DNA of 64,000 bases from Vitreimonas flagellata. Lineage in GTDB: Bacteria; Pseudomonadota; Alphaproteobacteria; Caulobacterales; Aquidulcibacteraceae. The DNA lies in assembly GCF_004634425.1 (NCBI RefSeq), contig NZ_SBJL01000003.1, forward strand, positions 1 to 64,000, read 5' to 3'. A program made the translations under genes and the position numbers. The notes under the pieces were generated by a model. The model ran no database searches and had not been told where the DNA came from. It saw only the letters and a program-made list of their open reading frames with translations. Below, piece after piece: positions 1 to 64,000 of the stretch; within the stretch, counting starts at the first letter, position 1, and each line of letters starts with the position of its first letter.

Positions 1-51
1 GTTGAACTGATAGAACAGCTGGCCCTGCGCGCCCGATTTCTCTCCCATCAT
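1..51 (-). CDS. IS transposase, N-terminal 17 codons only (runs off left edge)
   Basis: The minus strand reads MMGEKSGAQGQLFYQFN from two tandem ATG codons out through base 1, so only the start of the gene is visible. This opening, with QLFYxFN, resembles the N-terminus of IS1182-like DDE transposases (family knowledge). A strong Shine-Dalgarno (AGGGAGG, plus-strand 57-63) sits 5 nt before the first ATG and supports the start. Upstream lie a 7-bp hairpin (60-80), a CAGCG/CGCTG palindrome (84-95) and a GACTTTTTCAACA run (107-119). These look like the terminal region of an IS element, but I cannot fix its exact end. Whether the transposase is intact cannot be judged from here. Confidence 0.6.
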   Translation of the reverse strand, partial: MMGEKSGAQGQLFYQFN

Positions 52-59
52 CGCCGCCT

Positions 60-95
60 CCCTTGCTCACAACGCAAGGGAATCAGCGTTCGCTG
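60..95. repeat. Palindromes in the probable IS end
   Basis: Two adjacent inverted repeats are visible: CCCTTGC (60-66) with GCAAGGG (74-80), and CAGCG (84-88) with CGCTG (91-95). They lie between the transposase start and the integrase remnant, where the terminal inverted repeat of the IS would be expected. The partner end is outside the window, so calling this an IS terminus is inference. Confidence 0.4.
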
Positions 96-261
96 AAATG
101 CGCATCGACTTTTTCAACAAAATTGGCGATGGCGTGCCGCTCGCGATGAATGCACCCAATGGCTCGAATGGAGCGTGCGCGCCGGCGCGCCGGTGCGCGT
201 GCTGGTGACGCGGGACATTCAATTGCGACCTTATCGTGCGCCAGACTTTGTCCGCCGCTAA

Positions 262-399
262 GCGCCAAATGTCCTTCAGGCGATGCTCGGACGCGGGAGC
301 CTCGACACCACGCAAACCTACACACAGGTCGGTATTGCCAAGCTGGCGGCGGCACAAGCGCCAGCAGAGCACGCAAAGTTCTCGGCGTCCGTTCTATAA
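262..399 (+). pseudogene. Tyrosine recombinase (integrase) C-terminal fragment
   Basis: After an in-frame TAA at 259-261, this frame reads LQAMLGRGSLDTTQTYTQVG and then IAKLAAAQA before a stop at 397-399. That is the conserved C-terminal end of phage/ICE-type tyrosine recombinases, whose family pattern is LGHxSLDTTQxYTQVSIxKL and includes the nucleophilic Tyr. The H of LGH is replaced by R. No start codon, catalytic RHR core or upstream domain is in frame, so this is a decayed remnant. It lies between the IS end and hipBA and marks the region as former mobile DNA. Its stop overlaps the first hip operator. Confidence 0.7.
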
Positions 400-467
400 T
401 CGATGGGTTATAGTTCGCCATTATAATCGAACGATCATAACTTGATATTAAGATCGATCGATCATAA
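394..467 (+). promoter_or_regulatory. Three evenly spaced palindromic operators upstream of hipBA
   Basis: Three 20-bp inverted repeats lie at 394-413, 421-440 and 448-467. The second is TTATAATCGAACGATCATAA and the third TTAAGATCGATCGATCATAA; the first is a weaker match with TATAA arms. Their centres (403.5, 430.5, 457.5) are exactly 27 bp apart. HipB-type antitoxins bind palindromic operators and autorepress, so these are probably HipB sites (inference). The last operator ends 9 bp before the hipB start. The segment is AT-rich compared with its surroundings and should hold the promoter. Confidence 0.7.
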
Positions 468-476
468 ATTGGGGTC

Positions 477-785
477 ATGATAAGCATCCGCATCACCAGG
501 CCGAGCGATATTGGCGCGGTTTTGCGCGCCTGGCGCGACGACCATCGCATGTCGCAAGTGGACTTGGCCAAGAAGCTCGGCGTTTCGCAACGCTGGGTGT
601 CACATGTCGAAAACGGCAAGCCTACGCTCCAGCTCGGACTGGTGCTGCGCGTGCTCAACGAATTGGGCATCGATCTCTTTGCCGGCGCTACGCGTGGGGC
701 AGGCGCTGAAGCCAAAAGCGCTGTCCTTGCGCAGTCAGCGCCAAGCAAGCGGCTCACCGACATAGACAGCATCGTCGATGACTAA
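477..785 (+). CDS. hipB: HipB-like antitoxin, HTH-XRE DNA-binding protein
   Basis: This 102-residue protein has an N-terminal Cro/CI-type helix-turn-helix (about residues 15-70): a VLRAWRDDHRMSQVDLAKKL helix pair followed by SQRWVSHVENGKP. In hipBA modules HipB neutralises the HipA kinase and represses the operon by binding palindromic operators. Three such palindromes lie directly upstream. The start ATG at 477 follows GGGG at 471-474, with spacing short but usable. The stop overlaps the hipA start by 8 bp (ATGACTAA), implying translational coupling and a fixed toxin:antitoxin ratio. The C-terminal 30 residues are low-complexity and probably flexible, as in other HipB proteins. Confidence 0.88.
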   Translation: MISIRITRPSDIGAVLRAWRDDHRMSQVDLAKKLGVSQRWVSHVENGKPTLQLGLVLRVLNELGIDLFAGATRGAGAEAKSAVLAQSAPSKRLTDIDSIVDD

Positions 786-2073
786 AGAGCTTTGCGTCCT
801 CGTCAACGATCGAGAATTGGGATCGGTCCATCAGGCCGCCAACGGACGATTGCGCTTTGTCTACGATGACGCATGGCGCCAGAGCGTTGATGCGTTTCCG
901 CTATCGTTGTCGATGCCGCTGGGTGCGGCCGAGCATTCCCACACGGAGATCGTCAACTATCTTTGGGGTTTGTTGCCGGATCGCGCTTCGTCATTGGCGG
1001 CGATCGCTGCGGAATACAAAGTCTCAGTGCGTAGCGCTTTCGCGCTTATATCAGCTGTTGGCGAAGATCTGGCGGGGGCTGTTCAGATCGTGCCGCCGAA
1101 CCGCGTCGACAAACTCAAGACACGCGAGGGGATCGTCCAAGTATCGGAGAACCGCCTTGCGAAATTTCTCGACGATTTGGTCGCCGACCACGGCAAGCTC
1201 AACATCAACGAGGATGCGGGTTTCTTCAGTCTGGCCGGCGTGCAAGCGAAGAAGGCGGTGTATTGGGTCAACGGCAAATGGTACGAGCCGCGCGGTCGCA
1301 CGCCATCGACGCACATCATCAAGCCGCCGATGCCGGGGCTTGAAGGCCAAGTCGAGAACGAACATTTCTGTTTGCGCCTTGCAAGCGCTCTCGGCTTACG
1401 GACCTGCGAAACTTCGGTCGAGCAAATCGCCGGCAAACCCAACATTGTCGCCACGCGCTATGACCGCTTGCGCATCCTGAAGAATAAGCGAGCGCCTCTG
1501 ACCCAGTCAGGCGGTCGCGTGGTGCGCGTACATCAAGAAGACATGTGCCAAGCCATGGGTATCGATCCTGCCAAAAAGTATCAGGCAGAGGGCGGGCCGG
1601 GCATGCAGAAGATCATGGAATTGTTGGCGGGTTCGGGAGACCCAGCGACAGATCGCTCGCGTTTCATGCGTGCGTGCGCGTTCAATTTCGTGATCGTTGG
1701 ACCCGACGCGCACGGCAAGAATTTCAGCGTGCTGGTCGACGTTGGCGGGCGCTATCGTTTAGCGCCGCTCTACGACATCAATTCCATGTTGCCTTACGAT
1801 CTGGAGAAGACGCGCAAGCTTGCGATGACGGTCGGCGGCGAGGGGCGCTGGCGCAGCATCGGGCCGACGCATTGGGAAAAGGCGGCGCGCTTGTGCGGCT
1901 ATCCACCTGCGGACGCATTGGCGCATGTGCGCGATATCGTGGCGCGCGCGCCAGCTGCTGCGCGTCAAGTGTTGAAGCAATGCCGCAGCGCTGGCCTTGA
2001 GACTCCAGCGCTGGTTCGCCTCGTGGAGCAATTGGATCTGCGCTGCAAGGCGCTGGCGCCAGATTATAATTGA
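778..2073 (+). CDS. hipA: HipA-like serine/threonine kinase toxin
   Basis: The 431-residue protein is full length for HipA (about 440). Visible key parts, numbered on this protein: SLAGVQ with Ser151, matching the autophosphorylated loop serine of E. coli HipA; THIIKP with Lys182, the ATP-contacting lysine; EDMCQAMG at 254-261; the catalytic loop PDAHGKN at 309-315 with Asp310 and Asn315; and APLYDI with Asp333, the metal-binding DFG equivalent. E. coli HipA phosphorylates glutamyl-tRNA synthetase and induces growth arrest. The target here is unknown. All catalytic residues are kept, so the toxin looks active. It overlaps hipB by 8 bp and forms a two-gene operon beside integrase and IS remnants. 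Confidence 0.92.
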   Translation: MTKELCVLVNDRELGSVHQAANGRLRFVYDDAWRQSVDAFPLSLSMPLGAAEHSHTEIVNYLWGLLPDRASSLAAIAAEYKVSVRSAFALISAVGEDLAGAVQIVPPNRVDKLKTREGIVQVSENRLAKFLDDLVADHGKLNINEDAGFFSLAGVQAKKAVYWVNGKWYEPRGRTPSTHIIKPPMPGLEGQVENEHFCLRLASALGLRTCETSVEQIAGKPNIVATRYDRLRILKNKRAPLTQSGGRVVRVHQEDMCQAMGIDPAKKYQAEGGPGMQKIMELLAGSGDPATDRSRFMRACAFNFVIVGPDAHGKNFSVLVDVGGRYRLAPLYDINSMLPYDLEKTRKLAMTVGGEGRWRSIGPTHWEKAARLCGYPPADALAHVRDIVARAPAAARQVLKQCRSAGLETPALVRLVEQLDLRCKALAPDYN

Positions 2074-2089
2074 CGAACGGCGCGCCCGA

Positions 2090-2959
2090 TCAAGGGATCG
2101 GCTCCGGTTTCTTGGTCCGCAGCGCCACAATCAAAACGCCTATGAATGCGAGCAGAGCGCCGGCGACCATCCTTATGTCGATGTGATCGCCCGTGATCAG
2201 CACGCCGAAACCGATCGTCGAGAGCGGCGTCAACAGCGTAAGGGGCGCCACCAAGTTCGCCTCATAATGGCCGATCATCCAGAAATAGGCAGAGTGCGCC
2301 ACCACCGAGACGACAATCGCGGAGAAGAGCAACGCCGCCGCAAAGCGCCATCCAGCATCCGCCGCCAGCGCCCATTGCTCGTGCTCGAACAAGATGCTTG
2401 CGCCGGCGAGGGGTAGGAAAGACACCAAGCCAACCCAAGCCTGAAATCTGAGCGGAGCGACGTTCTCGGTCTGCTTCATGAGCACAGCCCCCAGCGACCC
2501 TGAGAGTGCGGCGCCCACCACAAACCAAAGTCCCGCGCTGAGCTCCAGGCCCTGTGGCGACCACAGAACGATGAGGACGCCCAGAAGTGTCAGCACAATG
2601 CCGAGAGCGCGCCGCCAACGAATGCGTTCGCCCAAAATGAGGATCGACAGAAGCGTGGTGAATGGCACGCCGATCTGGATGACGATTGCGACGGATGATG
2701 GCGAGGCGCTCTGCAGGCCCATGAACAGCAGTGCAAAATTGCCCGCGCCCAACAACAAGCCGATGGTCGCCACGCGCACATACGGGCGCGGCATCGGCAA
2801 CAGCCAGGGCAAGGTGACGAGCGCCACGAGCGAGAACCGCAACGCCGCGAAGAATAGCGGCGGGATGCTCCAATGATCGATGACGATCTTGCTGAGGACA
2901 TTGCTGAAGCCCCAGACCACGCAGATCAGAACGAAGATGAGGAAATGGCGCAGCGTCAC
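2090..2959 (-). CDS. EamA/DMT-superfamily permease
   Basis: The 289-residue protein is almost entirely hydrophobic, with about ten predicted membrane helices arranged as two EamA repeats. The first starts at LIFVLICVVWGFSNVLSK, the second near WFVVGAALSGSLGAVLMKQ. This fits drug/metabolite transporters of the RhaT/YdcZ type in the inner membrane. The substrate cannot be predicted. The C-terminus ends in a short basic cytosolic tail (RTKKPEPIP). It converges on hipA with only 16 bp between the two stops. No partner gene suggests its role. Confidence 0.85.
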   Translation of the reverse strand: MTLRHFLIFVLICVVWGFSNVLSKIVIDHWSIPPLFFAALRFSLVALVTLPWLLPMPRPYVRVATIGLLLGAGNFALLFMGLQSASPSSVAIVIQIGVPFTTLLSILILGERIRWRRALGIVLTLLGVLIVLWSPQGLELSAGLWFVVGAALSGSLGAVLMKQTENVAPLRFQAWVGLVSFLPLAGASILFEHEQWALAADAGWRFAAALLFSAIVVSVVAHSAYFWMIGHYEANLVAPLTLLTPLSTIGFGVLITGDHIDIRMVAGALLAFIGVLIVALRTKKPEPIP

Positions 2960-3587
2960 GCCAAGTTGGTTGTCATACTCGAAAGCTCATGCAAAGCGGC
3001 GCCACACGACGCAAGCAAGCCCTTTGGACAAGGGTGCGCGCGCCCGCACTATTGCAGTCAGTTTTCGGCGCAGGATGCGTAATCTTGCTGGCCAGCACCA
3101 CTTAGGCGGTTTCACTTAAGCCGACTGCGAGCGCGAATGTGGTGGGAAACCGCGTTTTGATGCGGCGCGCGCGATTTTCGACATCGGGCGAAAGCATCCC
3201 GCGTGCTCTGATCGGAATTCGCCTCATCACTCGGTATTGGCGTTCAAAATCGATGACGGTGGTGGAATTTGGCTACCTGACTGGGCTTGCCGTGGAAAAT
3301 CGATGACAACGCCGCGCACGCGCGAGCGGCCGCGCGCGCGATCTGCGGGCTGGCTGGGGCTCCAAATAGGCCGACGAAACGCCGCCAAAAGCGACCCGAG
3401 ATTGCCCCGCGCGCGCACGTCGAGGGGGCGCAAATTCAGCCGCGGCCGCCATCGCGTCTGTGGATAAGAGCCCGGCGCTGCGCACCAGGCGGCTTGCCCA
3501 TTTCCTCCCGCCAGGTGTCAATGAGGTGTCAAAAGACATCTCACACCTTACGAGCAGCCGAATGCCGACGCTAAGTCATTGAAAGAA
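2960..3587. other. Long intergenic stretch without a convincing gene
   Basis: These 628 bases between the permease start and the tRNA gene contain only short, compositionally poor open frames. I see no Shine-Dalgarno plus coding signature on either strand. A direct repeat AGGTGTCA occurs twice at 3513-3520 and 3524-3531, close to the tRNA 3' end. The stretch may be eroded accessory DNA, consistent with the integrase scrap further left, but I find no recognisable attachment-site copy of the tRNA end. Confidence 0.5.
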
Positions 3588-3664
3588 TGGTGGTGGGGGG
3601 GAGAATTGAACTCCCGACCTCGGGGTTATGAATCCCGCGCTCTAACCAGCTGAGCTACCCCACC
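3588..3664 (-). tRNA. tRNA-Met (anticodon CAU), CCA encoded
   Basis: The minus strand folds into a full cloverleaf. The acceptor GGTGGGG pairs with CCCCACC, discriminator A and a genomic CCA follow, the D-arm is GCTC/GAGC, the anticodon loop TTCATAA, and the T-arm GGGAG-TTCAATT-CTCCC. The anticodon is CAU. The sequence resembles elongator tRNA-Met rather than initiator tRNA (first base pair G-C, no C1-A72 mismatch). An Ile2(CAU) identity is less likely but not excluded by sequence alone. The pair next to the anticodon loop (31-39) is an A-C mismatch. The gene faces the accessory stretch, and its CCA end points at the integrase-remnant side. Confidence 0.96.
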
Positions 3665-3854
3665 GCAGGCGCGCGCGCCGCATGAAGGGGCGGAGACATA
3701 AAGCCCAGGGGGCGTCGCCGCAAGCGTTCCGCGCGGACAAAATGCCGTCCAACCGCTAGCCCATTGTGGTATTATGTGGCCGCAGAAGCGGGCCGTTTTG
3801 CTTGTCGCGAGTCGCGGCTTCGGCGATGGTCCGCGCGCAAGCGGAGGGCGAGCG

Positions 3855-4802
3855 ATGTTGTGGCTGCGGGCGTTGGGCCAGGAGCACCTCGATCTTGCGC
3901 TCAACGCTTCACCGGACATCCGTGCGCGGATCGTGGATCGCCCAGGGCTCTGGATGAACCCCGAACGGCTCGGCGCGCTACTGACCGACGTGCGCACCAT
4001 CGCACGCGCGACACTGCCCGAAGGGGATTTGACCTACGGCGTGCTCGGCGGCGATCCCGCGCGTTTGGCGGCCTCAGTGATCACCGTGCTCTACGACCGC
4101 AACAGCGGCGCACCGATCGCCTTCAACGCGCTCGCTTGGCTGCCGGTGGCGTTACGCGGCCGCCCCGTGGACGTGCTGCATCTCGGCCTGGTCATGGTCG
4201 ACCCAGCGGCGCGCAATCGCGGCATGTCGTGGCTGCTCTATGGCTTCACATGTTTCATTCTTTTTCTGCGCCACGGCGCGCGGCCGGTCTGGGTGTCGAA
4301 CGTGACGCAAGTGCCGGCCGTATTCGGCATGGTCACGGAGAGTTTTGCGTCAGTCTATCCAAGTCCGAACGGCGATAAGCCGAGCTTCGAGCACGTGCTG
4401 CTGGCGCGCCAGATCATGGCCTCGCATCGCCACGCCTTCGGCGTCGGGCCCGATGCGGGCTTCGATGAAAGCCGCTTCGTCATCACCAACGCCTACACTG
4501 GCGGCTCGGACGATTTGAAGAAAACCTTCGAAGACGCGCCGAAGCATCGCAAGGACGCCTTCAACGAAACCTGCGCCCGCGAACTTGATTACAAGCGCGG
4601 CGATGATTTCCTTCAACTCGGCCAAGTCAACATGGCGGCCGCACAAGCCTATGTCTGGGACGTCGTGCCGCGTGAATCGCTGCCAGGCGTGATCCTCAGC
4701 GGCGCATTCTTGGCGCTGCAATCGCTGGTGCTACCGATCCTGCACTGGTTTGATTCAGAGACAGCCTGGGGCTCGCTGCGCCCCGCCAAGGTACGCCCAT
4801 GA
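3855..4802 (+). CDS. GNAT-like acyltransferase, first gene of an uncharacterised five-gene operon
   Basis: The 315-residue soluble protein has a central segment HLGLVMVDPAARNRGMSWLL resembling the GNAT acetyl-CoA-binding signature (a beta strand, then R/QxxGxG/A and a helix). No closer family is recognised. The ATG at 3855 is chosen because GGAGGGCG lies just upstream; an in-frame ATG at 3774 has no ribosome site. The stop overlaps the next gene (ThiF-like) by 4 bp (ATGA), so the two are translationally coupled. Together with the second GNAT-like gene at 6851, it suggests acyl transfer in a small-molecule, peptide or lipid modification pathway. That role is inference. Confidence 0.6.
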   Translation: MLWLRALGQEHLDLALNASPDIRARIVDRPGLWMNPERLGALLTDVRTIARATLPEGDLTYGVLGGDPARLAASVITVLYDRNSGAPIAFNALAWLPVALRGRPVDVLHLGLVMVDPAARNRGMSWLLYGFTCFILFLRHGARPVWVSNVTQVPAVFGMVTESFASVYPSPNGDKPSFEHVLLARQIMASHRHAFGVGPDAGFDESRFVITNAYTGGSDDLKKTFEDAPKHRKDAFNETCARELDYKRGDDFLQLGQVNMAAAQAYVWDVVPRESLPGVILSGAFLALQSLVLPILHWFDSETAWGSLRPAKVRP

Positions 4803-5674
4803 GCGCTTTCACCTACGCAGAAATGACGACGCGCAATATGGGCTTCGTCACGCCGGAGGAGCAGGAGAAGCTCCGCGCCGCGCACGTGTTCATTCCGGGC
4901 GTCGGCGGCATGGGCGGCGCGTGCTTTCTTACGCTGCTGCGCGCGGGCGTCGGCAATTTCACTATCGCCGACATCGACACGTTCGAGATTTCCAATCTCA
5001 ATCGCCAGGTCTTCGCGTTCACCGATACTGACGGCTGTTCCAAAGCCGAAGTCGCAGCAGAAGCAGCCGCGCGCATCAATCCCGAAGCCAAGCTCAAAGT
5101 GCTCGGCGCCGAATGGCTCGATCAGATCGAAGCGCTCGCGTCAGCCCACCCCGTTATCGTCAACGGCACGGACGACGCGCAGGCCGGGGTGCGCATGTAT
5201 CGTGTCGCGCGCGAAAAGCGCGTGACCGTGATCGACGCCTACGCTGCGACGCTGCCGTCTGTGTATGTGGTGCGCCCCGACGATCCGCGCCCCGAAGAGC
5301 GCATGAATTATCCGACGGTTGGTAAGGACTGGCGGGCGATCACCGATGACGATCGCCAAGCTTGCCTGATGAAAGAACTCGAATGGGCGCTGACGCATTC
5401 GAGCACGCACAAATACGTCGATCTCGGCATCGCCGCTGAACTCGCCGCCGGCAAACGCAAGCGGTTCTCGTTCGCGCCGATGGTGATCACGACCGGCAAC
5501 CTCATGGCCTATGAAGCGATCCGCTTGATCCTCGGTCACGAAGGCGGCGCGGATTATCGTGGCTATTTCTTCAACCCACACGCCGCGCGGGTGGAAAAGC
5601 CGTTGCCGTGGCCGCTCTCGACGCTGAAAGGCGCGCTGGTGCGCCAATTCATGGCGAAGATGACGGCGTCTTGA
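4799..5674 (+). CDS. ThiF/MoeB/E1-like adenylyltransferase
   Basis: The 291-residue protein has the full E1-like nucleotide site: GVGGMGG at 34-40 in a Rossmann strand, DID at 58-60, and SNLNRQ at 65-70, whose Asn and Arg bind ATP. Lys82 follows in SKAEVAAE, and an NGTDDAQ loop comes later. E1-like enzymes adenylate the C-terminal carboxylate of a ubiquitin-like or peptide partner. The CxxC zinc pairs of MoeB/ThiF are absent, and I see no ubiquitin-like partner nearby. This points to a divergent branch, such as those paired with nitroreductases in peptide or metabolite modification, rather than thiamine or molybdopterin synthesis. It overlaps its neighbours at both ends (ATGA and TGATG). Confidence 0.82.
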   Translation: MSAFTYAEMTTRNMGFVTPEEQEKLRAAHVFIPGVGGMGGACFLTLLRAGVGNFTIADIDTFEISNLNRQVFAFTDTDGCSKAEVAAEAAARINPEAKLKVLGAEWLDQIEALASAHPVIVNGTDDAQAGVRMYRVAREKRVTVIDAYAATLPSVYVVRPDDPRPEERMNYPTVGKDWRAITDDDRQACLMKELEWALTHSSTHKYVDLGIAAELAAGKRKRFSFAPMVITTGNLMAYEAIRLILGHEGGADYRGYFFNPHAARVEKPLPWPLSTLKGALVRQFMAKMTAS

Positions 5675-6858
5675 TGGAAATTACCGCCGCCAGCATCGCG
5701 CTCAACCTGCTCGCCTTCATCGGCGCCGGCGCTTACGTGCTCGGGCAAACCAATGCGCGCGGCGCATCGCCGGTGGATCAGCGTTTGGGCGCGCTCTTCA
5801 CAGTGCTCATGGCGCTCGTGGGTGTGCGTGCGCTGCGTTGGTGGCTTGAGGTTGAAGCGTTGCGCCGGCTTGAAGAGGCGATTGCCGCGCTGCTGCCGCT
5901 GTTTGCGCTCTTCCTTGCTGAGGGCTTACTGCGCCGTCATGCGCCAGGATGGCTGAAGAAGGCGATCGCGATTGGCGTCGGTGTGTTCATCGTCGCCGCC
6001 ATCCTTCGTCCGGTCAGCATAGCGCCACTCTTCGCTTACGCACTCGGCGCCTTTGTTTCGCTCTCGCTTATCAGCCTCGCGATCTTCCTCGCCGCGCGAG
6101 ATCGCGCGTCACTCTCGGCCGGCGAAAATGGCGCGATCGGCGCGCTGTTCGTTGGCCTTATCATCGCCGTGCCGCTCGGCGCCACGGACTTCCTAGCCGG
6201 CGCCGGGGTCTCGCCCATTCGTGCGGGCGGTCTTGGTTTGCTTGTGTTCATCCTCGCCGTTGCCCGCGTCACCGCGCATGGCGGTGGCGGCTTGAGCGTG
6301 GTGGAGGAGGTGTTCTGGGCCGCACTCGCCGCGGCGCTCGGCTTTGCGGTGTTCGCGTTCGTGTTCGGCGCGCCGCCTTTGCTCGCTGCGCTCACCTGGT
6401 TCGCGCTCATCGCAGCGCTCGTGCTTGTGTTCCGCATCGTGCAATACGTGCGTGAGCTTCGCGAAGCGCGCTCGCGCTCGTCGTTCTGGCGCGCATTCGC
6501 GGAAGCGCCGACGAATGATCTCGAAGCTTTCCTCGATCGCATGCTCGACGCACCCGAACTCCAACGCGCGCATCTGCTCGAAGGCGCAGCACTGGCCGGC
6601 TACGACCATGCCGCGCTCTTGCGCGGCTTCGATCAAGGGCCGGTGCTCAGCATCGCCGAGGCCCGCGCTTGGGGCGCCGGCGCGCTCGAACAATTGGGCG
6701 TGCTGTTCGACGAACAGGAGGCCACGCACGTGATCCTCGTGACGCGCGAGCCGCTGCGGCTTCTGTTCGTCAATCTCCCGCGCGTCGGCGCCGGTCCCGA
6801 TGTCGATCTGCAACTCCAACTCTTGGCCAAGCTTGCCGGGCAGGCCGCCCATGCTTGA
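5674..6858 (+). CDS. Polytopic membrane protein with C-terminal cytosolic domain, function unknown
   Basis: The 394-residue protein starts at the ATG that overlaps the previous stop by one base. Residues 5 to about 265 are a run of eight or so hydrophobic helices, from IALNLLAFIGAGAYVLG to a last helix near LTWFALIAALVLVFRIV. A basic stretch (RELREARSRSS) follows, then a soluble domain of about 120 residues with DLEAFLDRMLDAPE and THVILVTREPLRLLFVNLPR. I do not recognise the family. Its place between an E1-like enzyme and acyltransferase/flavoprotein genes suggests a membrane anchor, transporter or integral-membrane enzyme of the same pathway. The last 8 bp overlap the next gene. Confidence 0.7.
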   Translation: MEITAASIALNLLAFIGAGAYVLGQTNARGASPVDQRLGALFTVLMALVGVRALRWWLEVEALRRLEEAIAALLPLFALFLAEGLLRRHAPGWLKKAIAIGVGVFIVAAILRPVSIAPLFAYALGAFVSLSLISLAIFLAARDRASLSAGENGAIGALFVGLIIAVPLGATDFLAGAGVSPIRAGGLGLLVFILAVARVTAHGGGGLSVVEEVFWAALAAALGFAVFAFVFGAPPLLAALTWFALIAALVLVFRIVQYVRELREARSRSSFWRAFAEAPTNDLEAFLDRMLDAPELQRAHLLEGAALAGYDHAALLRGFDQGPVLSIAEARAWGAGALEQLGVLFDEQEATHVILVTREPLRLLFVNLPRVGAGPDVDLQLQLLAKLAGQAAHA

Positions 6859-7960
6859 GCTGCGCGAAGGCGACAAGCGCGCGTTCTTTGAGGCGCCCTT
6901 CAACGCGTACGGTGCGGGGTCGCCTTACGTCACGCCGATGTGGAGCGACATCGATCGCTATTTCGACGCCACGAAGAACCCGCTCTTCAAGGCCGGGAAT
7001 CCGTTCCGCATTTTCACGACGCATCGCGACGGCCGCGCCATCGGCCGCATCAGTGCGCATATGCACGAGGCGTCCAACACGCGCCACAACACGAACCGCG
7101 CCTATTTCGGTTACTTCGACGTCGCCGACGATGTCGAGGCGGCCACGGCGCTTCTAGGCGCCGCTGAACGCTTTGCTCGCGAGCAGGGCGCCAACGAGAT
7201 CGCCGGCAATTTCAATCTCACCGCCATGCAGCAGCTCGGTGTGACCACCGAAGGCTTCGCCGCACAGCCCTACACCGACATGATCTATGCGCCGCCGCAT
7301 GTGGCGGAACTCTTGAAGCACAATGAATACGAACCGACTTTCCCTGTCGGTACCTGGGAGATCGACCTCACACGCGCCAATCCGGAGGCCCTACTCAATG
7401 AGAAGGCGCGCGCCGCGCTCAACGACCCGGCCTACGAATGGACGAGCATTGATCGTCGCAACTTCGCCGCGCGCCTTGAGGATGCGCGCCATGCGCTGAA
7501 TGACGGCTTCGACAAGAACCCGATGTTCGTGCCGCTCACGCGCGAGGAGTATGAGTTCCATGCCAAGGAGATGATGTGGATTCTCGATCCACGCGTCTCG
7601 TGCTGCGTCCGCGCGAACGGGCAGGCGGCGGGAGTTGTCGTCTGTATCCCTGATCTCAATCCGTTCATGAAAGCCGTGCGCGGCGAGTATGGCTGGAACG
7701 CACCGATCGAGTTTATCAAGCAGCGCCTCAACCGAAAGCGCGCCGTCATCATCTATTATTCGACGGCCAAGGCGCACCAAGGTCGCGGCCTCAACAGTGC
7801 GATGCTCTATCGCGTGCTCACCAATCTCCGCGCCGCGGGATATGAAAAACTCGGCATCACCTGGGTCGCAGACGTAAACGCCGCGAGTTTGCGGCAGGTC
7901 GAAAAGCTAGGCGGCAAGCGCTTGCACCGCCTGCATCTCTTCCGCAAGGCGCTCACATGA
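6851..7960 (+). CDS. Large GNAT-like acyltransferase, second in the operon
   Basis: The 369-residue soluble protein starts at ATG 6851, inside the end of the membrane-protein gene. The C-terminal half contains IIYYSTAKAHQGRGLNSAML, a good match to the GNAT acetyl-CoA signature (Q/RxxGRG/A). It is followed by a strand with GITWVADVNAASLRQVEKLG, the usual NxxA/SxxxxxKxG end of GNAT folds. The N-terminal half (RAIGRISAHMHEASN, GYFDVADDVEAATALLGAAE) looks like a second, degenerate GNAT repeat. Such tandem GNAT proteins act on amines or aminoacyl/peptidyl groups. The real substrate is unknown. It overlaps the nitroreductase-like gene by 4 bp (ATGA). Confidence 0.75.
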   Translation: MLELREGDKRAFFEAPFNAYGAGSPYVTPMWSDIDRYFDATKNPLFKAGNPFRIFTTHRDGRAIGRISAHMHEASNTRHNTNRAYFGYFDVADDVEAATALLGAAERFAREQGANEIAGNFNLTAMQQLGVTTEGFAAQPYTDMIYAPPHVAELLKHNEYEPTFPVGTWEIDLTRANPEALLNEKARAALNDPAYEWTSIDRRNFAARLEDARHALNDGFDKNPMFVPLTREEYEFHAKEMMWILDPRVSCCVRANGQAAGVVVCIPDLNPFMKAVRGEYGWNAPIEFIKQRLNRKRAVIIYYSTAKAHQGRGLNSAMLYRVLTNLRAAGYEKLGITWVADVNAASLRQVEKLGGKRLHRLHLFRKALT

Positions 7961-8952
7961 ACGCCGCCGATATCACCGCACTGATCGAAGCCGCCAATCG
8001 CGCGCCCTCGGTGCACAATATTCAGCCGACGCGTTTCCGCATCGATGACGAGCGCACCATTACTTTACTCGAAGACACAAGCCGTCGACTATTCGTCGGC
8101 GATCCTGAAGGCAAGGACAACCAGAAGAGTCTGGGCGCCGCATTCGAAGGTCTAATGCTCGCGCTCGCCGCGCATGGCTTCGGCGCCGACATCGAAAAAC
8201 TCAGCGGCGCTGGCGCTCTGCGCGAAACCGCGCGCATCCGCATCGCCACTGGCGGCGTCGCGGATGCGCTCGAACCCCTCACGCATACGCGCGCCAGCTA
8301 CCGCGGCGCCTTCGCTCCGCCCACGGAAGCCGATCGCAGCGCACTCGCTCAAATTGCCGAAACTTGCCCGGACTTGCACATCCTCCAAGGCGCTGACGCG
8401 CTCCAGCACGTCGGGCGCGTCTTCGACGATGCGAGCATGGAGGTGCTCCGCGCGCCAGCCTATCGCGCCGAGCTGCTTTCCTGGATGCGACTTTCGCCGA
8501 AGCATCCAGACTACGAGCGCGACGGCCTCAACGCCGCGCATATGGCGCTATCGCCCATCGAGGCATTCGGCGCCGGCTTGGTGCTTGGCCCGAAAGCGTT
8601 CCCCGCGCTCGACTCCATCGGCCTCGCCGAACCGCTGATCTCCGAAAGCGGCAAGGTGGGTAGCGCAGCGGGCGTCGCGCTCTTCCATCGCCCCACCGAC
8701 GAACCAGAGTTTGAAACGGGCCGCCGTTTCTATCGCGTATGGTTGGAGATCGAGCGGGCGGGGCTCGCGCTCTGCCCCATGTCCGTGCTCGCGGATGTGC
8801 CGCACGTCGCGCAGCGCCTGATGCGCGAGAATGGTATCGGCTCTGACCGCAAGCTCGTCACGGCGTTCCGCATCGGCCGCCGTCCGTCCACCTGGAAACA
8901 GCCGCCGCGTACGCGTTTGCCCGTCTCCGAGCTGATTGTCAGAGCAGCTTGA
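7957..8952 (+). CDS. Nitroreductase-fold FMN flavoprotein (Acg/MoeY-C-like)
   Basis: The 331-residue protein begins with LIEAANRAPSVHNIQPTRF, the FMN-binding entry of Acg-like nitroreductases (APSxxNxQPW/R in the family). The family is duplicated and larger than classical nitroreductases, which fits the length. A later RLSPKHPDYERDGLN region and WLEIERAGLALCPMSVLAD match the second half of the fold. Fusions of a ThiF domain with such a nitroreductase domain are known in mycobacteria (Rv1355c/MoeY-type, from memory). This makes the pairing with the E1-like gene at 4799 meaningful. It is the last gene of the operon. Its 3' end overlaps a convergent cytochrome gene by 14 bp. Confidence 0.75.
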   Translation: MNAADITALIEAANRAPSVHNIQPTRFRIDDERTITLLEDTSRRLFVGDPEGKDNQKSLGAAFEGLMLALAAHGFGADIEKLSGAGALRETARIRIATGGVADALEPLTHTRASYRGAFAPPTEADRSALAQIAETCPDLHILQGADALQHVGRVFDDASMEVLRAPAYRAELLSWMRLSPKHPDYERDGLNAAHMALSPIEAFGAGLVLGPKAFPALDSIGLAEPLISESGKVGSAAGVALFHRPTDEPEFETGRRFYRVWLEIERAGLALCPMSVLADVPHVAQRLMRENGIGSDRKLVTAFRIGRRPSTWKQPPRTRLPVSELIVRAA

Positions 8953-10630
8953 GATATTCCAGCAGCGCGCGCCGCTGCGCCACGCTCAGCGCCTCGAACT
9001 CCGACGCGTGTCCTTGGTTCGAAAGCCCGCGCGCGCGCGTGTCGATCAAGCTTGGCGTAGACCAAGGTTGATACCCGCGCGGATAGAGATAATCGCCATT
9101 CGCATCGCGCTCACCGGCAATGCCCATGCGCGAATAGTCCAATCGATGTCCGCCAACCTGAAACCTCGCCGGCCGATCGCCTGGATGCATCAAATGCCAA
9201 AGCGTCGGCACCGAGCCATTGTGCAGATAGGGCGCGCTGAGCCACAAGCCTTCAAGCAGCGGCGCCGCGTACTGCCCAGTCGCGCGTGCGATGATGCGAT
9301 CGCCATAGGCCGATTGCGTTACGGCCTCTGCCGCAGACGCATCGAACACTTGCCAGCGTCCTGGATCGGTATCGTAAGGGCCAATCCAATTCGGAAACGA
9401 CACGAGCGCGGGATTCTCCAAGCTCTCGTCATACGTCCCGTGGCACGAGGCGCAGCTTGCCGCGTAAACGCCGCGACCCTGCGCGGCGAGCCGGGTATCG
9501 ATGCGTCCCGGAAAACGCGGCGCCTGGTAGTCGCGCAGAAACGTGAACACTTCGCGCGCCTCATCAAGATAAGCCGCCGCGCGATCGGGGTGCACGCCCA
9601 TGCTTGGCACAGTGAAGAACGCGGTCACCGTCGCGAGTTCATCGAGATGCACCGTGCTGATGTCTTCGGCACGTATCACCCGGTCCGACGCGCCTGTGCG
9701 CGGGGCGTAGGCCCCATCGTACAATAGCGATGAACGAAAGCCGCGCGCGCCGAGATCGGGTATGGAGGTGAAGCCGCGCGCGTTTTCGTGCGCGTCGTCG
9801 CCCAGCAAGCCCAATTGCATCCGTAAGGCGGCGACGCCATTCGTCAGCCCCGGTGCGCCATTCACGAACGGCAACGCACGATCGCCGCTGGCTTCCAGCG
9901 CATCCATCCGCGCCTGTAGGCGCGGCATCACGAAGCTACGGATCGTGCTGATCTCCGCCTCGGTCGTGTCGGGAAACAGCGTGCGCATGTTTGCGATCAA
10001 GCGCTCTTCATCGCCTCGCACCGCTTTGAACGCCGTATAGATCTCGCGCACATAGAGTTCGAGATCGAGCGATGTGTTCGGTGCGCCGAGCCACGCGACG
10101 TCCGTACGCGGTGCGCCGTTCGCATCAAACGTATGTCCCGCATGGCACGACGAGCAGGAAAGGTTCGCCGCCGTGAGCTCAACGCGCGGCACATCGCGGC
10201 CGACAACACCGAGGGAAAGGCCGTGCGGCGTCTCAAGCGCATGCGTCGGCTGCGCCACGCCTTCCGGCCAATTGCCGATCGTTTCGGGATAGAGGAATCC
10301 AAACCGCGTCATGATCGGTCGAATGCGCGCGGCTGAAAGTTCGCCGCCATTCAACTCGACATCACGCATCACCAAGGCCGTCGCCGCGAGGCGCCACGGC
10401 ACGGCGTGCGTTTCGAGCGTGTCCGTGTTCAGCGCGCCGAAATCGCTCACCGCGAAAATCACCGCGCCGCGTTGTGCGGGTGTCAGCGACGTCATGTCGT
10501 AGGCATCGAGCGCGCTGGCGTGACCTTCGGCGTAACCTCGGAAGAAGTCGCGCATGGCCGTCGAGCAGGCGCCCAGCGCGAAGATCAATCCGATCAGGGC
10601 GAACGCGGCCCAAGGCGTGCGCGAGTGCAT
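8939..10630 (-). CDS. Diheme c-type cytochrome lipoprotein (cytochrome c peroxidase/RoxA-like)
   Basis: The 563-residue protein opens with a lipoprotein signal peptide ending LIFALGAC (Cys22), so it is probably anchored in a membrane facing the periplasm or outside. Two haem c motifs, CSSCH near residue 159 and CASCH near 393, match the diheme cytochrome c peroxidase/RoxA superfamily. YLHNGSVPTLWHLM near the C-terminus is a typical motif of that superfamily. The start at 10630 is favoured by GGAGG six bases upstream; a longer reading from 10657 lacks a ribosome site. The substrate is unknown. It is co-directional with leuB, 54 bp away, but has its own strong ribosome site and may not belong to that operon. 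Confidence 0.8.
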   Translation of the reverse strand: MHSRTPWAAFALIGLIFALGACSTAMRDFFRGYAEGHASALDAYDMTSLTPAQRGAVIFAVSDFGALNTDTLETHAVPWRLAATALVMRDVELNGGELSAARIRPIMTRFGFLYPETIGNWPEGVAQPTHALETPHGLSLGVVGRDVPRVELTAANLSCSSCHAGHTFDANGAPRTDVAWLGAPNTSLDLELYVREIYTAFKAVRGDEERLIANMRTLFPDTTEAEISTIRSFVMPRLQARMDALEASGDRALPFVNGAPGLTNGVAALRMQLGLLGDDAHENARGFTSIPDLGARGFRSSLLYDGAYAPRTGASDRVIRAEDISTVHLDELATVTAFFTVPSMGVHPDRAAAYLDEAREVFTFLRDYQAPRFPGRIDTRLAAQGRGVYAASCASCHGTYDESLENPALVSFPNWIGPYDTDPGRWQVFDASAAEAVTQSAYGDRIIARATGQYAAPLLEGLWLSAPYLHNGSVPTLWHLMHPGDRPARFQVGGHRLDYSRMGIAGERDANGDYLYPRGYQPWSTPSLIDTRARGLSNQGHASEFEALSVAQRRALLEYLKLL

Positions 10631-10684
10631 GTCGGCCTCCTGACCGACAGAAAGCACATCTGGCCGCGTTCGCCTATCTGTTCG

Positions 10685-11728
10685 CTAAATGTGCGCGAGG
10701 ATCGCCGCACCCATTTGTGTGCAACCGAGTTCGCCGCCCAGATCGCGCGTGCGCGCGCCGCTCTCCAACGCATTGGCCACCGCTTCGTCGAGCGCGTCCG
10801 CCTCGGCATTGAGCTTCAGGCCGTGCCGCAGCAACATCGCCGCTGAAAGTACCGCGCCAATCGGATTTGCGAGATCGCGCCCGGCAATGTCGGGCGCCGA
10901 GCCATGTACTGGCTCAAAAATGCCGGGTCCGGCATCGCCAAGCGACGCGGAAGCGCCCAGGCCCAGCGAACCGCCAAGCGCGGAAAGCTCGTCCGTCAGA
11001 ATGTCGCCGAACATATTCTCGGTGACGATCACATCGTACGCACGCGGATTGCGCAGCACGTGCATCGTCATCGAATCGATGAGCACGTGCTCGAGTTCGA
11101 CATCGCTGAACTCGGCCTTGTGCACGCGGATCACTGTCTCGCGCCACAAGCGGCTCGTGGCCATCACATTGGCCTTATCGACTGAACTGACTTTGTTGCG
11201 CCGCGCCCGCGCCGCTGCAAACGCTTTGCGGGCGATGCGTTCGATTTCGCCGACGGTGTATAGGCAAAGATCGCTCGCCTCCGTCGCGCTCTGCTTCTTC
11301 TCACCGAAATACGACCCCCCCGTGAGTTCGCGGAACACCAGCATATCCACGCCCTCAACGATCTCGCGCTTCAGCGGTGAGTGATCGAGGAGGGGCTTGT
11401 GCATCAAGGTTGGGCGAATGTTCGCGTAGAGGCCGAGCGCTTTGCGAATGCCGAGCAAACCTTGCTCTGGCCGCTTCGGCGCCAAATCCCATTTCGGCCC
11501 GCCAACGGCGCCCAAGAACACAGCGTCTGCGGCTTGGCACGCCTCAAGTGTTTCCGCCGGCAACGGTTCGCCGGTTTCATCGATGGCGACGCCGCCAATG
11601 TGGTGCGAGGCGAACGCGAACGTATGGCCAAAGCGTTTGCCGACGGCCTCCAGCGCGGCGCGCGCTTGCGCCGTCACCTCTGGGCCGACGCCATCGCCCG
11701 GTAGCAGGACGATGTTGAAAGCACTCAT
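10685..11728 (-). CDS. leuB: 3-isopropylmalate dehydrogenase
   Basis: LeuB oxidises and decarboxylates 3-isopropylmalate to 2-oxoisocaproate with NAD in leucine synthesis (cytosol). The 347-residue protein starts LLPGDGVGPEV and carries ELTGGSYFGEK, VDKANVMATSRLWRE, the metal-site loop NMFGDILTDELSALGGSLG and the C-terminal EPVHGSAPDIAGRDLANP, all hallmarks of bacterial LeuB at normal length. It is the last gene of the ilv-leu superoperon. Its start overlaps leuD by 4 bp (ATGA). No obvious terminator follows before the cytochrome gene. Confidence 0.97.
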   Translation of the reverse strand: MSAFNIVLLPGDGVGPEVTAQARAALEAVGKRFGHTFAFASHHIGGVAIDETGEPLPAETLEACQAADAVFLGAVGGPKWDLAPKRPEQGLLGIRKALGLYANIRPTLMHKPLLDHSPLKREIVEGVDMLVFRELTGGSYFGEKKQSATEASDLCLYTVGEIERIARKAFAAARARRNKVSSVDKANVMATSRLWRETVIRVHKAEFSDVELEHVLIDSMTMHVLRNPRAYDVIVTENMFGDILTDELSALGGSLGLGASASLGDAGPGIFEPVHGSAPDIAGRDLANPIGAVLSAAMLLRHGLKLNAEADALDEAVANALESGARTRDLGGELGCTQMGAAILAHI

Positions 11729-12306
11729 ACCGCGCGCTCCCGCTCATACGTCTCAATCGTCGGCACGCGATCGACGAGCCAACCCATCGGATCGACCCCC
11801 TCGATCAAGCAGCGGCGCGCGAACGGCTCGATGTGAAACTTGATCGGCGGATTGTTGCCGATGGTGAGTTCGCTCTTCTCAAGATCGATGCTCACGCGCC
11901 CGCCGGGTTCTTCCATGAGACGCGCATGCGTGTCCTTATCGACGGTGATCGGCAGCAAGCCATTCTTCAGCGCGTTCGAGGTGAAGATGTCGGCGATCGT
12001 GGTCGAGATTACGGCGCGGAAGCCATAATCGGTCAACGCCCACGGCGCGTGCTCGCGCGACGAGCCACAGCCGAAATTGTCGCCGGCGACTAGTACGCGA
12101 TGCTCGCTCGCGTCGATCGTGTTCAGCGGTTCATCGGGCTTCGGCTTGCCGTCGGCATCATACCGCCAATCATAAAACGCGGTTTTGCCAAGCCCTTCGC
12201 GCGTCGTTGTCGTCAAAAAGCGCGCCGGGATGATCTGATCGGTATCGACCGCTTCTTGCTTGATCACGAACGTGCGTGAGACGAGCTGCTTGAATGGTTC
12301 AGGCAC
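11725..12306 (-). CDS. leuD: 3-isopropylmalate dehydratase small subunit
   Basis: LeuD pairs with LeuC to isomerise 2-isopropylmalate to 3-isopropylmalate. The 193-residue protein has [12 protein letters not shown] and the swivel-domain motif [17 protein letters not shown], standard for the family. The start is set at the GTG at 12306: GGAGG lies 6 nt upstream, and the product then begins PEPFKQL as in other LeuD proteins. A longer frame to 12486 is just read-through of leuC antiphase sequence. The GTG overlaps the end of leuC by 8 bp, giving coupled expression of the two subunits. Confidence 0.96.
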
Positions 12307-13735
12307 GCTTGGCCTCCGGCGTTTGTTGCGTGAAGATTCGCGGATCGGTGAGCACGCCGGCGATGGCGCTGGCGGCGGCCGTGGCCGGGCTGGCGAGAAT
12401 CGTGCGCGCGCCTTTGCCTTGGCGGCCCTCGAAATTGCGGTTCGATGTCGATACCGCGAGCTTACCGGGCGCCACGAAATCGCCATTCATGGCGATGCAC
12501 ATCGAGCAGCCCGGCTCGCGCCATTCCGCACCGGCGTCCTTGAACACCTGATGCAAACCTTCGTCTTCTGCTTGCTGCTTCACGGCCTCCGAGCCGGGCA
12601 CCACGAGCATGCGCACGCCGCTCTTCACCTTGTTGCCGCGCAGGACTTCCGCCGCCGCGCGCAGATCGGAGAGGCGGCCATTGGTGCATGAGCCGACGAA
12701 CACGACATCGACCGGATATTCCGTCGTCGCGTGCCCCGGTTCGAAACCCATATAGGCCAGCGCCTTGGCTTCGGAATCGTTCGCCGGCGTAGGCGCCACT
12801 GCGCCGATCGGCAATGCCGCGTCCGGCGTCGTGCCCCACGTCGCCATCGGCGTGATCGCGGCGCCATCGATGCGCACTTCTTTGTCAAACGTCGCGCCAT
12901 CGTCTGTCGCCAGCGACAGCCATTCGCGCGCGATCTCCTCGAACCGATCGCCCTTCGCCACATGGCGACGGCCGCGCAGAAATTCGATCGTCTTCTCGTC
13001 AGGCGCGATCATGCCGGCGCGCGCGCCCGCTTCGATCGACATATTGCAAAGCGTCATGCGCCCTTCCATGTCGAGCGCGCGGATCGCAGAGCCTGCATAC
13101 TCGATGACGTAACCCGAACCGCCGCCAAAGCCGATTTCGGCAATCACCGCGAGCGTCATATCCTTCGCGGAGACACCCGGCTGCAGCTCGCCATCCACAG
13201 TCACCCGCATGCGCTTGGGTTTGCGTTGCAACAAGCATTGCGTCGCCAGCACGTGACCGACTTCGGACGTGCCGATGCCGAAGGCGAGGGCGCCGAATGC
13301 GCCATGCGTCGCTGTGTGGCTATCGCCGCAGACGACGACCATGCCGGGCTGCGTCAAGCCAAGCTCCGGCGCCATCACGTGCACGACGCCGCGATCGTCG
13401 CTATCCCAACCTGCGAGCGCGATGCCGTGCTTGGCGCAATTGCGCTCCAGCGTCGTGACCTGATCTTCGGCTTCCTTCGTGACGTAAGGCCGCTTGCCAT
13501 CAGCGCTAGGCGGCGCGGTAGGCGTTGAGTGATCGAGCGTGGCGTAAGTGCGATCGGGGCGTCGTACCTTAAGCCCGCGCGCATCAAGCTCTCTGAACGC
13601 CTGCGGACTCGTCACCTCGTGGACGAGATGCAGATCGACATAGAGGATCGCGGGCGTCTCGCCGGTTTCTGGCTGGACGACGTGCCTTTCCCAGACTTTT
13701 TCGAAGAGGGTTTTCGGCCCGTTGAACGACGACAT
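12299..13735 (-). CDS. leuC: 3-isopropylmalate dehydratase large subunit
   Basis: This is the aconitase-family [4Fe-4S] subunit of isopropylmalate isomerase (478 residues, normal length). The cluster ligands are visible in [10 protein letters not shown] and [11 protein letters not shown]. The N-terminal [12 protein letters not shown] and [13 protein letters not shown] are typical. It is preceded by ilvH with a 38-bp gap and overlaps leuD by 8 bp. It is part of a single minus-strand block running from the ilvD attenuator. No separate promoter is evident in the 38-bp gap, but one cannot be excluded. Confidence 0.97.
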
Positions 13736-13773
13736 TCTTGCCTCCGCCGACGCGAACGCCGGACTCTACTCAA

Positions 13774-14328
13774 TCATTTTGCTGACGCCGCGGCCTCAGC
13801 CGTGACAACGCGATCCAATTCTGGCCCACGATGGATGGACAGCACGCCGGTGCGTGACACTTCCACCAAACCAATCGGGCGCATAAGGTCGATGAACGCG
13901 TCGATCTTGTCGCTCGCGCCCGTCATTTCGAAAATGAAGCTCTCCAGCGTGGTGTCGATCACTTTGGCGCGGAAGATTTCCGACACGCGGAGTGCTTCAA
14001 TCCGCTCCGCACCGGTCGAGCGCACTTTCACCAAGGCTAATTCGCGTTGCACGCCGTTCGGATCTCGGGTGACGTCGATGACGTTGCGCACGGAGACGAT
14101 GCGGTCGAGCTGCGATTTGATCTGATCGATGATGTTCGGTTCGCCGCGCGTCACCACCGTGATCCGCGACATGTGTGCGGATTTATCCGTCTCAGCGACC
14201 GTCAAGCTCTCGATGTTGTAGCCACGCGCCGAGAAGAGCCCAACAACGCGCGCCAGTACGCCCGGCTCGTTATCAACCATGATCGCGAGCGTGCGGCTCT
14301 CGGCGGGCTCTCCTGCGTGCGGCGGCAT
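13774..14328 (-). CDS. ilvH: Acetolactate synthase small (regulatory) subunit
   Basis: The 184-residue protein has an N-terminal ACT domain (SRTLAIMVDNEPGVLARVVGLF, then SARGYNIESL) that binds valine for feedback inhibition in this family. An ALS_ss C-terminal domain follows (GASDKIDAFIDLMRPIGLVE). The length is slightly above E. coli IlvH (163) because of a short N-terminal extension, which is common in alphaproteobacteria. The start overlaps the stop of the catalytic-subunit gene by one base (TAATG), so the subunits are translationally coupled. Confidence 0.96.
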   Translation of the reverse strand: MPPHAGEPAESRTLAIMVDNEPGVLARVVGLFSARGYNIESLTVAETDKSAHMSRITVVTRGEPNIIDQIKSQLDRIVSVRNVIDVTRDPNGVQRELALVKVRSTGAERIEALRVSEIFRAKVIDTTLESFIFEMTGASDKIDAFIDLMRPIGLVEVSRTGVLSIHRGPELDRVVTAEAAASAK

Positions 14329-16139
14329 TAGACCAGCTTCTTTCCGTCGTCATCGATCTCATCGCCCACGAACGTGTCGGCGAGGATCATTTCGTTGTGC
14401 GGCTTGCCCGATGGGATCATCGGGAAGCAATTCTCAGTCTTCGCCACGCGACAATCGAACAGCACGGGGCCGGGTTCGTTGATCATCTGCATGATCTTCG
14501 CGTCGAGTTCATCGGGCTTTTCAGCGCGAATGCCGACTGCGCCGAACGCCTCCGCCATTTTTACAAAATCCGGCAGCGCGTCGGAATAGGAGTGCGAATA
14601 GCGCTCGCCATGCAGCAATTGCTGCCATTGGCGCACCATGCCCATCCATTCGTTGTTCAAGATGAAAATCTTGATCGGCAGGCGATGCTGCACGGCCGTG
14701 CTCATCTCCTGCATCGTCATTTGCACGCTGGCTTCACCGGCAATGTCGATCACCAGCGCGCCGGGATGTGCGGCTTGCACGCCGAGCGCTGCGGGCAGGC
14801 CATAGCCCATCGTTCCCAAGCCGCCGGAGGTCATCCAATGGTTCGGCTTATCGAAATGGAAATATTGCGCCGCCCACATCTGATGCTGGCCGACTTCGGT
14901 GGTGATATAGACGTCCTTGCCGCGCGTCAGCGCGTACAAGCGCTCAATCGCATATTGCGGCTTGATCACGTCGTTGCTGGCCCGATACGCGAAGCCCTTG
15001 CGCGCGCGCCAGCCTTCAATCTGATCCCACCACGCTTTCGTGGATGGCGGCTTCGCCGTCTTCACGCGATTGCGCCAAGCGACCAGCAATTGCTCCAGCG
15101 CTTCCGCCGCGTCGGCGATGATCGGCACATCGACGCGCACGTTCTTGTTGATCGAGGAGGGGTCAACATCGATGTGGATTTTCTTCGAGTGCGGGCTAAA
15201 TGCATCCAAGCGCCCGGTCACGCGGTCATCAAAGCGCGCGCCGACGCAGATCATCAGGTCGCAATCATGCATCGCGTGGTTGGATTCCCACGAGCCATGC
15301 ATGCCCAACATGCCGAGCCATTGCTTGTCCGGCGCAGGATATGCGCCCAGGCCCATCAGCGTGGACGTGATCGGGAAACCCGTCTCACGCACCAGCGCGC
15401 GTAACGCCTCACTCGCGCGCGGGCCGGCATTGATAACGCCGCCGCCGGTGTAGAACACAGGCCGTTGCGCTGTCGCCAAAAGTTCGGCGGCTTCCGCGAT
15501 GCGCGCGGCATCCACGTGGCGCACCGTGCGCTTCGAACGCTTCGGCGAACGCTCCGGCGGCAGATAGGCGCCCGTCGCGAATTGCACGTCCTTCGGAATG
15601 TCGACCACGACCGGCCCAGGGCGACCGCTGCGCGCGACGTAGAACGCCTCGTGCAGAATGCTCGCCAGCTCATCCACGCTGCTCACCAGCCAATTGTGCT
15701 TGGTGCAAGAGCGCGTGATGCCGACCGTATCGCACTCCTGGAACGCATCGGTGCCAATGAGATGCGTCGCGACTTGGCCGGTGATGACCACCATCGGCAC
15801 AGAATCCAGCAACGCATCAGCCAACGGCGTCACCATATTGGTGGCGCCGGGGCCCGAGGTCACGAGCGCGCAACCGACTTTGCCGGTTGAGCGCGCGTAC
15901 CCTTCAGCGGCATGGCCCGCGCCTTGTTCGTGACGCACCAGAATATGACGCACGTCTTCATCGCTGAAGAGTGCGTCATAGATCGGCAACACCGCGCCGC
16001 CCGGATAGCCGAACAGCGTGTCCACGCCATGATCCTTCAAGGCGCGTACGACCATTTCCGCGCCCGTCATCGGAATGCCGACGAGGGCCGTCGGCCCAGA
16101 AGCGGGGTGGATCTGGGCGATGTTGCTCGTGGTGGTCAT
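14328..16139 (-). CDS. ilvB: Acetolactate synthase large (catalytic) subunit
   Basis: This TPP- and FAD-dependent enzyme makes 2-acetolactate or 2-aceto-2-hydroxybutyrate, the first committed step to valine, leucine and isoleucine. The 603-residue protein has the TPP-activating glutamate in VRHEQGAGHAAEGYARSTG, a central FAD domain (VGARFDDRVTGRLDAF), and the TPP/Mg domain with GDI-type DIAGEASVQMTMQEM and NNEWMGMV. In the magnesium-binding motif the usual GDGSF reads AGEAS. This is a substitution at a conserved place, but GEAS/GDAS variants are common in alphaproteobacterial IlvB. It sits 7 bp behind ilvC. Confidence 0.96.
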   Translation of the reverse strand: MTTTSNIAQIHPASGPTALVGIPMTGAEMVVRALKDHGVDTLFGYPGGAVLPIYDALFSDEDVRHILVRHEQGAGHAAEGYARSTGKVGCALVTSGPGATNMVTPLADALLDSVPMVVITGQVATHLIGTDAFQECDTVGITRSCTKHNWLVSSVDELASILHEAFYVARSGRPGPVVVDIPKDVQFATGAYLPPERSPKRSKRTVRHVDAARIAEAAELLATAQRPVFYTGGGVINAGPRASEALRALVRETGFPITSTLMGLGAYPAPDKQWLGMLGMHGSWESNHAMHDCDLMICVGARFDDRVTGRLDAFSPHSKKIHIDVDPSSINKNVRVDVPIIADAAEALEQLLVAWRNRVKTAKPPSTKAWWDQIEGWRARKGFAYRASNDVIKPQYAIERLYALTRGKDVYITTEVGQHQMWAAQYFHFDKPNHWMTSGGLGTMGYGLPAALGVQAAHPGALVIDIAGEASVQMTMQEMSTAVQHRLPIKIFILNNEWMGMVRQWQQLLHGERYSHSYSDALPDFVKMAEAFGAVGIRAEKPDELDAKIMQMINEPGPVLFDCRVAKTENCFPMIPSGKPHNEMILADTFVGDEIDDDGKKLV

Positions 16140-16146
16140 GTCATGC

Positions 16147-17154
16147 TCACGAATTCGTCGGTGATTTCAGCCACGCCATGCGTGACCGCAACGCAGCGCC
16201 GGTCTTTTCGATCGGGTCGTCGCGGTCTTCGTTGAGCAGCGCGTTGTAGCGCGGCTTGCCGGCTTGGTTCTCAAGGATCCATTCGCGCGCGAACGAGCCG
16301 GACTGGATATCCTTCAGCACATCGCGCATGCGCGCTTTGGTTTCTTCCGTGACGACGCGCGGGCCGGAAACGACGGCCCCGTACTTCGCGGTCTCGGAGA
16401 TGAAGTCGTGCATCTTGCTGATGCCGCCTTCGTAGAAGAGGTCCACGATCAGCTTAAGTTCGTGCAGGCACTCGAAATAGGCGACTTCCGGCTGGTAGCC
16501 GGCGTCCACCAGCGTTTGATAGCCGGCCTTCACCAATTCCTTCGCGCCGCCACAGAGCACGGCTTGTTCGCCGAACAGATCGGTTTCGGTTTCTTCGCGG
16601 AACGTGGTTTCGATCAGGCCGCCCGTCGCGCCGCCGATGCCTTTCGCATAAGCCATTGCACGATCGCGCGCTTTGCCCGTCGCGTCTTGATAGACGGCAA
16701 ACAGCGCAGGCACGCCGCGGCCGCGTGCATATTCACGACGCACCAGATCGCCGGGGCCCTTCGGCGCAACCAACACCACGTCCAAATCCTTGCGCGGCGT
16801 CACGCGGCCATACACGATTGAGAAGCCGTGCGCGAAGAGGATCGTCGCGCCTTCCTTGGCGTTCGGCTCGATCTCATTCTTCCAGACTTGGTCTTGAACC
16901 ATGTCCGGCGTCAGGATCGCGATCAGGTCAGCACCTTTCACAGCATCGACAACTTCCGCCGTCGCGATCTTGTCTTCGGTCGCGTGTGACCAGCCCTTGC
17001 CGCCCTTGCGCACGCCGGCGACGACGTCGAAACCGTCGTCGCGCAGGTTTTGCGCGTGCGCGCGGCCTTGGCTGCCATAGCCGATAATCGCAATGCGTTT
17101 GCCGCGAAGCGCCTCCGCGTTCACATCATTGGTGGTATAGACAGTCGCTGACAT
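16147..17154 (-). CDS. ilvC: Ketol-acid reductoisomerase (class I)
   Basis: IlvC isomerises and reduces acetolactate to 2,3-dihydroxyisovalerate using NADPH and magnesium. The 335-residue protein is class I length. It begins with a Rossmann motif ([19 protein letters not shown]), then RKGGKGW, a likely NADPH-phosphate loop. The C-terminal metal-binding domain has [12 protein letters not shown] and [14 protein letters not shown]. The gene starts one base after the ilvD stop and ends 7 bp before ilvB, so it is an internal gene of the operon. Confidence 0.97.
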
Positions 17155-18864
17155 TTACTTGGCCTCACGAACTTGGGCTGGCGGTGGATTGGGAATAGTC
17201 ACCGCGCCTTGCGACGCGGATGAAACGAGAGCGGCGTATTTGGCGAACACGCCATGCGACGCCGGACGCGCCGGTGGTTCGAACTTGCGGCCCGAGAGAT
17301 CGGTTTTCACGTCGATCGTGCGGCCCGGCACGTCGATGCGGATCGTGTCGCCCTCGCGCACCAGCGCGACTGGCCCGCCAACGGCAGCCTCTGGCGAAAC
17401 GTGACCTGCAACGAAGCCGTATGAGGCTCCGGAGAAGCGGCCATCCGTGATCAGAGCAACATCTTTGTAACCACGGCCCTTCAGCGCCGCGGTCACTTGC
17501 AGCATTTCGCGCATGCCCGGCCCGCCCTTGGGGCCTTCGTAGCGAATGATCAGGACGTCGCCTTCGTTGATCTTGCCGTTCTGGACGGCGTCGAACGCGG
17601 CTTCTTCGCTGTCGAACACGCGGGCAGGGCCTTCGAAGCTCTCGATCTCGTGGCCGGCCAATTTGATCACCGCACCCTCGGGCGCGAGATTGCCGTAAAG
17701 CACCGCATATGAGCCGCGCGCCATCGCCGGGCGCGTGAAGTCGGTGATGACTTCCTGGCCCTTCGGTTCAACCGCTTCGTTCGCTTCTTCAAACAGCGCA
17801 CGGCCCGAGACCGTCGGCGCGTCCACGATCTTGCCAGCTTCCGCCAAACGCTTCGTCACCAAGCGCGTGCCGCCGGCGAAGAACAAATGCGACGCGAGGA
17901 AACGCCCGCCCGGCTTCAGATCACAGATCACCGGCGTACGTGCGCAAGCGGCGTGGCAATCCTCGATGCCGAAATCCACGCCGGCTTCCGCCGCGATCGC
18001 CGTCAAATGCATCACCGCATTGGTCGAACCACCGCTGGCCGAGACGGCGACTGCCGCATTGATTAACGACTCGCGCGTAATGAATTGGCGCGCGTTCAAG
18101 CCTTTGATCGTCAGCTCGACCGCCAAACGCCCGCAGCGTTCAGCTTCGTCTTTCTTGCTCGGATGCACCGCCGGCACGTCATTCGCGCCCATCGGCGAGA
18201 TGCCCATCACCGAAAGCGCCATCGCCATCGTGTTCGCGGTGAATTGGCCGCCACACGCGCCGGCGCCTGGGCAAGCCGCGCTCTCAACCGCTTTCAAGCC
18301 TTCATCGTCAAGCGTGCCGGCGCCATGCGCGCCGATCGCTTCGAACACTTCTTGAATCGAAATTTCTTTGCCGGCGACGACACCCGGCATGATCGTGCCG
18401 CCGTAGAGCACGAGCCCAGGGATATCCATACGCGCCAGCGCCATCGCCGCCGCAGGAATGGTCTTATCACACCCAACGATGCAGACGACGCCATCGAGCT
18501 GGTGGCCTTCCACCGCTAGCTCAATCGAATCCGCCACGATCTCGCGCGAGATCAAAGACGCCTTCATGCCCGGCGTCCCCATCGAGATGCCGTCCGTCAC
18601 CATGATCGTGTTGAAATCGATTGGCGCGCCGCCAGCCTCGCGCACGCCATTGCGCACGTGATCGGCCACGCCCTGCAAATGCATGTTGCACGGCGTCACC
18701 GACGACCACGTGTTCACGATGGCGATCATCGGCTTTTTGAAATCGGCGTCGCCCATGCCGGCCGCGCGCAGATAGGATCGCGCGGCCGCGCGATTGCCGC
18801 CTTGGGTCACGACCGCGCTGCGGCGGTTGGCTGAGCCTGGAGAGGGGGGAGATGTGTCGGTCAT
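17155..18864 (-). CDS. ilvD: Dihydroxy-acid dehydratase
   Basis: IlvD dehydrates 2,3-dihydroxy acids to 2-oxo acids, the shared penultimate step of valine and isoleucine synthesis, using an Fe-S cluster. The 569-residue protein shows the cluster/metal motifs VGCDKTIPAAAMAL and CPGAGACGGQFTANTM, and ends with GRFSGASYGFVAGHVSPEAA. It is the first structural gene of the superoperon. A terminator hairpin and a leader peptide rich in branched-chain residues lie in its 5' region, indicating transcription attenuation. Confidence 0.97.
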   Translation of the reverse strand: MTDTSPPSPGSANRRSAVVTQGGNRAAARSYLRAAGMGDADFKKPMIAIVNTWSSVTPCNMHLQGVADHVRNGVREAGGAPIDFNTIMVTDGISMGTPGMKASLISREIVADSIELAVEGHQLDGVVCIVGCDKTIPAAAMALARMDIPGLVLYGGTIMPGVVAGKEISIQEVFEAIGAHGAGTLDDEGLKAVESAACPGAGACGGQFTANTMAMALSVMGISPMGANDVPAVHPSKKDEAERCGRLAVELTIKGLNARQFITRESLINAAVAVSASGGSTNAVMHLTAIAAEAGVDFGIEDCHAACARTPVICDLKPGGRFLASHLFFAGGTRLVTKRLAEAGKIVDAPTVSGRALFEEANEAVEPKGQEVITDFTRPAMARGSYAVLYGNLAPEGAVIKLAGHEIESFEGPARVFDSEEAAFDAVQNGKINEGDVLIIRYEGPKGGPGMREMLQVTAALKGRGYKDVALITDGRFSGASYGFVAGHVSPEAAVGGPVALVREGDTIRIDVPGRTIDVKTDLSGRKFEPPARPASHGVFAKYAALVSSASQGAVTIPNPPPAQVREAK

Positions 18865-18896
18865 CTGGTCCGTTTAGACCCAGGCGCGCCGGCAAC

Positions 18897-18924
18897 AAAA
18901 AACCCGCTTCCATCCGGAGCGGGT
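18897..18924 (-). terminator. Intrinsic terminator of the ilvD leader (attenuator)
   Basis: On the minus strand ACCCGCT (18918-18924) pairs perfectly with AGCGGGT (18902-18908) across a 9-nt loop. Six T residues follow (A-run at 18897-18902). It lies between the leader peptide stop (18952) and the ilvD start (18864), where it can only act on transcripts heading into the ilv genes. A second small hairpin, CCTGA/TCAGG, spans about 18940-18956 over the leader stop and could be the pause or antiterminator element. The antiterminator pairing was not worked out fully. Confidence 0.85.
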
Positions 18925-18951
18925 GTTGCTGGAAGGCCTGAGGGGGTTCTT

Positions 18952-19047
18952 TCAGGTCAAGTTCAGCAACATCGCTCCGGCCCGTACGACAAGTACGACG
19001 CTAAGCAGAATAAGCGAGCTGAGGGCTACGATTGCGTGCTGGTCCAT
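18952..19047 (-). CDS. ilv leader peptide (branched-chain attenuator peptide)
   Basis: This is a 31-residue reading frame just upstream of the attenuator hairpin. Fifteen of 31 residues are Leu, Val or Ile, clustered as LSSLILLSVVLVV and then MLLNLT near the end. This is the signature of a ribosome-stalling leader peptide: low charged Leu/Val/Ile tRNA would stall translation and prevent the terminator. The ATG at 19047 has a weak ribosome site. The frame stays open to 19254, but the upstream part is not Leu/Val-rich, so I take the shorter peptide. It ends 87 bp before the ilvD start. Confidence 0.8.
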   Translation of the reverse strand: MDQHAIVALSSLILLSVVLVVRAGAMLLNLT

Positions 19048-19273
19048 GACGGCTGTCGCCGACTTGGAACGCCCCTGATTGGGATCTGCCGCTCGCAATT
19101 TTTTGCTCCTCAGGAGCTTGTTTACCTCAAAGGTAGGGCGCGGACAAGGCGTCTGGTGCTCGTTTGAGGCATATACGTGCTTTCGTCGCATGACGTAAGG
19201 TAATATAGGCGCGGGCCGTGGACGAACGCCTAAGGTTGCGCGAGTTTGAGCCAAAATCAGGGGAGGCAGCGCT

Positions 19274-19924
19274 TTGACGCTCGCGTTTGACTATTATTTC
19301 TCGTTCCGCAGCCCGTATTCCTACCTGGCCGCGCCGCAAGTCGAGGAAATTGCACGCAAATATGACGTGGCGCCGCGTATGCGCATCGTTCTGCCGATCG
19401 CGGTGCGCATTCCAGGCTTCTTCAAACAAGTGAACCCGCTCTGGCCGCCTTATCTGCTGCGCGACACGTTCCGCATCTCTCAGATGCACAACATCCCGTA
19501 CCGCTGGCCGCGCCCAGACCCGATCGTCATGGACATGGGCACGCGCGAGGTCGCGCCCGATCAGCCCTACATTTATCGCGTCAGTCGCCTCGGCGCGTAC
19601 GCTCAGCGCAAAGGCGCGGGGCTCGCCTTCGCGCGCGCTGCGTCGCACGCGATCTGGTCCGGCGAGATCGACAATTGGCACGAGGGCGATCACCTCGCCA
19701 ACGCGCTTAGCAAAGCTGGCCTCGATCCCGCCGATTCCGAACGCGCGCTCGTCGAAGAAATGGATTCACTCGATGCCGAGATCGCGCAGAACGAAGCCGA
19801 TCAGCGCAGCGCCGGCCATTGGGGCGTGCCGCTCTTCGTGTTCAACGACGAACCCTTCTTCGGCCAAGACCGCCTCGATCATCTGATCTGGCGCATGCAG
19901 CAAAACGGACTGACTGAACGCTAA
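19274..19924 (+). CDS. DsbA-fold 2-hydroxychromene-2-carboxylate isomerase-like protein
   Basis: The 216-residue protein has the kappa-GST/HCCA isomerase layout: FDYYFSFRSPYSYLAAPQVE at the N-terminus (Ser in the SPYSY active-site loop instead of the CxxC of DsbA), and GVPLFVFNDEPFFGQDRLDHL at the C-terminus. HCCA isomerases use glutathione in naphthalene breakdown, but most genomic homologues have no known substrate. The TTG start at 19274 is supported by GGGGAGG (19259-19265). The stop overlaps the TetR gene by one base (TAATG), so the two form an operon next to the phenylacetate cluster. It is divergent from the ilv leader. Confidence 0.82.
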   Translation: MTLAFDYYFSFRSPYSYLAAPQVEEIARKYDVAPRMRIVLPIAVRIPGFFKQVNPLWPPYLLRDTFRISQMHNIPYRWPRPDPIVMDMGTREVAPDQPYIYRVSRLGAYAQRKGAGLAFARAASHAIWSGEIDNWHEGDHLANALSKAGLDPADSERALVEEMDSLDAEIAQNEADQRSAGHWGVPLFVFNDEPFFGQDRLDHLIWRMQQNGLTER

Positions 19925-20523
19925 TGGCTCGCACGCAAGCCCCCGAATATGACGAACGCAAACTCGCGATCGTGGAGACGGCCGCCGCACTCTTCGCGCG
20001 CGATGGCTTCAACGGCGCCTCCGTCGCCGACATCGCCAAGCGCGGCAAAATCTCAAAGTCGCTGATCTATCACTACTACACCTCGAAAGAAGACATCCTC
20101 TACGACGTGATGATCAGCCACGTGCGCGAGCTCGAAGCCGCCGCCGAGGAAATCGCCAGCGACGAAACCTCGGCGGAGACCAAGCTCCGCGATCTCACGC
20201 ATCGCTTCATGGCGCTCTATGTCGGCGCCGCCGATCGTCACAAAGTGCTGCTCAACGATTTGGACAATGTGCCTAAATCGAAGCGCGCCGAGATCGTCTC
20301 AGTGCAACGCGGCCTAATCGAAACCGTGCGCCAAATGCTGTTGGAGATCGAACCCGCGCTTTCAAAAAAACCGGGCGCAGCCTTCGCCGCCGCCATGCTC
20401 TATTTCGGCGCCATCAATTGGACCCACACCTGGTTCAACCCCGAAGGTGCGGTCACCGCGGACACGATGGCGGAAATGGCGGTGGATTTAACTTTGGGCG
20501 GTTTGGCGAAGGCTGCGGGTTAG
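19924..20523 (+). CDS. TetR-family regulator, possible phenylacetate (PaaR-like) repressor
   Basis: The 199-residue protein has a typical TetR N-terminal HTH (IVETAAALFARDGFNGASVA, then DIAKRGKISKSLIYHYYTSKEDIL). A helical ligand-binding domain follows, with NDLDNVPKSKRAEIVSVQRG. Many phenylacetate clusters carry such a regulator, which releases DNA when phenylacetyl-CoA is present. A palindrome TGACCAATCGGTCA lies between paaA and paaG at 24713-24726 and is a plausible target. The link is inference from neighbourhood. It is translationally coupled to the upstream isomerase-like gene. Confidence 0.82.
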   Translation: MARTQAPEYDERKLAIVETAAALFARDGFNGASVADIAKRGKISKSLIYHYYTSKEDILYDVMISHVRELEAAAEEIASDETSAETKLRDLTHRFMALYVGAADRHKVLLNDLDNVPKSKRAEIVSVQRGLIETVRQMLLEIEPALSKKPGAAFAAAMLYFGAINWTHTWFNPEGAVTADTMAEMAVDLTLGGLAKAAG

Positions 20524-20527
20524 CGCG

Positions 20528-20920
20528 TTGCTCCCCGATCACCTTCGATCGTTGCCTTTTCTTGTCCATACCAACCGAGAGCTCGGTTTGATGCTGAACG
20601 GACAGAAGCCGCTCGCCAAGTTTGTCGGTGGCGAGGGACGCTTCCCCGAACTGGTGCTTTGTTACATCAGGATGTTCGATCGGCACGTCGCCGCTGGTCG
20701 GTTTGTGCGTCGCGATGAAATCATCCAAAGCCCGCGCGGGCCTATCCATTACATCTACTTTGCGTTGCCCGACGAAGGATGGCGCATCCAAGCCATGATC
20801 GATCTCATGGCTCGTCCTGGTCCTTGGGCGCGCGAAAAGGAGGGGGAGGAGGGCTCGGTGCTGGGCTACACCGACGAGCAGAATGATCTTTGGCTCAGTC
20901 TGCGCTATCCGATCGGCTAG
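20528..20920 (+). CDS. Hypothetical protein, 130 residues
   Basis: The frame runs from a TTG at 20528 to 20920, filling the gap between the TetR gene and the end of paaE, with continuous coding-like composition. An ATG at 20591 after GAGAGCTCGG is an alternative start giving a shorter protein beginning MLNGQKPLAKF. The protein is soluble with no signal peptide, has a mixed alpha/beta pattern (PIHYIYFALPDEGWRIQAMI) and ends LWLSLRYPIG. I recognise no family. It is co-directional with, and only 4 bp from, the TetR gene. Confidence 0.6.
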   Translation: MLPDHLRSLPFLVHTNRELGLMLNGQKPLAKFVGGEGRFPELVLCYIRMFDRHVAAGRFVRRDEIIQSPRGPIHYIYFALPDEGWRIQAMIDLMARPGPWAREKEGEEGSVLGYTDEQNDLWLSLRYPIG

Positions 20921-20925
20921 GCGCG

Positions 20926-22002
20926 CTAAACGTCGTACGTCAGCACGACACCTTCGCTCACCGGCGTTGCTTGGCACGTCAGCACGTAGCCGTCGGCGAT
21001 CTCTTGCTCTGAGAGCCCGTAATTCACTTTCATACTGACTTCGCCAGCCGTCACTTTCGCGCGGCACGTGGCGCAGACGCCGCCTTTGCAAGCAAACGGC
21101 GCCGGCAAACCAGCGGCGCGCACATTGTCCAGAATCGAATGCTGCGCCGGATCGAAGCTCACGTTCACGCGCCGGCCATTGAGCGTCACGCTCATTTTCA
21201 GGCCCGCCGCCTGCTGCTCCAGCGCCCGCGCCGCCGCCGCTTGCGCCTCCGACATCGGCCCGGTGGTGAAGCGCTCGATCAGAATGCGCGTCTTCTCGAT
21301 CTTCTGCGCGACCAAAGCCTCTTCAACCGCGTCCATCATGGGCCCAGGCCCGCAGATGAAAAACGCATCCACATGCGCGGGCTTCACTAAAGTCGCCAGC
21401 AGCTCATCGACCTTGGCGCGATCGAGCCGGCCGTTGAACAAGTCGATCTCTTCTTCCTCGTCTTCGAGGAAATGAAACACCGAAAGCCGGTCGAGATAGC
21501 GATCCTTCAGGTCGGCAATCTCCTCCAGAAACATCACGCCGATCGAATTGCGATTGCCGTAGAAGAGGGTGAAGCGCGAATGCGGCTCCGTCGCCAAAGC
21601 TGTCTTCATCAGCGACAGAACCGGCGTAATCCCCGAGCCGCCGGCAAAGCCCACATATTCACGCCGCGCGTCCGCATCGAAGCTCCAGCAGAACGAGCCA
21701 TGCGGCGCCATCACGTCGAGCTCGTCGCCGGCCTTCAGCTCGTCATTCACCCAAGACGAAAACACGCCGCCCGCGATCTTCTTCACGCCGATCTTCAGCA
21801 CCCCTTCTAAGGGCGAAACGCAGACGGAATAATTCCGCCGCACCTCTTCGCCGCCAATCTCGCGCCGAAACGTCAGATGCTGCCCCGCGCGAAACGCAAA
21901 CGTCTCACGCAGCGCATCGCTTAGCTCAAACCGAACCGAAACCGCATCCGGCGTCTCGCGCTTCACCTCAGCAACGCGCAAGCGATGAAATTCGTGACTC
22001 AT
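20926..22002 (-). CDS. paaE: Phenylacetyl-CoA epoxidase reductase subunit PaaE
   Basis: PaaE passes electrons from NADPH to the PaaA diiron site. The 358-residue protein has an N-terminal ferredoxin-NADP reductase module, with the FAD motif RRNYSVC (about residues 55-61) and GGSGITPVLSLMKTAL for nucleotide binding. A C-terminal plant-type [2Fe-2S] domain (CKGGVCATC followed by a distal Cys in VLTCQAT) completes it. It is separated from paaD by 138 bp that contain a palindromic repeat element. It is the most downstream gene of the paaABCDE block and may have reduced or separately controlled expression. Confidence 0.95.
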   Translation of the reverse strand: MSHEFHRLRVAEVKRETPDAVSVRFELSDALRETFAFRAGQHLTFRREIGGEEVRRNYSVCVSPLEGVLKIGVKKIAGGVFSSWVNDELKAGDELDVMAPHGSFCWSFDADARREYVGFAGGSGITPVLSLMKTALATEPHSRFTLFYGNRNSIGVMFLEEIADLKDRYLDRLSVFHFLEDEEEEIDLFNGRLDRAKVDELLATLVKPAHVDAFFICGPGPMMDAVEEALVAQKIEKTRILIERFTTGPMSEAQAAAARALEQQAAGLKMSVTLNGRRVNVSFDPAQHSILDNVRAAGLPAPFACKGGVCATCRAKVTAGEVSMKVNYGLSEQEIADGYVLTCQATPVSEGVVLTYDV

Positions 22003-22010
22003 AACCTTAT

Positions 22011-22129
22011 CCTCCCCCGTTCACGGGGGAGGTGGCGAGCAAAGCGAGCCGGAGGGGGTAAGTCCGGCAGCCGCGCGCACTGGCCCCCTCAGTCAGCTTC
22101 GCTGACAGCTCCCCCGTAAACGGGGGAGC
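22011..22129. repeat. Intergenic palindromic repeat between paaD and paaE
   Basis: Two near-identical 22-bp hairpins with CTCCCCCG...CGGGGGAG arms lie at 22011-22032 and 22108-22129, with further inverted segments between (GGAGGGGG/CCCCCTC, CAGCTTCGCTG). Such GC-rich elements with mutually complementary ends are dispersed in many alphaproteobacterial genomes (general knowledge). Only one full copy is visible in this window. In the mRNA it would form a long hairpin between two coupled paa genes. Confidence 0.75.
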
Positions 22130-22140
22130 ATGGAAAACAC

Positions 22141-22629
22141 TCAGTGACATTTGAATCGATCAAACGGCTCCGCGCACGCCTTGCAGCGCCAAAGCGCTTT
22201 GCACGGCGTTGAGCCAAATCGCGAAACTTCTTCCGTCTGCATCGAACCGCAGCGCGGACATTCCGCCGCCTGCGCATTTTTCAATGCGGATGCGCCAGCG
22301 CCCTTCGGCGGCGGCGCAATGCCATAAGCGCGCAATTTGTCACGGCCCACATCGGAAATCCAATCGGTGGACCACGGCGGCGAAAGCGTCGTCTCGATCG
22401 CCACATCGCCAAATCCCTGCGCATCGAGCGCCGCGCGAATGCTCTGCTCAATCGCATGCGTCGCCGGGCAGCCGGTATAAGTCGGCGTAATCACCACGCG
22501 ATCCGCGCGTACATCCCGCACGATTCCAAGCTCAACAATTGAGATAGCCGGAATTTCCGGGTCCGGCACATCTGCCAGAACCGCGCGGATGCGATCGGTA
22601 TGGGTGATGGCGCGCACGGCGCTCACCAC
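22141..22629 (-). CDS. paaD: Phenylacetate degradation protein PaaD (MIP18-like)
   Basis: The 162-residue protein has an N-terminal DUF59/MIP18-type domain (VLADVPDPEIPAISIVELG, TPTYTGCPATHAIEQ) and a C-terminal zinc-ribbon-like Cys cluster (CPRCG...CKALWRCKAC). PaaD is thought to mature the iron or Fe-S centres of the phenylacetyl-CoA epoxidase. The start overlaps the paaC stop by 7 bp. The last codon is His after KC, leaving CH at the very C-terminus as in other PaaD proteins. Confidence 0.93.
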   Translation of the reverse strand: MVSAVRAITHTDRIRAVLADVPDPEIPAISIVELGIVRDVRADRVVITPTYTGCPATHAIEQSIRAALDAQGFGDVAIETTLSPPWSTDWISDVGRDKLRAYGIAPPPKGAGASALKNAQAAECPRCGSMQTEEVSRFGSTPCKALWRCKACAEPFDRFKCH

Positions 22630-23384
22630 GTCGCCCCTGGATAAGCGCGTTGCAGAAACTGCATCTCGCTCAGCAAATGCCCCAGATGCTCCGAATGCCG
22701 CCCGACGCGCCCGCCAAGCACGGGCCGCCGCGCCGCCGGCCGCGCTAAAGTTGCGTCAGCCAGAATTGCATCAACGCGCGTATCCCAATCCGCGCGCAGC
22801 GCCGCCTTATCTACGCCAGCGCCAGCCGCGATCGCGGCCGCATCGACGTCGTCCATCACGAACAGCTCGTCCGCGAAGCGCCACATCCAATCGAGGCCGG
22901 TGGTCATGCGCGCCTTGCTCTCGTCCGTGCCGTCGCCTAGACGCACGACCCAATCGCTCGCCAAAGTTGCGTGATACTTCACTTCCTTCAGCGCCTTCGC
23001 CGCGATGGCGGCAAAGCGCTCGTCCTCTACTTGCGCCATCTGCTCGAACAGCAGCGCCTGATAGTGCGAAAACAGAAATTGCCGCGCGATCGTCTGCGCG
23101 AAATCGCCATTCGGCTGTTCGACCAGCAGGCAATTGGAAAAATCCATCACGTCGCGATGAAAGGCGAGCTTATCCGCTTCGCGCCCAGCGCCCTCGATGG
23201 CGCCGGCAAGGCCCAAGAAATGCGTTGCCTGCCCAATCAAATCGAGCGCCACGTTCGAGAGCGAGAGATCAACTTCAAGCGCCGGCGCATGGCCGCACCA
23301 TTCGCCCAAGCGTTGGCCGAGGATCAATGAATCATCGCCAAGCCGCGCCGCATAGGCCGCGAGAGGAGGGAGCGCGTTCTCCAT
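22623..23384 (-). CDS. paaC: Phenylacetyl-CoA epoxidase structural subunit PaaC
   Basis: PaaC is the catalytically inert ferritin-like partner of PaaA in the multicomponent monooxygenase that epoxidises phenylacetyl-CoA. The 253-residue helical protein has typical segments: GDDSLILGQRLGEWCGHAP, ALDLIGQATHFLGLAG, KEVKYHATLASDWVVRLGDG and GRHSEHLGHLLSEMQ. The first base of its start codon is also the last base of the paaB stop (23384). All paa subunit genes here overlap or nearly touch. Confidence 0.95.
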   Translation of the reverse strand: MENALPPLAAYAARLGDDSLILGQRLGEWCGHAPALEVDLSLSNVALDLIGQATHFLGLAGAIEGAGREADKLAFHRDVMDFSNCLLVEQPNGDFAQTIARQFLFSHYQALLFEQMAQVEDERFAAIAAKALKEVKYHATLASDWVVRLGDGTDESKARMTTGLDWMWRFADELFVMDDVDAAAIAAGAGVDKAALRADWDTRVDAILADATLARPAARRPVLGGRVGRHSEHLGHLLSEMQFLQRAYPGATW

Positions 23385-23677
23385 CAGATGTGCGTGATGC
23401 CGTCAGGGATTTTATAGAAGGTCGGGTGGCGATAGACTTTGTCTTCCGCCGGCGCGAACAAAGCCGCCGCATCGCCCGGATCGGAAGCGACGATCTGCGC
23501 CGACGGCAACACCCACAAGCTCACGCCCTCCATGCGCCGCGTGTACGTATCACGCGCATGCTCAAGCGCCATCTTGCCGTCCGCCGCGTGTACGCTGCCG
23601 ACATGGCGATGGCTCAAGCCACCCTTGCCGCGCACGAACACTTCCCACAGCGGCCATTCCTTGCTCGGATCGCTCAT
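23384..23677 (-). CDS. paaB: Phenylacetyl-CoA epoxidase subunit PaaB
   Basis: The small 97-residue subunit stabilises the PaaA-PaaC complex. Recognisable parts are WPLWEVFVRGKGGLSHRHVG, the HARDTYTRRMEGVSLWVL stretch and VYRHPTFYKIPDG. The start is put at ATG 23677 because MSDPSKEWPLWEVF matches other PaaB N-termini. The open frame to 23755 reads antiphase paaA sequence. It starts 4 bp after the paaA stop. Confidence 0.95.
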   Translation of the reverse strand: MSDPSKEWPLWEVFVRGKGGLSHRHVGSVHAADGKMALEHARDTYTRRMEGVSLWVLPSAQIVASDPGDAAALFAPAEDKVYRHPTFYKIPDGITHI

Positions 23678-23681
23678 CGTC

Positions 23682-24677
23682 TCACTCCGCCGCAATTTTC
23701 GCGATCGCACGCTTTTCCGCATGCGCGCGCGCCGCTTCGCGCACCCAGGCGCCATCTTCCCAAGCTTTCACGCGCGCTTGATTTCGTTCTTTGGCAACTG
23801 GGCCTTCACCGCGCACGACGGCGTAGAATTCTTCCCAGTCGACGTCGCCGAAATCATAGGCGCCGCGCGCTTCGTTCCATTTGAGCGCCGGATCAGGTAC
23901 GCGCAGACCGATCGCTTCGGCCTGCGGCACAGTGATGTCCACGAACTTCTGGCGAAGCTCATCATTCGTATCGCGCTTGATGCGCCAGCGCATGCTTTGC
24001 TCGGTGTTCGGACTCTTATCGTCCGGCGGGCCGAACATCATCAGCGACGGCCACCACCAACGATTCAGCGCATCTTGCGCCATCCGCTTTTGCTCGGGCG
24101 TGCCAGCCGCCAGCTGCATCATGCACTCATAGCCTTGGCGCTGGTGGAAGCTCTCTTCTTTGCAGATACGCACCATCGCGCGCGCGTACGGGCCGTACGA
24201 TGTCCGCTGCAACGGCACTTGGTTCATGATCGCCGCGCCATCGACCAGCCAACCAATCGCGCCAATGTCGGCCCAGGTCAGTGTCGGATAATTGAAGATG
24301 GTGGAGTACTTGGCTTTGCCGCTGAGCAGCGCTTCCGTCATCTCGTCGCGCGAGACGCCCAAAGTCTCCGCAGCGCAATAGAGATAGAGCCCGTGGCCGG
24401 CTTCATCCTGCACCTTCGCGAGCAGAATCGCCTTGCGGCGCAAATTCGGTGCGCGCGTGATCCAATTGCCTTCGGGCAGCATGCCGACAATCTCGGAATG
24501 CGCGTGCTGCGAAATCTGACGGATCAGCGTCTTGCGATACGCCTCCGGCATCCAATCCTTGGGCTCGATGAATTCATCGGCGGCCACGCGCGCTTCGAAC
24601 GCCGCGAGCTTGGTTGGCTCTTCCGTAACAGCGGTTTCGGGCTTGCTTTTCTTGCCGCTCAGATCGGTCGTGTACAT
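23682..24677 (-). CDS. paaA: Phenylacetyl-CoA epoxidase catalytic subunit PaaA
   Basis: PaaA is the diiron subunit that epoxidises the aromatic ring of phenylacetyl-CoA. The 331-residue protein has the ferritin-like iron ligands in [17 protein letters not shown] (E..H) and [18 protein letters not shown] (E..H). PKDW-type and [20 protein letters not shown] segments are typical. It is first in the paaABCDE operon. A palindromic operator at 24713-24726 lies just upstream, between it and divergent paaG. Confidence 0.97.
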
Positions 24678-24712
24678 CGGCCAGTCTCCAATCCGAGCAC
24701 TCTAGCAATAAC

Positions 24713-24726
24713 TGACCAATCGGTCA
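24713..24726. promoter_or_regulatory. TGACC-N4-GGTCA operator in the paaA/paaG divergent region
   Basis: TGACCAATCGGTCA is an inverted repeat with 5-bp perfect arms, in the 118-bp divergent promoter region, 36 bp from the paaA start. TetR-family regulators commonly bind such sites. The TetR gene at 19924 is the nearest candidate. Position and symmetry suggest joint repression of both arms of the phenylacetate cluster. No experimental consensus was available to compare. Confidence 0.55.
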
Positions 24727-24795
24727 ATCAATCTTGACCGCCCAAAACTTCTGTTTTACGCCAGGGGGAACGACGAGCTTTGGAGGAAGCGCGCG

Positions 24796-25584
24796 ATGCC
24801 CTACGAGACAATTCTTCTCGACATTTCCGACAACATCGCGCGGCTCACGCTCAACCGCCCGGATCGGCTCAATTCTTTCACCGTGCAGATGCACGACGAA
24901 GTGCGGCACGCCTTCAACGAGATCACGAAAGCGCACGCGCGTGTCGTTGTGCTGACGGGCGCTGGGCGCGGTTTCTGCGCGGGGCAGGATCTATCCGATC
25001 GCGCGGTGGCGCCGACGGAAGACGGCGTCGATCTCGGTGAGTCGCTCGAGGTGCGGTACAATCCGCTGGTCAAACGCATCGCCCATCTCGAAGTGCCTGT
25101 GATCTGCGCCGTGAACGGCGTCGCCGCGGGTGCGGGCGCCAATATCGCGCTCGCTTGCGATATCGTGCTCGCTGCGCGCAGCGCCAAGTTCATTCAGAGC
25201 TTCGCCAATATCGGATTGATCCCGGATTCCGGCGGCACGTGGACGCTGCCGCGCACGGTCGGTCTCACGCGCGCACTTGGCATGGCGTTGACCGGCGAGC
25301 CGGTGACAGCCGAACGCGCCGAAAACTGGGGCATGATCTGGAAATGCGTCGACGACGATAAACTCGCCGACGAAACCAATGCACTCGCCACGAAATTCGC
25401 CTCGGCGCCAACCAAGGGCCTCGCCTGCACCAAGAAATTGATCCGCGAAAGTGCGTTGCACGCCTTCGATCAACAATTGCTGATCGAGCGCGACACGCAA
25501 CGCCGCCTCGGCCACACGCACGATTATCGAGAAGGCGTCGCGGCGTTCTTAGAGAAGCGCCAGCCCAACTTCACCGGACACTGA
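24796..25584 (+). CDS. paaG: 1,2-epoxyphenylacetyl-CoA isomerase PaaG (enoyl-CoA hydratase family)
   Basis: PaaG converts ring-1,2-epoxyphenylacetyl-CoA to the oxepin-CoA. The 262-residue protein, the usual PaaG length, is a crotonase with the oxyanion-hole motifs GRGFCAGQDLSDR and GVAAGAGANIALACD. IPDSGGTWTLPR follows, and the Asp there is the catalytic position typical of PaaG. The start has a strong GGAGGAAG ribosome site. It is followed after 2 bp by paaZ. Confidence 0.92.
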   Translation: MPYETILLDISDNIARLTLNRPDRLNSFTVQMHDEVRHAFNEITKAHARVVVLTGAGRGFCAGQDLSDRAVAPTEDGVDLGESLEVRYNPLVKRIAHLEVPVICAVNGVAAGAGANIALACDIVLAARSAKFIQSFANIGLIPDSGGTWTLPRTVGLTRALGMALTGEPVTAERAENWGMIWKCVDDDKLADETNALATKFASAPTKGLACTKKLIRESALHAFDQQLLIERDTQRRLGHTHDYREGVAAFLEKRQPNFTGH

Positions 25585-25586
25585 AT

Positions 25587-27605
25587 ATGAAGCCGATTAC
25601 GCTGCAGAATTACGCCGAAGGCAATTGGGTCGCCGGCTCGGGCGGTCTTGCTGAATTGCGTTCCGCCATCGACGGCGAGATCGTCGCGCTCACCTCCTCG
25701 CAAGGGCTCGATTTCGGCGCCATGGCGCGGTTTGCGCGTGAGCAGGGTGGGCCTGCGCTGCGCGCGCTCACCTTCCATCAACGCGCCGGCATGTTGAAAG
25801 CGCTCGCCGAAGCGCTTACGGCGCGCATGGATGAACTTTACGCACTCAGCGCCAATACCGGCGCGACCAAAGCCGATAGCTGGATCGACATCGAAGGCGG
25901 CATCGGCACGTTCTCGGTTTATCAAGGCAAAGGCCGCCGCGAATTGCCGAACGATCGCATCTTGATCGACGGCGCCGTCGAAGCGCTCTCGCGCAATGGC
26001 ACGTTCCAAGGTTTGCACGTCTATACGTCGCTGCAAGGCGTCGCCGTGCACATCAACGCCTTCAACTTCCCCGTCTGGGGCATGCTCGAAAAGCTCGCGC
26101 CCACCTTCCTGGCTGGCATGCCTGCGATCGTGAAGCCCGCCAGCGCGACCGCGTATCTCACCGAAGCCGCCGTGCGCATCATGCTCGACGCGAATGTGCT
26201 GCCGAAGGGCGCGCTGCAATTGGTCGTCGGCTCCGCTGGCGATCTGCTCGATCATCTGAGCGTGGGCGACGTCGTCTCGTTCACCGGCTCGGCGCACACT
26301 GCATCCAAACTTAAAACCCATCCAGCGATCGCCAATGAAGGCGTGCGTTTCGTCGCCGAACAAGACTCGCTGAACGCCTCGCTCCTTGGTCCCGACGCGA
26401 CGCCCGAAAGCCCCGAGTTCGATCTCTTCATTAAAGAGGTCGCTAAGGAGATGACGACGAAGGCGGGCCAGAAGTGCACCGCCATCCGCCGCGCGATGGT
26501 CCCGGCCGCGTTGCTGGATGTGGCGCAAGCGGCGCTGATCGAACGGCTCAGCAAAGTATCGCCTGCCGATCCGCGCGAAGACACCACAAAGCTCGGCGCG
26601 CTCGTCAGCGTCGCCCAACGCGACGACGTGCGCGCGAAGATCAAGGAATTGAGCGGGGACGCGGCCGTCGTCTTCGGCGATCCGAACACCGCGCCCGTCC
26701 ACGCGAAGGGCGCCTTCATGTCGCCCGTGTTGCTGCGTTGTGAAAATCCGTGGGCCGCGCGCGCCGTACATGATGTTGAAGCATTCGGTCCAGTGTGCAC
26801 GCTGATGCCGTACAAGGACGCCGCCGACGCCATCGCCCTCGCCAATCGCGGCAAAGGCTCGCTCGTCGCCAGCGTCTTCACCTACGACACCGCGTTCGCG
26901 CGCGAAATCGTGCTCGGCAGCGGCGCTTTCCACGGTCGTCTCGCCTTCATCGATCGCGATAGCGCCAAGGAAAGCACCGGCCACGGCTCGCCGATGCCGC
27001 ATCTTATCCACGGCGGTCCCGGTCGCGCCGGCGGTGGCGAAGAGATGGGCGGCATTCGCGGCGTCACGCATTACATGCAGCGTACCGCGCTCCAGAGCCA
27101 TCCGCGCACGCTTTCCGCGATCGTCAGTCGCTACATCGCCGGCATGCCGACGCAGGAGGCGCAGCAACACCCGTTCCGCCGCAAATTCCACGATCTGCCG
27201 CTTGGCTATCAGCTCAAAACCAAAGCGCGTGAGATCACGCTCGACGACATCGAGCACTTCGCCACCTTCACCGGCGATAATTTCTACGCGCACATGGATG
27301 AAGCAGCCGCACGCGCCAATCCGCTCTTTGGCGGCCGCGTCGCGCACGGCTATCTCATTCTGTCGTTCGCCGCAGGTCTTTTCGTCGATCCCAATCCGGG
27401 TCCGGTGCTCGCGAATTACGGCCTCGATACGCTGCGCTTCGTAAAGCCCGTGAAGCCCGGCGATTCCATCCAAGTCGCGCTCACGGTGAAAGACAAAACG
27501 CTGCGTAAGCCGGATCAAGGCGAAGTGCGCTGGGACGTCGTCGTCACCAATCGCGCAGGCGAAGTCGTCGCCGCGTACGATCTGCTGACGATGAACGCGG
27601 CCTGA
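25587..27605 (+). CDS. paaZ: Bifunctional oxepin-CoA hydrolase / semialdehyde dehydrogenase PaaZ
   Basis: PaaZ opens oxepin-CoA and oxidises the resulting aldehyde to 3-oxo-5,6-dehydrosuberyl-CoA. The 672-residue protein is a fusion. Residues 1 to about 520 form an aldehyde dehydrogenase (INAFNFPVWGMLEKLAPTFL, Glu in FVAEQDSLNAS, nucleophilic Cys in TKAGQKCTAIRR). Residues 540-672 form an R-specific MaoC hydratase (DIEHFATFTGDNFYAHMDE, FGGRVAHGYLILS). Both active sites look intact. The next steps (PaaF, PaaH, PaaJ) and the ligase PaaK are not in the window. The stop overlaps the following broken hydrolase gene by one base. Confidence 0.95.
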   Translation: MKPITLQNYAEGNWVAGSGGLAELRSAIDGEIVALTSSQGLDFGAMARFAREQGGPALRALTFHQRAGMLKALAEALTARMDELYALSANTGATKADSWIDIEGGIGTFSVYQGKGRRELPNDRILIDGAVEALSRNGTFQGLHVYTSLQGVAVHINAFNFPVWGMLEKLAPTFLAGMPAIVKPASATAYLTEAAVRIMLDANVLPKGALQLVVGSAGDLLDHLSVGDVVSFTGSAHTASKLKTHPAIANEGVRFVAEQDSLNASLLGPDATPESPEFDLFIKEVAKEMTTKAGQKCTAIRRAMVPAALLDVAQAALIERLSKVSPADPREDTTKLGALVSVAQRDDVRAKIKELSGDAAVVFGDPNTAPVHAKGAFMSPVLLRCENPWAARAVHDVEAFGPVCTLMPYKDAADAIALANRGKGSLVASVFTYDTAFAREIVLGSGAFHGRLAFIDRDSAKESTGHGSPMPHLIHGGPGRAGGGEEMGGIRGVTHYMQRTALQSHPRTLSAIVSRYIAGMPTQEAQQHPFRRKFHDLPLGYQLKTKAREITLDDIEHFATFTGDNFYAHMDEAAARANPLFGGRVAHGYLILSFAAGLFVDPNPGPVLANYGLDTLRFVKPVKPGDSIQVALTVKDKTLRKPDQGEVRWDVVVTNRAGEVVAAYDLLTMNAA

Positions 27606-28357
27606 TGCTGCTCGAAGCGGATCGCGGCGGGCAGGGCGATGACGTGCTCGTGCTGCTCAACGGCATGGGCACGACACGCGAAGTGTGGCGCCCGTTTATT
27701 GACGTGCTCGAACGCGAATAGTCTGGCCGCTGGATCGCGCCGGATCTGCGTGGTCACGGTCGCTCGCCGCGCAGTGAATCGTATGCGCTGGAGGCGCATG
27801 CCGAAGATGTAGCGCAAACCGTGGTGCATCACGCACCGGACGCGCGCGCAGTTTCGGTGCTTGGCCATTCGATGGGCGGTGTGATCGCGTTAGCGCTGGC
27901 GTCGGGCTGCTATGGCTTTACGCCAAAAGCGGCATTAGGGCTCGGCATCAAGATCGTCTGGACTGACGCCGAAACCGAAGGCCTCGCTGTGCGCGCACGA
28001 GCGCCCGCGAAGACATTTGCGACCTCCGCCGAAGCGGCTGCCTTCTATCTCAAAGTCGCAGGCCTACGTGGTCTCGTTAGCGAGAACAGCGCCATCGCGC
28101 GCGCCGGCCTCGCCGCCGATGGCCTCCAACTCGCGGCCGATCCAGCGACGGGGCTTATAGGCCCGCCGCCGATGGACGATCTCATCGCTGCGGCGCGCTG
28201 CCCGGTGCATCTCGCCGCTGGTGAGAGCGACCCCATGTGCGCGCTCGCCGATATTCGGCTGCACGATCCGCACGCTGTCACCATCGCGGGCGCCGCCCAC
28301 AACGCCATGATCGAAGCGCCAGAACGTGTGTGGGACTGGGCGAAGAATCGTGTTTAG
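27605..28357 (+). pseudogene. Alpha/beta hydrolase interrupted by an in-frame TAG
   Basis: The frame that begins at ATG 27605 (paaZ stop overlap) reads VLVLLNGMGTTREVWRPFID, hits TAG at 27719-27721 (codon 39) and continues in the same frame to 28357. There it shows DLRGHGRS, the nucleophile elbow GHSMGG and a C-terminal catalytic His in AAHNAMIEAPERV. Apart from the amber codon it looks like an intact hydrolase of about 250 residues (3-oxoadipate enol-lactonase/thioesterase-like). A single C-to-T change (CAG to TAG) would explain it. It is therefore a recent pseudogene, a sequencing error, or a readthrough gene. A truncated product from an internal GTG would lack the first strands of the fold. 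Confidence 0.8.
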
Positions 28358-29514
28358 GCGACCGCCTTCAACGCTTCCACAAAGCGAGGAATGTCCGCTT
28401 CGCGCAACCCAGCCACGTTAATGCGCGCCGTATCCGTCATGTAGATTGCGTGCTGCTCTCTTAGCACCACGACCTGCGCTTCGCTCAGCGGCAGTGTGGA
28501 GAACATGCCTTTCTGCGCCGCGATCAGATGCATCGGCAGCGAGTTTACCCGCGCCGCCGCGAGCGCCGTGCGCGTACGCTTGATATGTGCGCGAATGTCG
28601 TCGAGCTCATCGCGCCAGGACTGACGCAACACCGCATCCCCAAGCACTTCGCGCACGATCGCCGCGCCATGATCCGGCGGCATCGAATAATTCGCGCGCG
28701 CAATCGCCGCGAGATTGCTCATCACAACCGCGCGCGCTTTTTCAGCCGTCTTCACGTAGAGCGCGCCGACGCGTTCGCGATAAATGCCAAACGTCTTGGC
28801 CTCAGACACCGCGATCACGGCCTCCGGCACGCGCGCCAGGAAGGCGCGCAGGCCCACGACGTCCTCGTCAATGCCGTCGCCGAACCCCTGATAGGCGAGA
28901 TCGAGGAACGGCGTGATTCCGTGCGCGTTCAACGCATCGGCCAGGTTCGCCCATTGCTCCAGCGAGAAATCCGCACCGAGCGGGTTGTGGCACACCGCCT
29001 GTAGGATCACGGCATCACCGCGCTCCAGCTGCGCAAACGCACCGAGCAATGCGTCCATATCGATGCGTTGTTCACCGATGTTGAAGAAAGGGGCATCGAT
29101 CGGCGCCATGCCCGCAGCGCGCACGATCGACGGATGGTTCGGCCAACATGGCGCGGGCAACACCACACGCTTGGCGCCGCTTTCGCGCAGCAGATCGCAG
29201 CCCAAACGCAGCGCGCCCGTGCCGCCCACGGCCTGGATCGAGACCATGTCCGCGCCAGCGTCACCAAACACAAGTTCGCCGACGAGGCGCAGAAATTCCA
29301 CGTCGCCCTGTTGGCCGACATAAGTCTTGGTCTTTTGGTTTGTGAGTAGGCGCGTTTCGGCGTCCTTGACCGCGCGCATCACCGGCGTGTTGCCGGTGGC
29401 GTCCTTATAGACGCCGACGCCGAGATCGATCTTCTCGCGCCGCAAGTCTTCGCGAAACATCTTGATGATCTTCAAAAGAGAGTCAGGCGCCTTCGGCGCG
29501 AGCGTTTCGAGCAT
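28354..29514 (-). CDS. tyrB: Aromatic amino acid aminotransferase (aspartate aminotransferase class I)
   Basis: This PLP enzyme of 386 residues belongs to the TyrB/AspC type: LGVGVYKDATGNTPVMRAV near the N-terminus, CHNPLGADFSLEQW, DLAYQGFGDGIDED, and the PLP lysine in SEAKTFGIYRERVGAL. Such enzymes transaminate phenylalanine, tyrosine and aspartate. Beside the phenylacetate genes it would plausibly make phenylpyruvate (inference). The gene ends 4 bp inside the convergent hydrolase pseudogene and lies 3 bp downstream of the E2 gene, so it is probably the last gene of an E1-E2-aminotransferase operon. Confidence 0.9.
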   Translation of the reverse strand: MLETLAPKAPDSLLKIIKMFREDLRREKIDLGVGVYKDATGNTPVMRAVKDAETRLLTNQKTKTYVGQQGDVEFLRLVGELVFGDAGADMVSIQAVGGTGALRLGCDLLRESGAKRVVLPAPCWPNHPSIVRAAGMAPIDAPFFNIGEQRIDMDALLGAFAQLERGDAVILQAVCHNPLGADFSLEQWANLADALNAHGITPFLDLAYQGFGDGIDEDVVGLRAFLARVPEAVIAVSEAKTFGIYRERVGALYVKTAEKARAVVMSNLAAIARANYSMPPDHGAAIVREVLGDAVLRQSWRDELDDIRAHIKRTRTALAAARVNSLPMHLIAAQKGMFSTLPLSEAQVVVLREQHAIYMTDTARINVAGLREADIPRFVEALKAVA

Positions 29515-29517
29515 GGA

Positions 29518-30750
29518 CTAATCTTCCACTTGGTCTTGTTGGGGCCAGGTTTCGAGGATTTCAACAAAGCGCGTCAGCCAGGAATTGGTTTGATGCCCGT
29601 CGAGCACACGGTGATCGATGGTGAGCGATACGTACGCCATCGGCTTAATCAGCATCGCGTCGGCGCCATTCACGGTGCGTACGACAACGCGCTTCTCCAA
29701 TTTGCCGACGCCCAGGATTGCCGATTGCGGTTGGTTGATGATGATCGGTGTCGCGACGAGCGAGCCCGAGACGCCATGATTGGAAATCGTGAACGTGCCG
29801 CCTTGCACGTCCGCCGGCTTCAGCGCGTTCTTGCGCGCGCGCTCGGTGAGGTCGGTCAGCGCCGCCGCCGTTTCTTTCAGGGTCAGCGCCTGCGCCCGGC
29901 GCACGACCGGAACTATCAAACCCTTGTCGCCCAACGCCACGCCCATGCCGATGTTCGCATCCTCGAAGACTTCGAGGAAATCGTCGTGCCAGCGCGCGTT
30001 CACCGCGGGCGCCACTTTCATCGCCTCAGCCGCCGCGCGCACGATGTAGGCCGAGAACGTAAGCTGCGCGCCGCTCTTGGCGTATGCGTCCTTGTGCTTG
30101 GCGCGATGCGCCATGATCGCTGAGAAATCGGCCTCGAACACGGCCGTGACATGCGGCGCGACCGCCACCGAGCGTGACATATGCTCCGCAATCGCGCGCC
30201 GCATCGCGTCATGGGGAATGCGGCCCCCCACGATGGCCGACGCTGGCGCCGGTTTCGCGCTAGCCTTCGCGGAGCCGCGCGCGATGTGGTGCTCAACATC
30301 CAGGTGCGTCACCCGACCATTGCGGCCTGTGCCCGTGATTGCATCAACATCGAGCCGATGCTCGGACACCAATCGCTTCACCAAAGGCGACAGGCGCATC
30401 TCGCGCCCATCAGCGGACCGCCGGCTTCCAGCCGGCATCTTTGTTTCATCGGATTGAGCATTGGCAGGCTGAACGTTGCCGGCTGGAAGCTGACGTTCCG
30501 ATGCTTCAACACCGAGCGTCAGCACGCCAAGCACTGCACCGGGCGCAGCTTCGTCGCCTTCGCCTAATGCAATCGCCGCCAACACGCCATCCGCCGGCGC
30601 CGGCACCTCAACCGCGACCTTATCGGTCTCCAGCTCAACAATCGGCTCGTCTTGCTTTACCGCGTCGCCGATTTGCTTCAGCCACGCGCGTACGACCGAT
30701 TTCGAGCCTTCCTGCTCCAGCGGCATGACGATGTTCATTGGGTCCGCCAT
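29518..30750 (-). CDS. 2-oxoacid dehydrogenase E2 (dihydrolipoyl acyltransferase)
   Basis: The 410-residue protein has an N-terminal lipoyl domain (residues 1-80; lipoyl Lys in ELETDKVAVEVPAPADG). A linker of about 45 residues follows, then a peripheral-subunit-binding domain (LSPLVKRLVSEHRLDVDAIT) and a C-terminal acyltransferase domain with the catalytic HRVLDGHQ. It transfers acyl groups to CoA in a pyruvate-, branched-chain- or arylpyruvate-type complex. The ATG at 30750 overlaps the E1 stop by one base (TGATG). Part of the linker is encoded by a palindromic repeat (30414-30500). No E3 gene is in the window. Confidence 0.9.
   Translation of the reverse strand: MADPMNIVMPLEQEGSKSVVRAWLKQIGDAVKQDEPIVELETDKVAVEVPAPADGVLAAIALGEGDEAAPGAVLGVLTLGVEASERQLPAGNVQPANAQSDETKMPAGSRRSADGREMRLSPLVKRLVSEHRLDVDAITGTGRNGRVTHLDVEHHIARGSAKASAKPAPASAIVGGRIPHDAMRRAIAEHMSRSVAVAPHVTAVFEADFSAIMAHRAKHKDAYAKSGAQLTFSAYIVRAAAEAMKVAPAVNARWHDDFLEVFEDANIGMGVALGDKGLIVPVVRRAQALTLKETAAALTDLTERARKNALKPADVQGGTFTISNHGVSGSLVATPIIINQPQSAILGVGKLEKRVVVRTVNGADAMLIKPMAYVSLTIDHRVLDGHQTNSWLTRFVEILETWPQQDQVED
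30414..30500. repeat. Palindromic repeat inside the E2 linker coding region
   Basis: A 24-bp arm at 30414-30437 (core CGGCTTCCAGCCGGCA) matches the reverse complement of 30477-30500 at 21 of 24 positions. The sequence reads through in frame as SERQLPAGNVQPANAQSDET followed by KMPAGSRRSADG, with no similarity to other E2 linkers. It looks like a mobile palindromic element of the kind usually found between genes, inserted in frame in a flexible linker between lipoyl and binding domains. Confidence 0.65.
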
Positions 30751-32828
30751 CAGAAGCCCACCAGCTCTTCGATCTTCGCCGCGATCTTCTCGACCGACGG
30801 CAAAGCCCATTCCATCAGTTCGGGATGGTGCGGGGAGGGAATGTCCGGCATCGTCAAACGTGCGACGGGTGCATCGAGATCGAGGAACGCGTGATCTGCG
30901 ACCACCGCCGCGATCTCCGCGCCGAAGCCGCCCGTGCCAATGTCCTCATGCACGATCAAGCAACGATGCGTGCGCTTCACAGACGCGAGCACAGCTTCGC
31001 TATCCCACGGCGCCAATGTTCGCAGATCAAGAATATCCGCTTGCACGCTAGCTTTTTCCGCCGCTGCTTCGCACCGCTCCACCATCGCGCCCCACGCGAC
31101 GAGCGTGATCGCATCGCCTTCGCGGACGCGCTTGGCGACGCCGAACGGCAACGCGAAATCATCGCCCGGATAGGGCCGGCGCGCGCTCGCGGCATCGAGC
31201 ATGTTGCGATGCTCTAGGAACATCACCGGATCGTTGCCGCGCAGCGCCGTGCGCAGCAGGCCAACGGCGTCTTCCGCATTTGACGGGCACGCAACCCGCC
31301 AGCCCGGCGAATGCACGAACTGCACTTCGTTGGTTTGGCTGTGCCAAGGATCGCCGCACTTGAAGAAGCCAACAGGCATGCGCACCACCATTGGCGCGGC
31401 GAAGCGGTTGGCCGTGCGCCAGCGCATCGTGCCGCAATCATTGATCTGCTCGCACGCGGGGTCCGCGTATTTGCGGAACTGAATTTCCGGCACCGGCATC
31501 AGGCCGGCGATCGCCATGCCGACGGCGCGGCCGATAATGCCTTCTTCCGAAAGCGACGTATCAAACACCCGACCATCGCCATACTTATCTTGCAGTCCGA
31601 GCGTCACGCCGTGCACGCCGCCCTTGGGGCCGACATCTTCGCCGAAAACCAGCACGCGCGGGTTCACCGCAAGCTCATGATCCAAGGTACGTCGGATAGC
31701 GGTGATCATATTGATGCGCGCGCCTTCAGGCTTTGGCGTATTGCTCGCGCGTGGTGCTTCATAGCCGCTATTCCAGAGCCCGCCTTCGTCCTGCAGCGCG
31801 CCGTCTTCGCTGAACACGAAGCGCGTCACTTGCGAGGCTTCGCTCACGGGTCGTTGGTCCGCGATCTGCGCCGCACGCGCGACCCGTTCCTGCGCGCCCG
31901 CTTCAAACGCCGCCCAATCGGCCTCGCTCACAAGCGAGGGCACCACATGCGCCTTCAGCTTCGGCAATGGATCGCGCGCCCATTCGGATTCGACCACATC
32001 TTTGCTTTTGTAGGCTTGCGTGTCTTGAAACGAATGCCCCTGCAGGCGCGGCACATTGAGATGCAGCAGCACCGGCCCTCGGCCCGCGCGCGTATGCGAA
32101 ACCGCTTCCCGGATCAGATACGCCGCTTCTTCCGGATCCGTGCCGTCGCCGTCATAAATCTTGAGCCCATTAAAGCTCGCGAGATTCTGCGCGATGTTGC
32201 AGCCCGGTGTTTGCAGCCAGCTTGGCGTCGAGATGCCATAGCCATTGTCCTCGACATAGAAGAGCATTGGCAGCTTCAGCGTCGTCGCCATCGTCAGCGC
32301 AGACCAGAAGCCGTTGGTCGCGACCGACGCATCACCGCCCAGCACAACGCCGATCGCGCCGTCATAGGAACGATCGCCGAGTACGCTCTTGTGATACTCG
32401 ATCGCCTGCGCATAGCCGGCTGTTGGCGTGTATTGCGCGCCGACGCCGCCGCACATTGGCAACGCTGATGCGCCGTGCGCGTTCGGATAGTTGAACACTA
32501 CGCCGATATCGCGGCCATCCGAGTAGCCGCCCGCGCGGCCCATCGCGGAGCCCAGCGCGTCTTCGAGTGCGACGCCAAGCGAGAGCAGGATGGGGCGCGA
32601 GCGATAATAGCCGCAGATCGCGTCTTTCGGATGCGTGAGGTGCAGGCCCAGCAGCACTTGCGCCATGTCGTGGCCGCGCGCGCTGAATTGGTAGAAAATC
32701 TTCTTGCCGGGAACGAGCGTCGTTTCCTCGATCGCGTCCATCGCGCGTGAAATTTGGACGAGTTCGACGACGCGCTTCCAATCGGTGGCGGGCGCCGTCT
32801 GGGGCGAAGATTTCAGTTTTGCACTCAT
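30750..32828 (-). CDS. 2-oxoacid dehydrogenase E1, fused alpha and beta subunits
   Basis: The 692-residue protein joins both E1 halves. Residues 1 to about 350 are the alpha-type TPP domain (GYYRSRPILLSLG, TPP/Mg motif GGDASVATNGFWSALTMATT, EDNGYGISTP). Residues 370-692 are beta-type (VLVFGEDVGPKGGVHGVTLG, SEEGIIGRAVGMAIAGLMPV, HEDIGTGGFGAEIAA). E1 decarboxylates a 2-oxo acid and acylates the E2 lipoyl group. Fused E1 proteins occur mainly for branched-chain substrates. Start 32828 (MSAKLKSS) is chosen over the upstream ATG at 32900, whose extension looks non-coding. A divergent Lrp-type regulator and the downstream aminotransferase suggest amino-acid-derived oxo acids as substrate. Confidence 0.9.
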   Translation of the reverse strand: MSAKLKSSPQTAPATDWKRVVELVQISRAMDAIEETTLVPGKKIFYQFSARGHDMAQVLLGLHLTHPKDAICGYYRSRPILLSLGVALEDALGSAMGRAGGYSDGRDIGVVFNYPNAHGASALPMCGGVGAQYTPTAGYAQAIEYHKSVLGDRSYDGAIGVVLGGDASVATNGFWSALTMATTLKLPMLFYVEDNGYGISTPSWLQTPGCNIAQNLASFNGLKIYDGDGTDPEEAAYLIREAVSHTRAGRGPVLLHLNVPRLQGHSFQDTQAYKSKDVVESEWARDPLPKLKAHVVPSLVSEADWAAFEAGAQERVARAAQIADQRPVSEASQVTRFVFSEDGALQDEGGLWNSGYEAPRASNTPKPEGARINMITAIRRTLDHELAVNPRVLVFGEDVGPKGGVHGVTLGLQDKYGDGRVFDTSLSEEGIIGRAVGMAIAGLMPVPEIQFRKYADPACEQINDCGTMRWRTANRFAAPMVVRMPVGFFKCGDPWHSQTNEVQFVHSPGWRVACPSNAEDAVGLLRTALRGNDPVMFLEHRNMLDAASARRPYPGDDFALPFGVAKRVREGDAITLVAWGAMVERCEAAAEKASVQADILDLRTLAPWDSEAVLASVKRTHRCLIVHEDIGTGGFGAEIAAVVADHAFLDLDAPVARLTMPDIPSPHHPELMEWALPSVEKIAAKIEELVGF

Positions 32829-32836
32829 GGAATGCG

Positions 32837-32864
32837 AGAATACTGGCGTTCGGGCGCATATTCT
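32837..32864. promoter_or_regulatory. Inverted repeat in the E1/Lrp divergent region
   Basis: AGAATA (32837-32842) and TATTCT (32859-32864) form a perfect 6-bp inverted repeat with a 16-bp spacer, in the short space between E1 and the Lrp-type gene. Further ATTCG/TATTC segments follow up to 32888. Lrp-family regulators often bind several such degenerate, AT-containing sites between themselves and their target. Assignment is by position only. Confidence 0.4.
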
Positions 32865-32929
32865 GCGACATTCGGCGCACGTATTCGCCCCATGGCGCAC
32901 AAATGATGCAAATATTGGCCGATCAACGC

Positions 32930-33406
32930 ATGAAACATGAAGCCATCGACCTCGACGACTCCGACCGCCGCCTGCTGCGGGCGATGCAGCGCGACGCTTC
33001 GCTCTCGCAGGCCGAGCTCGCCGAGGCCGCCGGCGTTTCGCCCAGCCTGGTTTCCCGCCGGCTAAGTCGGCTCAAGGAAGCTGGTGTGCTACGGGCCGTG
33101 GTGGGGCTGATCGATCCGGTCAGCGCTGGGCTCACGTGCTCGGCGATCATTCGCATTCGTTTGCGCGATCACTCCGCCGCCAACGTGAAGATGTTTCACG
33201 ATCTGATCAAGCGCATGAACGAGGTCACGCTCTGCGTAGCGCTAACGGGGGAGGCGGACTATCTTGTGAAGGTGATCGCACGCGACCTGCCGCATTTTCA
33301 GGAGATCATCCAAGGCAAGTTTCTGCGCTGCGCCGCGATTGCGCACCTCGAAAGCTCTATCGTGTTGGAACACCTCAAGGATACGACGGTGCTGCCGATC
33401 GATTAA
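32930..33406 (+). CDS. Lrp/AsnC-family regulator, BkdR-like
   Basis: The 158-residue protein has the Lrp/AsnC layout: N-terminal HTH (LDDSDRRLLRAMQRDASLSQ, AELAEAAGVSPSLVSRRLSR) and C-terminal RAM ligand/oligomer domain (ALTGEADYLVKVIARDLPHF). It is divergent from the E1-E2-aminotransferase operon, the arrangement of BkdR with branched-chain oxoacid dehydrogenase genes in Pseudomonas. It probably activates those genes with an amino acid as effector (inference). ATG 32930 is preferred by alignment length; 32903 and 32906 are in-frame alternatives. No good ribosome site marks any of them. Confidence 0.87.
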   Translation: MKHEAIDLDDSDRRLLRAMQRDASLSQAELAEAAGVSPSLVSRRLSRLKEAGVLRAVVGLIDPVSAGLTCSAIIRIRLRDHSAANVKMFHDLIKRMNEVTLCVALTGEADYLVKVIARDLPHFQEIIQGKFLRCAAIAHLESSIVLEHLKDTTVLPID

Positions 33407-33894
33407 TGATCGCCGCCATGCATGGCCCCGGCGCGCACCTGCAAATTCGCATCGATCACGCCGGCGTTCGCAAACGTGAGCTGCACCGGGATTTCTTCGC
33501 CGACCGTGAAGGGCTGCGTCACGCCGAAGAACATCAGATGCTGGCCGCCCGGCTGCAGCAAAGCTTCGCCACCAGCGGGAATAGTTAACGTCGTGACCGG
33601 CCGCATCCGCATCACGTTATTCGCGTCCATCGTCATTTCGTGGATTTCTGAGCGCGATGCGCGCGGACTCGACACCGCGACCAACTGATCGTCGGCGCCC
33701 GTCGTGTTGCGGATGGTGAGATAGCCGGCGGACACATCAACGCCGCCTGGTGTTTGCCCGGCCCATGGCTCAACAATTTCGATCGCGATGGTTGGCGCTT
33801 GTGTCTCTGCGACGGGTGGCGTTTCCGGCGCGCTCTGCTGCTGGCCGCAAGCGGCGAGGAGAGCGATAGCGCAGACGCTGAGAAGCTTTTTCAT
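33403..33894 (-). CDS. PCu(A)C copper chaperone lipoprotein
   Basis: The 163-residue protein has a lipoprotein signal ending in LLAAC (Cys19). The DUF461 copper site is visible as IHEMTM, VMRMR and later GGQHLMFFG, giving the family spacing HxM ... M ... HxM. Such periplasmic chaperones deliver Cu(I) to cytochrome oxidase. The start at 33894 is chosen because it begins the signal peptide. Its 3' end overlaps the convergent Lrp-like gene by 4 bp. No oxidase or Sco gene is beside it. Confidence 0.88.
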   Translation of the reverse strand: MKKLLSVCAIALLAACGQQQSAPETPPVAETQAPTIAIEIVEPWAGQTPGGVDVSAGYLTIRNTTGADDQLVAVSSPRASRSEIHEMTMDANNVMRMRPVTTLTIPAGGEALLQPGGQHLMFFGVTQPFTVGEEIPVQLTFANAGVIDANLQVRAGAMHGGDH

Positions 33895-34002
33895 GAGCGC
33901 GAGATTGCGCGGAAATTCTGAAAAGTCACGGCCCGTATTGCCGCAGCACCCAGGCGCGCGCCCCATGCGCGTTTTGCGCACAGGGCCGCGAAAGGTCGCC
34001 TT

Positions 34003-34170
34003 TTACGGAGTGTTCGGGTTGCCGTCGTTGGTTTCTTGCGCGGTTTCTTCGATCGCATCGCCGGCAGTTTGGATGTCGCGGCCCGCGCCTTCGACGGTGT
34101 TGCAGGCGGCCAGCGAACCAGCGGCCATCAGAGCGGCGAGAGCAATAAGCGGGGCTTTAATATTTGACAT
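34003..34170 (-). CDS. Entericidin-like small lipoprotein
   Basis: This 55-residue protein has a signal peptide with lipobox SLAAC followed by NTVEGAGRDIQTAGDAIEET, the hallmark of entericidin A/B (EcnAB) lipoproteins. These are stress- or stationary-phase-induced envelope peptides; the toxic role shown for E. coli EcnB may not apply to all homologues. GGAGAGA lies upstream of the ATG. A near match to the EcfG promoter (GAAAC-N16-CGTT, minus strand, 34218-34242) lies 48 bp upstream at the end of phyR. A GCGCCGC hairpin (about 34184-34202) sits in the 5' leader. Confidence 0.85.
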   Translation of the reverse strand: MSNIKAPLIALAALMAAGSLAACNTVEGAGRDIQTAGDAIEETAQETNDGNPNTP

Positions 34171-34217
34171 AGGTCTCTCCTTTGCGCCGCGCCGCCCAAA
34201 GCGGCGCGCGCAAAGGG

Positions 34218-34242
34218 AACGCGCACCCTCAGTTCAGGTTTC
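34218..34242 (-). promoter_or_regulatory. Near-consensus EcfG promoter before the entericidin-like gene
   Basis: The minus strand shows GAAAC at 34238-34242 and CGTT at 34218-34221 with a 16-bp spacer, one mismatch from GGAAC-N16-CGTT. It overlaps the last codons of phyR and reads toward the entericidin-like gene. It is weaker than the four exact matches in this window. Confidence 0.45.
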
Positions 34243-35023
34243 CGGTGCTCTCGAAAAAGAGAGCTTGGCTGACCGCCGCGCGCACCATGTCCGGCGAGTA
34301 CGGCTTGGTGATCAAGAACGTCGGCTCCGGGCGCTCGCCGGTGAGCAGGCGATCGGGGAATGCGGTGATGAAAATCACCGGCACTTCGAACGACGCAAGA
34401 ATATCCTTCACCGCGTCGATGCCCGACGAACCATCGGCCAATTGAATGTCGGCCAGCACCAGATCCGGACGTTCGCGCTTCGCGGTGGCGACAGCGCCTG
34501 ACGCCGTCGATTCAACGCCGCACACATTGTGGCCTGCCGCCGTCACGAGGTCGCTCAAGTCCATCGCGATCACGGCTTCATCTTCGATGATCAGAATCCG
34601 CGCCTTGGTTTGGCGATCGAGAGCGTCATACGCATCGTCCAACAAAGCAGCGACTTCATCGGACGACCGACCAAGAATTTCACTCGTCTCTTGCGGTGTG
34701 AAATTTTCCAGTGTCGTCAACAGCAGCGCTTGGCGACTGAGCGGCGCCAAGGCCTTCAAACGCTCTTGCGCCTTGCGTGCGCCAAACGACATCTCTTCTG
34801 ACCCGCCATTGAGCTCCACGTTCGCGCTTTCCCATATGCGATGGAAAACCTTGTAGAGGCCGGCGCGCGGCTCCAAATGGCGCGGGAATTCCTCGGGCCG
34901 CGCGACAATTGCTTCCAAAGAAGCCGCCACGAACGCGTCTCCGCTGTCCTGCGCACCCGTCAGCGCACGAGCATAGCGGCGCAGAAGCGGCAGGTGAGGC
35001 GCGATTTCTCGGGCTAGCGACAT
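34229..35023 (-). CDS. phyR: PhyR, anti-anti-sigma response regulator of the general stress response
   Basis: PhyR has an N-terminal sigma-like domain (residues 1-135; LLRRYARALTGAQDSGDAFV, LSRQALLLTTLENFTPQETS) and a C-terminal receiver (ILIIEDEAVIAMDLSDLV; phospho-Asp in LVLADIQLADG; Lys in LITKPYSPD). When phosphorylated it binds NepR and frees the sigma factor EcfG. The 264-residue length is normal. Start 35023 follows AAGGGG and matches PhyR N-termini; an open frame to 35149 reads through the promoter. It is divergent from nepR-ecfG, sharing a region with two back-to-back EcfG promoters. Confidence 0.96.
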   Translation of the reverse strand: MSLAREIAPHLPLLRRYARALTGAQDSGDAFVAASLEAIVARPEEFPRHLEPRAGLYKVFHRIWESANVELNGGSEEMSFGARKAQERLKALAPLSRQALLLTTLENFTPQETSEILGRSSDEVAALLDDAYDALDRQTKARILIIEDEAVIAMDLSDLVTAAGHNVCGVESTASGAVATAKRERPDLVLADIQLADGSSGIDAVKDILASFEVPVIFITAFPDRLLTGERPEPTFLITKPYSPDMVRAAVSQALFFESTGNLN

Positions 35024-35107
35024 ATATGACCCCTTGTTTTGATTGGAGAAATTGCGCTCTGCAGGCTCTGTACGCATGGACTTCTCCCATCCCGTTGAGA
35101 TGGTGAA

Positions 35108-35132
35108 AACGTCGGGGCTGAAAAAAAGTTCC
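35108..35132 (-). promoter_or_regulatory. EcfG-dependent promoter of phyR
   Basis: On the minus strand GGAAC (35128-35132), a 16-bp spacer and CGTT (35108-35111) give an exact match to the alphaproteobacterial general-stress sigma consensus GGAAC-N16/17-CGTT. It reads into phyR 85 bp downstream. Its -35 element is only 8 bp from that of the divergent nepR promoter. Confidence 0.88.
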
Positions 35133-35140
35133 GCGCGCCC

Positions 35141-35165
35141 GGAACTCATTTTTACATGTGGCGTT
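35141..35165 (+). promoter_or_regulatory. EcfG-dependent promoter of nepR-ecfG
   Basis: GGAAC (35141-35145), a 16-bp spacer and CGTT (35162-35165) match the general-stress sigma consensus exactly and read toward nepR. This provides the positive autoregulation known for ecfG operons. Together with the phyR promoter it forms GTTCC-N8-GGAAC, with two -35 elements facing away from each other. Confidence 0.9.
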
Positions 35166-35230
35166 GTTCGCCACAGTCAGCCCCAAATAGGGGTGGCGTT
35201 GAATTGGTTCTGCGGGGGCTTGGTCACAAG

Positions 35231-35455
35231 ATGGCGCGGAAAGAAGACGAAATGGACGCACAGGTGAACAACAAACCTCACGCGCCCGGTACGCCTGATC
35301 AGGGTAAATCACCCTCCAAATCATCGGCGGCCACCAAGGCGCTCATCACTCGAAATCTGAAGCTGGCTTATGGCGAAGTCGCGGCTGAGCCGACGCCGCA
35401 ACGCTTTCTCGATCTCCTGAACGCCATCGACAGTGGCGAGGAGAAGAAATCGTGA
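35231..35455 (+). CDS. nepR: NepR anti-sigma factor
   Basis: The 74-residue protein carries the NepR core near its C-terminus: ITRNLKLAYGEVAAEPTPQR followed by FLDLLNAID, two helices that clamp EcfG or PhyR. The N-terminal half is polar and disordered, typical of the family. The ATG at 35252 (MDAQ) is an alternative start; neither has a strong ribosome site. The stop overlaps the ecfG GTG start by 4 bp (GTGA), coupling anti-sigma and sigma synthesis. Confidence 0.93.
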   Translation: MARKEDEMDAQVNNKPHAPGTPDQGKSPSKSSAATKALITRNLKLAYGEVAAEPTPQRFLDLLNAIDSGEEKKS

Positions 35456-36000
35456 GTGCGGCGCCGCAAGCTTTCAAAGCGGAGCTCATCGAGCTTCTGC
35501 CCAGCCTGCGCGCGTTTGCGCGTTCGCTGACGCATAACCCCGCCCAAGCCGACGATCTCGTGCAAGACACGCTGGTCAAGGCGCTGGCGAATGTTGAACG
35601 CTTCGAGCCAGGCACAAACCTGCGCGCTTGGCTCTTCACCATTCTGCGCAACCATTATTATTCGCAGCTACGCAAGCTGAAGCGCGAAGTCGAAGATGCT
35701 GACGGCAAGTTCGCCGGCCGTATCGCGGTTCGTCCCGAACAGGATGGCTCGGTCGATCTCGAAGACTTCAAGGTCGCGTTCGCGCAATTGGCGCCTGATC
35801 ACCGCGAAGTGTTGACGCTCGTCGGCGCCTCGGGCTGCTCTTACGAAGAGGCCGCGCAAATCTGCGGCTGCGCCGTGGGCACGATCAAGAGCCGCGTGAA
35901 CCGCGCGCGCAAAAAGCTCGCCGACATGCTTGGCCTGGACGACGAGGGCCAACCGATCCCTAGTGAAGGACGGTTGATTCAGGATACAGCGCGCGTGTGA
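35452..36000 (+). CDS. ecfG: EcfG-type ECF sigma factor (general stress response)
   Basis: The 182-residue sigma factor has region 2 (LPSLRAFARSLTHNPAQADD, LVQDTLVKALANVERFEPGT, NLRAWLFTILRNHYYSQLRK) and region 4 (LAPDHREVLTLVGASGCSYE, EAAQICGCAVGTIKSRVNRA). These match the ECF15/EcfG group controlled by NepR-PhyR. It starts at GTG 35452 overlapping nepR, and its stop overlaps the kinase GTG start. It should direct RNA polymerase to GGAAC-N16/17-CGTT promoters, of which several lie in this window. Confidence 0.96.
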   Translation: MSAAPQAFKAELIELLPSLRAFARSLTHNPAQADDLVQDTLVKALANVERFEPGTNLRAWLFTILRNHYYSQLRKLKREVEDADGKFAGRIAVRPEQDGSVDLEDFKVAFAQLAPDHREVLTLVGASGCSYEEAAQICGCAVGTIKSRVNRARKKLADMLGLDDEGQPIPSEGRLIQDTARV

Positions 36001-37703
36001 AAACGCCCGAAGAACGACGATTTAGCTTCTGGCCCCGCGCATTGTCTCTCAAGTCAATGCGCGGGCGCATGGCGTTGCTGCTTGGCCTCGCCATGCTGCC
36101 GGCTGGCGCGATCGCCATGCAGGTCGGTCTGAACGCCGTTAACGCGCGCGAAGCGGCATACGAAGAAACGCTTGGGCGGCGCGCGCTGCAATCGATCAAC
36201 GTTGAACGCGGCGCAATAGACGAGGTGCGCGAGCTGTTGCGCGTGCTCGCCACCACGCCGTCGCTGCAAGAAATAGAGACCGGCGATTGCCGGCGTTGGC
36301 TTGGCGATGTGGCGGATCGGTACCCTTACGTCGCCTCAATCGTAATGTCTGACAATGAACGGCGCGTCCTGTGCAGCGTGCCAGCCGTGCAAGTCGGCTA
36401 CCAATCGCCGGAAACACCGCTGCGCCAGCGCGCTCAGGTGCGCGACGCGTTCACGATTGGCTATATTCAGAGCGGCCCACTTAGCGGCGGCGGGCCGATC
36501 CTTGCGGCGTTCGAGCCCGTGCGCGACGGCCAAACACGTATCGGCTTCATCGGCGCCTCGATCCGCGTCGAACAATTGCGCACGCTGCTGGATCGCAGCC
36601 GGCAGCTGGACAGCGCCCGCTCCGCGATTGTCGATGGCGACGGCAGGGTGATCGCGCAATCGTCGCCGCGCGAGACGGAAGCCGTCGGTTTCCCAACCAC
36701 TGAGCAAATCCGCAATCTGCTCGGACCCGATCCCGTGTTTGTCGAGGTGGAGAATGGCTCCGCCGTCATCGTGCCGCTGCATGCGCCGGATTTGTACGCG
36801 GTGATGTCATGGGCGCCAGAGCGGCCGACTTGGCAGCGTTGGCTGGCGCTCGCACTCACTCTGATCGCGCCGATCGTGATCTGGGCGCTGGCGGTCGCGG
36901 CCGGTTGGTTCGCGATCGAAGTGTTCGTGGCGCGGCCGTTGTCCACGCTTGAAACCGCCGCCCGTGGCTTTGCGCGTGGCGAGGATGTGGTCGATTCGCC
37001 CGCATTGCGCAGCGCCCCGGAGGAGATTCGCTCTCTGCGGCGCACGCTCGCGGCGATGGCCAAAACCTTGCGCGGCCGTGAACAGAGGCTCGTGGAAGCG
37101 CTCGCTGAAGAGCGCGCGCTGCTGCGCGAAGTGCATCATCGCGTGAAGAACAACCTGCAAATGGTCGCGAGCTTGCTCAATATCCAAGCGCGCAGCGCTC
37201 GCGACGACAGCGAAGCATGGGGTTTGGCGCGCGCGCATGACCGTGTTCAGCTGCTCGCGTTGGTGCACCAGAAGATCTATTCCTCCGGCGAAGTGCGTGA
37301 GCTCCGCTTGGACGAACTCGCGGCGGAAATTGCGCGCCAGCTGCTGCAATCGCGCGGCAATGCGGCCAAGGACATTAATCTGGTCATGCATCTCGATGAA
37401 GCACGCGCTGACGTTGATCGCGCCGTGCCGCTCACCTTCCTGATCGGGGAGGGTGTTTCGATGGCGCTCGACGCCTTGGCTGACGCCGGACCAGTGGAGC
37501 TGCGCCTGTTCGTGCATCAGGATGCAGACGGCGCAACGCGCTTTGCGATCGATTCCGATATCGACGCCGAACGCGCCGGCGCGCCTGGCCCGGGCGCGCG
37601 CCTGATCGATGCGTTCGCACGGCAGCTTGGCGCGATTGTCGGTCGTGACGCCGAGCGACCCTTCATGCACTGGGTCTGTGTCCCGCCAGGCCCGTCCGTC
37701 TAG
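35997..37703 (+). CDS. Membrane HWE/HisKA_2-type histidine kinase (PhyK-like)
   Basis: The 568-residue kinase has a first membrane helix (MALLLGLAMLPAGAIAMQVG), a periplasmic sensory domain of about 250 residues (dCache-like), a second helix (LALALTLIAPIVIWALAVAA), a HAMP linker and a HisKA_2 phospho-acceptor site (LREVHHRVKNNLQMVASLL). A degenerate ATPase domain closes it. This class phosphorylates PhyR. It is translationally coupled to ecfG (GTGA). The C-terminal ATP-binding motifs are weak (LIGEGVSMALDALADAG instead of NALKH-type), which is worth noting. The stimulus is unknown. Confidence 0.9.
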   Translation: MKTPEERRFSFWPRALSLKSMRGRMALLLGLAMLPAGAIAMQVGLNAVNAREAAYEETLGRRALQSINVERGAIDEVRELLRVLATTPSLQEIETGDCRRWLGDVADRYPYVASIVMSDNERRVLCSVPAVQVGYQSPETPLRQRAQVRDAFTIGYIQSGPLSGGGPILAAFEPVRDGQTRIGFIGASIRVEQLRTLLDRSRQLDSARSAIVDGDGRVIAQSSPRETEAVGFPTTEQIRNLLGPDPVFVEVENGSAVIVPLHAPDLYAVMSWAPERPTWQRWLALALTLIAPIVIWALAVAAGWFAIEVFVARPLSTLETAARGFARGEDVVDSPALRSAPEEIRSLRRTLAAMAKTLRGREQRLVEALAEERALLREVHHRVKNNLQMVASLLNIQARSARDDSEAWGLARAHDRVQLLALVHQKIYSSGEVRELRLDELAAEIARQLLQSRGNAAKDINLVMHLDEARADVDRAVPLTFLIGEGVSMALDALADAGPVELRLFVHQDADGATRFAIDSDIDAERAGAPGPGARLIDAFARQLGAIVGRDAERPFMHWVCVPPGPSV

Positions 37704-37715
37704 GATACAACGCAC

Positions 37716-37746
37716 AAAAACTCGGGGCCGCGTGAGCGACCCCGAG
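37716..37746 (-). terminator. Intrinsic terminator after the DUF883-like gene
   Basis: On the minus strand CTCGGGG (37740-37746) pairs with CCCCGAG (37721-37727) over a 12-nt loop, followed by TTTTT (A-run 37716-37720). It lies 27 bp beyond the stop of the minus-strand gene at 37773 and also just past the end of the plus-strand kinase gene. Confidence 0.85.
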
Positions 37747-37772
37747 CGTGCGTCCCACAATTTCAGCGCGCG

Positions 37773-38105
37773 TTAGTGGCGGCGGGCTGACAGCACCAAA
37801 CCAAGCAGAAGGCCGGCGCCAACAGCAATGCCTACAGAGGCGCCCGGATGCTCGCGCACCTTGTCGCCGACGTAAGCTGCGCTTTCGCTGGCGCGGGCCT
37901 TCAAAGAACCGCGCATCTTCTGCAAGCGCGCGCCGGTGTGCTTGACCTCGTCGCGCGCCGCTTTGCTGGCGGCGTCAGCCAGGCGACCCACGTCCTTACG
38001 CAGTTCCGAGAAATCTTCCATTACGTCGTTCGCGCGGGCGCGGACGGCGTCGCGCGCGGCGCCATTGCGCTTGCTGCGAGCGACGGTCTCGAACGCTTGT
38101 GCCAT
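37773..38105 (-). CDS. DUF883/YqjD-ElaB-like membrane-anchored stress protein
   Basis: The 110-residue protein is a long amphipathic helix (DVMEDFSELRKDVGRLADAA, LQKMRGSLKARASESAAYV). One C-terminal glycine-zipper membrane helix (ASVGIAVGAGLLLGLVLSA) and a basic tail follow. E. coli YqjD/ElaB proteins of this kind anchor ribosomes to the membrane in stationary phase. GGAGA precedes the ATG. A GGAAC-N16-TGTT element (minus strand, about 38158-38182) suggests EcfG control with one mismatch. It is divergent from the DUF1328 gene. Confidence 0.85.
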   Translation of the reverse strand: MAQAFETVARSKRNGAARDAVRARANDVMEDFSELRKDVGRLADAASKAARDEVKHTGARLQKMRGSLKARASESAAYVGDKVREHPGASVGIAVGAGLLLGLVLSARRH

Positions 38106-38198
38106 GTTCGTCTCCTTCGTGTTGCATGAGCGCGGCCTATGCTGCCGCAGCTGTGTTTAAACACGTGTTGCAGTGCGAAGTTCCCGACGCAAATGCGT

Positions 38199-38224
38199 GG
38201 AACACGCGGCAAATGGCGCACGTT
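38199..38224 (+). promoter_or_regulatory. EcfG-dependent promoter of the DUF1328-PGDYG-sodB genes
   Basis: GGAAC (38199-38203), a 17-bp spacer and CGTT (38221-38224) match the general-stress consensus exactly, 36 bp before the DUF1328 start. The three genes downstream are co-directional with short gaps, so one promoter may serve all. Confidence 0.85.
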
Positions 38225-38259
38225 CCTGTCAGAGCCTCATGCATCGACGGAGAGACAAC

Positions 38260-38433
38260 ATGCTGAGTTGGGCGCTGATCTTTTTCATTCTCGCTTTGGT
38301 CGCCGGCTACCTCGGCTTCGCCGGTCTCGCCGGTATGGCCGCGAGCATCGCGCAGATCTTGTTCTGGGTTTTCCTTATTGTGCTTGTGGTTGGTTTCGTC
38401 ATTCGAGCGCTGCGCGGCCAATCGGTGACGTGA
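38260..38433 (+). CDS. DUF1328 (YtjA-like) small membrane protein, copy 1
   Basis: This 57-residue protein is nearly all membrane helix: [20 protein letters not shown] and [20 protein letters not shown], the DUF1328 pattern (E. coli YtjA). Function is unknown, but the family is widely stress-induced. AGAGA lies upstream of the ATG and an exact EcfG promoter at 38199. A closely similar second copy lies at 39586, on the far side of sodB. Confidence 0.92.
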
Positions 38434-38434
38434 C

Positions 38435-38881
38435 ATGAACCTCGTTGAATTCGTCATCGGCGCGCGGCCGCTTTGGCACATCGACGAGCCGCCGCAGAAT
38501 GTGAAATGGCGCCAAGCGCGGCCGAAGCCCACAAACCCAGTAAGGGCTTGGCGCGCAGAAGGCGACACGCGCGTCGAAACCGAAGGCGGTGTGCTTGTGG
38601 CGCGTGGTGGTGCGGACTACATCGTCCAATACGAGGATGGCGCGCGTGCCGTGGTGCGCGACGATATCTTCCAGCGCACCTACACATCCATAGGCGGCGG
38701 CGTGTTCAAGAAGCGCACGGACATCGTGCTCAATTACTTCGTGTTGGATCGCGACGCTGTCGTTGAAACACTCGAAGGCGAGCAACACGCCAAGCGCGGC
38801 GATTGGGTGATGGAGGGCGTGGCCGGCGAATTATGGCCGGTGCCGCGCGCTAAAGCGCGGGAGAAGTACGAACGCATTTGA
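38435..38881 (+). CDS. PGDYG-domain-like protein
   Basis: The 148-residue soluble protein has an N-terminal part with WHIDEPPQNVKWRQARP. A C-terminal GDWVMEGVAGELWPV resembles the PGDYG family signature (GDyGvxGvxGExWPv), whose members are small cytosolic proteins of unknown function. It starts 1 bp after the DUF1328 stop and ends 15 bp before sodB, so it probably shares the EcfG-driven transcript. Duplicated hydrophilic segments DDIFQRTYTSIGGGVFKKRT lie in the middle. No catalytic motif is recognised. Confidence 0.7.
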   Translation: MNLVEFVIGARPLWHIDEPPQNVKWRQARPKPTNPVRAWRAEGDTRVETEGGVLVARGGADYIVQYEDGARAVVRDDIFQRTYTSIGGGVFKKRTDIVLNYFVLDRDAVVETLEGEQHAKRGDWVMEGVAGELWPVPRAKAREKYERI

Positions 38882-38896
38882 AGGAGTGCATGGCCG

Positions 38897-39529
38897 ATGT
38901 TTAACCTCCCCCCGTTGCCGTATGAACCAACGGCGCTCGAACCCCATATGTCGAAAGAGACGCTCGCGTTTCACCACGGCAAACACCACGCCGCTTACAT
39001 CAAGAACATGAACGCAGCGCTCGCCGAGCGCGCCGATGCGCCGAAGACGGTGGAAGGTGTGGTTCAACTCGCCGTGCGCGAGGGTAACAAGAAGCTCTTC
39101 AACAACGCCGCGCAAACCTGGAATCATGGCTTCTTCTGGCAAAGCATGACGCCCACGCCGCAGGGCGATCCACAAGGCGATCTGAAGCTTGCGATCGAGA
39201 AAGCGTTCGGCTCGCTCACCGCTTTCCGTGAGCAATTCGTCGCCCAAGGCGTCGGCCACTTCGCGTCGGGCTGGGTCTGGCTTGTCAGCGACAAATCGGG
39301 CGCGGTGAAGCTCGTCGACCTGCACGACGCTGATACGCCGATCACCGAAATCGGCACAACGCCGCTTCTCGTCTGCGACGTGTGGGAGCACGCCTATTAC
39401 ATCGATTATCGCAACGAGCGCCCGAAATTCGTGACGGCCTTCATCGAGAAGCTCGCCAATTGGCGCTTCGCCGAAGCGCAATACGACGCCGCGCGCAAAG
39501 GCGAAGACGGTTGGCAATTTCCGACCTAG
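38897..39529 (+). CDS. sodB: Iron superoxide dismutase
   Basis: SodB dismutates superoxide in the cytosol. The 210-residue protein has the metal ligands in [12 protein letters not shown] (His26), WNHGFFWQ and [11 protein letters not shown]. The AQTWNH motif carries the Gln typical of iron-type enzymes, distinguishing it from manganese SOD. It follows the PGDYG-like gene by 15 bp and is presumably part of the general-stress transcript from 38199. A separate EcfG promoter for the next gene begins one base after its stop. Confidence 0.96.
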
Positions 39530-39554
39530 GGAACCGGCGCCCAGCCTCAGCGTT
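39530..39554 (+). promoter_or_regulatory. EcfG-dependent promoter of the second DUF1328 gene
   Basis: GGAAC (39530-39534), a 16-bp spacer and CGTT (39551-39554) match the general-stress consensus exactly. It starts at the base after the sodB stop and lies 32 bp before the downstream ATG. Confidence 0.85.
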
Positions 39555-39585
39555 TGTTCAGCATCTCAATCTGGAGGACGACCAC

Positions 39586-39750
39586 ATGCTCAGCTGGGCG
39601 CTTATTTTCTTCGTTGTTGCGATTATCGCAGCGGTCTTCGGCTTTGGCGGCATCGCGTCCGCGTCGGCCGGCATCGCGCAAATTCTGTTCTTCCTCTTCC
39701 TTGTTCTGTTCGTCGTGTCGCTCATCATGGGCATGGCGCGTCGAGGGTGA
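39586..39750 (+). CDS. DUF1328 (YtjA-like) small membrane protein, copy 2
   Basis: This 54-residue protein has two membrane helices ([20 protein letters not shown] and [20 protein letters not shown]) and is a clear paralogue of the 57-residue protein at 38260. GGAGG lies 8 nt before the ATG. It has its own exact EcfG promoter. It ends 2 bp from the convergent LysR gene. Confidence 0.92.
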
Positions 39751-39752
39751 CG

Positions 39753-40649
39753 CTAACGACCGGCGCGCGGTTTGGGCGGCATAAGCTCCGCCCGCCGCGC
39801 CGCCACGGTCTCGCGCAACCAGCGATGCACAGCTTTGGTCCGCGCATTTTCGACGACGTCTCGGTGGGTGCCGAGCCACCACCGCCGCGTTAGCCGCACA
39901 GACGGCAGCACACGCTTCAAGCTCGATCCAACAAGAAAACACGGCAGCACGCCAATGCCCCCCGCATTGGCGATAATTTCGTGTTGCGCGCGGATCGATG
40001 AGCTCGAAAGCTTCGGTTGCAAGTTTGGTGCGATCGCTTCGAGATAGCGCAGCTCTTCCGCATACAAGAGATCGTCCATGTAGCCGACAATGTCGTGCTC
40101 TTGCAGCTCCTGCGCGCTCTCGGGCGTGCCGCGTCGTTTCAGATACGCGGCCGATGCATAGAGCCCCAAATGATAATCGGTCAGCGGCTCCACCACCAAG
40201 CGCGCGCCCTTCGGCTCCGCCAAAGCCACGACGACATCGACCTCGCGCTTGGTTGGCGAAAGAAAACTCGGTTGCGCGGCCAACTCAATCCGCAGCGTTG
40301 GGTACGCCGCATGCAAAGCGGGTAGCGCTGGCGCCAGGATGGCCGTGCCGAACCCCTCCGACGCGCTGATCCGCACCGTGCCGCCGACGACATTGGATTC
40401 CGCGGCGTGCGACACCGCCTCCATCGCCGCCTCGGCTTCTGTCGCCGCCGCCAACAAGCGCGCCCCGGCGGCCGTCAGCTGAATCCCGCTCGGCGAGCGC
40501 ACGAACAAAGTCGATTTCAGCGCCGTCTCCAGCCGCGCCAGCCGTCGACCGACTGTCGCCGCGTCGATCCCAAGCCGCTGCGCCGCACCTGCCAGCGTGC
40601 CGGCCCGGGTCGCGGCCAGGAAAAGCCTGAGATCGTCCCAATCGTACAT
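39753..40649 (-). CDS. LysR-family regulator divergent from mmsA
   Basis: The 298-residue protein has an N-terminal winged HTH (YDWDDLRLFLAATRAGTLAG, AAQRLGIDAATVGRRLARLE) and a LysR substrate-binding domain (GTVRISASEGFGTAILAPAL). It is transcribed away from mmsA with a 95-bp gap. By the usual LysR arrangement it is expected to control the valine/propionate-type degradation genes mmsA to mmsB. An inverted repeat TGCAA-N16-TTGCA at 40671-40696 is its likely site (inference). Confidence 0.92.
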   Translation of the reverse strand: MYDWDDLRLFLAATRAGTLAGAAQRLGIDAATVGRRLARLETALKSTLFVRSPSGIQLTAAGARLLAAATEAEAAMEAVSHAAESNVVGGTVRISASEGFGTAILAPALPALHAAYPTLRIELAAQPSFLSPTKREVDVVVALAEPKGARLVVEPLTDYHLGLYASAAYLKRRGTPESAQELQEHDIVGYMDDLLYAEELRYLEAIAPNLQPKLSSSSIRAQHEIIANAGGIGVLPCFLVGSSLKRVLPSVRLTRRWWLGTHRDVVENARTKAVHRWLRETVAARRAELMPPKPRAGR

Positions 40650-40670
40650 AGCGCCCGCGCACCATCATCC

Positions 40671-40696
40671 TGCAAAAACGCATTACCAGTATTGCA
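40671..40696. promoter_or_regulatory. Candidate LysR-binding inverted repeat upstream of mmsA
   Basis: TGCAA (40671-40675) and TTGCA (40692-40696) form a perfect inverted repeat in the 95-bp LysR/mmsA intergenic region, 22 bp from the LysR start and 48 bp before mmsA. The arm spacing is wider than the classic T-N11-A box, so confidence is low. Confidence 0.35.
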
Positions 40697-40744
40697 CGAT
40701 TAGGCGTATGGGAAGCCGACAAGCTCAAAGCGAGGAAACGCCCC

Positions 40745-42241
40745 ATGCGCGCCATCGAACACTACGTCTCCGGCAAGGCCCTGATCGGCGCCTCCGGCCG
40801 CCACGGCGACGTCTACAATCCCAACACCGGCGCGGTGCAGGCCCAGGTCGCCCTCGCCAATGCGCGCGAGATCGACGCCGCCGTGCAATCGGCTGCGAAA
40901 GCGTTTCCGGGCTGGGCCGCCACCAACCCGCAGCGCCGCGCGCGCGTCATGTTCGCCTTCAAGCAGCTCGTCGAAAAAAACATGGACGAACTCGCGCACT
41001 TGCTCTCGTCCGAGCACGGCAAGGTGATCGCGGACTCGAAGGGCGACATCCAACGCGGCCTTGAAGTGATCGAGTTCGCCTGCGGCATCCCGCATGCACT
41101 GAAGGGCGAATATACGGAAGGGGCGGGTCCCGGCATTGACGTCTATTCGATGCGCCAACCGCTCGGCGTGGTCGCGGGCATCACGCCGTTCAATTTTCCC
41201 GCCATGATCCCGATGTGGATGTTCGGCGTCGCGATCGCGACGGGCAACACGTTCGTGCTGAAGCCGAGCGAGAAAGACCCGTCCGTCCCGGTGCGTCTCG
41301 CCGAATTGATGATGGAAGCGGGCGCGCCGGAAGGCGTACTCAATGTCGCCCATGGCGACAAGGAAGCCGTCGACGCCATCATCGCGCATCCGGAAATCAA
41401 AGCGATCAGCTTCGTCGGCTCGTCCGACATCGCGCACTATATCTATAGCCACGGCACCGCAAACGGTAAGCGCGTGCAAGCAATGGGCGGCGCCAAGAAC
41501 CACGGCATCGTTCTGCCCGATGCTGATCTCGATCAAGTCGTGAAGGATCTCGTGGGCGCGGCCTACGGCTCCGCCGGCGAACGCTGCATGGCGCTGCCGG
41601 TCGTCGTGCCGGTCGGCAAGAAGACCGCTGACGATTTGCGTGAGCGCCTGATCCCGGAAATCGAGAAGCTGAAGGTCGGCATCTCCACCGATGCGGATGC
41701 GCAATACGGCCCAGTCGTCAGCCTCGCGCACAAGCGCAAGGTCGAAGATTATATCGGCCTTGGCGCGAAAGAGGGCGCCGAGCTCGTGCGCGACGGCCGC
41801 GGCTTCAAGCTGCAAGGCTATGAAGAGGGCTTCTTCGTCGGCCCGACGCTCTTCGACAAGGTCAGCACCGAAATGCGCACCTACAAGGAAGAAATCTTCG
41901 GCCCAGTGCTGCAAATCATGCGCGCTGAGAATTTCGAGGAAGCGCTCGCGCTGCCCAGCCAACACCAATACGGCAACGGCGTCGCCATCTTCACCCGCAA
42001 CGGCCGCGCCGCGCGCGAATTTGCGCAGCGTGTGAATGTCGGCATGGTCGGCATCAACGTGCCGATCCCAGTGCCGGTCGCGTATCACACCTTCGGCGGT
42101 TGGAAGCGCAGCGCCTTCGGCGACACCAACCAGCACGGCATGGAAGGCGTGAAGTTCTACACGAAAGTGAAAACGGTCACGGCGCGTTGGCCGGAAGGCG
42201 ACGTCGGTGATCAGAGCTTCGTTATTCCAACGATGCGGTGA
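40745..42241 (+). CDS. mmsA: CoA-acylating methylmalonate-semialdehyde dehydrogenase
   Basis: MmsA oxidises methylmalonate semialdehyde to propionyl-CoA in valine breakdown. The 498-residue aldehyde dehydrogenase has GVVAGITPFNFPAMIPMWMF, the family's MGGAKNHGIVLPDADLDQVV, the nucleophilic Cys in GSAGERCMALPVVVPVG, and GMVGINVPIPVPVAYHTFGG, all typical of MmsA. It is the first gene of a plus-strand cluster ending with mmsB. The stop overlaps the next ATG by one base. Confidence 0.95.
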   Translation: MRAIEHYVSGKALIGASGRHGDVYNPNTGAVQAQVALANAREIDAAVQSAAKAFPGWAATNPQRRARVMFAFKQLVEKNMDELAHLLSSEHGKVIADSKGDIQRGLEVIEFACGIPHALKGEYTEGAGPGIDVYSMRQPLGVVAGITPFNFPAMIPMWMFGVAIATGNTFVLKPSEKDPSVPVRLAELMMEAGAPEGVLNVAHGDKEAVDAIIAHPEIKAISFVGSSDIAHYIYSHGTANGKRVQAMGGAKNHGIVLPDADLDQVVKDLVGAAYGSAGERCMALPVVVPVGKKTADDLRERLIPEIEKLKVGISTDADAQYGPVVSLAHKRKVEDYIGLGAKEGAELVRDGRGFKLQGYEEGFFVGPTLFDKVSTEMRTYKEEIFGPVLQIMRAENFEEALALPSQHQYGNGVAIFTRNGRAAREFAQRVNVGMVGINVPIPVPVAYHTFGGWKRSAFGDTNQHGMEGVKFYTKVKTVTARWPEGDVGDQSFVIPTMR

Positions 42242-42525
42242 TGTTAGAATTAATTCTATTCTTCGGCGTTTGGATCCCGCTCGGGCTAATGATGATCGGT
42301 GTCCCGCTGATGATCATTCATCTGGTGTGGAGGCGGCGCTTTGCAGCGGCGCTTCTCGTCGTCGCCGCCAATGTGGTCATTGGCTTGGCGTTTGAGCTGT
42401 TCTATCCCGGCAACCTGAGCATTGCATCCCTCATTGCACTTTGGCTGCTTGGAATCGCCTCCGTGGCCGCGTCATTCGCAATCTGGTCGCGTGCGCAAAT
42501 TGAAGCCAGAAAGAATTCAGGTTGA
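42241..42525 (+). CDS. Small three-helix membrane protein
   Basis: The 94-residue protein has hydrophobic stretches LELILFFGVWIPLGLMMIGV, FAAALLVVAANVVIGLAFEL and ASLIALWLLGIASVAASFAI and a basic C-terminus. No family is recognised. The ATG at 42241 overlaps the mmsA stop (TGATG). A GTG one codon earlier is also in frame. It sits inside the valine-degradation cluster but need not act in it. Confidence 0.65.
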   Translation: MLELILFFGVWIPLGLMMIGVPLMIIHLVWRRRFAAALLVVAANVVIGLAFELFYPGNLSIASLIALWLLGIASVAASFAIWSRAQIEARKNSG

Positions 42526-42535
42526 AAGACTGCCT

Positions 42536-43603
42536 TTGACTGAAATCCTCACCTCCACCAACGCTGGCTTAGCCCGCATCACGCTGAACCGCCCCGCAGC
42601 ACTCCACGCGCTCAACACGCAAATGTGCCGCGACATGATCGCCGCACTGCAAAGCTGGCGTGACGATGAGCGCGCGCGCGTCGTCATGATCGATCACGCC
42701 GAAGGTACGCGCGGCTTTTGCGCGGGCGGCGATATCCGCATGTTGGCCGAAAGCGGGAAGGGCGACGGCGCCGAGGCGCGCGAATTCTTCTACACCGAGT
42801 ATCAGCTCAACCATCTGTTGTTCACCTACCCAAAGCCGATCGTCGCTTTGATCGACGGCGTGACGATGGGCGGCGGCGTCGGCATCTCGATGCCCGCGCG
42901 CTTCCGCATCGCCACCGAAAACACCACCTACGCCATGCCCGAAACCGGCATTGGCTTGTTTCCCGATGTTGGCGGCGGCTGGTATCTGCCGCGCAAGCCG
43001 GGCGCCATCGGCATGTGGCTCGCGCTCACCGGCGCGCGCCTGAAAGCCGCCGATTGTCTCATCGCCGGCATCGCCACGCATTACATGCCGACCGAAATCC
43101 TCGCTGCCGCGCGCGCGCAAATCGCCGGCGCTGCACAAACGCACGAACCCGAACGCGCGCTCGATAGCGGCTTGGAAGCGTTGAGCGAAGGCGCGGGCCG
43201 CCCCAAAGAACTCACGCCGGAGAACGTCGAGCGCATCAACCGCATCTTCGCAGCTGAAAGCGTCGAAGCCATCGTCGCAGCCCTCGAAGCCGACGGTTCG
43301 GACTGGGCCAAAGCCCAAATCTCCACGCTCGCGAGCAAATCGCCGCAAACTTTGAAAGTCGCGTTCCGCCAACTGCGCGATGGCGCGGCGATGCAGAGCT
43401 TCGCCGACGAGATGGCCCAAGAATACGCGATCGGCGCGCGCGTCGTGCAGCGTCACGATTTCATCGAAGGCGTGCGCGCGCTGATCGTCGACAAAGACAA
43501 CAAACCCCGATGGAACCCAGCCACGCTCGCCGGCGTCACTGATGCGATGCTGGACGAAATTTTCGCGCCCCTGCCGGCGGATCAGGAATGGAAGCCGTTG
43601 TGA
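42536..43603 (+). CDS. 3-hydroxyisobutyryl-CoA hydrolase-type enoyl-CoA hydratase family protein
   Basis: The 355-residue crotonase-fold protein matches 3-hydroxyisobutyryl-CoA hydrolase in length and motifs: ITLNRPAALHALNTQM, GFCAGGDIRML, GVTMGGGVGISMPARFRIAT, MPETGIGLFPDVGGGWYLPR. It frees 3-hydroxyisobutyrate for MmsB in valine catabolism. No ATG starts the frame. I chose TTG 42536 behind GAAAGA, which begins TEILTSTNAG as expected; the frame is open further upstream but overlaps the previous gene. Confidence 0.88.
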   Translation: MTEILTSTNAGLARITLNRPAALHALNTQMCRDMIAALQSWRDDERARVVMIDHAEGTRGFCAGGDIRMLAESGKGDGAEAREFFYTEYQLNHLLFTYPKPIVALIDGVTMGGGVGISMPARFRIATENTTYAMPETGIGLFPDVGGGWYLPRKPGAIGMWLALTGARLKAADCLIAGIATHYMPTEILAAARAQIAGAAQTHEPERALDSGLEALSEGAGRPKELTPENVERINRIFAAESVEAIVAALEADGSDWAKAQISTLASKSPQTLKVAFRQLRDGAAMQSFADEMAQEYAIGARVVQRHDFIEGVRALIVDKDNKPRWNPATLAGVTDAMLDEIFAPLPADQEWKPL

Positions 43604-43611
43604 TTTTAACG

Positions 43612-43713
43612 TCGTCATTCTGGGGCGATCTCACGAAGTGAGAGCGAACCCGGAACACCGACGCGCTGGCGGCCCTGGGTTCCCCATCGCGCTCCGCGCG
43701 TCCGGAATGACGA
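43612..43713. repeat. Intergenic repeat with 9-bp inverted ends
   Basis: TCGTCATTC (43612-43620) and GAATGACGA (43705-43713) form perfect terminal inverted repeats around a core of about 84 bp with inner palindromes (TCACGAAGTGA, CGCGCTCCGCGCG). Elements with TCATTC...GAATGA ends and CCCGG/CCTGGGTTCCC cores are dispersed in many alphaproteobacterial genomes. It fills most of the gap before mmsB. Confidence 0.65.
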
Positions 43714-43737
43714 ACTAAAAATGTTGGAGAGTGAAGC

Positions 43738-44622
43738 ATGACCCGCGTTGCATTTATCGGCCTCGGCAATATGGGCTCGGGCATGGCGGCCAATCAGGCC
43801 AAGGCCGGGCGCGAGGTGATCGCGTTCGATCTCTCCGCCGAGGCGCTGGAGCGCGCCAAAGAGCACGGCGTCAAACCCGCCGCTGGCGCGGCCGAAGCCG
43901 TGAAGGACGCAGACATCGTCATCACCATGCTACCCGCCGGTCAGCACGTGCGCGATGTTTACCTGAGCGCGATCCTGCCCAATGCGCCGCGCGATGCGCT
44001 GTTGATCGATTGCTCCACCATCGACGTCGATTCCGCGCGCACCGTCGCGCGCGATGCATCCATGCAGGGCTTCCGTAGCGCCGACGCGCCCGTCTCCGGC
44101 GGTACGGCGGCGGCAAGCGGCGGCACGCTCACCTTCATGGTTGGCTGTCGCGAACAGGATTTCGCCGAGATCGAAGAGGCTTTGAAGCCGATGGCCAAAG
44201 CCATCATCCATGCCGGCGATAGCGGCGCGGGGCAGGCGGCGAAGATCTGCAACAACATGCTGCTCGGCATTTCGATGATCGGCGTCAGTGAAGCGTTCAC
44301 GCTCGCGGAATCGCTCGGTCTCGACGCGCAGAAATTCTACGACATCGCGTCCAAAGCTTCCGGCCAATGCTGGTCGCTCACCTCGTACTGCCCGTGGCCT
44401 GGCCCGGTGCCGACAGCGCCCTCCAATCGAAACTACGAAGGCGGCTTTGCCTCAGCGATGATGCTGAAGGATCTGAAGCTGGCGCAGGAAGCCGCGGACG
44501 GCGTCGGCGCGCCTACGCCGCTCGGCGGCGCGGCGACCGCGATCTATGACGACCTCGTCGCCGCCGGTCATGCCAACAAGGATTTCTCCTACGTGCTGCA
44601 AATGTTGCGCGGGCGCGGCTAA
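43738..44622 (+). CDS. mmsB: 3-hydroxyisobutyrate dehydrogenase
   Basis: MmsB oxidises 3-hydroxyisobutyrate to methylmalonate semialdehyde with NAD, feeding MmsA. The 294-residue protein has the Rossmann signature VAFIGLGNMGSGMAANQAKA, the substrate loop DAPVSGGTAAASGGTLTFMV and the catalytic Lys in GQAAKICNNMLLGISM. It is separated from the hydrolase gene by a repeat element of about 100 bp, so polarity or RNA folding may set its level. GGAGAG precedes the ATG. Confidence 0.95.
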   Translation: MTRVAFIGLGNMGSGMAANQAKAGREVIAFDLSAEALERAKEHGVKPAAGAAEAVKDADIVITMLPAGQHVRDVYLSAILPNAPRDALLIDCSTIDVDSARTVARDASMQGFRSADAPVSGGTAAASGGTLTFMVGCREQDFAEIEEALKPMAKAIIHAGDSGAGQAAKICNNMLLGISMIGVSEAFTLAESLGLDAQKFYDIASKASGQCWSLTSYCPWPGPVPTAPSNRNYEGGFASAMMLKDLKLAQEAADGVGAPTPLGGAATAIYDDLVAAGHANKDFSYVLQMLRGRG

Positions 44623-44623
44623 C

Positions 44624-44693
44624 GGAGCGCGGGGCTTCAGACCCGCGACTTCTGCGCTGGCGTCAGGCACGGGGGTCTGAAGACCCGCGCTCC
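44624..44693. repeat. Palindromic repeat at the mmsB / receiver-protein junction
   Basis: A 21-bp arm GGAGCGCGGGGCTTCAGACCC at 44624-44644 matches the reverse complement of 44673-44693 at 20 of 21 positions. The right arm lies inside the coding region of the convergent receiver gene and supplies its last codons (SSDPRA) and stop. Confidence 0.7.
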
Positions 44694-45061
44694 AACAAAT
44701 CCTGCACCTTTGCGATCAATTCGCGCGGACTGACCGGCTTCACCATCACCGCGTTCGCGCCGGCCGCATGCGCGGCGTCACGCAGCTCTGCGTGATCATG
44801 CCCGGTGATCATGACGATGCACGGCGCGCCATAGCGTTCGTCCGCGCGTACGGCGTTGATGAAGCTCACGCCATCCATGCCCGGCATGCCGCTATCGACT
44901 AGAATCAGATGCGCCGGCGCTTCCGCCTGCATCTCCAGCCCCAACTCGCCGCGCGACGCCTCGCGCACGCGCTTCACGCCCGCCGACGCCATCACGCGCG
45001 CCAGCATCACGCGCATCGCCTCGTGGTCATCCACGATCAGAACGTCGAGGTCGCCGCCCAT
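44663..45061 (-). CDS. Single-domain response regulator
   Basis: The 132-residue protein is a stand-alone receiver: DVLIVDDHEAMRVML (acidic pair), phospho-Asp in LILVDSGMPGMDGVSFIN, Thr in VMITGHDHAEL, Lys in VMVKPVSPRELIAKVQ. No output domain is present, as in CheY- or DivK-like proteins. No kinase is adjacent. The last residues, after LLERG, come from a palindromic repeat, so the natural C-terminus was probably replaced or extended. Confidence 0.9.
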   Translation of the reverse strand: MGGDLDVLIVDDHEAMRVMLARVMASAGVKRVREASRGELGLEMQAEAPAHLILVDSGMPGMDGVSFINAVRADERYGAPCIVMITGHDHAELRDAAHAAGANAVMVKPVSPRELIAKVQDLLERGSSDPRA

Positions 45062-45109
45062 GCGCCAGCCTTAAGCCGCGTCGCGCGCGCCTCCAACACA
45101 AAAGCAAAT

Positions 45110-45131
45110 GGCCGGAGCTTTCGCCCCGGCC
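45110..45131 (-). terminator. Terminator-like hairpin after the TonB-dependent receptor gene
   Basis: On the minus strand GGCCGGGGC (45123-45131) pairs with GCTCCGGCC (45110-45118) across a 4-nt GAAA loop. ATTTGCTTTTG follows, a moderate T-rich tail. It lies 29 bp beyond the receptor stop. Confidence 0.7.
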
Positions 45132-45159
45132 ATCGCTGTAGTCGTTGTTTCGCTAGCGC

Positions 45160-47718
45160 TTAGTAGCGCGCGCGGATCGTCAAGCCGTAGGTGGCTGGCT
45201 CGTTCGGATAGACTACGTAGTCGTTTTGCAGCGGCGGCGAGAAGGCGCCGACGAAGTAGCTCTCGTCGAACAAATTGCGGCCCCACAGTTCGACCGACCA
45301 GCGCTCGTCCTGCGAACCAATGCCGACGCGGCCATTGAAGATCGCGAACTCGCCATTGTCCGTCGCGCCATTCGGCTCGCGGCTCAGCGTCTGCGTGCGG
45401 TAGCCGTCGTTCCAGCGAGTGTCGATGTAGAACAGCGCCTGCAGATTATCGCCAATCGGCTGAACGTACGTGGCCGCAGCGGTCACGGTCAGTTCCGGCG
45501 CGAACGCGAAGGGCTGGCCTGAGAACACGGCGTTCGGGTCCGCGTCGCCGAGGGCGGCGGTGAGCGGGTTGAAGCGCACTTCGCTGTCGTAGAAGGCGTC
45601 CGTGTACACCACGCCGCCGGTGAGCGTCAGGTTGTCGGTCGGACGAGCCGAAACTTCGAGCTCAGCGCCTTGGCTGATGGCTTCCGGAATGTTGCGCGTG
45701 ATGAAGTTGAAGCCGTTGAAGGCGTTCAGCTGATAGTCGTGGATCTCTTGGTAGAAGCCGGTGAGGTTCACCGTCGTCGTGCCGCCTAGGATCGTCGACT
45801 TGATGCCGATTTCGTACGCGTCGGTGAATTCCGGCGCGAACGCCAGTTGATCGACGCTGAGCAGGCTCGGATCGATCAGAGCCGGCGTGATCGCAAAGCC
45901 TGAGCGGTCGACGTTGAAGCCGCCCGCCTTGTAGCCGCGCGAATAGCCGCCATAGACCATCACATCATCGTTGAGGTTATAGGCCAGCGAGATTGTGCCG
46001 CTGAGTTCTTCTTCCTCGCTGTCGCCTTCCCAGTCGCCATTGGCGATCGGGTTCACGGCGGGGTTGCAGGCGATGTTCATCAGCGCCGACGCCGCACTCC
46101 CTTGCAGCACCGTGACGATGCCGCCCGGTCCCGGGACGAGGCCGTCGGTGAAGGCTTCAACGCCCTGCAGCGACAAGCAGGAATTCGAGGTCGAGAGCAG
46201 ATCGCCCGTAAGGTCCTTCGTTTCCGAGCTGTAGCGCAGGCCAACGGTCAGCGTGAGCGCGTCGCTCAAGCTGATTTCGTTGTGCGTGAAGAGCGCGATG
46301 CTCTGCGTATCGACGATCCAGTGATCGCTCTGCTGGCCCTGGCCTGTCGTGTTTCCGGTCAGATAGACATTGGCAAAAGCCGGGTTGCCTGTGGCGCACA
46401 GGAAGAACGACGGGATCGGGTCGGTCACGCCGTCCGTGTCAGCGCCGGTGGAATCATACAATTCGCAGCCGTTCGGTGTGGCGAGCGTCGTCGACGCGCC
46501 ACGGGTGACGAGGTTGGCGAAGAGGTTCGAGTTCGCGCCGATGCGGATCGTGTCCGTCGTGTCCAGCGTTTCGTCAGCGTAGAAAGCGCCGACGAGCCAA
46601 TTCACGCGGCCCGTTTCACCTTGCAGGCGGAATTCCTGGGTGAAGTTTTCGAAGCCGACTTCCAGACCGTCCCGATAGGCGATGTCGATGACGTTGAAAT
46701 CGACGTCCTGGTCGCGGACCGCATCCCAATCGCGATAGGCCGTGATCGAGGTGAAATTGGCGAAGCCCAGATCCCAATCGAGTTGACCGGAAATGCCCCA
46801 TTCTTCGGTCTCTTCACCGTACGAACGGCCCGGCGTCACCGTCATGGCGCGCGCGTCGAGGTCGATCGGCGGGCTGCCTGCGCCGCCAGTGATCAGGCCG
46901 ACGGCGGTATTGGTCGAACCATAGAGCAGCGGGGTGATGCCGCAGCAGACTTCATCTGATTGCGCGCCATCGACGATCACGCGCAGCGTGGCGTCCGGCG
47001 AGATATCCCAGACCGCTTGCGCACGCAGCGTCGAGCGATCGCGAGTGTTGATGTCGTCGCCCGAAATCAGATCGGTGATGTAGCCGTCGCGCGCGCGGAT
47101 CGAGCCGTCGAGGCGCACGGCCAACGAGTCCGTCAGCGGGACGTTTACGCCGGCGCGAGCGCCGCTTTCTTCGAGGTCATCGAAGCCAAACGTGCCTTCC
47201 AGCCACATGCCTGGGCTGAAATCCGGACCAGCCGTGATCACCGAGATGGCGCCAGCCGAGGTGTTGCGGCCGTAGAGTGTGCCTTGCGGACCGCGCAGCA
47301 CTTCGACGCGCTCAAGCTCTGGCAGATCGGCGAGGGCCGCGCCGGCGCGGGCGCGATAGACGCCGTCGATGAAGATGCCGACAGCGGCTTCAAAGCCCGG
47401 GTTGTCCGAACCGGTGCCGATGCCGCGGATGCGGGCGGTGGTGCCCGACGAATTCGATTGGCCCGTGCCCATTTCGAGCGACGGAGCGACTTGCGTCACG
47501 TCGCGTAGATCTTGCGCGCCAGAGTTTTGCAGCGCTTCGCCACTGACCGCGGTCACCGCGATCGGAACATCCTGGATCGCGGCCGCGCGGCCCGTGGCCG
47601 TCACGACGATCTCTTCCGACACGTCTTCGTCCTGCGCGAACGCGGGCGTGATCGCGCCCATCGCCGCGAGCGAAGCGCCCGTCAGCAGAATCCGACCCCA
47701 ATTTGATTTCTTGCTCAT
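45160..47718 (-). CDS. TonB-dependent outer-membrane receptor
   Basis: The 852-residue protein starts with a signal peptide (ILLTGASLAAMGAITPAFAQ). A TonB-box-like segment EEIVVTATG follows, then a plug domain (IQDVPIAVTAVSGEALQNSG, VEVLRGPQGTLYGRNTSAGA) and a 22-strand barrel ending NEPATYGLTIRARY with terminal aromatic/Tyr pattern. Length and the IVVTATG box fit the large receptor families of Caulobacterales and sphingomonads that import oligosaccharides, siderophores or hydrophobic nutrients. The substrate is not indicated by neighbours. Start 47718 follows GGGAGG. An open frame to 47781 precedes the signal peptide. Confidence 0.93.
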   Translation of the reverse strand: MSKKSNWGRILLTGASLAAMGAITPAFAQDEDVSEEIVVTATGRAAAIQDVPIAVTAVSGEALQNSGAQDLRDVTQVAPSLEMGTGQSNSSGTTARIRGIGTGSDNPGFEAAVGIFIDGVYRARAGAALADLPELERVEVLRGPQGTLYGRNTSAGAISVITAGPDFSPGMWLEGTFGFDDLEESGARAGVNVPLTDSLAVRLDGSIRARDGYITDLISGDDINTRDRSTLRAQAVWDISPDATLRVIVDGAQSDEVCCGITPLLYGSTNTAVGLITGGAGSPPIDLDARAMTVTPGRSYGEETEEWGISGQLDWDLGFANFTSITAYRDWDAVRDQDVDFNVIDIAYRDGLEVGFENFTQEFRLQGETGRVNWLVGAFYADETLDTTDTIRIGANSNLFANLVTRGASTTLATPNGCELYDSTGADTDGVTDPIPSFFLCATGNPAFANVYLTGNTTGQGQQSDHWIVDTQSIALFTHNEISLSDALTLTVGLRYSSETKDLTGDLLSTSNSCLSLQGVEAFTDGLVPGPGGIVTVLQGSAASALMNIACNPAVNPIANGDWEGDSEEEELSGTISLAYNLNDDVMVYGGYSRGYKAGGFNVDRSGFAITPALIDPSLLSVDQLAFAPEFTDAYEIGIKSTILGGTTTVNLTGFYQEIHDYQLNAFNGFNFITRNIPEAISQGAELEVSARPTDNLTLTGGVVYTDAFYDSEVRFNPLTAALGDADPNAVFSGQPFAFAPELTVTAAATYVQPIGDNLQALFYIDTRWNDGYRTQTLSREPNGATDNGEFAIFNGRVGIGSQDERWSVELWGRNLFDESYFVGAFSPPLQNDYVVYPNEPATYGLTIRARY

Positions 47719-48102
47719 CGCCGTCCTCCCAGAGCCGCCTGGCGCTTTCTCACTTTGAGCGCGGCGGCGAACCATCGACAAATTAGGGTTATGTGAGACT
47801 CTTAGAGGCCCCCGCTCACCCGTCCTGTCCGTACGCTATAGCGCTCATGCAACAGGCGCGTGTCAACCTGGGGTGCTGGGCAAATTGACGGGTCCGTCAC
47901 TTGAATTTTTGCTTGAGGCGGGCCGGCAACACTGCCGTCGGGGCGCCGAGGGGCTGGCGCCCGAAAATGTAGCAAAGTCCGCAGTTTATGTTGCGATGCA
48001 GCAATGATGGAACTGTGGATTGCTGCGCGAGACGGGCGCGCCGCGCATTGAGTGAAGCGCCCGCGTAGCGGCCCTGTGGACAGCCGCGTATAAGCCGCGG
48101 CG
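47719..48102. other. Divergent promoter region between the receptor and queC
   Basis: These 384 bases contain no convincing gene. Apart from the ribosome site of the receptor, the only structure I see is TGACGG-GT-CCGTCA at 47886-47899, a 14-bp inverted repeat 168 bp from the receptor start that could be an operator. No preQ1 riboswitch pattern is visible in front of queC. Confidence 0.5.
47886..47899. promoter_or_regulatory. Perfect inverted repeat TGACGG-N2-CCGTCA
   Basis: The 6-bp arms are perfect and the site sits in the shared promoter region of the TonB receptor and queC. It could bind a dimeric regulator. No nearby regulator gene suggests which one. Confidence 0.35.
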
Positions 48103-48804
48103 ATGGATGCCGCGCTCGTTCTCTTCTCCGCCGGACAGGATTCCGCGACCTGCCTCGCCTGGGCGCTGGAGCGCTATGCGCGTGTCGAGACGATCGGCTT
48201 CTTCTACGGCCAGCGCCACGCCATCGAATTGGAACAGCGCGAAACCGTGCGCCAGCGCATGACGGCGCTCGACCCGGACTGGGCTGCGCGCCTCGGTCCC
48301 GACATTGTCGTGGACATTTCGGGCTATGGCGCGCTCGCCGAAAGCGCCTTGACGGCGGATCGCGCGATCGAAATGGCCGAGAGCGGTTTGCCGACGACGT
48401 TCGTGCCCGGCCGCAATCTGGTGTTTCTCACCGTGGCCGCCGCGCAAGCCTATCGACGCGGGATCGACATCCTCGTCGCCGGTATGTGCGAGACCGATTT
48501 TTCTGGCTACCCCGATTGCCGGCGCGACACGATCGACGCGCAAGAACACGCGCTCGCGCTCGGCCTAGAACGGCCGATGAAAATCGAAACGCCGTTGATG
48601 CATCTCACCAAGGGCGCCACCTGGGGCCTCGCGCACGATCTCGGCGGCGCCGCGCTCGTCGATCTCATCGTTGAACACACCCACACCTGCTACGAAGGCG
48701 ACCGCACGCATCGCCACGCCTGGGGCTATGGCTGCGCCACATGCCCCGCCTGCGATTTGCGCGCGAAGGGCTGGGATTCTTGGACCGCCGGCGGTCCAAG
48801 ATGA
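48103..48804 (+). CDS. queC: 7-cyano-7-deazaguanine synthase
   Basis: QueC turns 7-carboxy-7-deazaguanine into preQ0 with ATP and ammonia, on the way to queuosine in tRNA. The 233-residue protein has the PP-loop [17 protein letters not shown], where the usual SGGxDS reads SAGQDS. It also has [10 protein letters not shown] and the C-terminal zinc cysteines in [13 protein letters not shown] with a preceding Cys in HTCYEGD. The start ATG at 48103 is inferred from alignment; the ribosome site is poor. It overlaps queE by 4 bp (ATGA). Confidence 0.95.
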
Positions 48805-49430
48805 CCTACAGCGTCAAAGAAATGTTCTACACGCTGCAGGGCGAGGGCGCGCGGGCGGGGCGGCCGTCCGTCTTCGTGCGTTTCGCAGGCTGCAATCTCT
48901 GGACCGGCCGCGAGCAAGATCGCGCCGCCGCGATCTGCCAATTCTGCGATACGCAATTCGTCGGTGTTGATGGCGACGGCGGCGGCAAATTTGAAACCGC
49001 CGCAGCGCTCGCGGACGCCGCCGCGAAACTCTGGCCCGGCGGCGGCGCACCTTATGTCGTCTGCACCGGCGGCGAGCCGCTCTTGCAGCTCGATGCGCCG
49101 CTGATCGAGGCGTTACACGCGCGCGACTTCGAGATCGCGGTGGAAACCAACGGCACGATCGCCGCGCCCGCCGGCGTCGATTGGGTGTGCGTCAGCCCCA
49201 AAGCCAATGCCGACTTCGTGCAACAAAGCGGCGACGAGCTAAAGCTCGTCTATCCGCAAGAAGGCGGCGATCCCGCGCAATATACGAGCCTCGCCTTCAA
49301 GCACTTCTATCTACAGCCGATGGATAGCCCCGCGCGCGACGCCAATACGCAAGCCGCGATTGCCTATTGCCTCGCGCATCCGCAATGGCGCCTGAGCGTC
49401 CAGACGCACAAAGCGCTCGGCATTCGTTGA
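48801..49430 (+). CDS. queE: 7-carboxy-7-deazaguanine synthase (radical SAM)
   Basis: QueE rearranges carboxytetrahydropterin to 7-carboxy-7-deazaguanine. The 209-residue protein carries the radical-SAM cluster as C-x14-C-x2-C (CNLWTGRE...AICQFC), the extended spacing known for many QueE proteins. It also has [30 protein letters not shown] and [10 protein letters not shown]. The start is at the ATG overlapping queC. queD and queF are not in the window. Confidence 0.95.
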
Positions 49431-49439
49431 TGTGCGCTG

Positions 49440-49943
49440 TTAGCGCGCGCTCGCCACGTAGGCGTCGCCAACCTTGTTGGCGAATTGGCGGATGGCGCGA
49501 CGCGCTTCCGACCAGGTGCTCTCCGCGCCCGTCAGGTCCGAGAGCGAATGATTATATCGCTCGTGTGAGACCTCGGTGATCACCGCGCCATCGGCGCCAC
49601 GAATGACGCCGTGCAATTCAGCGCCGCCCACCGAGATCGAGCGGATCGGATCAAGGCCAGGCCGGTTCGACAATTGCTCGAACGTCGGCCGGTTGGGTTG
49701 CGCGTCGATGATGGAGATATCGACGGTGACTCCGGCAGATGCACCCCGACGCGCCAGAGCTTCGCTCACCATGCGTTGCGCATACTCGCCGAGATATTCG
49801 CCTTCGCGCTCGCCGTAATTGTCGGTCAGCTCTTCCTGAAATTCGGGAGAGAATGAAATCGGGGAGATGGTCGCCGTCTGAGCCGACGCTGCGCTTGCGA
49901 AGGCGAGTGCGGCGAGGCTGGCGAATGCAATCGTCAAGCGCAT
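49440..49943 (-). CDS. Secreted protein of unknown function
   Basis: The 167-residue protein has a signal peptide (IAFASLAALAFASAASAQ) and a mature part that includes EEFQEELTDNYGEREGEYLG-like acidic helix sequence, VTVDISIIDAQPNRPTFEQL and ELHGVIRGADGAVITEVSHE. It was probably exported to the periplasm. No family is recognised; the second half resembles proteins that handle outer-membrane material only vaguely. It converges on queE with a 9-bp gap. Confidence 0.75.
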   Translation of the reverse strand: MRLTIAFASLAALAFASAASAQTATISPISFSPEFQEELTDNYGEREGEYLGEYAQRMVSEALARRGASAGVTVDISIIDAQPNRPTFEQLSNRPGLDPIRSISVGGAELHGVIRGADGAVITEVSHERYNHSLSDLTGAESTWSEARRAIRQFANKVGDAYVASAR

Positions 49944-50024
49944 GAAGCGGCTCCTTCATCTAGGTCGAAGGAAATATGGGACCGCTTCGGCGATTGCGCC
50001 ATTCACGTTCGCGTAACAACGAAG

Positions 50025-50213
50025 TCAATCGTCGTCATCTTCGTCTTCGTCGTCATCACCGTCCGGGATCGCCGCGCCGATGACCGCGCCCGTGGTCTTC
50101 ACGCCGGTGCTGACTACGGCGCCGGTCACGTCAACCGCCGCGCCAACAACCGCGCCCGCCAAACAGCCGCTCAGCGACATCAGCATGGCCGCGACAAGTG
50201 CAAATCTGAGCAT
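50025..50213 (-). CDS. Small glycine-zipper lipoprotein with acidic tail
   Basis: The 62-residue protein has a lipobox (MSLSGC), a Gly/Ala/Val-rich segment (AGAVVGAAVDVTGAVVSTGV) and a C-terminal run of 11 Asp/Glu residues after PDG. Small lipoproteins of this form (NF033-type hypothetical) occur in Caulobacterales, but their function is not known. The composition is unlike its neighbours. The ATG follows a weak site. Confidence 0.75.
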   Translation of the reverse strand: MLRFALVAAMLMSLSGCLAGAVVGAAVDVTGAVVSTGVKTTGAVIGAAIPDGDDDEDEDDDD

Positions 50214-50296
50214 ATCCGTCCCCGCGTCCGTCCCCGCGCTCTAACGCGCATCAGCCTTGCGCCGCGCCCAGCTCTAGGCAAGCGCGGTGTGCAGCA

Positions 50297-50830
50297 TCAC
50301 GCACTGCAGCGCATGTCGTCGATGTCGAACGTGTCATCGACGCCCTGATCCGTGCGGCGACGGAAGGGCCCCGCATAATTCGGGTTTTGGCCCTTGCGGC
50401 GATCCGGCCCGAAGAAATCGCCACTGCGCACGTAAAGCCGCGTGTCTGTGAGCGCGAAGGAGACGCGTTCAAACAACAGCCGCGCGCTGATCGGCTTTTT
50501 GACAAAGCCGGTGACGCCCGCGTCGCGCGCTGCGGCCACACGAGAAATTTCGGTGTGCGCCGTCAGCATCAGGATCGGCACGTATGGATTGGGGCTCTCG
50601 CCCGATTGGCGCAGCATGCGGGCGAAGGCGAGGCCGTCGATCGGCTCCATCTTCCAGTCCAGCAGCACCAGATCGATCGGTGTCGTGCGCATCAGCTCAA
50701 GCGCCTCAGCCGCCGTTTCGGCTTCCGACATCTGATAAATGCCGCTGGCGCGCAGCAGGCAGCGGATCACGAAGCGCATCTGGGGGCTGTCGTCCACCAT
50801 CAGCACATGGATGTCGCTCAGCGACGTCAT
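50297..50830 (-). CDS. Single-domain response regulator with basic C-terminal extension
   Basis: The 177-residue protein has a receiver domain (HVLMVDDSPQMRFVIRCLLR; phospho-Asp in LVLLDWKMEPIDGLAFAR; Thr in LMLTAHTEISR; Lys in GFVKKPISARLLFERV). A tail with FFGPDRRKGQNPNYAGPFRR follows, a motif seen behind receivers of stand-alone alphaproteobacterial regulators. The output is unknown. There is no neighbouring kinase. Confidence 0.88.
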   Translation of the reverse strand: MTSLSDIHVLMVDDSPQMRFVIRCLLRASGIYQMSEAETAAEALELMRTTPIDLVLLDWKMEPIDGLAFARMLRQSGESPNPYVPILMLTAHTEISRVAAARDAGVTGFVKKPISARLLFERVSFALTDTRLYVRSGDFFGPDRRKGQNPNYAGPFRRRTDQGVDDTFDIDDMRCSA

Positions 50831-50912
50831 GCTCGTTCACGCTCCTTCAGAATGACCTGAGAGAAACGCCCGAACGGCAAACAGGTGGTAAATATTGACC
50901 GGTTCTGGGTCG

Positions 50913-50954
50913 AAAAACCGGCCCGCCCGCTACTTTGTCGCGCGGACGGGCCGG
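50913..50954 (-). terminator. Intrinsic terminator of the pirin-like gene
   Basis: On the minus strand CCGGCCCGTCCGC (50942-50954) pairs with GCGGGCGGGCCGG (50918-50930) with one G-T pair, an 11-nt loop and a TTTTT tail (50913-50917). It lies 46 bp after the pirin stop. Confidence 0.88.
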
Positions 50955-50999
50955 TGGTTGCCGGTTGCCGCCTAAAATGACGCCAGTCTTTGAGCGCGC

Positions 51000-51710
51000 T
51001 CAGATTTGCGGCGCGTCGACCAGCACGATCTCAGCATCGTCCGAGGCTTCGATCCGGATGGCGTCCTCGGCGCTGATGGCCGCCCCATCGCGCGGCCCGA
51101 GTTCGATCCCGTTGACCTTCGCCGCCCCCTTGGCCAGCGCCACATAAGCATGGCGGCCTTGGCCGAGCGGGTAGGAGACGTCTTGCCCCTTGTTCAAGGT
51201 CGCCGCCAACACGCGCGCATCCTGCCGGATCGGCAGCGCGCCTGCGCTTTGATCGTCCGCATAGCCAGACGCCAGCGTCACCAACGACCCGGCGCGGTCC
51301 GCCTTCGGAAACTTGGCCGACCCCCAATAGGGTTTGCCGCCGCGCTCCTTCGGCAGAATCCAGATCTGATAGATCGTCGTTTTCTCGTCTTCGAGATTGT
51401 ATTCGGCGTGCGTCACGCCGGAGCCCGCGCTCATCACCTGCACGTCCCCCGCTTCGGTGCGGCCGCGATTGCCCAGCGAATCCTGGTGCGTGATCGCGCC
51501 GGAACGCACGTAGGTAATGATTTCCATGTCGCTGTGCGGATGCGGCGGGAAGCCCGTCTTCGGCTCGATTGTGTCGTCGTTCCAGACGCGCAGCGCACCC
51601 CAATGCACGCGCTCCGGATCGTGATAGCCGGAGAAGGAAAAATGGTAGCGCGCCGCAAGCCAGTCCGCGTCGAACTTGCCCAGGCTGTCGAAGCTGCGTT
51701 TCTCAATCAT
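51000..51710 (-). CDS. Pirin-like bicupin protein (YhhW type)
   Basis: The 236-residue protein is a bicupin with the metal ligands in FPPHPHSDMEIITYV (two His) and GVTHAEYN (His, Glu). Pirins are iron-binding; E. coli YhhW has quercetinase activity in vitro. An N-terminal FDSLGKFDADWLAARYHFSF and GYHDPERVHWGALRV are typical. The gene has its own terminator. Regulatory context is not visible. Confidence 0.9.
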   Translation of the reverse strand: MIEKRSFDSLGKFDADWLAARYHFSFSGYHDPERVHWGALRVWNDDTIEPKTGFPPHPHSDMEIITYVRSGAITHQDSLGNRGRTEAGDVQVMSAGSGVTHAEYNLEDEKTTIYQIWILPKERGGKPYWGSAKFPKADRAGSLVTLASGYADDQSAGALPIRQDARVLAATLNKGQDVSYPLGQGRHAYVALAKGAAKVNGIELGPRDGAAISAEDAIRIEASDDAEIVLVDAPQI

Positions 51711-51829
51711 GGGATCACCTTTCGACGCCCCATGTTGGCGCCGATTTGCGCGCTCTCAAGGCACAGATTGAATACTGGCTTGACGTGTGCGCTCAGCCGT
51801 CGTGCTTAGGCAGGACGAGGGAGGAGTAC

Positions 51830-52324
51830 ATGAAAAAATTCATTCTCGCGGCCGCGGCGTCGTTCGCGCTCGCAGCATGCGGCCAACCCGCCGAAGCGCC
51901 GACGGAAGAGGCGGCGCCCGCCGCGCCGGAATCGCTGATGGAGCAAATCCAAGCCATGGCGCCGGACCAGCAGCCCGTCTTCGCCTGGCAACAACTCACT
52001 GCCTACCAAGGCGCACACCCCGAAGCGCAGCCGCCGTGCACCTCGATCCGCGCCGCTGAAGCGCGCGGCATTGTCCCGCCGAACATCGATCCGGCGAGCA
52101 TTTATGCGGGCCACGCGGGCTCGCTCGTGTTCGCCATTCAGTGTGGTCCGCAGCTCACGCAGGTGCGATCTGATCCGGCTGAACATTGGCTGGTGATATT
52201 CGCACCGGGCGCCACGGAAGCGGCGGTGCTGAATTGCGCCGACGGCACACGCGATCTCTGCGCCGGTCGCACGCTGCCGACGGTGGACGCCATGCCGACG
52301 CCCGCGCCGGCTGCAACGCCGTAA
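51830..52324 (+). CDS. Putative lipoprotein of unknown function
   Basis: The 164-residue protein has a lipobox (FALAAC, Cys17), a Pro/Ala/Glu-rich linker (GQPAEAPTEEAAPAAPESLM) and a domain with conserved-looking Cys at about 62, 97, 140 and 148. It ends in PAPAATP. It may be anchored to a membrane. GGGAGGAG precedes the ATG. A GCGCGCC/GGCGCGC hairpin lies between it and the convergent META-domain gene. I recognise no family. Confidence 0.72.
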   Translation: MKKFILAAAASFALAACGQPAEAPTEEAAPAAPESLMEQIQAMAPDQQPVFAWQQLTAYQGAHPEAQPPCTSIRAAEARGIVPPNIDPASIYAGHAGSLVFAIQCGPQLTQVRSDPAEHWLVIFAPGATEAAVLNCADGTRDLCAGRTLPTVDAMPTPAPAATP

Positions 52325-52349
52325 ACAACACCGTAGAAGGGAGCGCGCC

Positions 52350-52757
52350 TTAGGGCGCGCTTCCCACACGCGTGAACCGCGCCACATCCGCGCCCGCGAT
52401 ATCGCGCAGGATCAATGTATCGCCTTCGATGACGGCGATTTGCGTATCGCGGATCGCCGCCAGGAAGCGTTGCTCCACTTCCATCCGCGCCGGCTCGCAC
52501 ATCATCCTGGTCAGCCCAGCATCGCCGAAGCTCATCGCCACACCTTCGCCATGCGTGACGCCAGCGAACCAACGATTGCACCCGGCGTGGCCGGACGCGC
52601 GGCCATCCGCGAATTCAATTGTCGGCGCATGTTCGCCGCCGCTGGCTTCGCGCCAGCTTGAGCCGTCGAGCGGATTATCCATTGGCGTCTCCGGCGCTGT
52701 AGCGCATGCGGCCAACGCCAAAGAAGCAATCGCTGCGCGTATCAAACTGGATCCCAT
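52350..52757 (-). CDS. META-domain lipoprotein (HslJ-like)
   Basis: The 135-residue protein has a lipobox (LALAAC) and a META domain: LDGSSWREASGGEHAPTIEF, GHAGCNRWFAGV, MMCEPARMEVEQRFLAAI, with GCNRW and the Cys-Glu pair as in HslJ-type proteins, which act in envelope/heat or drug stress. The ATG overlaps the stop region of the upstream SDR gene by 16 bp (same strand), so expression may be coupled. Confidence 0.87.
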   Translation of the reverse strand: MGSSLIRAAIASLALAACATAPETPMDNPLDGSSWREASGGEHAPTIEFADGRASGHAGCNRWFAGVTHGEGVAMSFGDAGLTRMMCEPARMEVEQRFLAAIRDTQIAVIEGDTLILRDIAGADVARFTRVGSAP

Positions 52758-53659
52758 GAGAACACACTCGCTGAGGCCCCCAGGTCAGTATAGTTCGCTT
52801 TCAGCGCCGGCAAAGCGTGATCGATGATGCTCTCGGGCGACCACCCCTCAACGCGCGCCATGCCACGCACCGGGCGCGGCTGGTTGAACAGGAACAATTC
52901 GTTGCCGCGCACCGCGAATACCTGGCCGGTCGTGTCCTTCGCGCCGTCCGCGCACAAAGCCACTGCGATCTGCGCCACTTGATCGGCGCGCATGTTCTTC
53001 TTGATCCGCTCGACGCGCGCGGCACTCGCTTCATCCTTCACCGGGATCGAGGCGATCATCCGTGTCCACGCAAATGGCGCGAGCACATTCGAGCGCACAT
53101 TCTTGGCCGCGTTCTCCATCGCAATAATGTGCGAGAGCGACATGACGCCCAATTTCGCCGCGCCATAATTGGCTTGGCCGATATTGCCGATGAGGCCGGT
53201 GGTGGAGGTGAACAGCACATAGGCGCCGTCTTCCTGCGCGCGGAAATGTTCGATCGAGGCGCGCGTCACGTTGAACGCGCCGTTCAAATGCACGTCGATG
53301 ACGGCCTTCCAATCCTCCACCGCCATCTTGTGGAACATGCCGTCGCGCAAAATCCCGGCTGGATTGATCACCGCGTGCAGCCCGCCGAATTCCTTCTTGG
53401 CCTGCTCAAACATCGAGGCGACCGCGTCGTAATCGGTGACGCTGTCCGAGTTCGAAATCGCCGTACCGCCCGCGGCGCGAATTTCCTGCGCCACAGTTTC
53501 GGCCGGCCCCGCTGAGCCCGCGTCATCGCCCTTCAGCGTGCCGCCCAGATCGTTGACCAGCACGGCCGCACCCTCGCGCCCCGCCAGCAACGCGCACTCG
53601 CGCCCAATCCCATTGCCGCCGCCCGTCACGACCACGACCTTGCCGCTCAACACGCCCAT
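52742..53659 (-). CDS. Short-chain dehydrogenase/reductase
   Basis: The 305-residue SDR has the cofactor site VVVTGGGNGIGRECALLAGR and D/N motifs (INPAGILRDGMFHKM). The catalytic residues are in FTSTTGLIGNIGQANYGAAK (Ser..Tyr..Lys). The C-terminal extension (PVRGMARVEGWSPESIIDHA) is typical of SDRs from the multifunctional hydroxyacyl-CoA dehydrogenase group (FabG-like, peroxisomal MFE-2 type), suggesting a 3-hydroxyacyl-CoA substrate. The ATG 53659 has GGAGG 5 nt upstream, so it is preferred over 53671. Confidence 0.88.
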   Translation of the reverse strand: MGVLSGKVVVVTGGGNGIGRECALLAGREGAAVLVNDLGGTLKGDDAGSAGPAETVAQEIRAAGGTAISNSDSVTDYDAVASMFEQAKKEFGGLHAVINPAGILRDGMFHKMAVEDWKAVIDVHLNGAFNVTRASIEHFRAQEDGAYVLFTSTTGLIGNIGQANYGAAKLGVMSLSHIIAMENAAKNVRSNVLAPFAWTRMIASIPVKDEASAARVERIKKNMRADQVAQIAVALCADGAKDTTGQVFAVRGNELFLFNQPRPVRGMARVEGWSPESIIDHALPALKANYTDLGASASVFSWDPV

Positions 53660-53710
53660 GCGTTCCTCCATGCGCGCGCATGTAAGGCGCCGCGCAGAGC
53701 GCGTGCAAGC

Positions 53711-54192
53711 TCACCTAGGGGAGACGATTAAGGACTTGGGGTTCGGCGCGGGCGCGGAGGTTAGCGAGACTGTGACTTTCTTTGCGACTTCATCGAGCGT
53801 CGCCGTCAGCCGGTTGATCTGCGAGGCGCTTGCGGCGAGTTCTGGCCCGTAGCGGGTGATGAGATATTCGCGGTTTGCGCTCAAGGTTTGCAGATGTGCG
53901 GCCGTGAGCTTGCGCAACACTAAACCGCCGTCGATAGCATGCGTTGCGCGCGCGGCGAGGTTATGTCCCAGGGCGCGGATCTTTGACGCCGCGAACCCGC
54001 GATGCAGCAACAGCGCGCTGAGATAAGCTCAATCGCGTGAATGGCGGCGAGTCGAAATGGCGCGCGCGTGAGCGGCTTTGCGACTCTGCTGGATTTCTCC
54101 AATAGCAGATGCGCCGCCTTCCGATACTCGTCGGCCAGCGCGCGGATTTGTTGCGGCGTCGCCAACTCGCCAGGATATGTCTGGTCCGCCAT
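53711..54192 (-). pseudogene. HEPN-like gene with a one-base deletion
   Basis: The reading frame from ATG 54192 (MADQTYPGELATPQQIRALA) ends with HAIELIS and then loses sense. The +1 frame from there continues as ALLLHRGFAASKIRALGHNL and on to a stop at 53711. Restoring one T near 54024-54027 (GAGCTTATC to GAGCTTTATC) gives IELYLSALLLHRG, a natural join. The spliced product would have about 160 residues with the HAIELxLxALLL...LGHNL pattern seen in HEPN-fold proteins. It is either a decayed gene or a base-call error. Confidence 0.7.
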
Positions 54193-54289
54193 AGAGCCGA
54201 TGCTAGTCGGGTCACCAACAAAAATGACTTAAGCGCCAACGCGAAAGAGGGTTAAGCGCACTTATGCAAAGCCGCGCCGGATCGCGCGC

Positions 54290-54967
54290 TCAATCCTCAA
54301 ACCCCACAAACACCACCGCCTCGTCCACGCTCTTGCGCCGTGACACCACCGCGTTCGCGGGAAAATCATTGTCCGGATAGCCCATCGCGACGCAGATCAT
54401 GATCACTTGGTCATCGGTTATGCCCGCATGCTCGCGCACGACGGGCGATTGCATGATGCCTTGGCTGTTGATCACGCAGCCGAGCCCGCGCGACCAGGCG
54501 GCGTTCACCAGCGCGTTGGTCACGCCGCCGCAATCGAACGGGCCGATATCGCCGCCATGAATGGAGCGATCATAGGTGACGACGATCGAAACAGGCGCAT
54601 CGAATTGGCGAAAGCCGCGCAACACCCAATCCTTGCGCTTCTCGACATCATGACGATCGATGCCCATCACGGCGAACAATTGTTTGGCGATCTCGATCTG
54701 GCGCTCGCGATGCACGCCTTCATAAGCGCCATGCCCCCGCGACTCGCGCGATTCCGGCACGCCGGCGAGATTGCGCTCGGTGTTGCCGGCGCGAATGCGA
54801 TCGAGCGGTTCACCGGTGACGACGTAGAAATTCCACGGCTGCGTGTTGAGCGATGAGGGCGCCCGCATCGCCAGCGCCATCACGTCGCGAATGACGTCCT
54901 TCGGCACCGGCTCGCGCTTGAACCCGCGAATAGAGCGCCGCCCAAGCACCACGTCGTCATATTGCAT
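54290..54967 (-). CDS. Nitroreductase (NfnB/PnbA-like)
   Basis: The 225-residue FMN enzyme has GRRSIRGFKREPVPKDVIRD, MRAPSSLNTQPWNFYVVTG (FMN contacts) and SRGLGCVINSQGIMQSPVVR. It ends AMGYPDNDFPANAVVSRR, the core of type-I oxygen-insensitive nitroreductases. Physiological substrates are unknown; quinones or nitroaromatics are usual in vitro. It is distinct from the operon-linked flavoprotein at 7957. Start codon 54967 follows a GGATGCG-type weak site. Confidence 0.9.
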   Translation of the reverse strand: MQYDDVVLGRRSIRGFKREPVPKDVIRDVMALAMRAPSSLNTQPWNFYVVTGEPLDRIRAGNTERNLAGVPESRESRGHGAYEGVHRERQIEIAKQLFAVMGIDRHDVEKRKDWVLRGFRQFDAPVSIVVTYDRSIHGGDIGPFDCGGVTNALVNAAWSRGLGCVINSQGIMQSPVVREHAGITDDQVIMICVAMGYPDNDFPANAVVSRRKSVDEAVVFVGFED

Positions 54968-55031
54968 CGCATCCTCCGCGGCGGATTCTAGCAGCCGGAA
55001 GGGGGCACGCTAGATGCCCATAGGGCAGCGG

Positions 55032-56300
55032 TTACGACGCCCGTTCGTCCATCGGCTCGAACCCGTCCGCCTTCGCGAGTTCTGGGAACAGCCGCATCCA
55101 GCCGAGGGACGCAAACACCGCCGCGACGCCGCCGATCGTCACCGCCATCACCGGCCCGAAAATCCGCGCCATCAAGCCGGCCTCGAAATCGCCCAGCTCG
55201 TTTGAGGCGGAGATGAACACGAAGCTTACCGCCGCCACGCGGCCGCGCATCGCGTCCGGCGTGTTCAATTGGATCAGGGTTTGGCGCACATAGACGGAGA
55301 TCATGTCGACGCCGCCGGCGACCGCGAGCGCCAGCGCCGTCAGCCACAAATATTCCGAGAGCCCGAAGACGATTGTCGCCAGGCCAAACGCAATCGTCGC
55401 GCCGAACATCCAGAAGCCGACGCGCGCGCGGAGCGGCTTCACCGCAAGCCAAAGTGCGACGCTGGCCGCGCCGACGCCCATCGCCGAACGCAAAATGCCC
55501 AGCTCACTCGGGCCCGCATGCAAAATGTCGCGTGCGAACACCGGCAACAGCGCCACAGCACCCGCGAGCAGCACGACAACGAGATCGAGGGAGATCGCGC
55601 CAAGCACAATCTTGTTCTTCCAAACAAAGCGCAGGCCCTCGGCAATCATGCCCAAGGTGCGCGCGTCGGTGACCGGCTCTTGTTTTGGCGCCTTCAAGAA
55701 AACGAGCAGCAAGGCCGATACGACAAGCAGCACGAACGCTGTCGCATACGGCACGGCTACGCCGAGTCCGTAAAGTAAGCCGCCCGCAGCTGGCCCTATG
55801 ATTAGCGACGATTGAAACGCCAGCGACGACCAAGCGATGCCTTGTGGGAGTTCGTCGCGCGGCAACAGCATCGGCATGATCGCGCTCGCCGCCGGCGGCA
55901 TGAACGCATTGATCACGCCGGCGCTGATCGCCGCCGCAAACACCGCCGGGATCACGACATCCGGACCCATACCCGACGCGAACACGAGCCAAAGCAAGAT
56001 CAGCGCTTTGGCGCTCATGCAAGCGATCAGAATGAGCCGGCGATTGTAGCGATCCGCCGCTTGTCCGCCGAACAGCGAGAGCACCAGGAGCGGCAAGAAT
56101 TGCGCAAGGCCGACAAGGCCCAACACGAACGCCGCTTCGGCGATGCTCTGGCCGTGCGCGCGCGCGGAATCGTAAACCTGCCAGCCCATCGCGGTCGCCT
56201 GGACCTGGATCGCGAACGTCGCGAACCAGCGCGCGGCCCAAAACTGAGCGAACAGCCGGTGGCGGAAGATATCGAGGGAAGGGATGCGAAGGGAAGCCAA
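55032..56300 (-). CDS. MFS exporter (EntS/DUF894-like)
   Basis: The 422-residue protein has 12 predicted membrane helices and the MFS loop LFGGQAADRYNRRLILIACM (between helices 2 and 3). Large blocks such as IPAVFAAAISAGVINAFMPP and SFVFISASNELGDFEAGLMA match the EntS/DUF894 exporter group. In enterobacteria EntS exports enterobactin. No siderophore genes are nearby, so the substrate is open. It has no obvious partners. Confidence 0.9.
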   Translation of the reverse strand: MASLRIPSLDIFRHRLFAQFWAARWFATFAIQVQATAMGWQVYDSARAHGQSIAEAAFVLGLVGLAQFLPLLVLSLFGGQAADRYNRRLILIACMSAKALILLWLVFASGMGPDVVIPAVFAAAISAGVINAFMPPAASAIMPMLLPRDELPQGIAWSSLAFQSSLIIGPAAGGLLYGLGVAVPYATAFVLLVVSALLLVFLKAPKQEPVTDARTLGMIAEGLRFVWKNKIVLGAISLDLVVVLLAGAVALLPVFARDILHAGPSELGILRSAMGVGAASVALWLAVKPLRARVGFWMFGATIAFGLATIVFGLSEYLWLTALALAVAGGVDMISVYVRQTLIQLNTPDAMRGRVAAVSFVFISASNELGDFEAGLMARIFGPVMAVTIGGVAAVFASLGWMRLFPELAKADGFEPMDERAS

Positions 56301-56422
56301 GCGGGCCGGACCATGCGCTTGGGCGGTGCGAGTCGCAACAGCGCGCCCCGCATGACAGACCCGCGATTGACGCGCCCGTCAGCCGGCCCTATGCGCGGCG
56401 CCTCTTGATCGAAGGAAGAGCA

Positions 56423-56917
56423 TTGGCCCAGACGCTGATCGCCGAAAAGCCGGAGCATGCCGAAGGCGTTGAGCACGTGCTCGAACGCGCGTTCGGTCCG
56501 GGGCGCTTCGCCAAGACGAGCGAGCGCGTGCGCGAGCGCGGCGCTGTGTTCGAGCCCGGCTTATCGCGCGTGGCGCTGAACGCGGCGGGCGAGGTGATTG
56601 GCGTGTGCCGCATCTGGCGTGCGGAGGCGGGTCAGCCTGTCTATTTCCTTGGGCCGCTCGCGGTCGATCCCGACGCCCAATCGGGCGGCTTGGGTTTGGC
56701 TTTGGTGCAGGCGTGCGTGGCCGCGTGTCGCGCCGTCGGCGGCGGCGCCATCGTGCTCGTGGGCGCAGAGAAATTCTTCGCGCCGGCCGGCTTCACGCGC
56801 GTGCCCGATGGTCGCGTCAGCCTGCCGGGCCCGACCGATCCGGCGCGATTGCTCTGGCAAGCGCTTCGTCCGGGCGGGCTCGATAAGATCGAAGGCGAAC
56901 TGCGCGCGCCGCGTTAG
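56423..56917 (+). CDS. GNAT-family N-acetyltransferase (YhbS-like)
   Basis: The 164-residue protein is a compact GNAT enzyme with the acetyl-CoA motif LAVDPDAQSGGLGLALVQAC and a YhbS-like end GAEKFFAPAGFTRV. The substrate is unknown. It lacks an ATG near the start: TTG 56423 after GAAGGAAGAG is taken as start, while TTG 56405 is an alternative. It overlaps the convergent CBS-domain gene by 4 bp. Confidence 0.82.
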   Translation: MAQTLIAEKPEHAEGVEHVLERAFGPGRFAKTSERVRERGAVFEPGLSRVALNAAGEVIGVCRIWRAEAGQPVYFLGPLAVDPDAQSGGLGLALVQACVAACRAVGGGAIVLVGAEKFFAPAGFTRVPDGRVSLPGPTDPARLLWQALRPGGLDKIEGELRAPR

Positions 56918-57330
56918 TGGTGCGCGCTCACGGCGCCCAACACCTCGCCGGAGAGCGCCTTCGACGCCGCTGACGAAATATCGCCGAGCGCCAGAATGCC
57001 GACCATGCGCTTGTCCGCATTGATCACCGGCATCCGCCGCACGCGCCGTTCTTCCATGCGCCGCACAGCCGTCAGCAGCTCTTCGTCTTCGGAGCACCAC
57101 ACGACTTTCGGCGTCATGATATCCCGCGCCTTCAGCGCCGAAATATCTTTGCGGTCCGCCACGCCGCGACAGATGATGTCGCGATCCGTGACGATGCCGA
57201 TGAGCCGATCGTTTTGCCCTATCGGTATGGCGCCGACATCGTGGCGCCGCATCATGTGGGCGAGCTCGGCCACCGACGTATCCGGCTCGGCCCACTTCAC
57301 CCCAACATGCATGGCGTCTTTCACTCTCAT
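56914..57330 (-). CDS. Paired CBS-domain protein
   Basis: The 138-residue protein consists of two CBS domains: CBS1 (VKDAMHVGVKWAEPDTSVAE ... GIVTDRDIICRG) and CBS2 (VRDIMTP-type RDIMTPKVVWCSEDEELLTA ... MPVINADKRMVGILALGDIS). Such stand-alone pairs bind adenosine nucleotides and act as energy sensors for unknown partners. No partner gene is adjacent. Confidence 0.93.
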   Translation of the reverse strand: MRVKDAMHVGVKWAEPDTSVAELAHMMRRHDVGAIPIGQNDRLIGIVTDRDIICRGVADRKDISALKARDIMTPKVVWCSEDEELLTAVRRMEERRVRRMPVINADKRMVGILALGDISSAASKALSGEVLGAVSAHH

Positions 57331-57389
57331 GGCGTGCTCCCTTATGCGCGGATGTTTCCGCGTCTGGTTGGAACAAGCGCCGAGGCGAG

Positions 57390-57412
57390 TGCGCGCTAGG
57401 CGCTAGCGCGCA
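57390..57412. repeat. Hairpin between the curlin-like and CBS genes
   Basis: TGCGCGCTA (57390-57398) pairs perfectly with TAGCGCGCA (57404-57412) over a 5-nt loop. No T-run follows on either side, so it is not a standard terminator. It lies 13 bp downstream of the curlin-like stop. Confidence 0.6.
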
Positions 57413-57424
57413 TTCTAGACCCGA

Positions 57425-57796
57425 TTAACGCGGGCACCAATAGATGCGCTTGCCGCGGATCACGGTGCGGCCTTCTTGGCGACCGCGACGGGTTTCCACT
57501 ACCGTCGTGCGCTCGCCGCCGTTTTGTTCAAGACGCGTGTCCAGATTGTTGCCGATCTGATAGATGCAGCCATTGTTGTTGTTGCCGTTCTGCACGACGA
57601 CTGCTGTCGAACCGTTGCCGCGTTGCGACACGCCGGCATTGTTGTTCGACCCGTTCTGCGCCACGCCCGCGCCGTTGTTGTTGCCGACTTGGCTGACCGT
57701 CACTTGGTTGCCGCGCACCCAAGCTTGGGCCGATGCCGTCGTCGGCGCGATCGCGCTCATCAACACAGCGGCCGCCAAAAGAGTTTGCTTGATCAT
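57425..57796 (-). CDS. Curlin-repeat protein (CsgB-like), last gene of the curli locus
   Basis: The 123-residue secreted protein has a signal peptide (LLAAAVLMSAIAPTTASAQA) and curlin-type repeats with Asn/Gln ladders: VTVSQVGNNNGAGVAQNGSN, NNAGVSQRGNGSTAVVVQNG, NNNNGCIYQIGNNLDTRLEQ. The C-terminus turns basic (TRRGRQEGRTVIRGKRIYWC), as in CsgB-type nucleators. The start is at the signal peptide. In the minus-strand order it follows the major curlin and CsgH. Confidence 0.82.
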   Translation of the reverse strand: MIKQTLLAAAVLMSAIAPTTASAQAWVRGNQVTVSQVGNNNGAGVAQNGSNNNAGVSQRGNGSTAVVVQNGNNNNGCIYQIGNNLDTRLEQNGGERTTVVETRRGRQEGRTVIRGKRIYWCPR

Positions 57797-57822
57797 CGTA
57801 CGAGCTCCCAAATCTATATCAG

Positions 57823-58221
57823 TTACGAGCGCACATCGTCACGGCAAACCACGCCGCCGCCGTCGCGCAACACCAGACGCGCGCGGTAATAGTCGCGCCG
57901 GCCCATGCTGAATTCCGCTTCGCCGAGCAATTGCTCGCCGGCGCTCAGATCGAATGCGCCTTCCTGGACGATGTCGGACGAACCGCCCGCGCCATCCTTG
58001 GTGACGACGAATTCGTAATCGCCGTAAGCGTTGCGATCACCGCGCGCCAAGGCTTCCAGCCGCACGCCGTGCAGGGTTGGCGTGCGCCGCACCATGCATT
58101 CCACGGCATCATTCTCGTAAGCGATCGGCGTTGCACGAACCGGCGAAGGCTCTGGATGCGCACTCGCGGCGCACGCGCTCGCGGCGATCAAAGCGGTGGC
58201 GGTGAGAACTGACTTCCACAT
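57823..58221 (-). CDS. csgH: CsgH-like curli secretion/assembly inhibitor
   Basis: The 132-residue protein has a signal peptide (ALIAASACAASAH) and a CsgH-type body: VECMVRRTPTLHGVRLEALA, YEFVVTKDGAGGSSDIVQEG and a second Cys in GVVCRDDVR. In Rhodopseudomonas, CsgH is a periplasmic chaperone that stops curlins from forming amyloid prematurely. It sits between two curlin-repeat genes, the expected place. The ATG 58221 (MWKS) has GGAG upstream. Confidence 0.75.
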   Translation of the reverse strand: MWKSVLTATALIAASACAASAHPEPSPVRATPIAYENDAVECMVRRTPTLHGVRLEALARGDRNAYGDYEFVVTKDGAGGSSDIVQEGAFDLSAGEQLLGEAEFSMGRRDYYRARLVLRDGGGVVCRDDVRS

Positions 58222-58262
58222 TTCCAAATCTCCAATGAAGGAGGTGAAGGGCGAAGAGGGTG

Positions 58263-58293
58263 GGAGGAGCGCTCGGGGGGAAAGCGCTCCTCC
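58263..58293. repeat. Perfect 11-bp hairpin between the curlin gene and csgH
   Basis: GGAGGAGCGCT (58263-58273) pairs perfectly with AGCGCTCCTCC (58283-58293) over 9 bases. It lies in the 93-bp gap after the curlin gene on the transcribed (minus) strand. It may reduce read-through and so keep the structural curlin far more abundant than CsgH. Confidence 0.75.
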
Positions 58294-58314
58294 GCTCCCT
58301 TGCGTCGCTGACGG

Positions 58315-58821
58315 TTATTGGCCGCCTTGGATCACGACGCTGATATTGCCGTTGCCGCGTTGGGTGACGTGCGCGTCTTGGTTGTTGCCAACTTGGATGA
58401 CGCCCGTCGTGTTGTTCACGCCCGTTTGCTCGGTGGTGGCGATGGAGCCGTTGCCGATTTGGGCGATGCCCGAGACGTTGCCGCGGCCCGTCTGCACGAT
58501 GCCGGCGCGCAGATTGCGGCCTTCCTGACCAGTGACGGCAAGGTTGTCGTCGCCTAGCTGGTCAGTGATCGCTTCGTTGCGCGTGCCGCCTTGGTTCATG
58601 CGCAGGAAGTTGCGGTTGCCGGTCTGCACGCCGCGCGCGTAATTCACGCGTCCGGCTTGATCGACCGCCACGCGGTTGCCGCGGCCTTGTTGTGACGCAG
58701 CGACGCCATTGTCGCGGCCAACTTGGCTGATAACGGTCCGGTTTTGCGCCATGGCCGGGGTCGCCGCCATGCTGGTCAGGATCGCCAGGGCCGCAGCGGC
58801 CGTGAGAAACTTGTTTTTCAT
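58315..58821 (-). CDS. csgA: Major curlin-like repeat protein (CsgA-like)
   Basis: The 168-residue protein has a signal peptide (ALAILTSMAATPAMAQ) and a series of about seven curlin-like repeats with Gln/Asn/Gly ladders: SQVGRDNGVAASQQGRGNRV, DQAGRVNYARGVQTGNRNFL, TQRGNGNISVVIQGGQ. These form the beta-solenoid strands of amyloid fibres. It is first in the minus-strand curli block. The secretion channel genes csgG, csgE and csgF are not visible here. Confidence 0.85.
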   Translation of the reverse strand: MKNKFLTAAAALAILTSMAATPAMAQNRTVISQVGRDNGVAASQQGRGNRVAVDQAGRVNYARGVQTGNRNFLRMNQGGTRNEAITDQLGDDNLAVTGQEGRNLRAGIVQTGRGNVSGIAQIGNGSIATTEQTGVNNTTGVIQVGNNQDAHVTQRGNGNISVVIQGGQ

Positions 58822-58949
58822 GTTCTTTGCTCCGCAAGGGTTGTTCGTCTCGCGAGGCCATCGGCCCGTCTGACAAGAACAACCCTAGCGAAGCCAACCT
58901 GATCGCCTTCGGAAGGGCTGCGTCAGGTAGGTGTCAGCTACAGCGCCAC

Positions 58950-60965
58950 TTAGCTGACGCGACGGAGCGTGCTCACATTGGCGCCGCCGGCCTTGGTGAC
59001 CTTGAATTTCTGGACCATCTCGGCCAGCCCTTTGGCGTCGGCGGCCAGCGCGTGGCTCGCGGCCGTGCTTTCTTCGACCATGGCTGCGTTTTGTTGCGTG
59101 ATCTGGTCCATTTGCGTCACGGCGACATTCACTTCGGCAATGCCGCGCGATTCTTCTTCGGCGGACGCCGCCACGGTGGCGACGAGCGAATTGATTTCCG
59201 CAACGCGCGTGGCGATGCGCTCCAGTGCTTCGGCGGTTTGCCCCACCAGCGACACGCCGGTTTCGACATCGACCGAACTCGAATTGATCAGCGCCTTGAT
59301 CTCTTTAGCCGCTTCCGACGAGCGTTGCGCCAAGGCGCGCACCTCCGTTGCAACCACGGCGAAACCGCGGCCAGCTTCACCTGCGCGCGCGGCTTCAACG
59401 CCGGCGTTCAGCGCAAGCAGATTGGTTTGGAACGCGATCTCGTCCATGACGCCGAGAATGCGCCCAACTTCGCTCGACGAGCGCTCGATCTTCGCCATGG
59501 CTTCGCGCGTGTCCGTCAACACGACGCTGCTGGAGGCCGCATCTTGGCCGGCGGCGGTTGCGACTTCGCGGACACGCTGGGCGTGACCCGCATTGTTTTT
59601 CACGGTGGAGGTGATCTGCTCCAACGCCGCTGCAGTCTCCTCGAGGCCCGCGGCCTGTTGCTCGGTGCGGTTAGAGAGCGCATCCGCCGCCGACGAGATA
59701 TCTACCGCGGTTGAACGCATGGATTCCGCGGCGCCAAGAATGTTCTGCATGGTCTCTTCCAACCGCGCGGCGGTTTGGTTGAAATCCATGCGGATGGATT
59801 TGTAGTCGACGGGAAAGAGTTCCTTCAGGCGATAGGTGAGGTCGCCTTCGTAGAGTTTGGTCAGGCCTTCCTTCACATACGAGACCACGAAGGCAAGTTC
59901 CTGGGTCGCTGAGGCGTGCTTGCGCTCCATCTCGCGGAGCTTTTCGGCCGTCTGCTCATGCATCACCGCCGATTCCGCCTGCAGACGCAGACGCTCGGCC
60001 AGGCTCGCTTTGAAGATTAGCAAGGCTTGCGCGATCTGACCGGTCTCGTTGCGATCCTCTTGGCACGGAATGTCCGTCTCCGCCTTGTCCGCTGCAAGAT
60101 CGTTCATGCTGGAGACAAGATTGCGGATGCGCGTCGCCATGGCTTGGCTGATCAGCAGCATCAACAGGCCAGCCAAAGCGAGCACAGCCAGCGAGCCGCC
60201 CAGCCAAGTGTAGAGGTTCGTCTGCAAGCGGCTGATGCGCGCCGCAAGCAAGCGATCAAGCTCCAACGCGGCCGCGCTCCAAACTTCATCGGCCGCTTGA
60301 TCGAATGCGGCTTCGTCCAAAACCTCACCGGCTTGGGTGCGAGCGATGAAATCACGCGTCGCGGCGCTCAAAGACGCAACACGGCGCTCAAGAGCTGTGC
60401 GCGTGCCGCCGTCCAGGTTGCCGGCGATCGCTGCGGCGGCGGAGCTTTCGGTTGCGGCTTGAGCAGATTGAACACGGTCCAGCGCGACGGCGCGCGCGGC
60501 GACGTCATCAGGCGCCGCGATTGCGAGTTGGCTGATTGCATCATGGAGCGCTGGCAGGCGCACCACCACCAGGTCCATGACGTAATAGGAATCGAGATCG
60601 GGGTCCAAGGTCAGATGTGACGCGTCGGCCACCGCGACAAAGAACTGACGCGCCGCCGCGCGTCGCGCAACGCCGTCGTTCTCGGAAAAGAATGCGTCCC
60701 CTTCATCCGACGTCCCAAACATGGGATCGAACTGGGCGCGCGCGGCTTGCGCCTGCGCGGCGGTTTCAGGATTGGGCTCTTCGAATTGCGTCCAGACAGC
60801 CTGGATATAATCCGCGCCCGCCATTTCGCGCTCGGCGAAGCGGATTTCCTTCATCGCTTGCGCGACGAACAAGCCCGCGAACATCAAAACAGGGATCATC
60901 AGGAGCCCGGCGATGAGCCCCAAACGCGCGCCGACACTCATGCGCTGATGGATCCAGTGCAGCAT
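58950..60965 (-). CDS. Methyl-accepting chemotaxis protein
   Basis: The 671-residue chemoreceptor has an N-terminal membrane helix (LIAGLLMIPVLMFAGLFVAQ), a periplasmic ligand region of about 200 residues, a second helix (LAVLALAGLLMLLISQAMAT) and a HAMP domain. The cytoplasmic signalling hairpin has the conserved tip MDEIAFQTNLLALNAGVEAA and GRGFAVVATEVRALAQRSSE. It ends in a long C-terminal tail. It sits away from any che operon and therefore reports to a chemotaxis array elsewhere. Ligand unknown. Confidence 0.93.
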   Translation of the reverse strand: MLHWIHQRMSVGARLGLIAGLLMIPVLMFAGLFVAQAMKEIRFAEREMAGADYIQAVWTQFEEPNPETAAQAQAARAQFDPMFGTSDEGDAFFSENDGVARRAAARQFFVAVADASHLTLDPDLDSYYVMDLVVVRLPALHDAISQLAIAAPDDVAARAVALDRVQSAQAATESSAAAAIAGNLDGGTRTALERRVASLSAATRDFIARTQAGEVLDEAAFDQAADEVWSAAALELDRLLAARISRLQTNLYTWLGGSLAVLALAGLLMLLISQAMATRIRNLVSSMNDLAADKAETDIPCQEDRNETGQIAQALLIFKASLAERLRLQAESAVMHEQTAEKLREMERKHASATQELAFVVSYVKEGLTKLYEGDLTYRLKELFPVDYKSIRMDFNQTAARLEETMQNILGAAESMRSTAVDISSAADALSNRTEQQAAGLEETAAALEQITSTVKNNAGHAQRVREVATAAGQDAASSSVVLTDTREAMAKIERSSSEVGRILGVMDEIAFQTNLLALNAGVEAARAGEAGRGFAVVATEVRALAQRSSEAAKEIKALINSSSVDVETGVSLVGQTAEALERIATRVAEINSLVATVAASAEEESRGIAEVNVAVTQMDQITQQNAAMVEESTAASHALAADAKGLAEMVQKFKVTKAGGANVSTLRRVS

Positions 60966-61187
60966 TTCGATCTCCCAGAGCCTGCAAGTGTTGAAGCGGG
61001 CACGCGGATGAGGAAGACACCGGTTGCGCTTAAGAATGGGTAGTGCCGTACCCGTTTTGGGTCACCCAACGGGCGGGCTATCTCGCTTGGCTTACGGATG
61101 AATACGGAGGCGCTGGGCGCGCTGCAGCTGAATTTACCATCGCGCTACACCTCGGCGCCAAATCTCTCGTCAAAGCGGGAGATCGGC

Positions 61188-61592
61188 ATGCCAATCATGA
61201 ATTGGGACAAATCACTCGACATCGGCGTGAAGGCCATGAACGACGAGCATCACGGCCTGCTCGACATCATGAATCAAATCTACGATGCGCACGCCGCCGG
61301 CAAGCAGGGCGCTACGATCAACGCTCTCGTCGCCAAACTCGGCGAAGCCTGCACCGAGCATTTCGCGCATGAAGAAGCCTACATGCAGCGCATCGGTTAT
61401 CCGGGCTTTACCAATCACAAGGCGTTGCACACCAGCTTGCTCACCCGTTACGGCGATTTCGCCGCGCGCATCCGCGCCGCCGGCGGAATCGCCAGCGATG
61501 ACTTCTTCCAGTTTCTGAAATTCTGGTTGAGCTCGCACATCAAAGGCATCGACACCAAATACGCCGCCCACGCGACGAGTGTGGGGCGCTAG
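61188..61592 (+). CDS. Bacteriohemerythrin
   Basis: The 134-residue protein is a hemerythrin-fold oxygen carrier: NWDKSLDIGVKAMNDEHHGL (His), HFAHEEAYMQRIGYPGFTNH (His, Glu, His) and LSSHIKGIDTKYA (His, Asp), a complete set of diiron ligands. Bacteriohemerythrins bind oxygen and are often found beside chemoreceptors, as here, where it may assist aerotaxis. GGGAGA precedes ATG 61188; longer starts from 61098 are less likely. It overlaps the convergent gene at 61589 by 4 bp. Confidence 0.92.
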   Translation: MPIMNWDKSLDIGVKAMNDEHHGLLDIMNQIYDAHAAGKQGATINALVAKLGEACTEHFAHEEAYMQRIGYPGFTNHKALHTSLLTRYGDFAARIRAAGGIASDDFFQFLKFWLSSHIKGIDTKYAAHATSVGR

Positions 61593-63634
61593 AAGGATTC
61601 CCGGCGCCAGCCGAGCATCAGCAGCGCTGTGCCGATGAGCGCCCAGAGCCAGCCTGGTCCGAGGGGCGAGGCGGTTGCGGCGCGGACGACGTAGGCGCGG
61701 TTGCGCTCGATGCCGATCCAATCGCCGCCGCCGGAATTGGCGCCGCGATCGATGCGGCGGATGCCGGGTAGGTTGCGGCCGTCTTCGCCCGTGAGGGTGA
61801 CGCTGCCGCCGGTGGCGTTGGCGAAGGGGCGCAAGATTTCAGGATCAGCCGCGAGTGCCGCCGCTTCGCGTGGATTGAGCGGGCCGACTGCGGCGAACGC
61901 ACGCAAATTGCCGCTGCGCGCTTCGTACAAACCTTGCTCCGTCGCTGGCGCTTCACCACGCCATAAGCCCGGTGCGCTCTCGCCGATCGCGACTTCAGTG
62001 CGCGCGCCCGATGGCGCGATGAGCTCGATCGGACCAGGCGCTGCGCCCAGCGTGGAGCGTTCGATTTCGAGTCCCCGCGTGTTGGGATCGAGCGACAAGC
62101 GCTCGTCTTCCAATTCTGGCTCTTGCATCAGCCAGTGCGCCAAACGGCGCAACAACTCGCCGTGCGGCCCACCGCCGTCATAGCCGCGCGCCCACAGCCA
62201 CGGTTGGTCGGACCAAAGCTGCGCTACGCGCCCGTCGCCTGCGCGGTCGAGAACGAGCAAAGGCTGACCATCCGCGCCGGACAGCACCGTTTGCCCACTC
62301 GTCGCACGCGCGCCGACTTGTTGCGTCCAGCGTCCCCAACGCTCCGGCGCAGGCAAGCCTCGCACGACGGGGTGACGCAAGCCAAGTGTGGTTGGCGCAG
62401 GCCGATACGCACGATCAATCACTTGCCCCGTCGGTTGCGACGGCAAGATGCCCGCGAGCGCCGTGCGATAGAGCCCATCAAGGCCCGCTTCGCTTTCGCC
62501 TGCCGTGATCAACAACGCGCCGCCTTGCTCCACACGCCGCGCGATGCTCGCGAAATAATACGCCTGCAGAATGCCGCGCTGCGGCGCGCGATCGAAGATG
62601 ATCAGATCGAATTCGCCCAAACGACGCTCGAACAGCTCTTCCGTCGGGAAAGGGATCAGCGCGAGTTCATTCAATGGCGTGTAATCCTGCTTGTCCGGCG
62701 GTCGCAGGATCGAGAAATGCACCAGATCCACTGCAGGATCAGATTTCAGCAGATTGCGCCACACGCGCGCGCCCGGATGCGGCGTGCCAGTCACGAGTAG
62801 CACACGCAACCGATCACGCACGCCGTTCGCCGCGAACGCCTGGCGATTGTTGGCAAGCGTGATCTCCTGCGGGCCAGCATCCGCTTCGAGCATCACCATG
62901 TTTCGCCCACGATGCGGCAAGCGCACGTCGATGCTGAAGTCCTGATTTGCGCGCGCGATAGTTTCAGTCACGCGTCGCCCGTCGATGGTGACGCGTACGC
63001 GCACTTGCGCGTTGCCGGTGTTATCGATCACGCGCCCGGTCACGCGCATCGGCTCGCCCACAATGCCGAACGTCGGCGCTTGCACGAGTTCAAGTCGCCG
63101 ATCGCCGCGATCGGGATCGCCGACGATGAGGATGTGTGCGGGCCCAAGATCGGCCAGGCGGCGTGGCTCGGCCGGTGGATCGGCGGCTTGGCCGTCGGTC
63201 ACCACGATCACGCCGCCGATGCGCTCGGGCGCGACGTCGCTCAGAGCGTCCGAGATCACCGAAGTGATCATGGTGCCGTCCGGGCCGCCGCGCGCTTCAC
63301 GCACGCGCACATCGACGCCCGTTTCGCGCGACAGCCGTTCCGCCATCGCATCACCGGCAGCGCGCGCTGCGTCGCGTCGGCCAGCAAGCGCCAAGCTCTC
63401 GCTTTGGTCGACCACAATCAGCGCAACATCATTCGCGGGTTCGCGCGTCTCACGCACCCATTGTGGCTGCGTGATGCCGATGAACACGAAGGCCAAGCCT
63501 GCTGCGCGCAAGATCGGCGCGCCGCCCTGTCGCCACACGTAAATAGCAAGCGAAAGAGTCGCGAGGACGCCCAACGCGATGAGCGCTGACGTCGGCAGAG
63601 CCGGATCGAAACCGATGCGCGCGCCCGCTATCAT
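61589..63634 (-). CDS. Membrane protein with vWA-like and GATase-like domains (BatA-associated)
   Basis: The 681-residue protein has two N-terminal membrane helices (TSALIALGVLATLSLAIYVW, LRAAGLAFVFIGITQPQWV), then a vWA-like segment (VALIVVDQSESLALAGRR, GGVIVVTDGQAAD). A glutamine-amidotransferase-like part (FDLIIFDRAPQRGI, GGALLITAGESEAG) follows, and a C-terminal helix ends it (WLWALIGTALLMLGW). Proteins like this occur in MoxR/DUF58/BatA clusters of alphaproteobacteria (hypothetical DUF4159 neighbours). Role in aerotolerance or envelope assembly is inferred only. It is coupled by ATGA to the upstream gene. Confidence 0.8.
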   Translation of the reverse strand: MIAGARIGFDPALPTSALIALGVLATLSLAIYVWRQGGAPILRAAGLAFVFIGITQPQWVRETREPANDVALIVVDQSESLALAGRRDAARAAGDAMAERLSRETGVDVRVREARGGPDGTMITSVISDALSDVAPERIGGVIVVTDGQAADPPAEPRRLADLGPAHILIVGDPDRGDRRLELVQAPTFGIVGEPMRVTGRVIDNTGNAQVRVRVTIDGRRVTETIARANQDFSIDVRLPHRGRNMVMLEADAGPQEITLANNRQAFAANGVRDRLRVLLVTGTPHPGARVWRNLLKSDPAVDLVHFSILRPPDKQDYTPLNELALIPFPTEELFERRLGEFDLIIFDRAPQRGILQAYYFASIARRVEQGGALLITAGESEAGLDGLYRTALAGILPSQPTGQVIDRAYRPAPTTLGLRHPVVRGLPAPERWGRWTQQVGARATSGQTVLSGADGQPLLVLDRAGDGRVAQLWSDQPWLWARGYDGGGPHGELLRRLAHWLMQEPELEDERLSLDPNTRGLEIERSTLGAAPGPIELIAPSGARTEVAIGESAPGLWRGEAPATEQGLYEARSGNLRAFAAVGPLNPREAAALAADPEILRPFANATGGSVTLTGEDGRNLPGIRRIDRGANSGGGDWIGIERNRAYVVRAATASPLGPGWLWALIGTALLMLGWRRESF

Positions 63635-64000
63635 CGCCGCTCATTGTCCATGCGTTCGAGCAGCGCCGGCACATGCACTTGGTCGGCTTTATAATTACCG
63701 GTGAGCGAAACCATGACGAGGTTCACGCCAAAGCGCAGCGCAAGCTCACGTTGGCGCGCATTGCTCACTTGCCCGGCCCAAGCCGACGCCCAGTCGCCGT
63801 CGCCAATGAATATCGCCGCGACACCGTCGCGCGAGGAGGCTGCCGAAGAGCTCTCCGCCCAAAGCTGCGTCGCTTGCGAACGGCCAGGGAAGGAGCGCAT
63901 CAGATAAAACGCGCGCGCCAGCACATGCTGGGTGGTGACTTGCTCTAGCGGCGGCACATCGACGCCGGCGAGCATCGCCTGCGCTGGCCTCGTGTTTCCG
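63631..64000 (-). CDS. DUF4159-containing membrane protein, C-terminal end (runs off right edge)
   Basis: The last 123 codons are visible, in frame to base 64000: GNTRPAQAMLAGVDVPPLEQ, then AFYLMRSFPGRSQATQLW, GVAAIFIGDGDWASAW and FGVNLVMVSLTGNYKADQVH with end ERMDNERR. This is the DUF4159 domain typically placed behind a BatA-type N-terminal region. An internal ATG at 63975 is not the real start. It belongs with the gene at 61589. Confidence 0.8.
   Translation of the reverse strand, partial: GNTRPAQAMLAGVDVPPLEQVTTQHVLARAFYLMRSFPGRSQATQLWAESSSAASSRDGVAAIFIGDGDWASAWAGQVSNARQRELALRFGVNLVMVSLTGNYKADQVHVPALLERMDNERR

Follow-up and report, generated by a model that had tools for sequence, protein, structure and literature searches.

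Acylated amino acids are processed by several described bacterial enzyme sets in which an N-acyltransferase works with a ThiF protein and a flavin oxidase. In Mycobacterium tuberculosis, TyzACB leads to acyl-tyrazolones: TyzA N-acylates Tyr or Phe, the ThiF protein TyzB cyclises with ATP, and the flavin oxidase TyzC desaturates with O2 (PMC10404671). Equivalent steps on Trp are assigned to TrzA and TrzS, the latter being the Rv1355c fusion, an oxazolone synthase (PMC12856293). Producers of thalassotalic acid, kyonggic acid and stieleriacine carry an N-acyl amino acid synthase gene beside ThiF and nitroreductase genes, and in the available part of that report the trio of N-acyltransferase, ThiF and flavin oxidase accompanies N-acyl dehydrotyrosines, with no acyl-oxazolone observed for the three families (PMC12479983). 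Massilia umbonata, without ThiF and nitroreductase genes, has only saturated products according to the same source (PMC12479983). Both acyl-oxazolones and N-acyl dehydroamino acids were discovered only recently as lipids of bacteria, and their role is described as still open (PMC12856293).

We analysed a window of 64,000 nucleotides from Vitreimonas flagellata, in which five + strand genes lie in the order GNAT-like A, E1-like B, membrane protein C, tandem GNAT D and flavoprotein E. The initial annotation had described them as overlapping by 1-8 bp, and the DNA and the list of open reading frames give successive overlaps of 4, 1, 8 and 4 bp. The five genes, with a convergent neighbour (F), are the following.

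Gene A, 3855..4802, + strand: GNAT-fold acyltransferase candidate of 315 aa, from its predicted fold; proposed amino-acid N-acyltransferase.
Gene B, 4799..5674, + strand: E1/ThiF-like adenylating enzyme of 291 aa (PF00899, 123 bits); proposed ATP-dependent cyclase.
Gene C, 5674..6858, + strand: integral membrane protein of 394 aa, from its predicted structure; partner of A.
Gene D, 6851..7960, + strand: tandem GNAT-like protein of 369 aa, accessory (PF00583, 44 bits, two stretches).
Gene E, 7957..8952, + strand: Acg-type flavin oxidase of the nitroreductase superfamily, 331 aa (NF047509, 161 bits; NF005901, 68 bits); proposed desaturase.
Gene F, 8939..10657, - strand: RoxA-like cytochrome with two CxxCH motifs (PF21419, 66 bits); probable associated gene.

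Pfam models identify B as ThiF (123 bits), D as Acetyltransf_1 (44 bits) and E as Nitroreductase (34 bits), with no match for A and none over the cut-off for C. A tRNA-Met gene lies 190 bp upstream of the operon on the opposite strand.

We favour, with moderate confidence, the reading that the operon encodes an acyl-oxazolone or N-acyl-dehydroamino-acid pathway, for which we infer all reactions, the substrate and the order of steps by analogy. Kept at the membrane through its hydrophobic tail and its partner C, A would acylate the amine of an amino acid, with acyl-ACP or acyl-CoA as donor. B would use ATP to adenylate the free carboxylate, and attack by the acyl-amide oxygen would then close an oxazolone (azlactone) ring; E, with FMN and O2, would desaturate the alpha-beta bond, either before or after cyclisation. 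The end product would be an acyl-oxazolone or, upon hydrolysis, an N-acyl dehydroamino acid. C may anchor A or move the lipid, D may modify the product or acylate it further, and oxidation of the product beyond the cytoplasm may fall to F or, elsewhere among the lineages, to a MauG-like enzyme. This reading is favoured because a trio of N-acyltransferase, ThiF and flavin oxidase is known to make acyl-oxazolones. The initial annotation called the operon uncharacterised, a view we abandon because the trio matches the enzyme set of acyl-oxazolones and N-acyl dehydrotyrosines as published in part (PMC10404671, PMC12479983), and Rv1355c is TrzS (PMC12856293). Its proposal of an amide- or thio-adduct pathway at the membrane survives in one respect: acyl or lipid chemistry is likely there, and a thio-adduct is not needed.

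As far as the available descriptions go, TyzACB resembles the operon in having three stand-alone enzymes, namely an N-acyltransferase, a ThiF homologue and an oxidase of the nitroreductase superfamily. TyzA, however, is FeeM/AHL-synthase-like and active when purified, whereas A is GNAT-like and has no detectable kinship to the two candidate relatives compared; the operon also adds C, often D and a haem gene, and its E is nearer to Acg. The ThiF-oxidase fusion systems OxzAB, work that is reportedly De Rond's, and TrzAS have, from their partial descriptions, the same three activities, and one protein model (NF005901) matches both B and E; the likeness of the operon to OxzAB, TyzACB and TrzAS is one of descriptions and family models. 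The operon differs from OxzAB and TrzAS in that B and E are encoded separately, on either side of C (and D), and fall in clades apart from the ThiF-linked relatives compared. Clusters that join ThiF and nitroreductase genes to that of NasY, called an N-acyl amino acid synthase, are tightly packed or overlapping in Thalassotalea and Massilia, as in the operon, and products are saturated where ThiF and nitroreductase are missing, a pattern that loci with only A and C would predict; the accessible part of that report does not mention a C-like protein (PMC12479983). More broadly, the portions of the acyl-oxazolone and N-acyl-dehydrotyrosine literature that we compared contain no counterpart of C, and TyzACB and TrzAS as described there need neither C nor D, which counts against the oxazolone pathway. 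A search of open-licence papers on the alphaproteobacterial operon or on acyl-oxazolones gave no title or abstract describing the operon.

The nucleotide site of B was already noted as intact from its GVGGMGG and SNLNRQ motifs, and the survey extends this: R12, the GxGGMGG loop, D58, D60, N68-R69-Q70, K82 and D125 are invariant in 49/49 full-length B reading frames (leaving out the two partial frames that a split B gives in L027). In the alignment, D125 pairs with the aspartate in the CTDN stretch of E. coli MoeB, the ATP-site residue. An ATP-site aspartate is required in TrzS (PMC12856293), and D125 may be its equivalent in B. The match of B and E by two models of ThiF-nitroreductase proteins, NF005901 and NF011424, upholds the suggested link to Rv1355c-type proteins and, together with the invariant site of B and the match of E to Acg, favours the oxazolone pathway. 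On the other side, B scores 118.7 bits against the PRK08223 ThiF family (NF006077), below its cut-off of 266, and E is nearer to Acg, whose reaction is unknown, than to ThiF-linked oxidases.

Membership in the ThiF superfamily might suggest that B activates thiamine or molybdopterin precursors in the manner of ThiF or MoeB, a role that we find scarcely credible. In a tree of 26 ThiF-superfamily proteins, the 15 B proteins form one clade (99/99; long branches flagged), separate from MoeB, from ThiF and from a group of seven ThiFs retrieved with the PRK14851 model (98/99); of the seven, five were scanned and all five pass the PRK08223 cut-off at 336-455 bits. The host genome has a second ThiF-family gene (243 bits), which groups with E. 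coli MoeB and ThiF, apart from B. The firm clustering with MoeB/ThiF that would have made this a known pathway was not seen, in line with the expectation that B stands outside that group. B has three isolated cysteines and no CxxC pair, so the absence of MoeB/ThiF-type zinc cysteines reported at the outset holds, and together with the separate clade it disfavours such a role. We also set aside a defence function, since PADLOC matched only B of the five proteins, with E1-E2 models at no more than 42 bits, among the 25 of 30 matches listed.

E1-like enzymes form amides and thioesters, and relatives in the PDB include MccB, PaaA and ubiquitin E1. B might accordingly adenylate the carboxylate of the product of A and pass it to an amine, thiol or lipid head group, with E acting as reductase or desaturase of the conjugate, to give an amide- or ester-linked envelope lipid; C and the recurrent neighbour combining MFS, PlsC and AMP-ligase domains (see below) would suit envelope lipids. 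We consider intermolecular ligation of this kind unlikely, because the five overlapping genes include no carrier protein or acceptor gene and the joint loss of B and E mirrors the loss of cyclase and desaturase in Massilia.

E is similar to the Acg structure 2ymv over nearly its full length (4.9e-19), but reaches only 161 of the 199 bits of the curated cut-off for the Acg FMN oxidoreductase family (Acg/Rv3131, NF047509); its score against NF005901 is 68 bits. Phylogeny of 44 oxidases puts 24 E proteins in one clade (100/99), which sits with Acg and not with the four ThiF-adjacent oxidases of the reference loci L113 and L125-L127 (95/88; long-branch warning), where ThiF and oxidase genes are adjacent. 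Because B and E fall in clades of their own, with E nearer to Acg, the pairing of ThiF and oxidase may have been assembled apart in these operons, or may have split early. The function of the Acg/Rv3131 family is described as unknown, with no ThiF link stated in the material available, whereas E is encoded with the ThiF-like B; the family would gain a ThiF-linked relative. One further oxidase from the same searches (L128), with no ThiF match in its flank, also falls with Acg. In another reference locus (L114), a 220-aa gene upstream of ThiF scores 45 bits against the N-terminal part of PRK14852, whose later part matches ThiF, and probably encodes a protein resembling N-acyl amino acid synthases (NAS).

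Pairs of E1-like and flavin enzymes are found in ribosomal peptide pathways, as in azole synthesis by an E1-like protein and a dehydrogenase. That the operon is such a pathway seems very improbable, given that YcaO models match none of the five proteins, as the initial annotation had anticipated, that the genes overlap and that E is Acg-type.

The acyltransferase of the operon is proposed to be A, by analogy with the described trios, because no other GNAT-like gene is present throughout the A-anchored sample, D being missing from 17 operons with A, B, C and E. Its AlphaFold2 model (mean pLDDT 87, from a 40-row alignment) has a hydrophobic C-terminal helix at 273-299. Foldseek gave NatD and other acetyltransferases as best matches, with E-values down to 4.5e-06 and TM-scores by query of at most 0.34 among the 50 matches listed of 1035; FeeM and LuxI are absent among these 50. 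Weak Pfam GNAT matches occur in 8 and 6 of 40 relatives, and the only NCBIfam match of the window's A is a stray one at 0.024. A retains a GNAT-like R-x-x-G-x-S stretch, and over the 40 aligned rows it has S125 invariant, R120 present in more than 90% and G123 the majority residue. The modelled fold, with its modest scores, suggests that A is GNAT-like. Comparisons by hhalign with one N-acyl-amino-acid-synthase-like gene and with one exosortase-associated acyltransferase, made between single sequences with no positive control, each gave probabilities below 1%; this lack of sequence kinship to two candidate relatives, with the low TM-scores and the absence of FeeM and LuxI from the 50 fold matches listed, counts against the oxazolone pathway. 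No kinship was detected between A and D, and D was dropped as a relative of A.

C is predicted to have nine long helices and a C-terminal alpha/beta domain (AlphaFold2 mean pLDDT 92.6, 37-row alignment). Nothing among PDB folds matched the model better than E 0.2, and no family was matched by more than 5/37 members in the family scan; we set aside the weak matches to 7TMR-DISM (2/37), to FraD (5/37) and to single-member hits such as TnaB.

Searching the genome collection with a profile of A (alignment A2) yielded 187 relatives, and the best 80 of these, the window and six further loci gave 87 non-duplicate loci, three duplicate copies having been set aside; since the sample is anchored on A, A is present by choice. 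The families found are ABCDE in 29 loci (including L070, where E is cut by the contig end), ABCE in 17, ABC in 2, AC in 36, ACE in 1, ACDE in 1 (L047, where D and E are fragments only) and A alone in 1 (L025, where A itself is broken). C is beside A in 86/87 loci, and D is found in 30/87. The five genes are a real conserved bacterial operon, more than a chance arrangement because the full set recurs in 29/87 A-anchored loci, including a rearranged D-E-A-B-C order in a Gemmatimonadales contig (L104). This neighbourhood survey bears out the early view of one conserved unit, and homologues scattered singly with no shared neighbourhood, the outcome named beforehand as refuting, did not occur.

The loci are mostly alphaproteobacterial, with carriers such as Octadecabacter, Bosea, Mesorhizobium and Bradyrhizobium, plus one Lysobacter (L043) and the Gemmatimonadales contig. 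The system is rare and patchy: B occurs in 5/120 genomes of the order, and among 398 genomes across the phylum 3 have B (E 1e-40) and 8 have A (E 1e-5), our own genome being included each time.

B and E occur together. E accompanies B in 46/48 loci, and the two others are L089, where the contig ends inside C, and L046, which truly lacks E despite having room for it. Among the 39 loci without B, E is found only in L102, with a fragment in L047, and the sequence of two (L041 and L088) ends too soon downstream to score E. The two exceptions, E without B in L102 and B without E in L046, count against the oxazolone pathway. Twenty genomes lacking B at the locus were searched whole, and a B orthologue was found elsewhere in one, G512 (L075; 1.6e-118), with an E orthologue about 1.1 kb away; other B matches reached at most 81 bits. 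E orthologues above 200 bits were limited to G512, G518 (L102) and, partially, G519 (L047), and weaker flavin oxidases scored 104-119 bits in five genomes and 65 bits for one in G512. In a tree of 86 A proteins (leaving out L025; midpoint root, some long branches), the presence of B switches 8 times, at least 7 of them on well-supported branches. Because the deepest branches have B, the simplest reading is that A and C persist alone after repeated losses of B, usually together with E. That B and E come and go together favours the oxazolone pathway, and so do the saturated products of Massilia umbonata, which has neither gene.

The 36/87 loci in which A and C occur without B, D and E could instead indicate an envelope lipid modification centred on A and C, which would acylate an aminolipid or other envelope amine, B, D and E adding unrelated stress-linked modifications. 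The predicted hydrophobic helix of A and nine helices of C would fit this, as would neighbours in lipid acylation and haem oxidation, but it leaves unexplained both the co-occurrence of B and E and the match to the known trio, and we judge it quite unlikely.

The haem gene F, missed by the initial annotation, has a lipoprotein-like N-terminus when read by eye. It is tail-to-tail with E and occupies this convergent spot in 17/87 loci, including Lysobacter, at -13 to +10 bp. F, a probable associated gene, is accompanied by B and E in all 17 of these loci and is absent from the 36 with only A and C. Five loci have a MauG-like di-haem protein there instead (-3 to +18 bp), eight more have it on the same side but about 1.2 kb downstream, and in a further eight weaker homologues stand several kb upstream. 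Twelve loci have, at most 66 bp from the operon, a gene that fuses MFS, PlsC-type acyltransferase and AMP-ligase domains (scanned for domains in L033 only); it is convergent and 22-66 bp downstream in 10 of them, and in two Bosea it directly precedes A on the same strand. We assume this architecture to be LplT-Aas-like and to make acyl-ACP. As some loci have little downstream sequence, all these neighbour counts are lower bounds. The proximity of this fusion favours the oxazolone pathway, and the di-haem and MFS-acyltransferase-AMP-ligase neighbours point to envelope acyl chemistry.

Most likely, the operon represents a pathway type already described, reassembled around an acyltransferase and a membrane protein that are themselves undescribed. 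A bolder proposal, which we hold only tentatively, is that A and C make up a membrane N-acyltransferase system not described before, widespread in Alphaproteobacteria, in which a new GNAT family has a near-constant nine-helix partner; it would bear an oxazolone module whose ThiF clade and Acg-like oxidase differ from those of OxzB/TyzBC-like systems, and a di-haem enzyme would finish the lipid outside the cytoplasm. An operon of similar logic with a membrane partner in culturable Alphaproteobacteria offers hosts for testing, and strains with only A and C, such as Yoonia tamlensis (L066), are natural controls for what B and E add.

A search of plasmids for ThiF-nitroreductase fusions retrieved no OxzB or TrzS reference among its records, and 10/14 B records were rhizobial copies of this operon. 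The same search matched ThiF on four Riemerella plasmids.

The genes noted beside the operon are the following:
window 8939-10657, (-), gene for a RoxA-like di-haem protein, tail-to-tail with the operon
L033:13171-16824, (-), gene encoding an MFS, PlsC and AMP-ligase fusion, adjoining the operon
L066:10146-11333 (Yoonia tamlensis), glycerate-kinase-like (DUF4147/MOFRL) gene, after the A-C pair and overlapping C

The RoxA-like gene occupies the equivalent position in 16 further loci besides the window, and it was seen beside the operon only where all five gene families (ABCDE) or all except D (ABCE) are present. In Rhodobacteraceae, a similar position is taken by a MauG-like di-haem gene (e.g., L056:11956-13521). 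The fusion gene adjoins the operon in 12 loci and in two orientations; in L095 and L098 it precedes A.

Homologs of the glycerate-kinase-like gene that follows the A-C pair (GNAT-like and membrane protein) in Y. tamlensis are found downstream in 18 further loci, and the upstream side often carries genes whose translations read as xylulokinase-like and xylose isomerase-like.

The locus of Mesorhizobium sp. ES1-1 (L047:10248-10855) is an operon copy in decay: A and C remain, B is absent, and D and E survive only as fragments.

The window's own genome encodes a second flavin oxidase (G000:C1:1300979-1301953, locus L141), which scores 240 bits, above the Acg-family cut-off. Within the window, positions 477-2073 hold a putative HipB/HipA-like pair, named from its translation as a helix-turn-helix regulator and a HipA-like kinase. 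Finally, locus L119 has a PRK08223-type ThiF gene (1748-2524) a few kb from a gene for a PEP-CTERM/exosortase-associated acyltransferase (6382-7254; TIGR03694 match, 234 bits).
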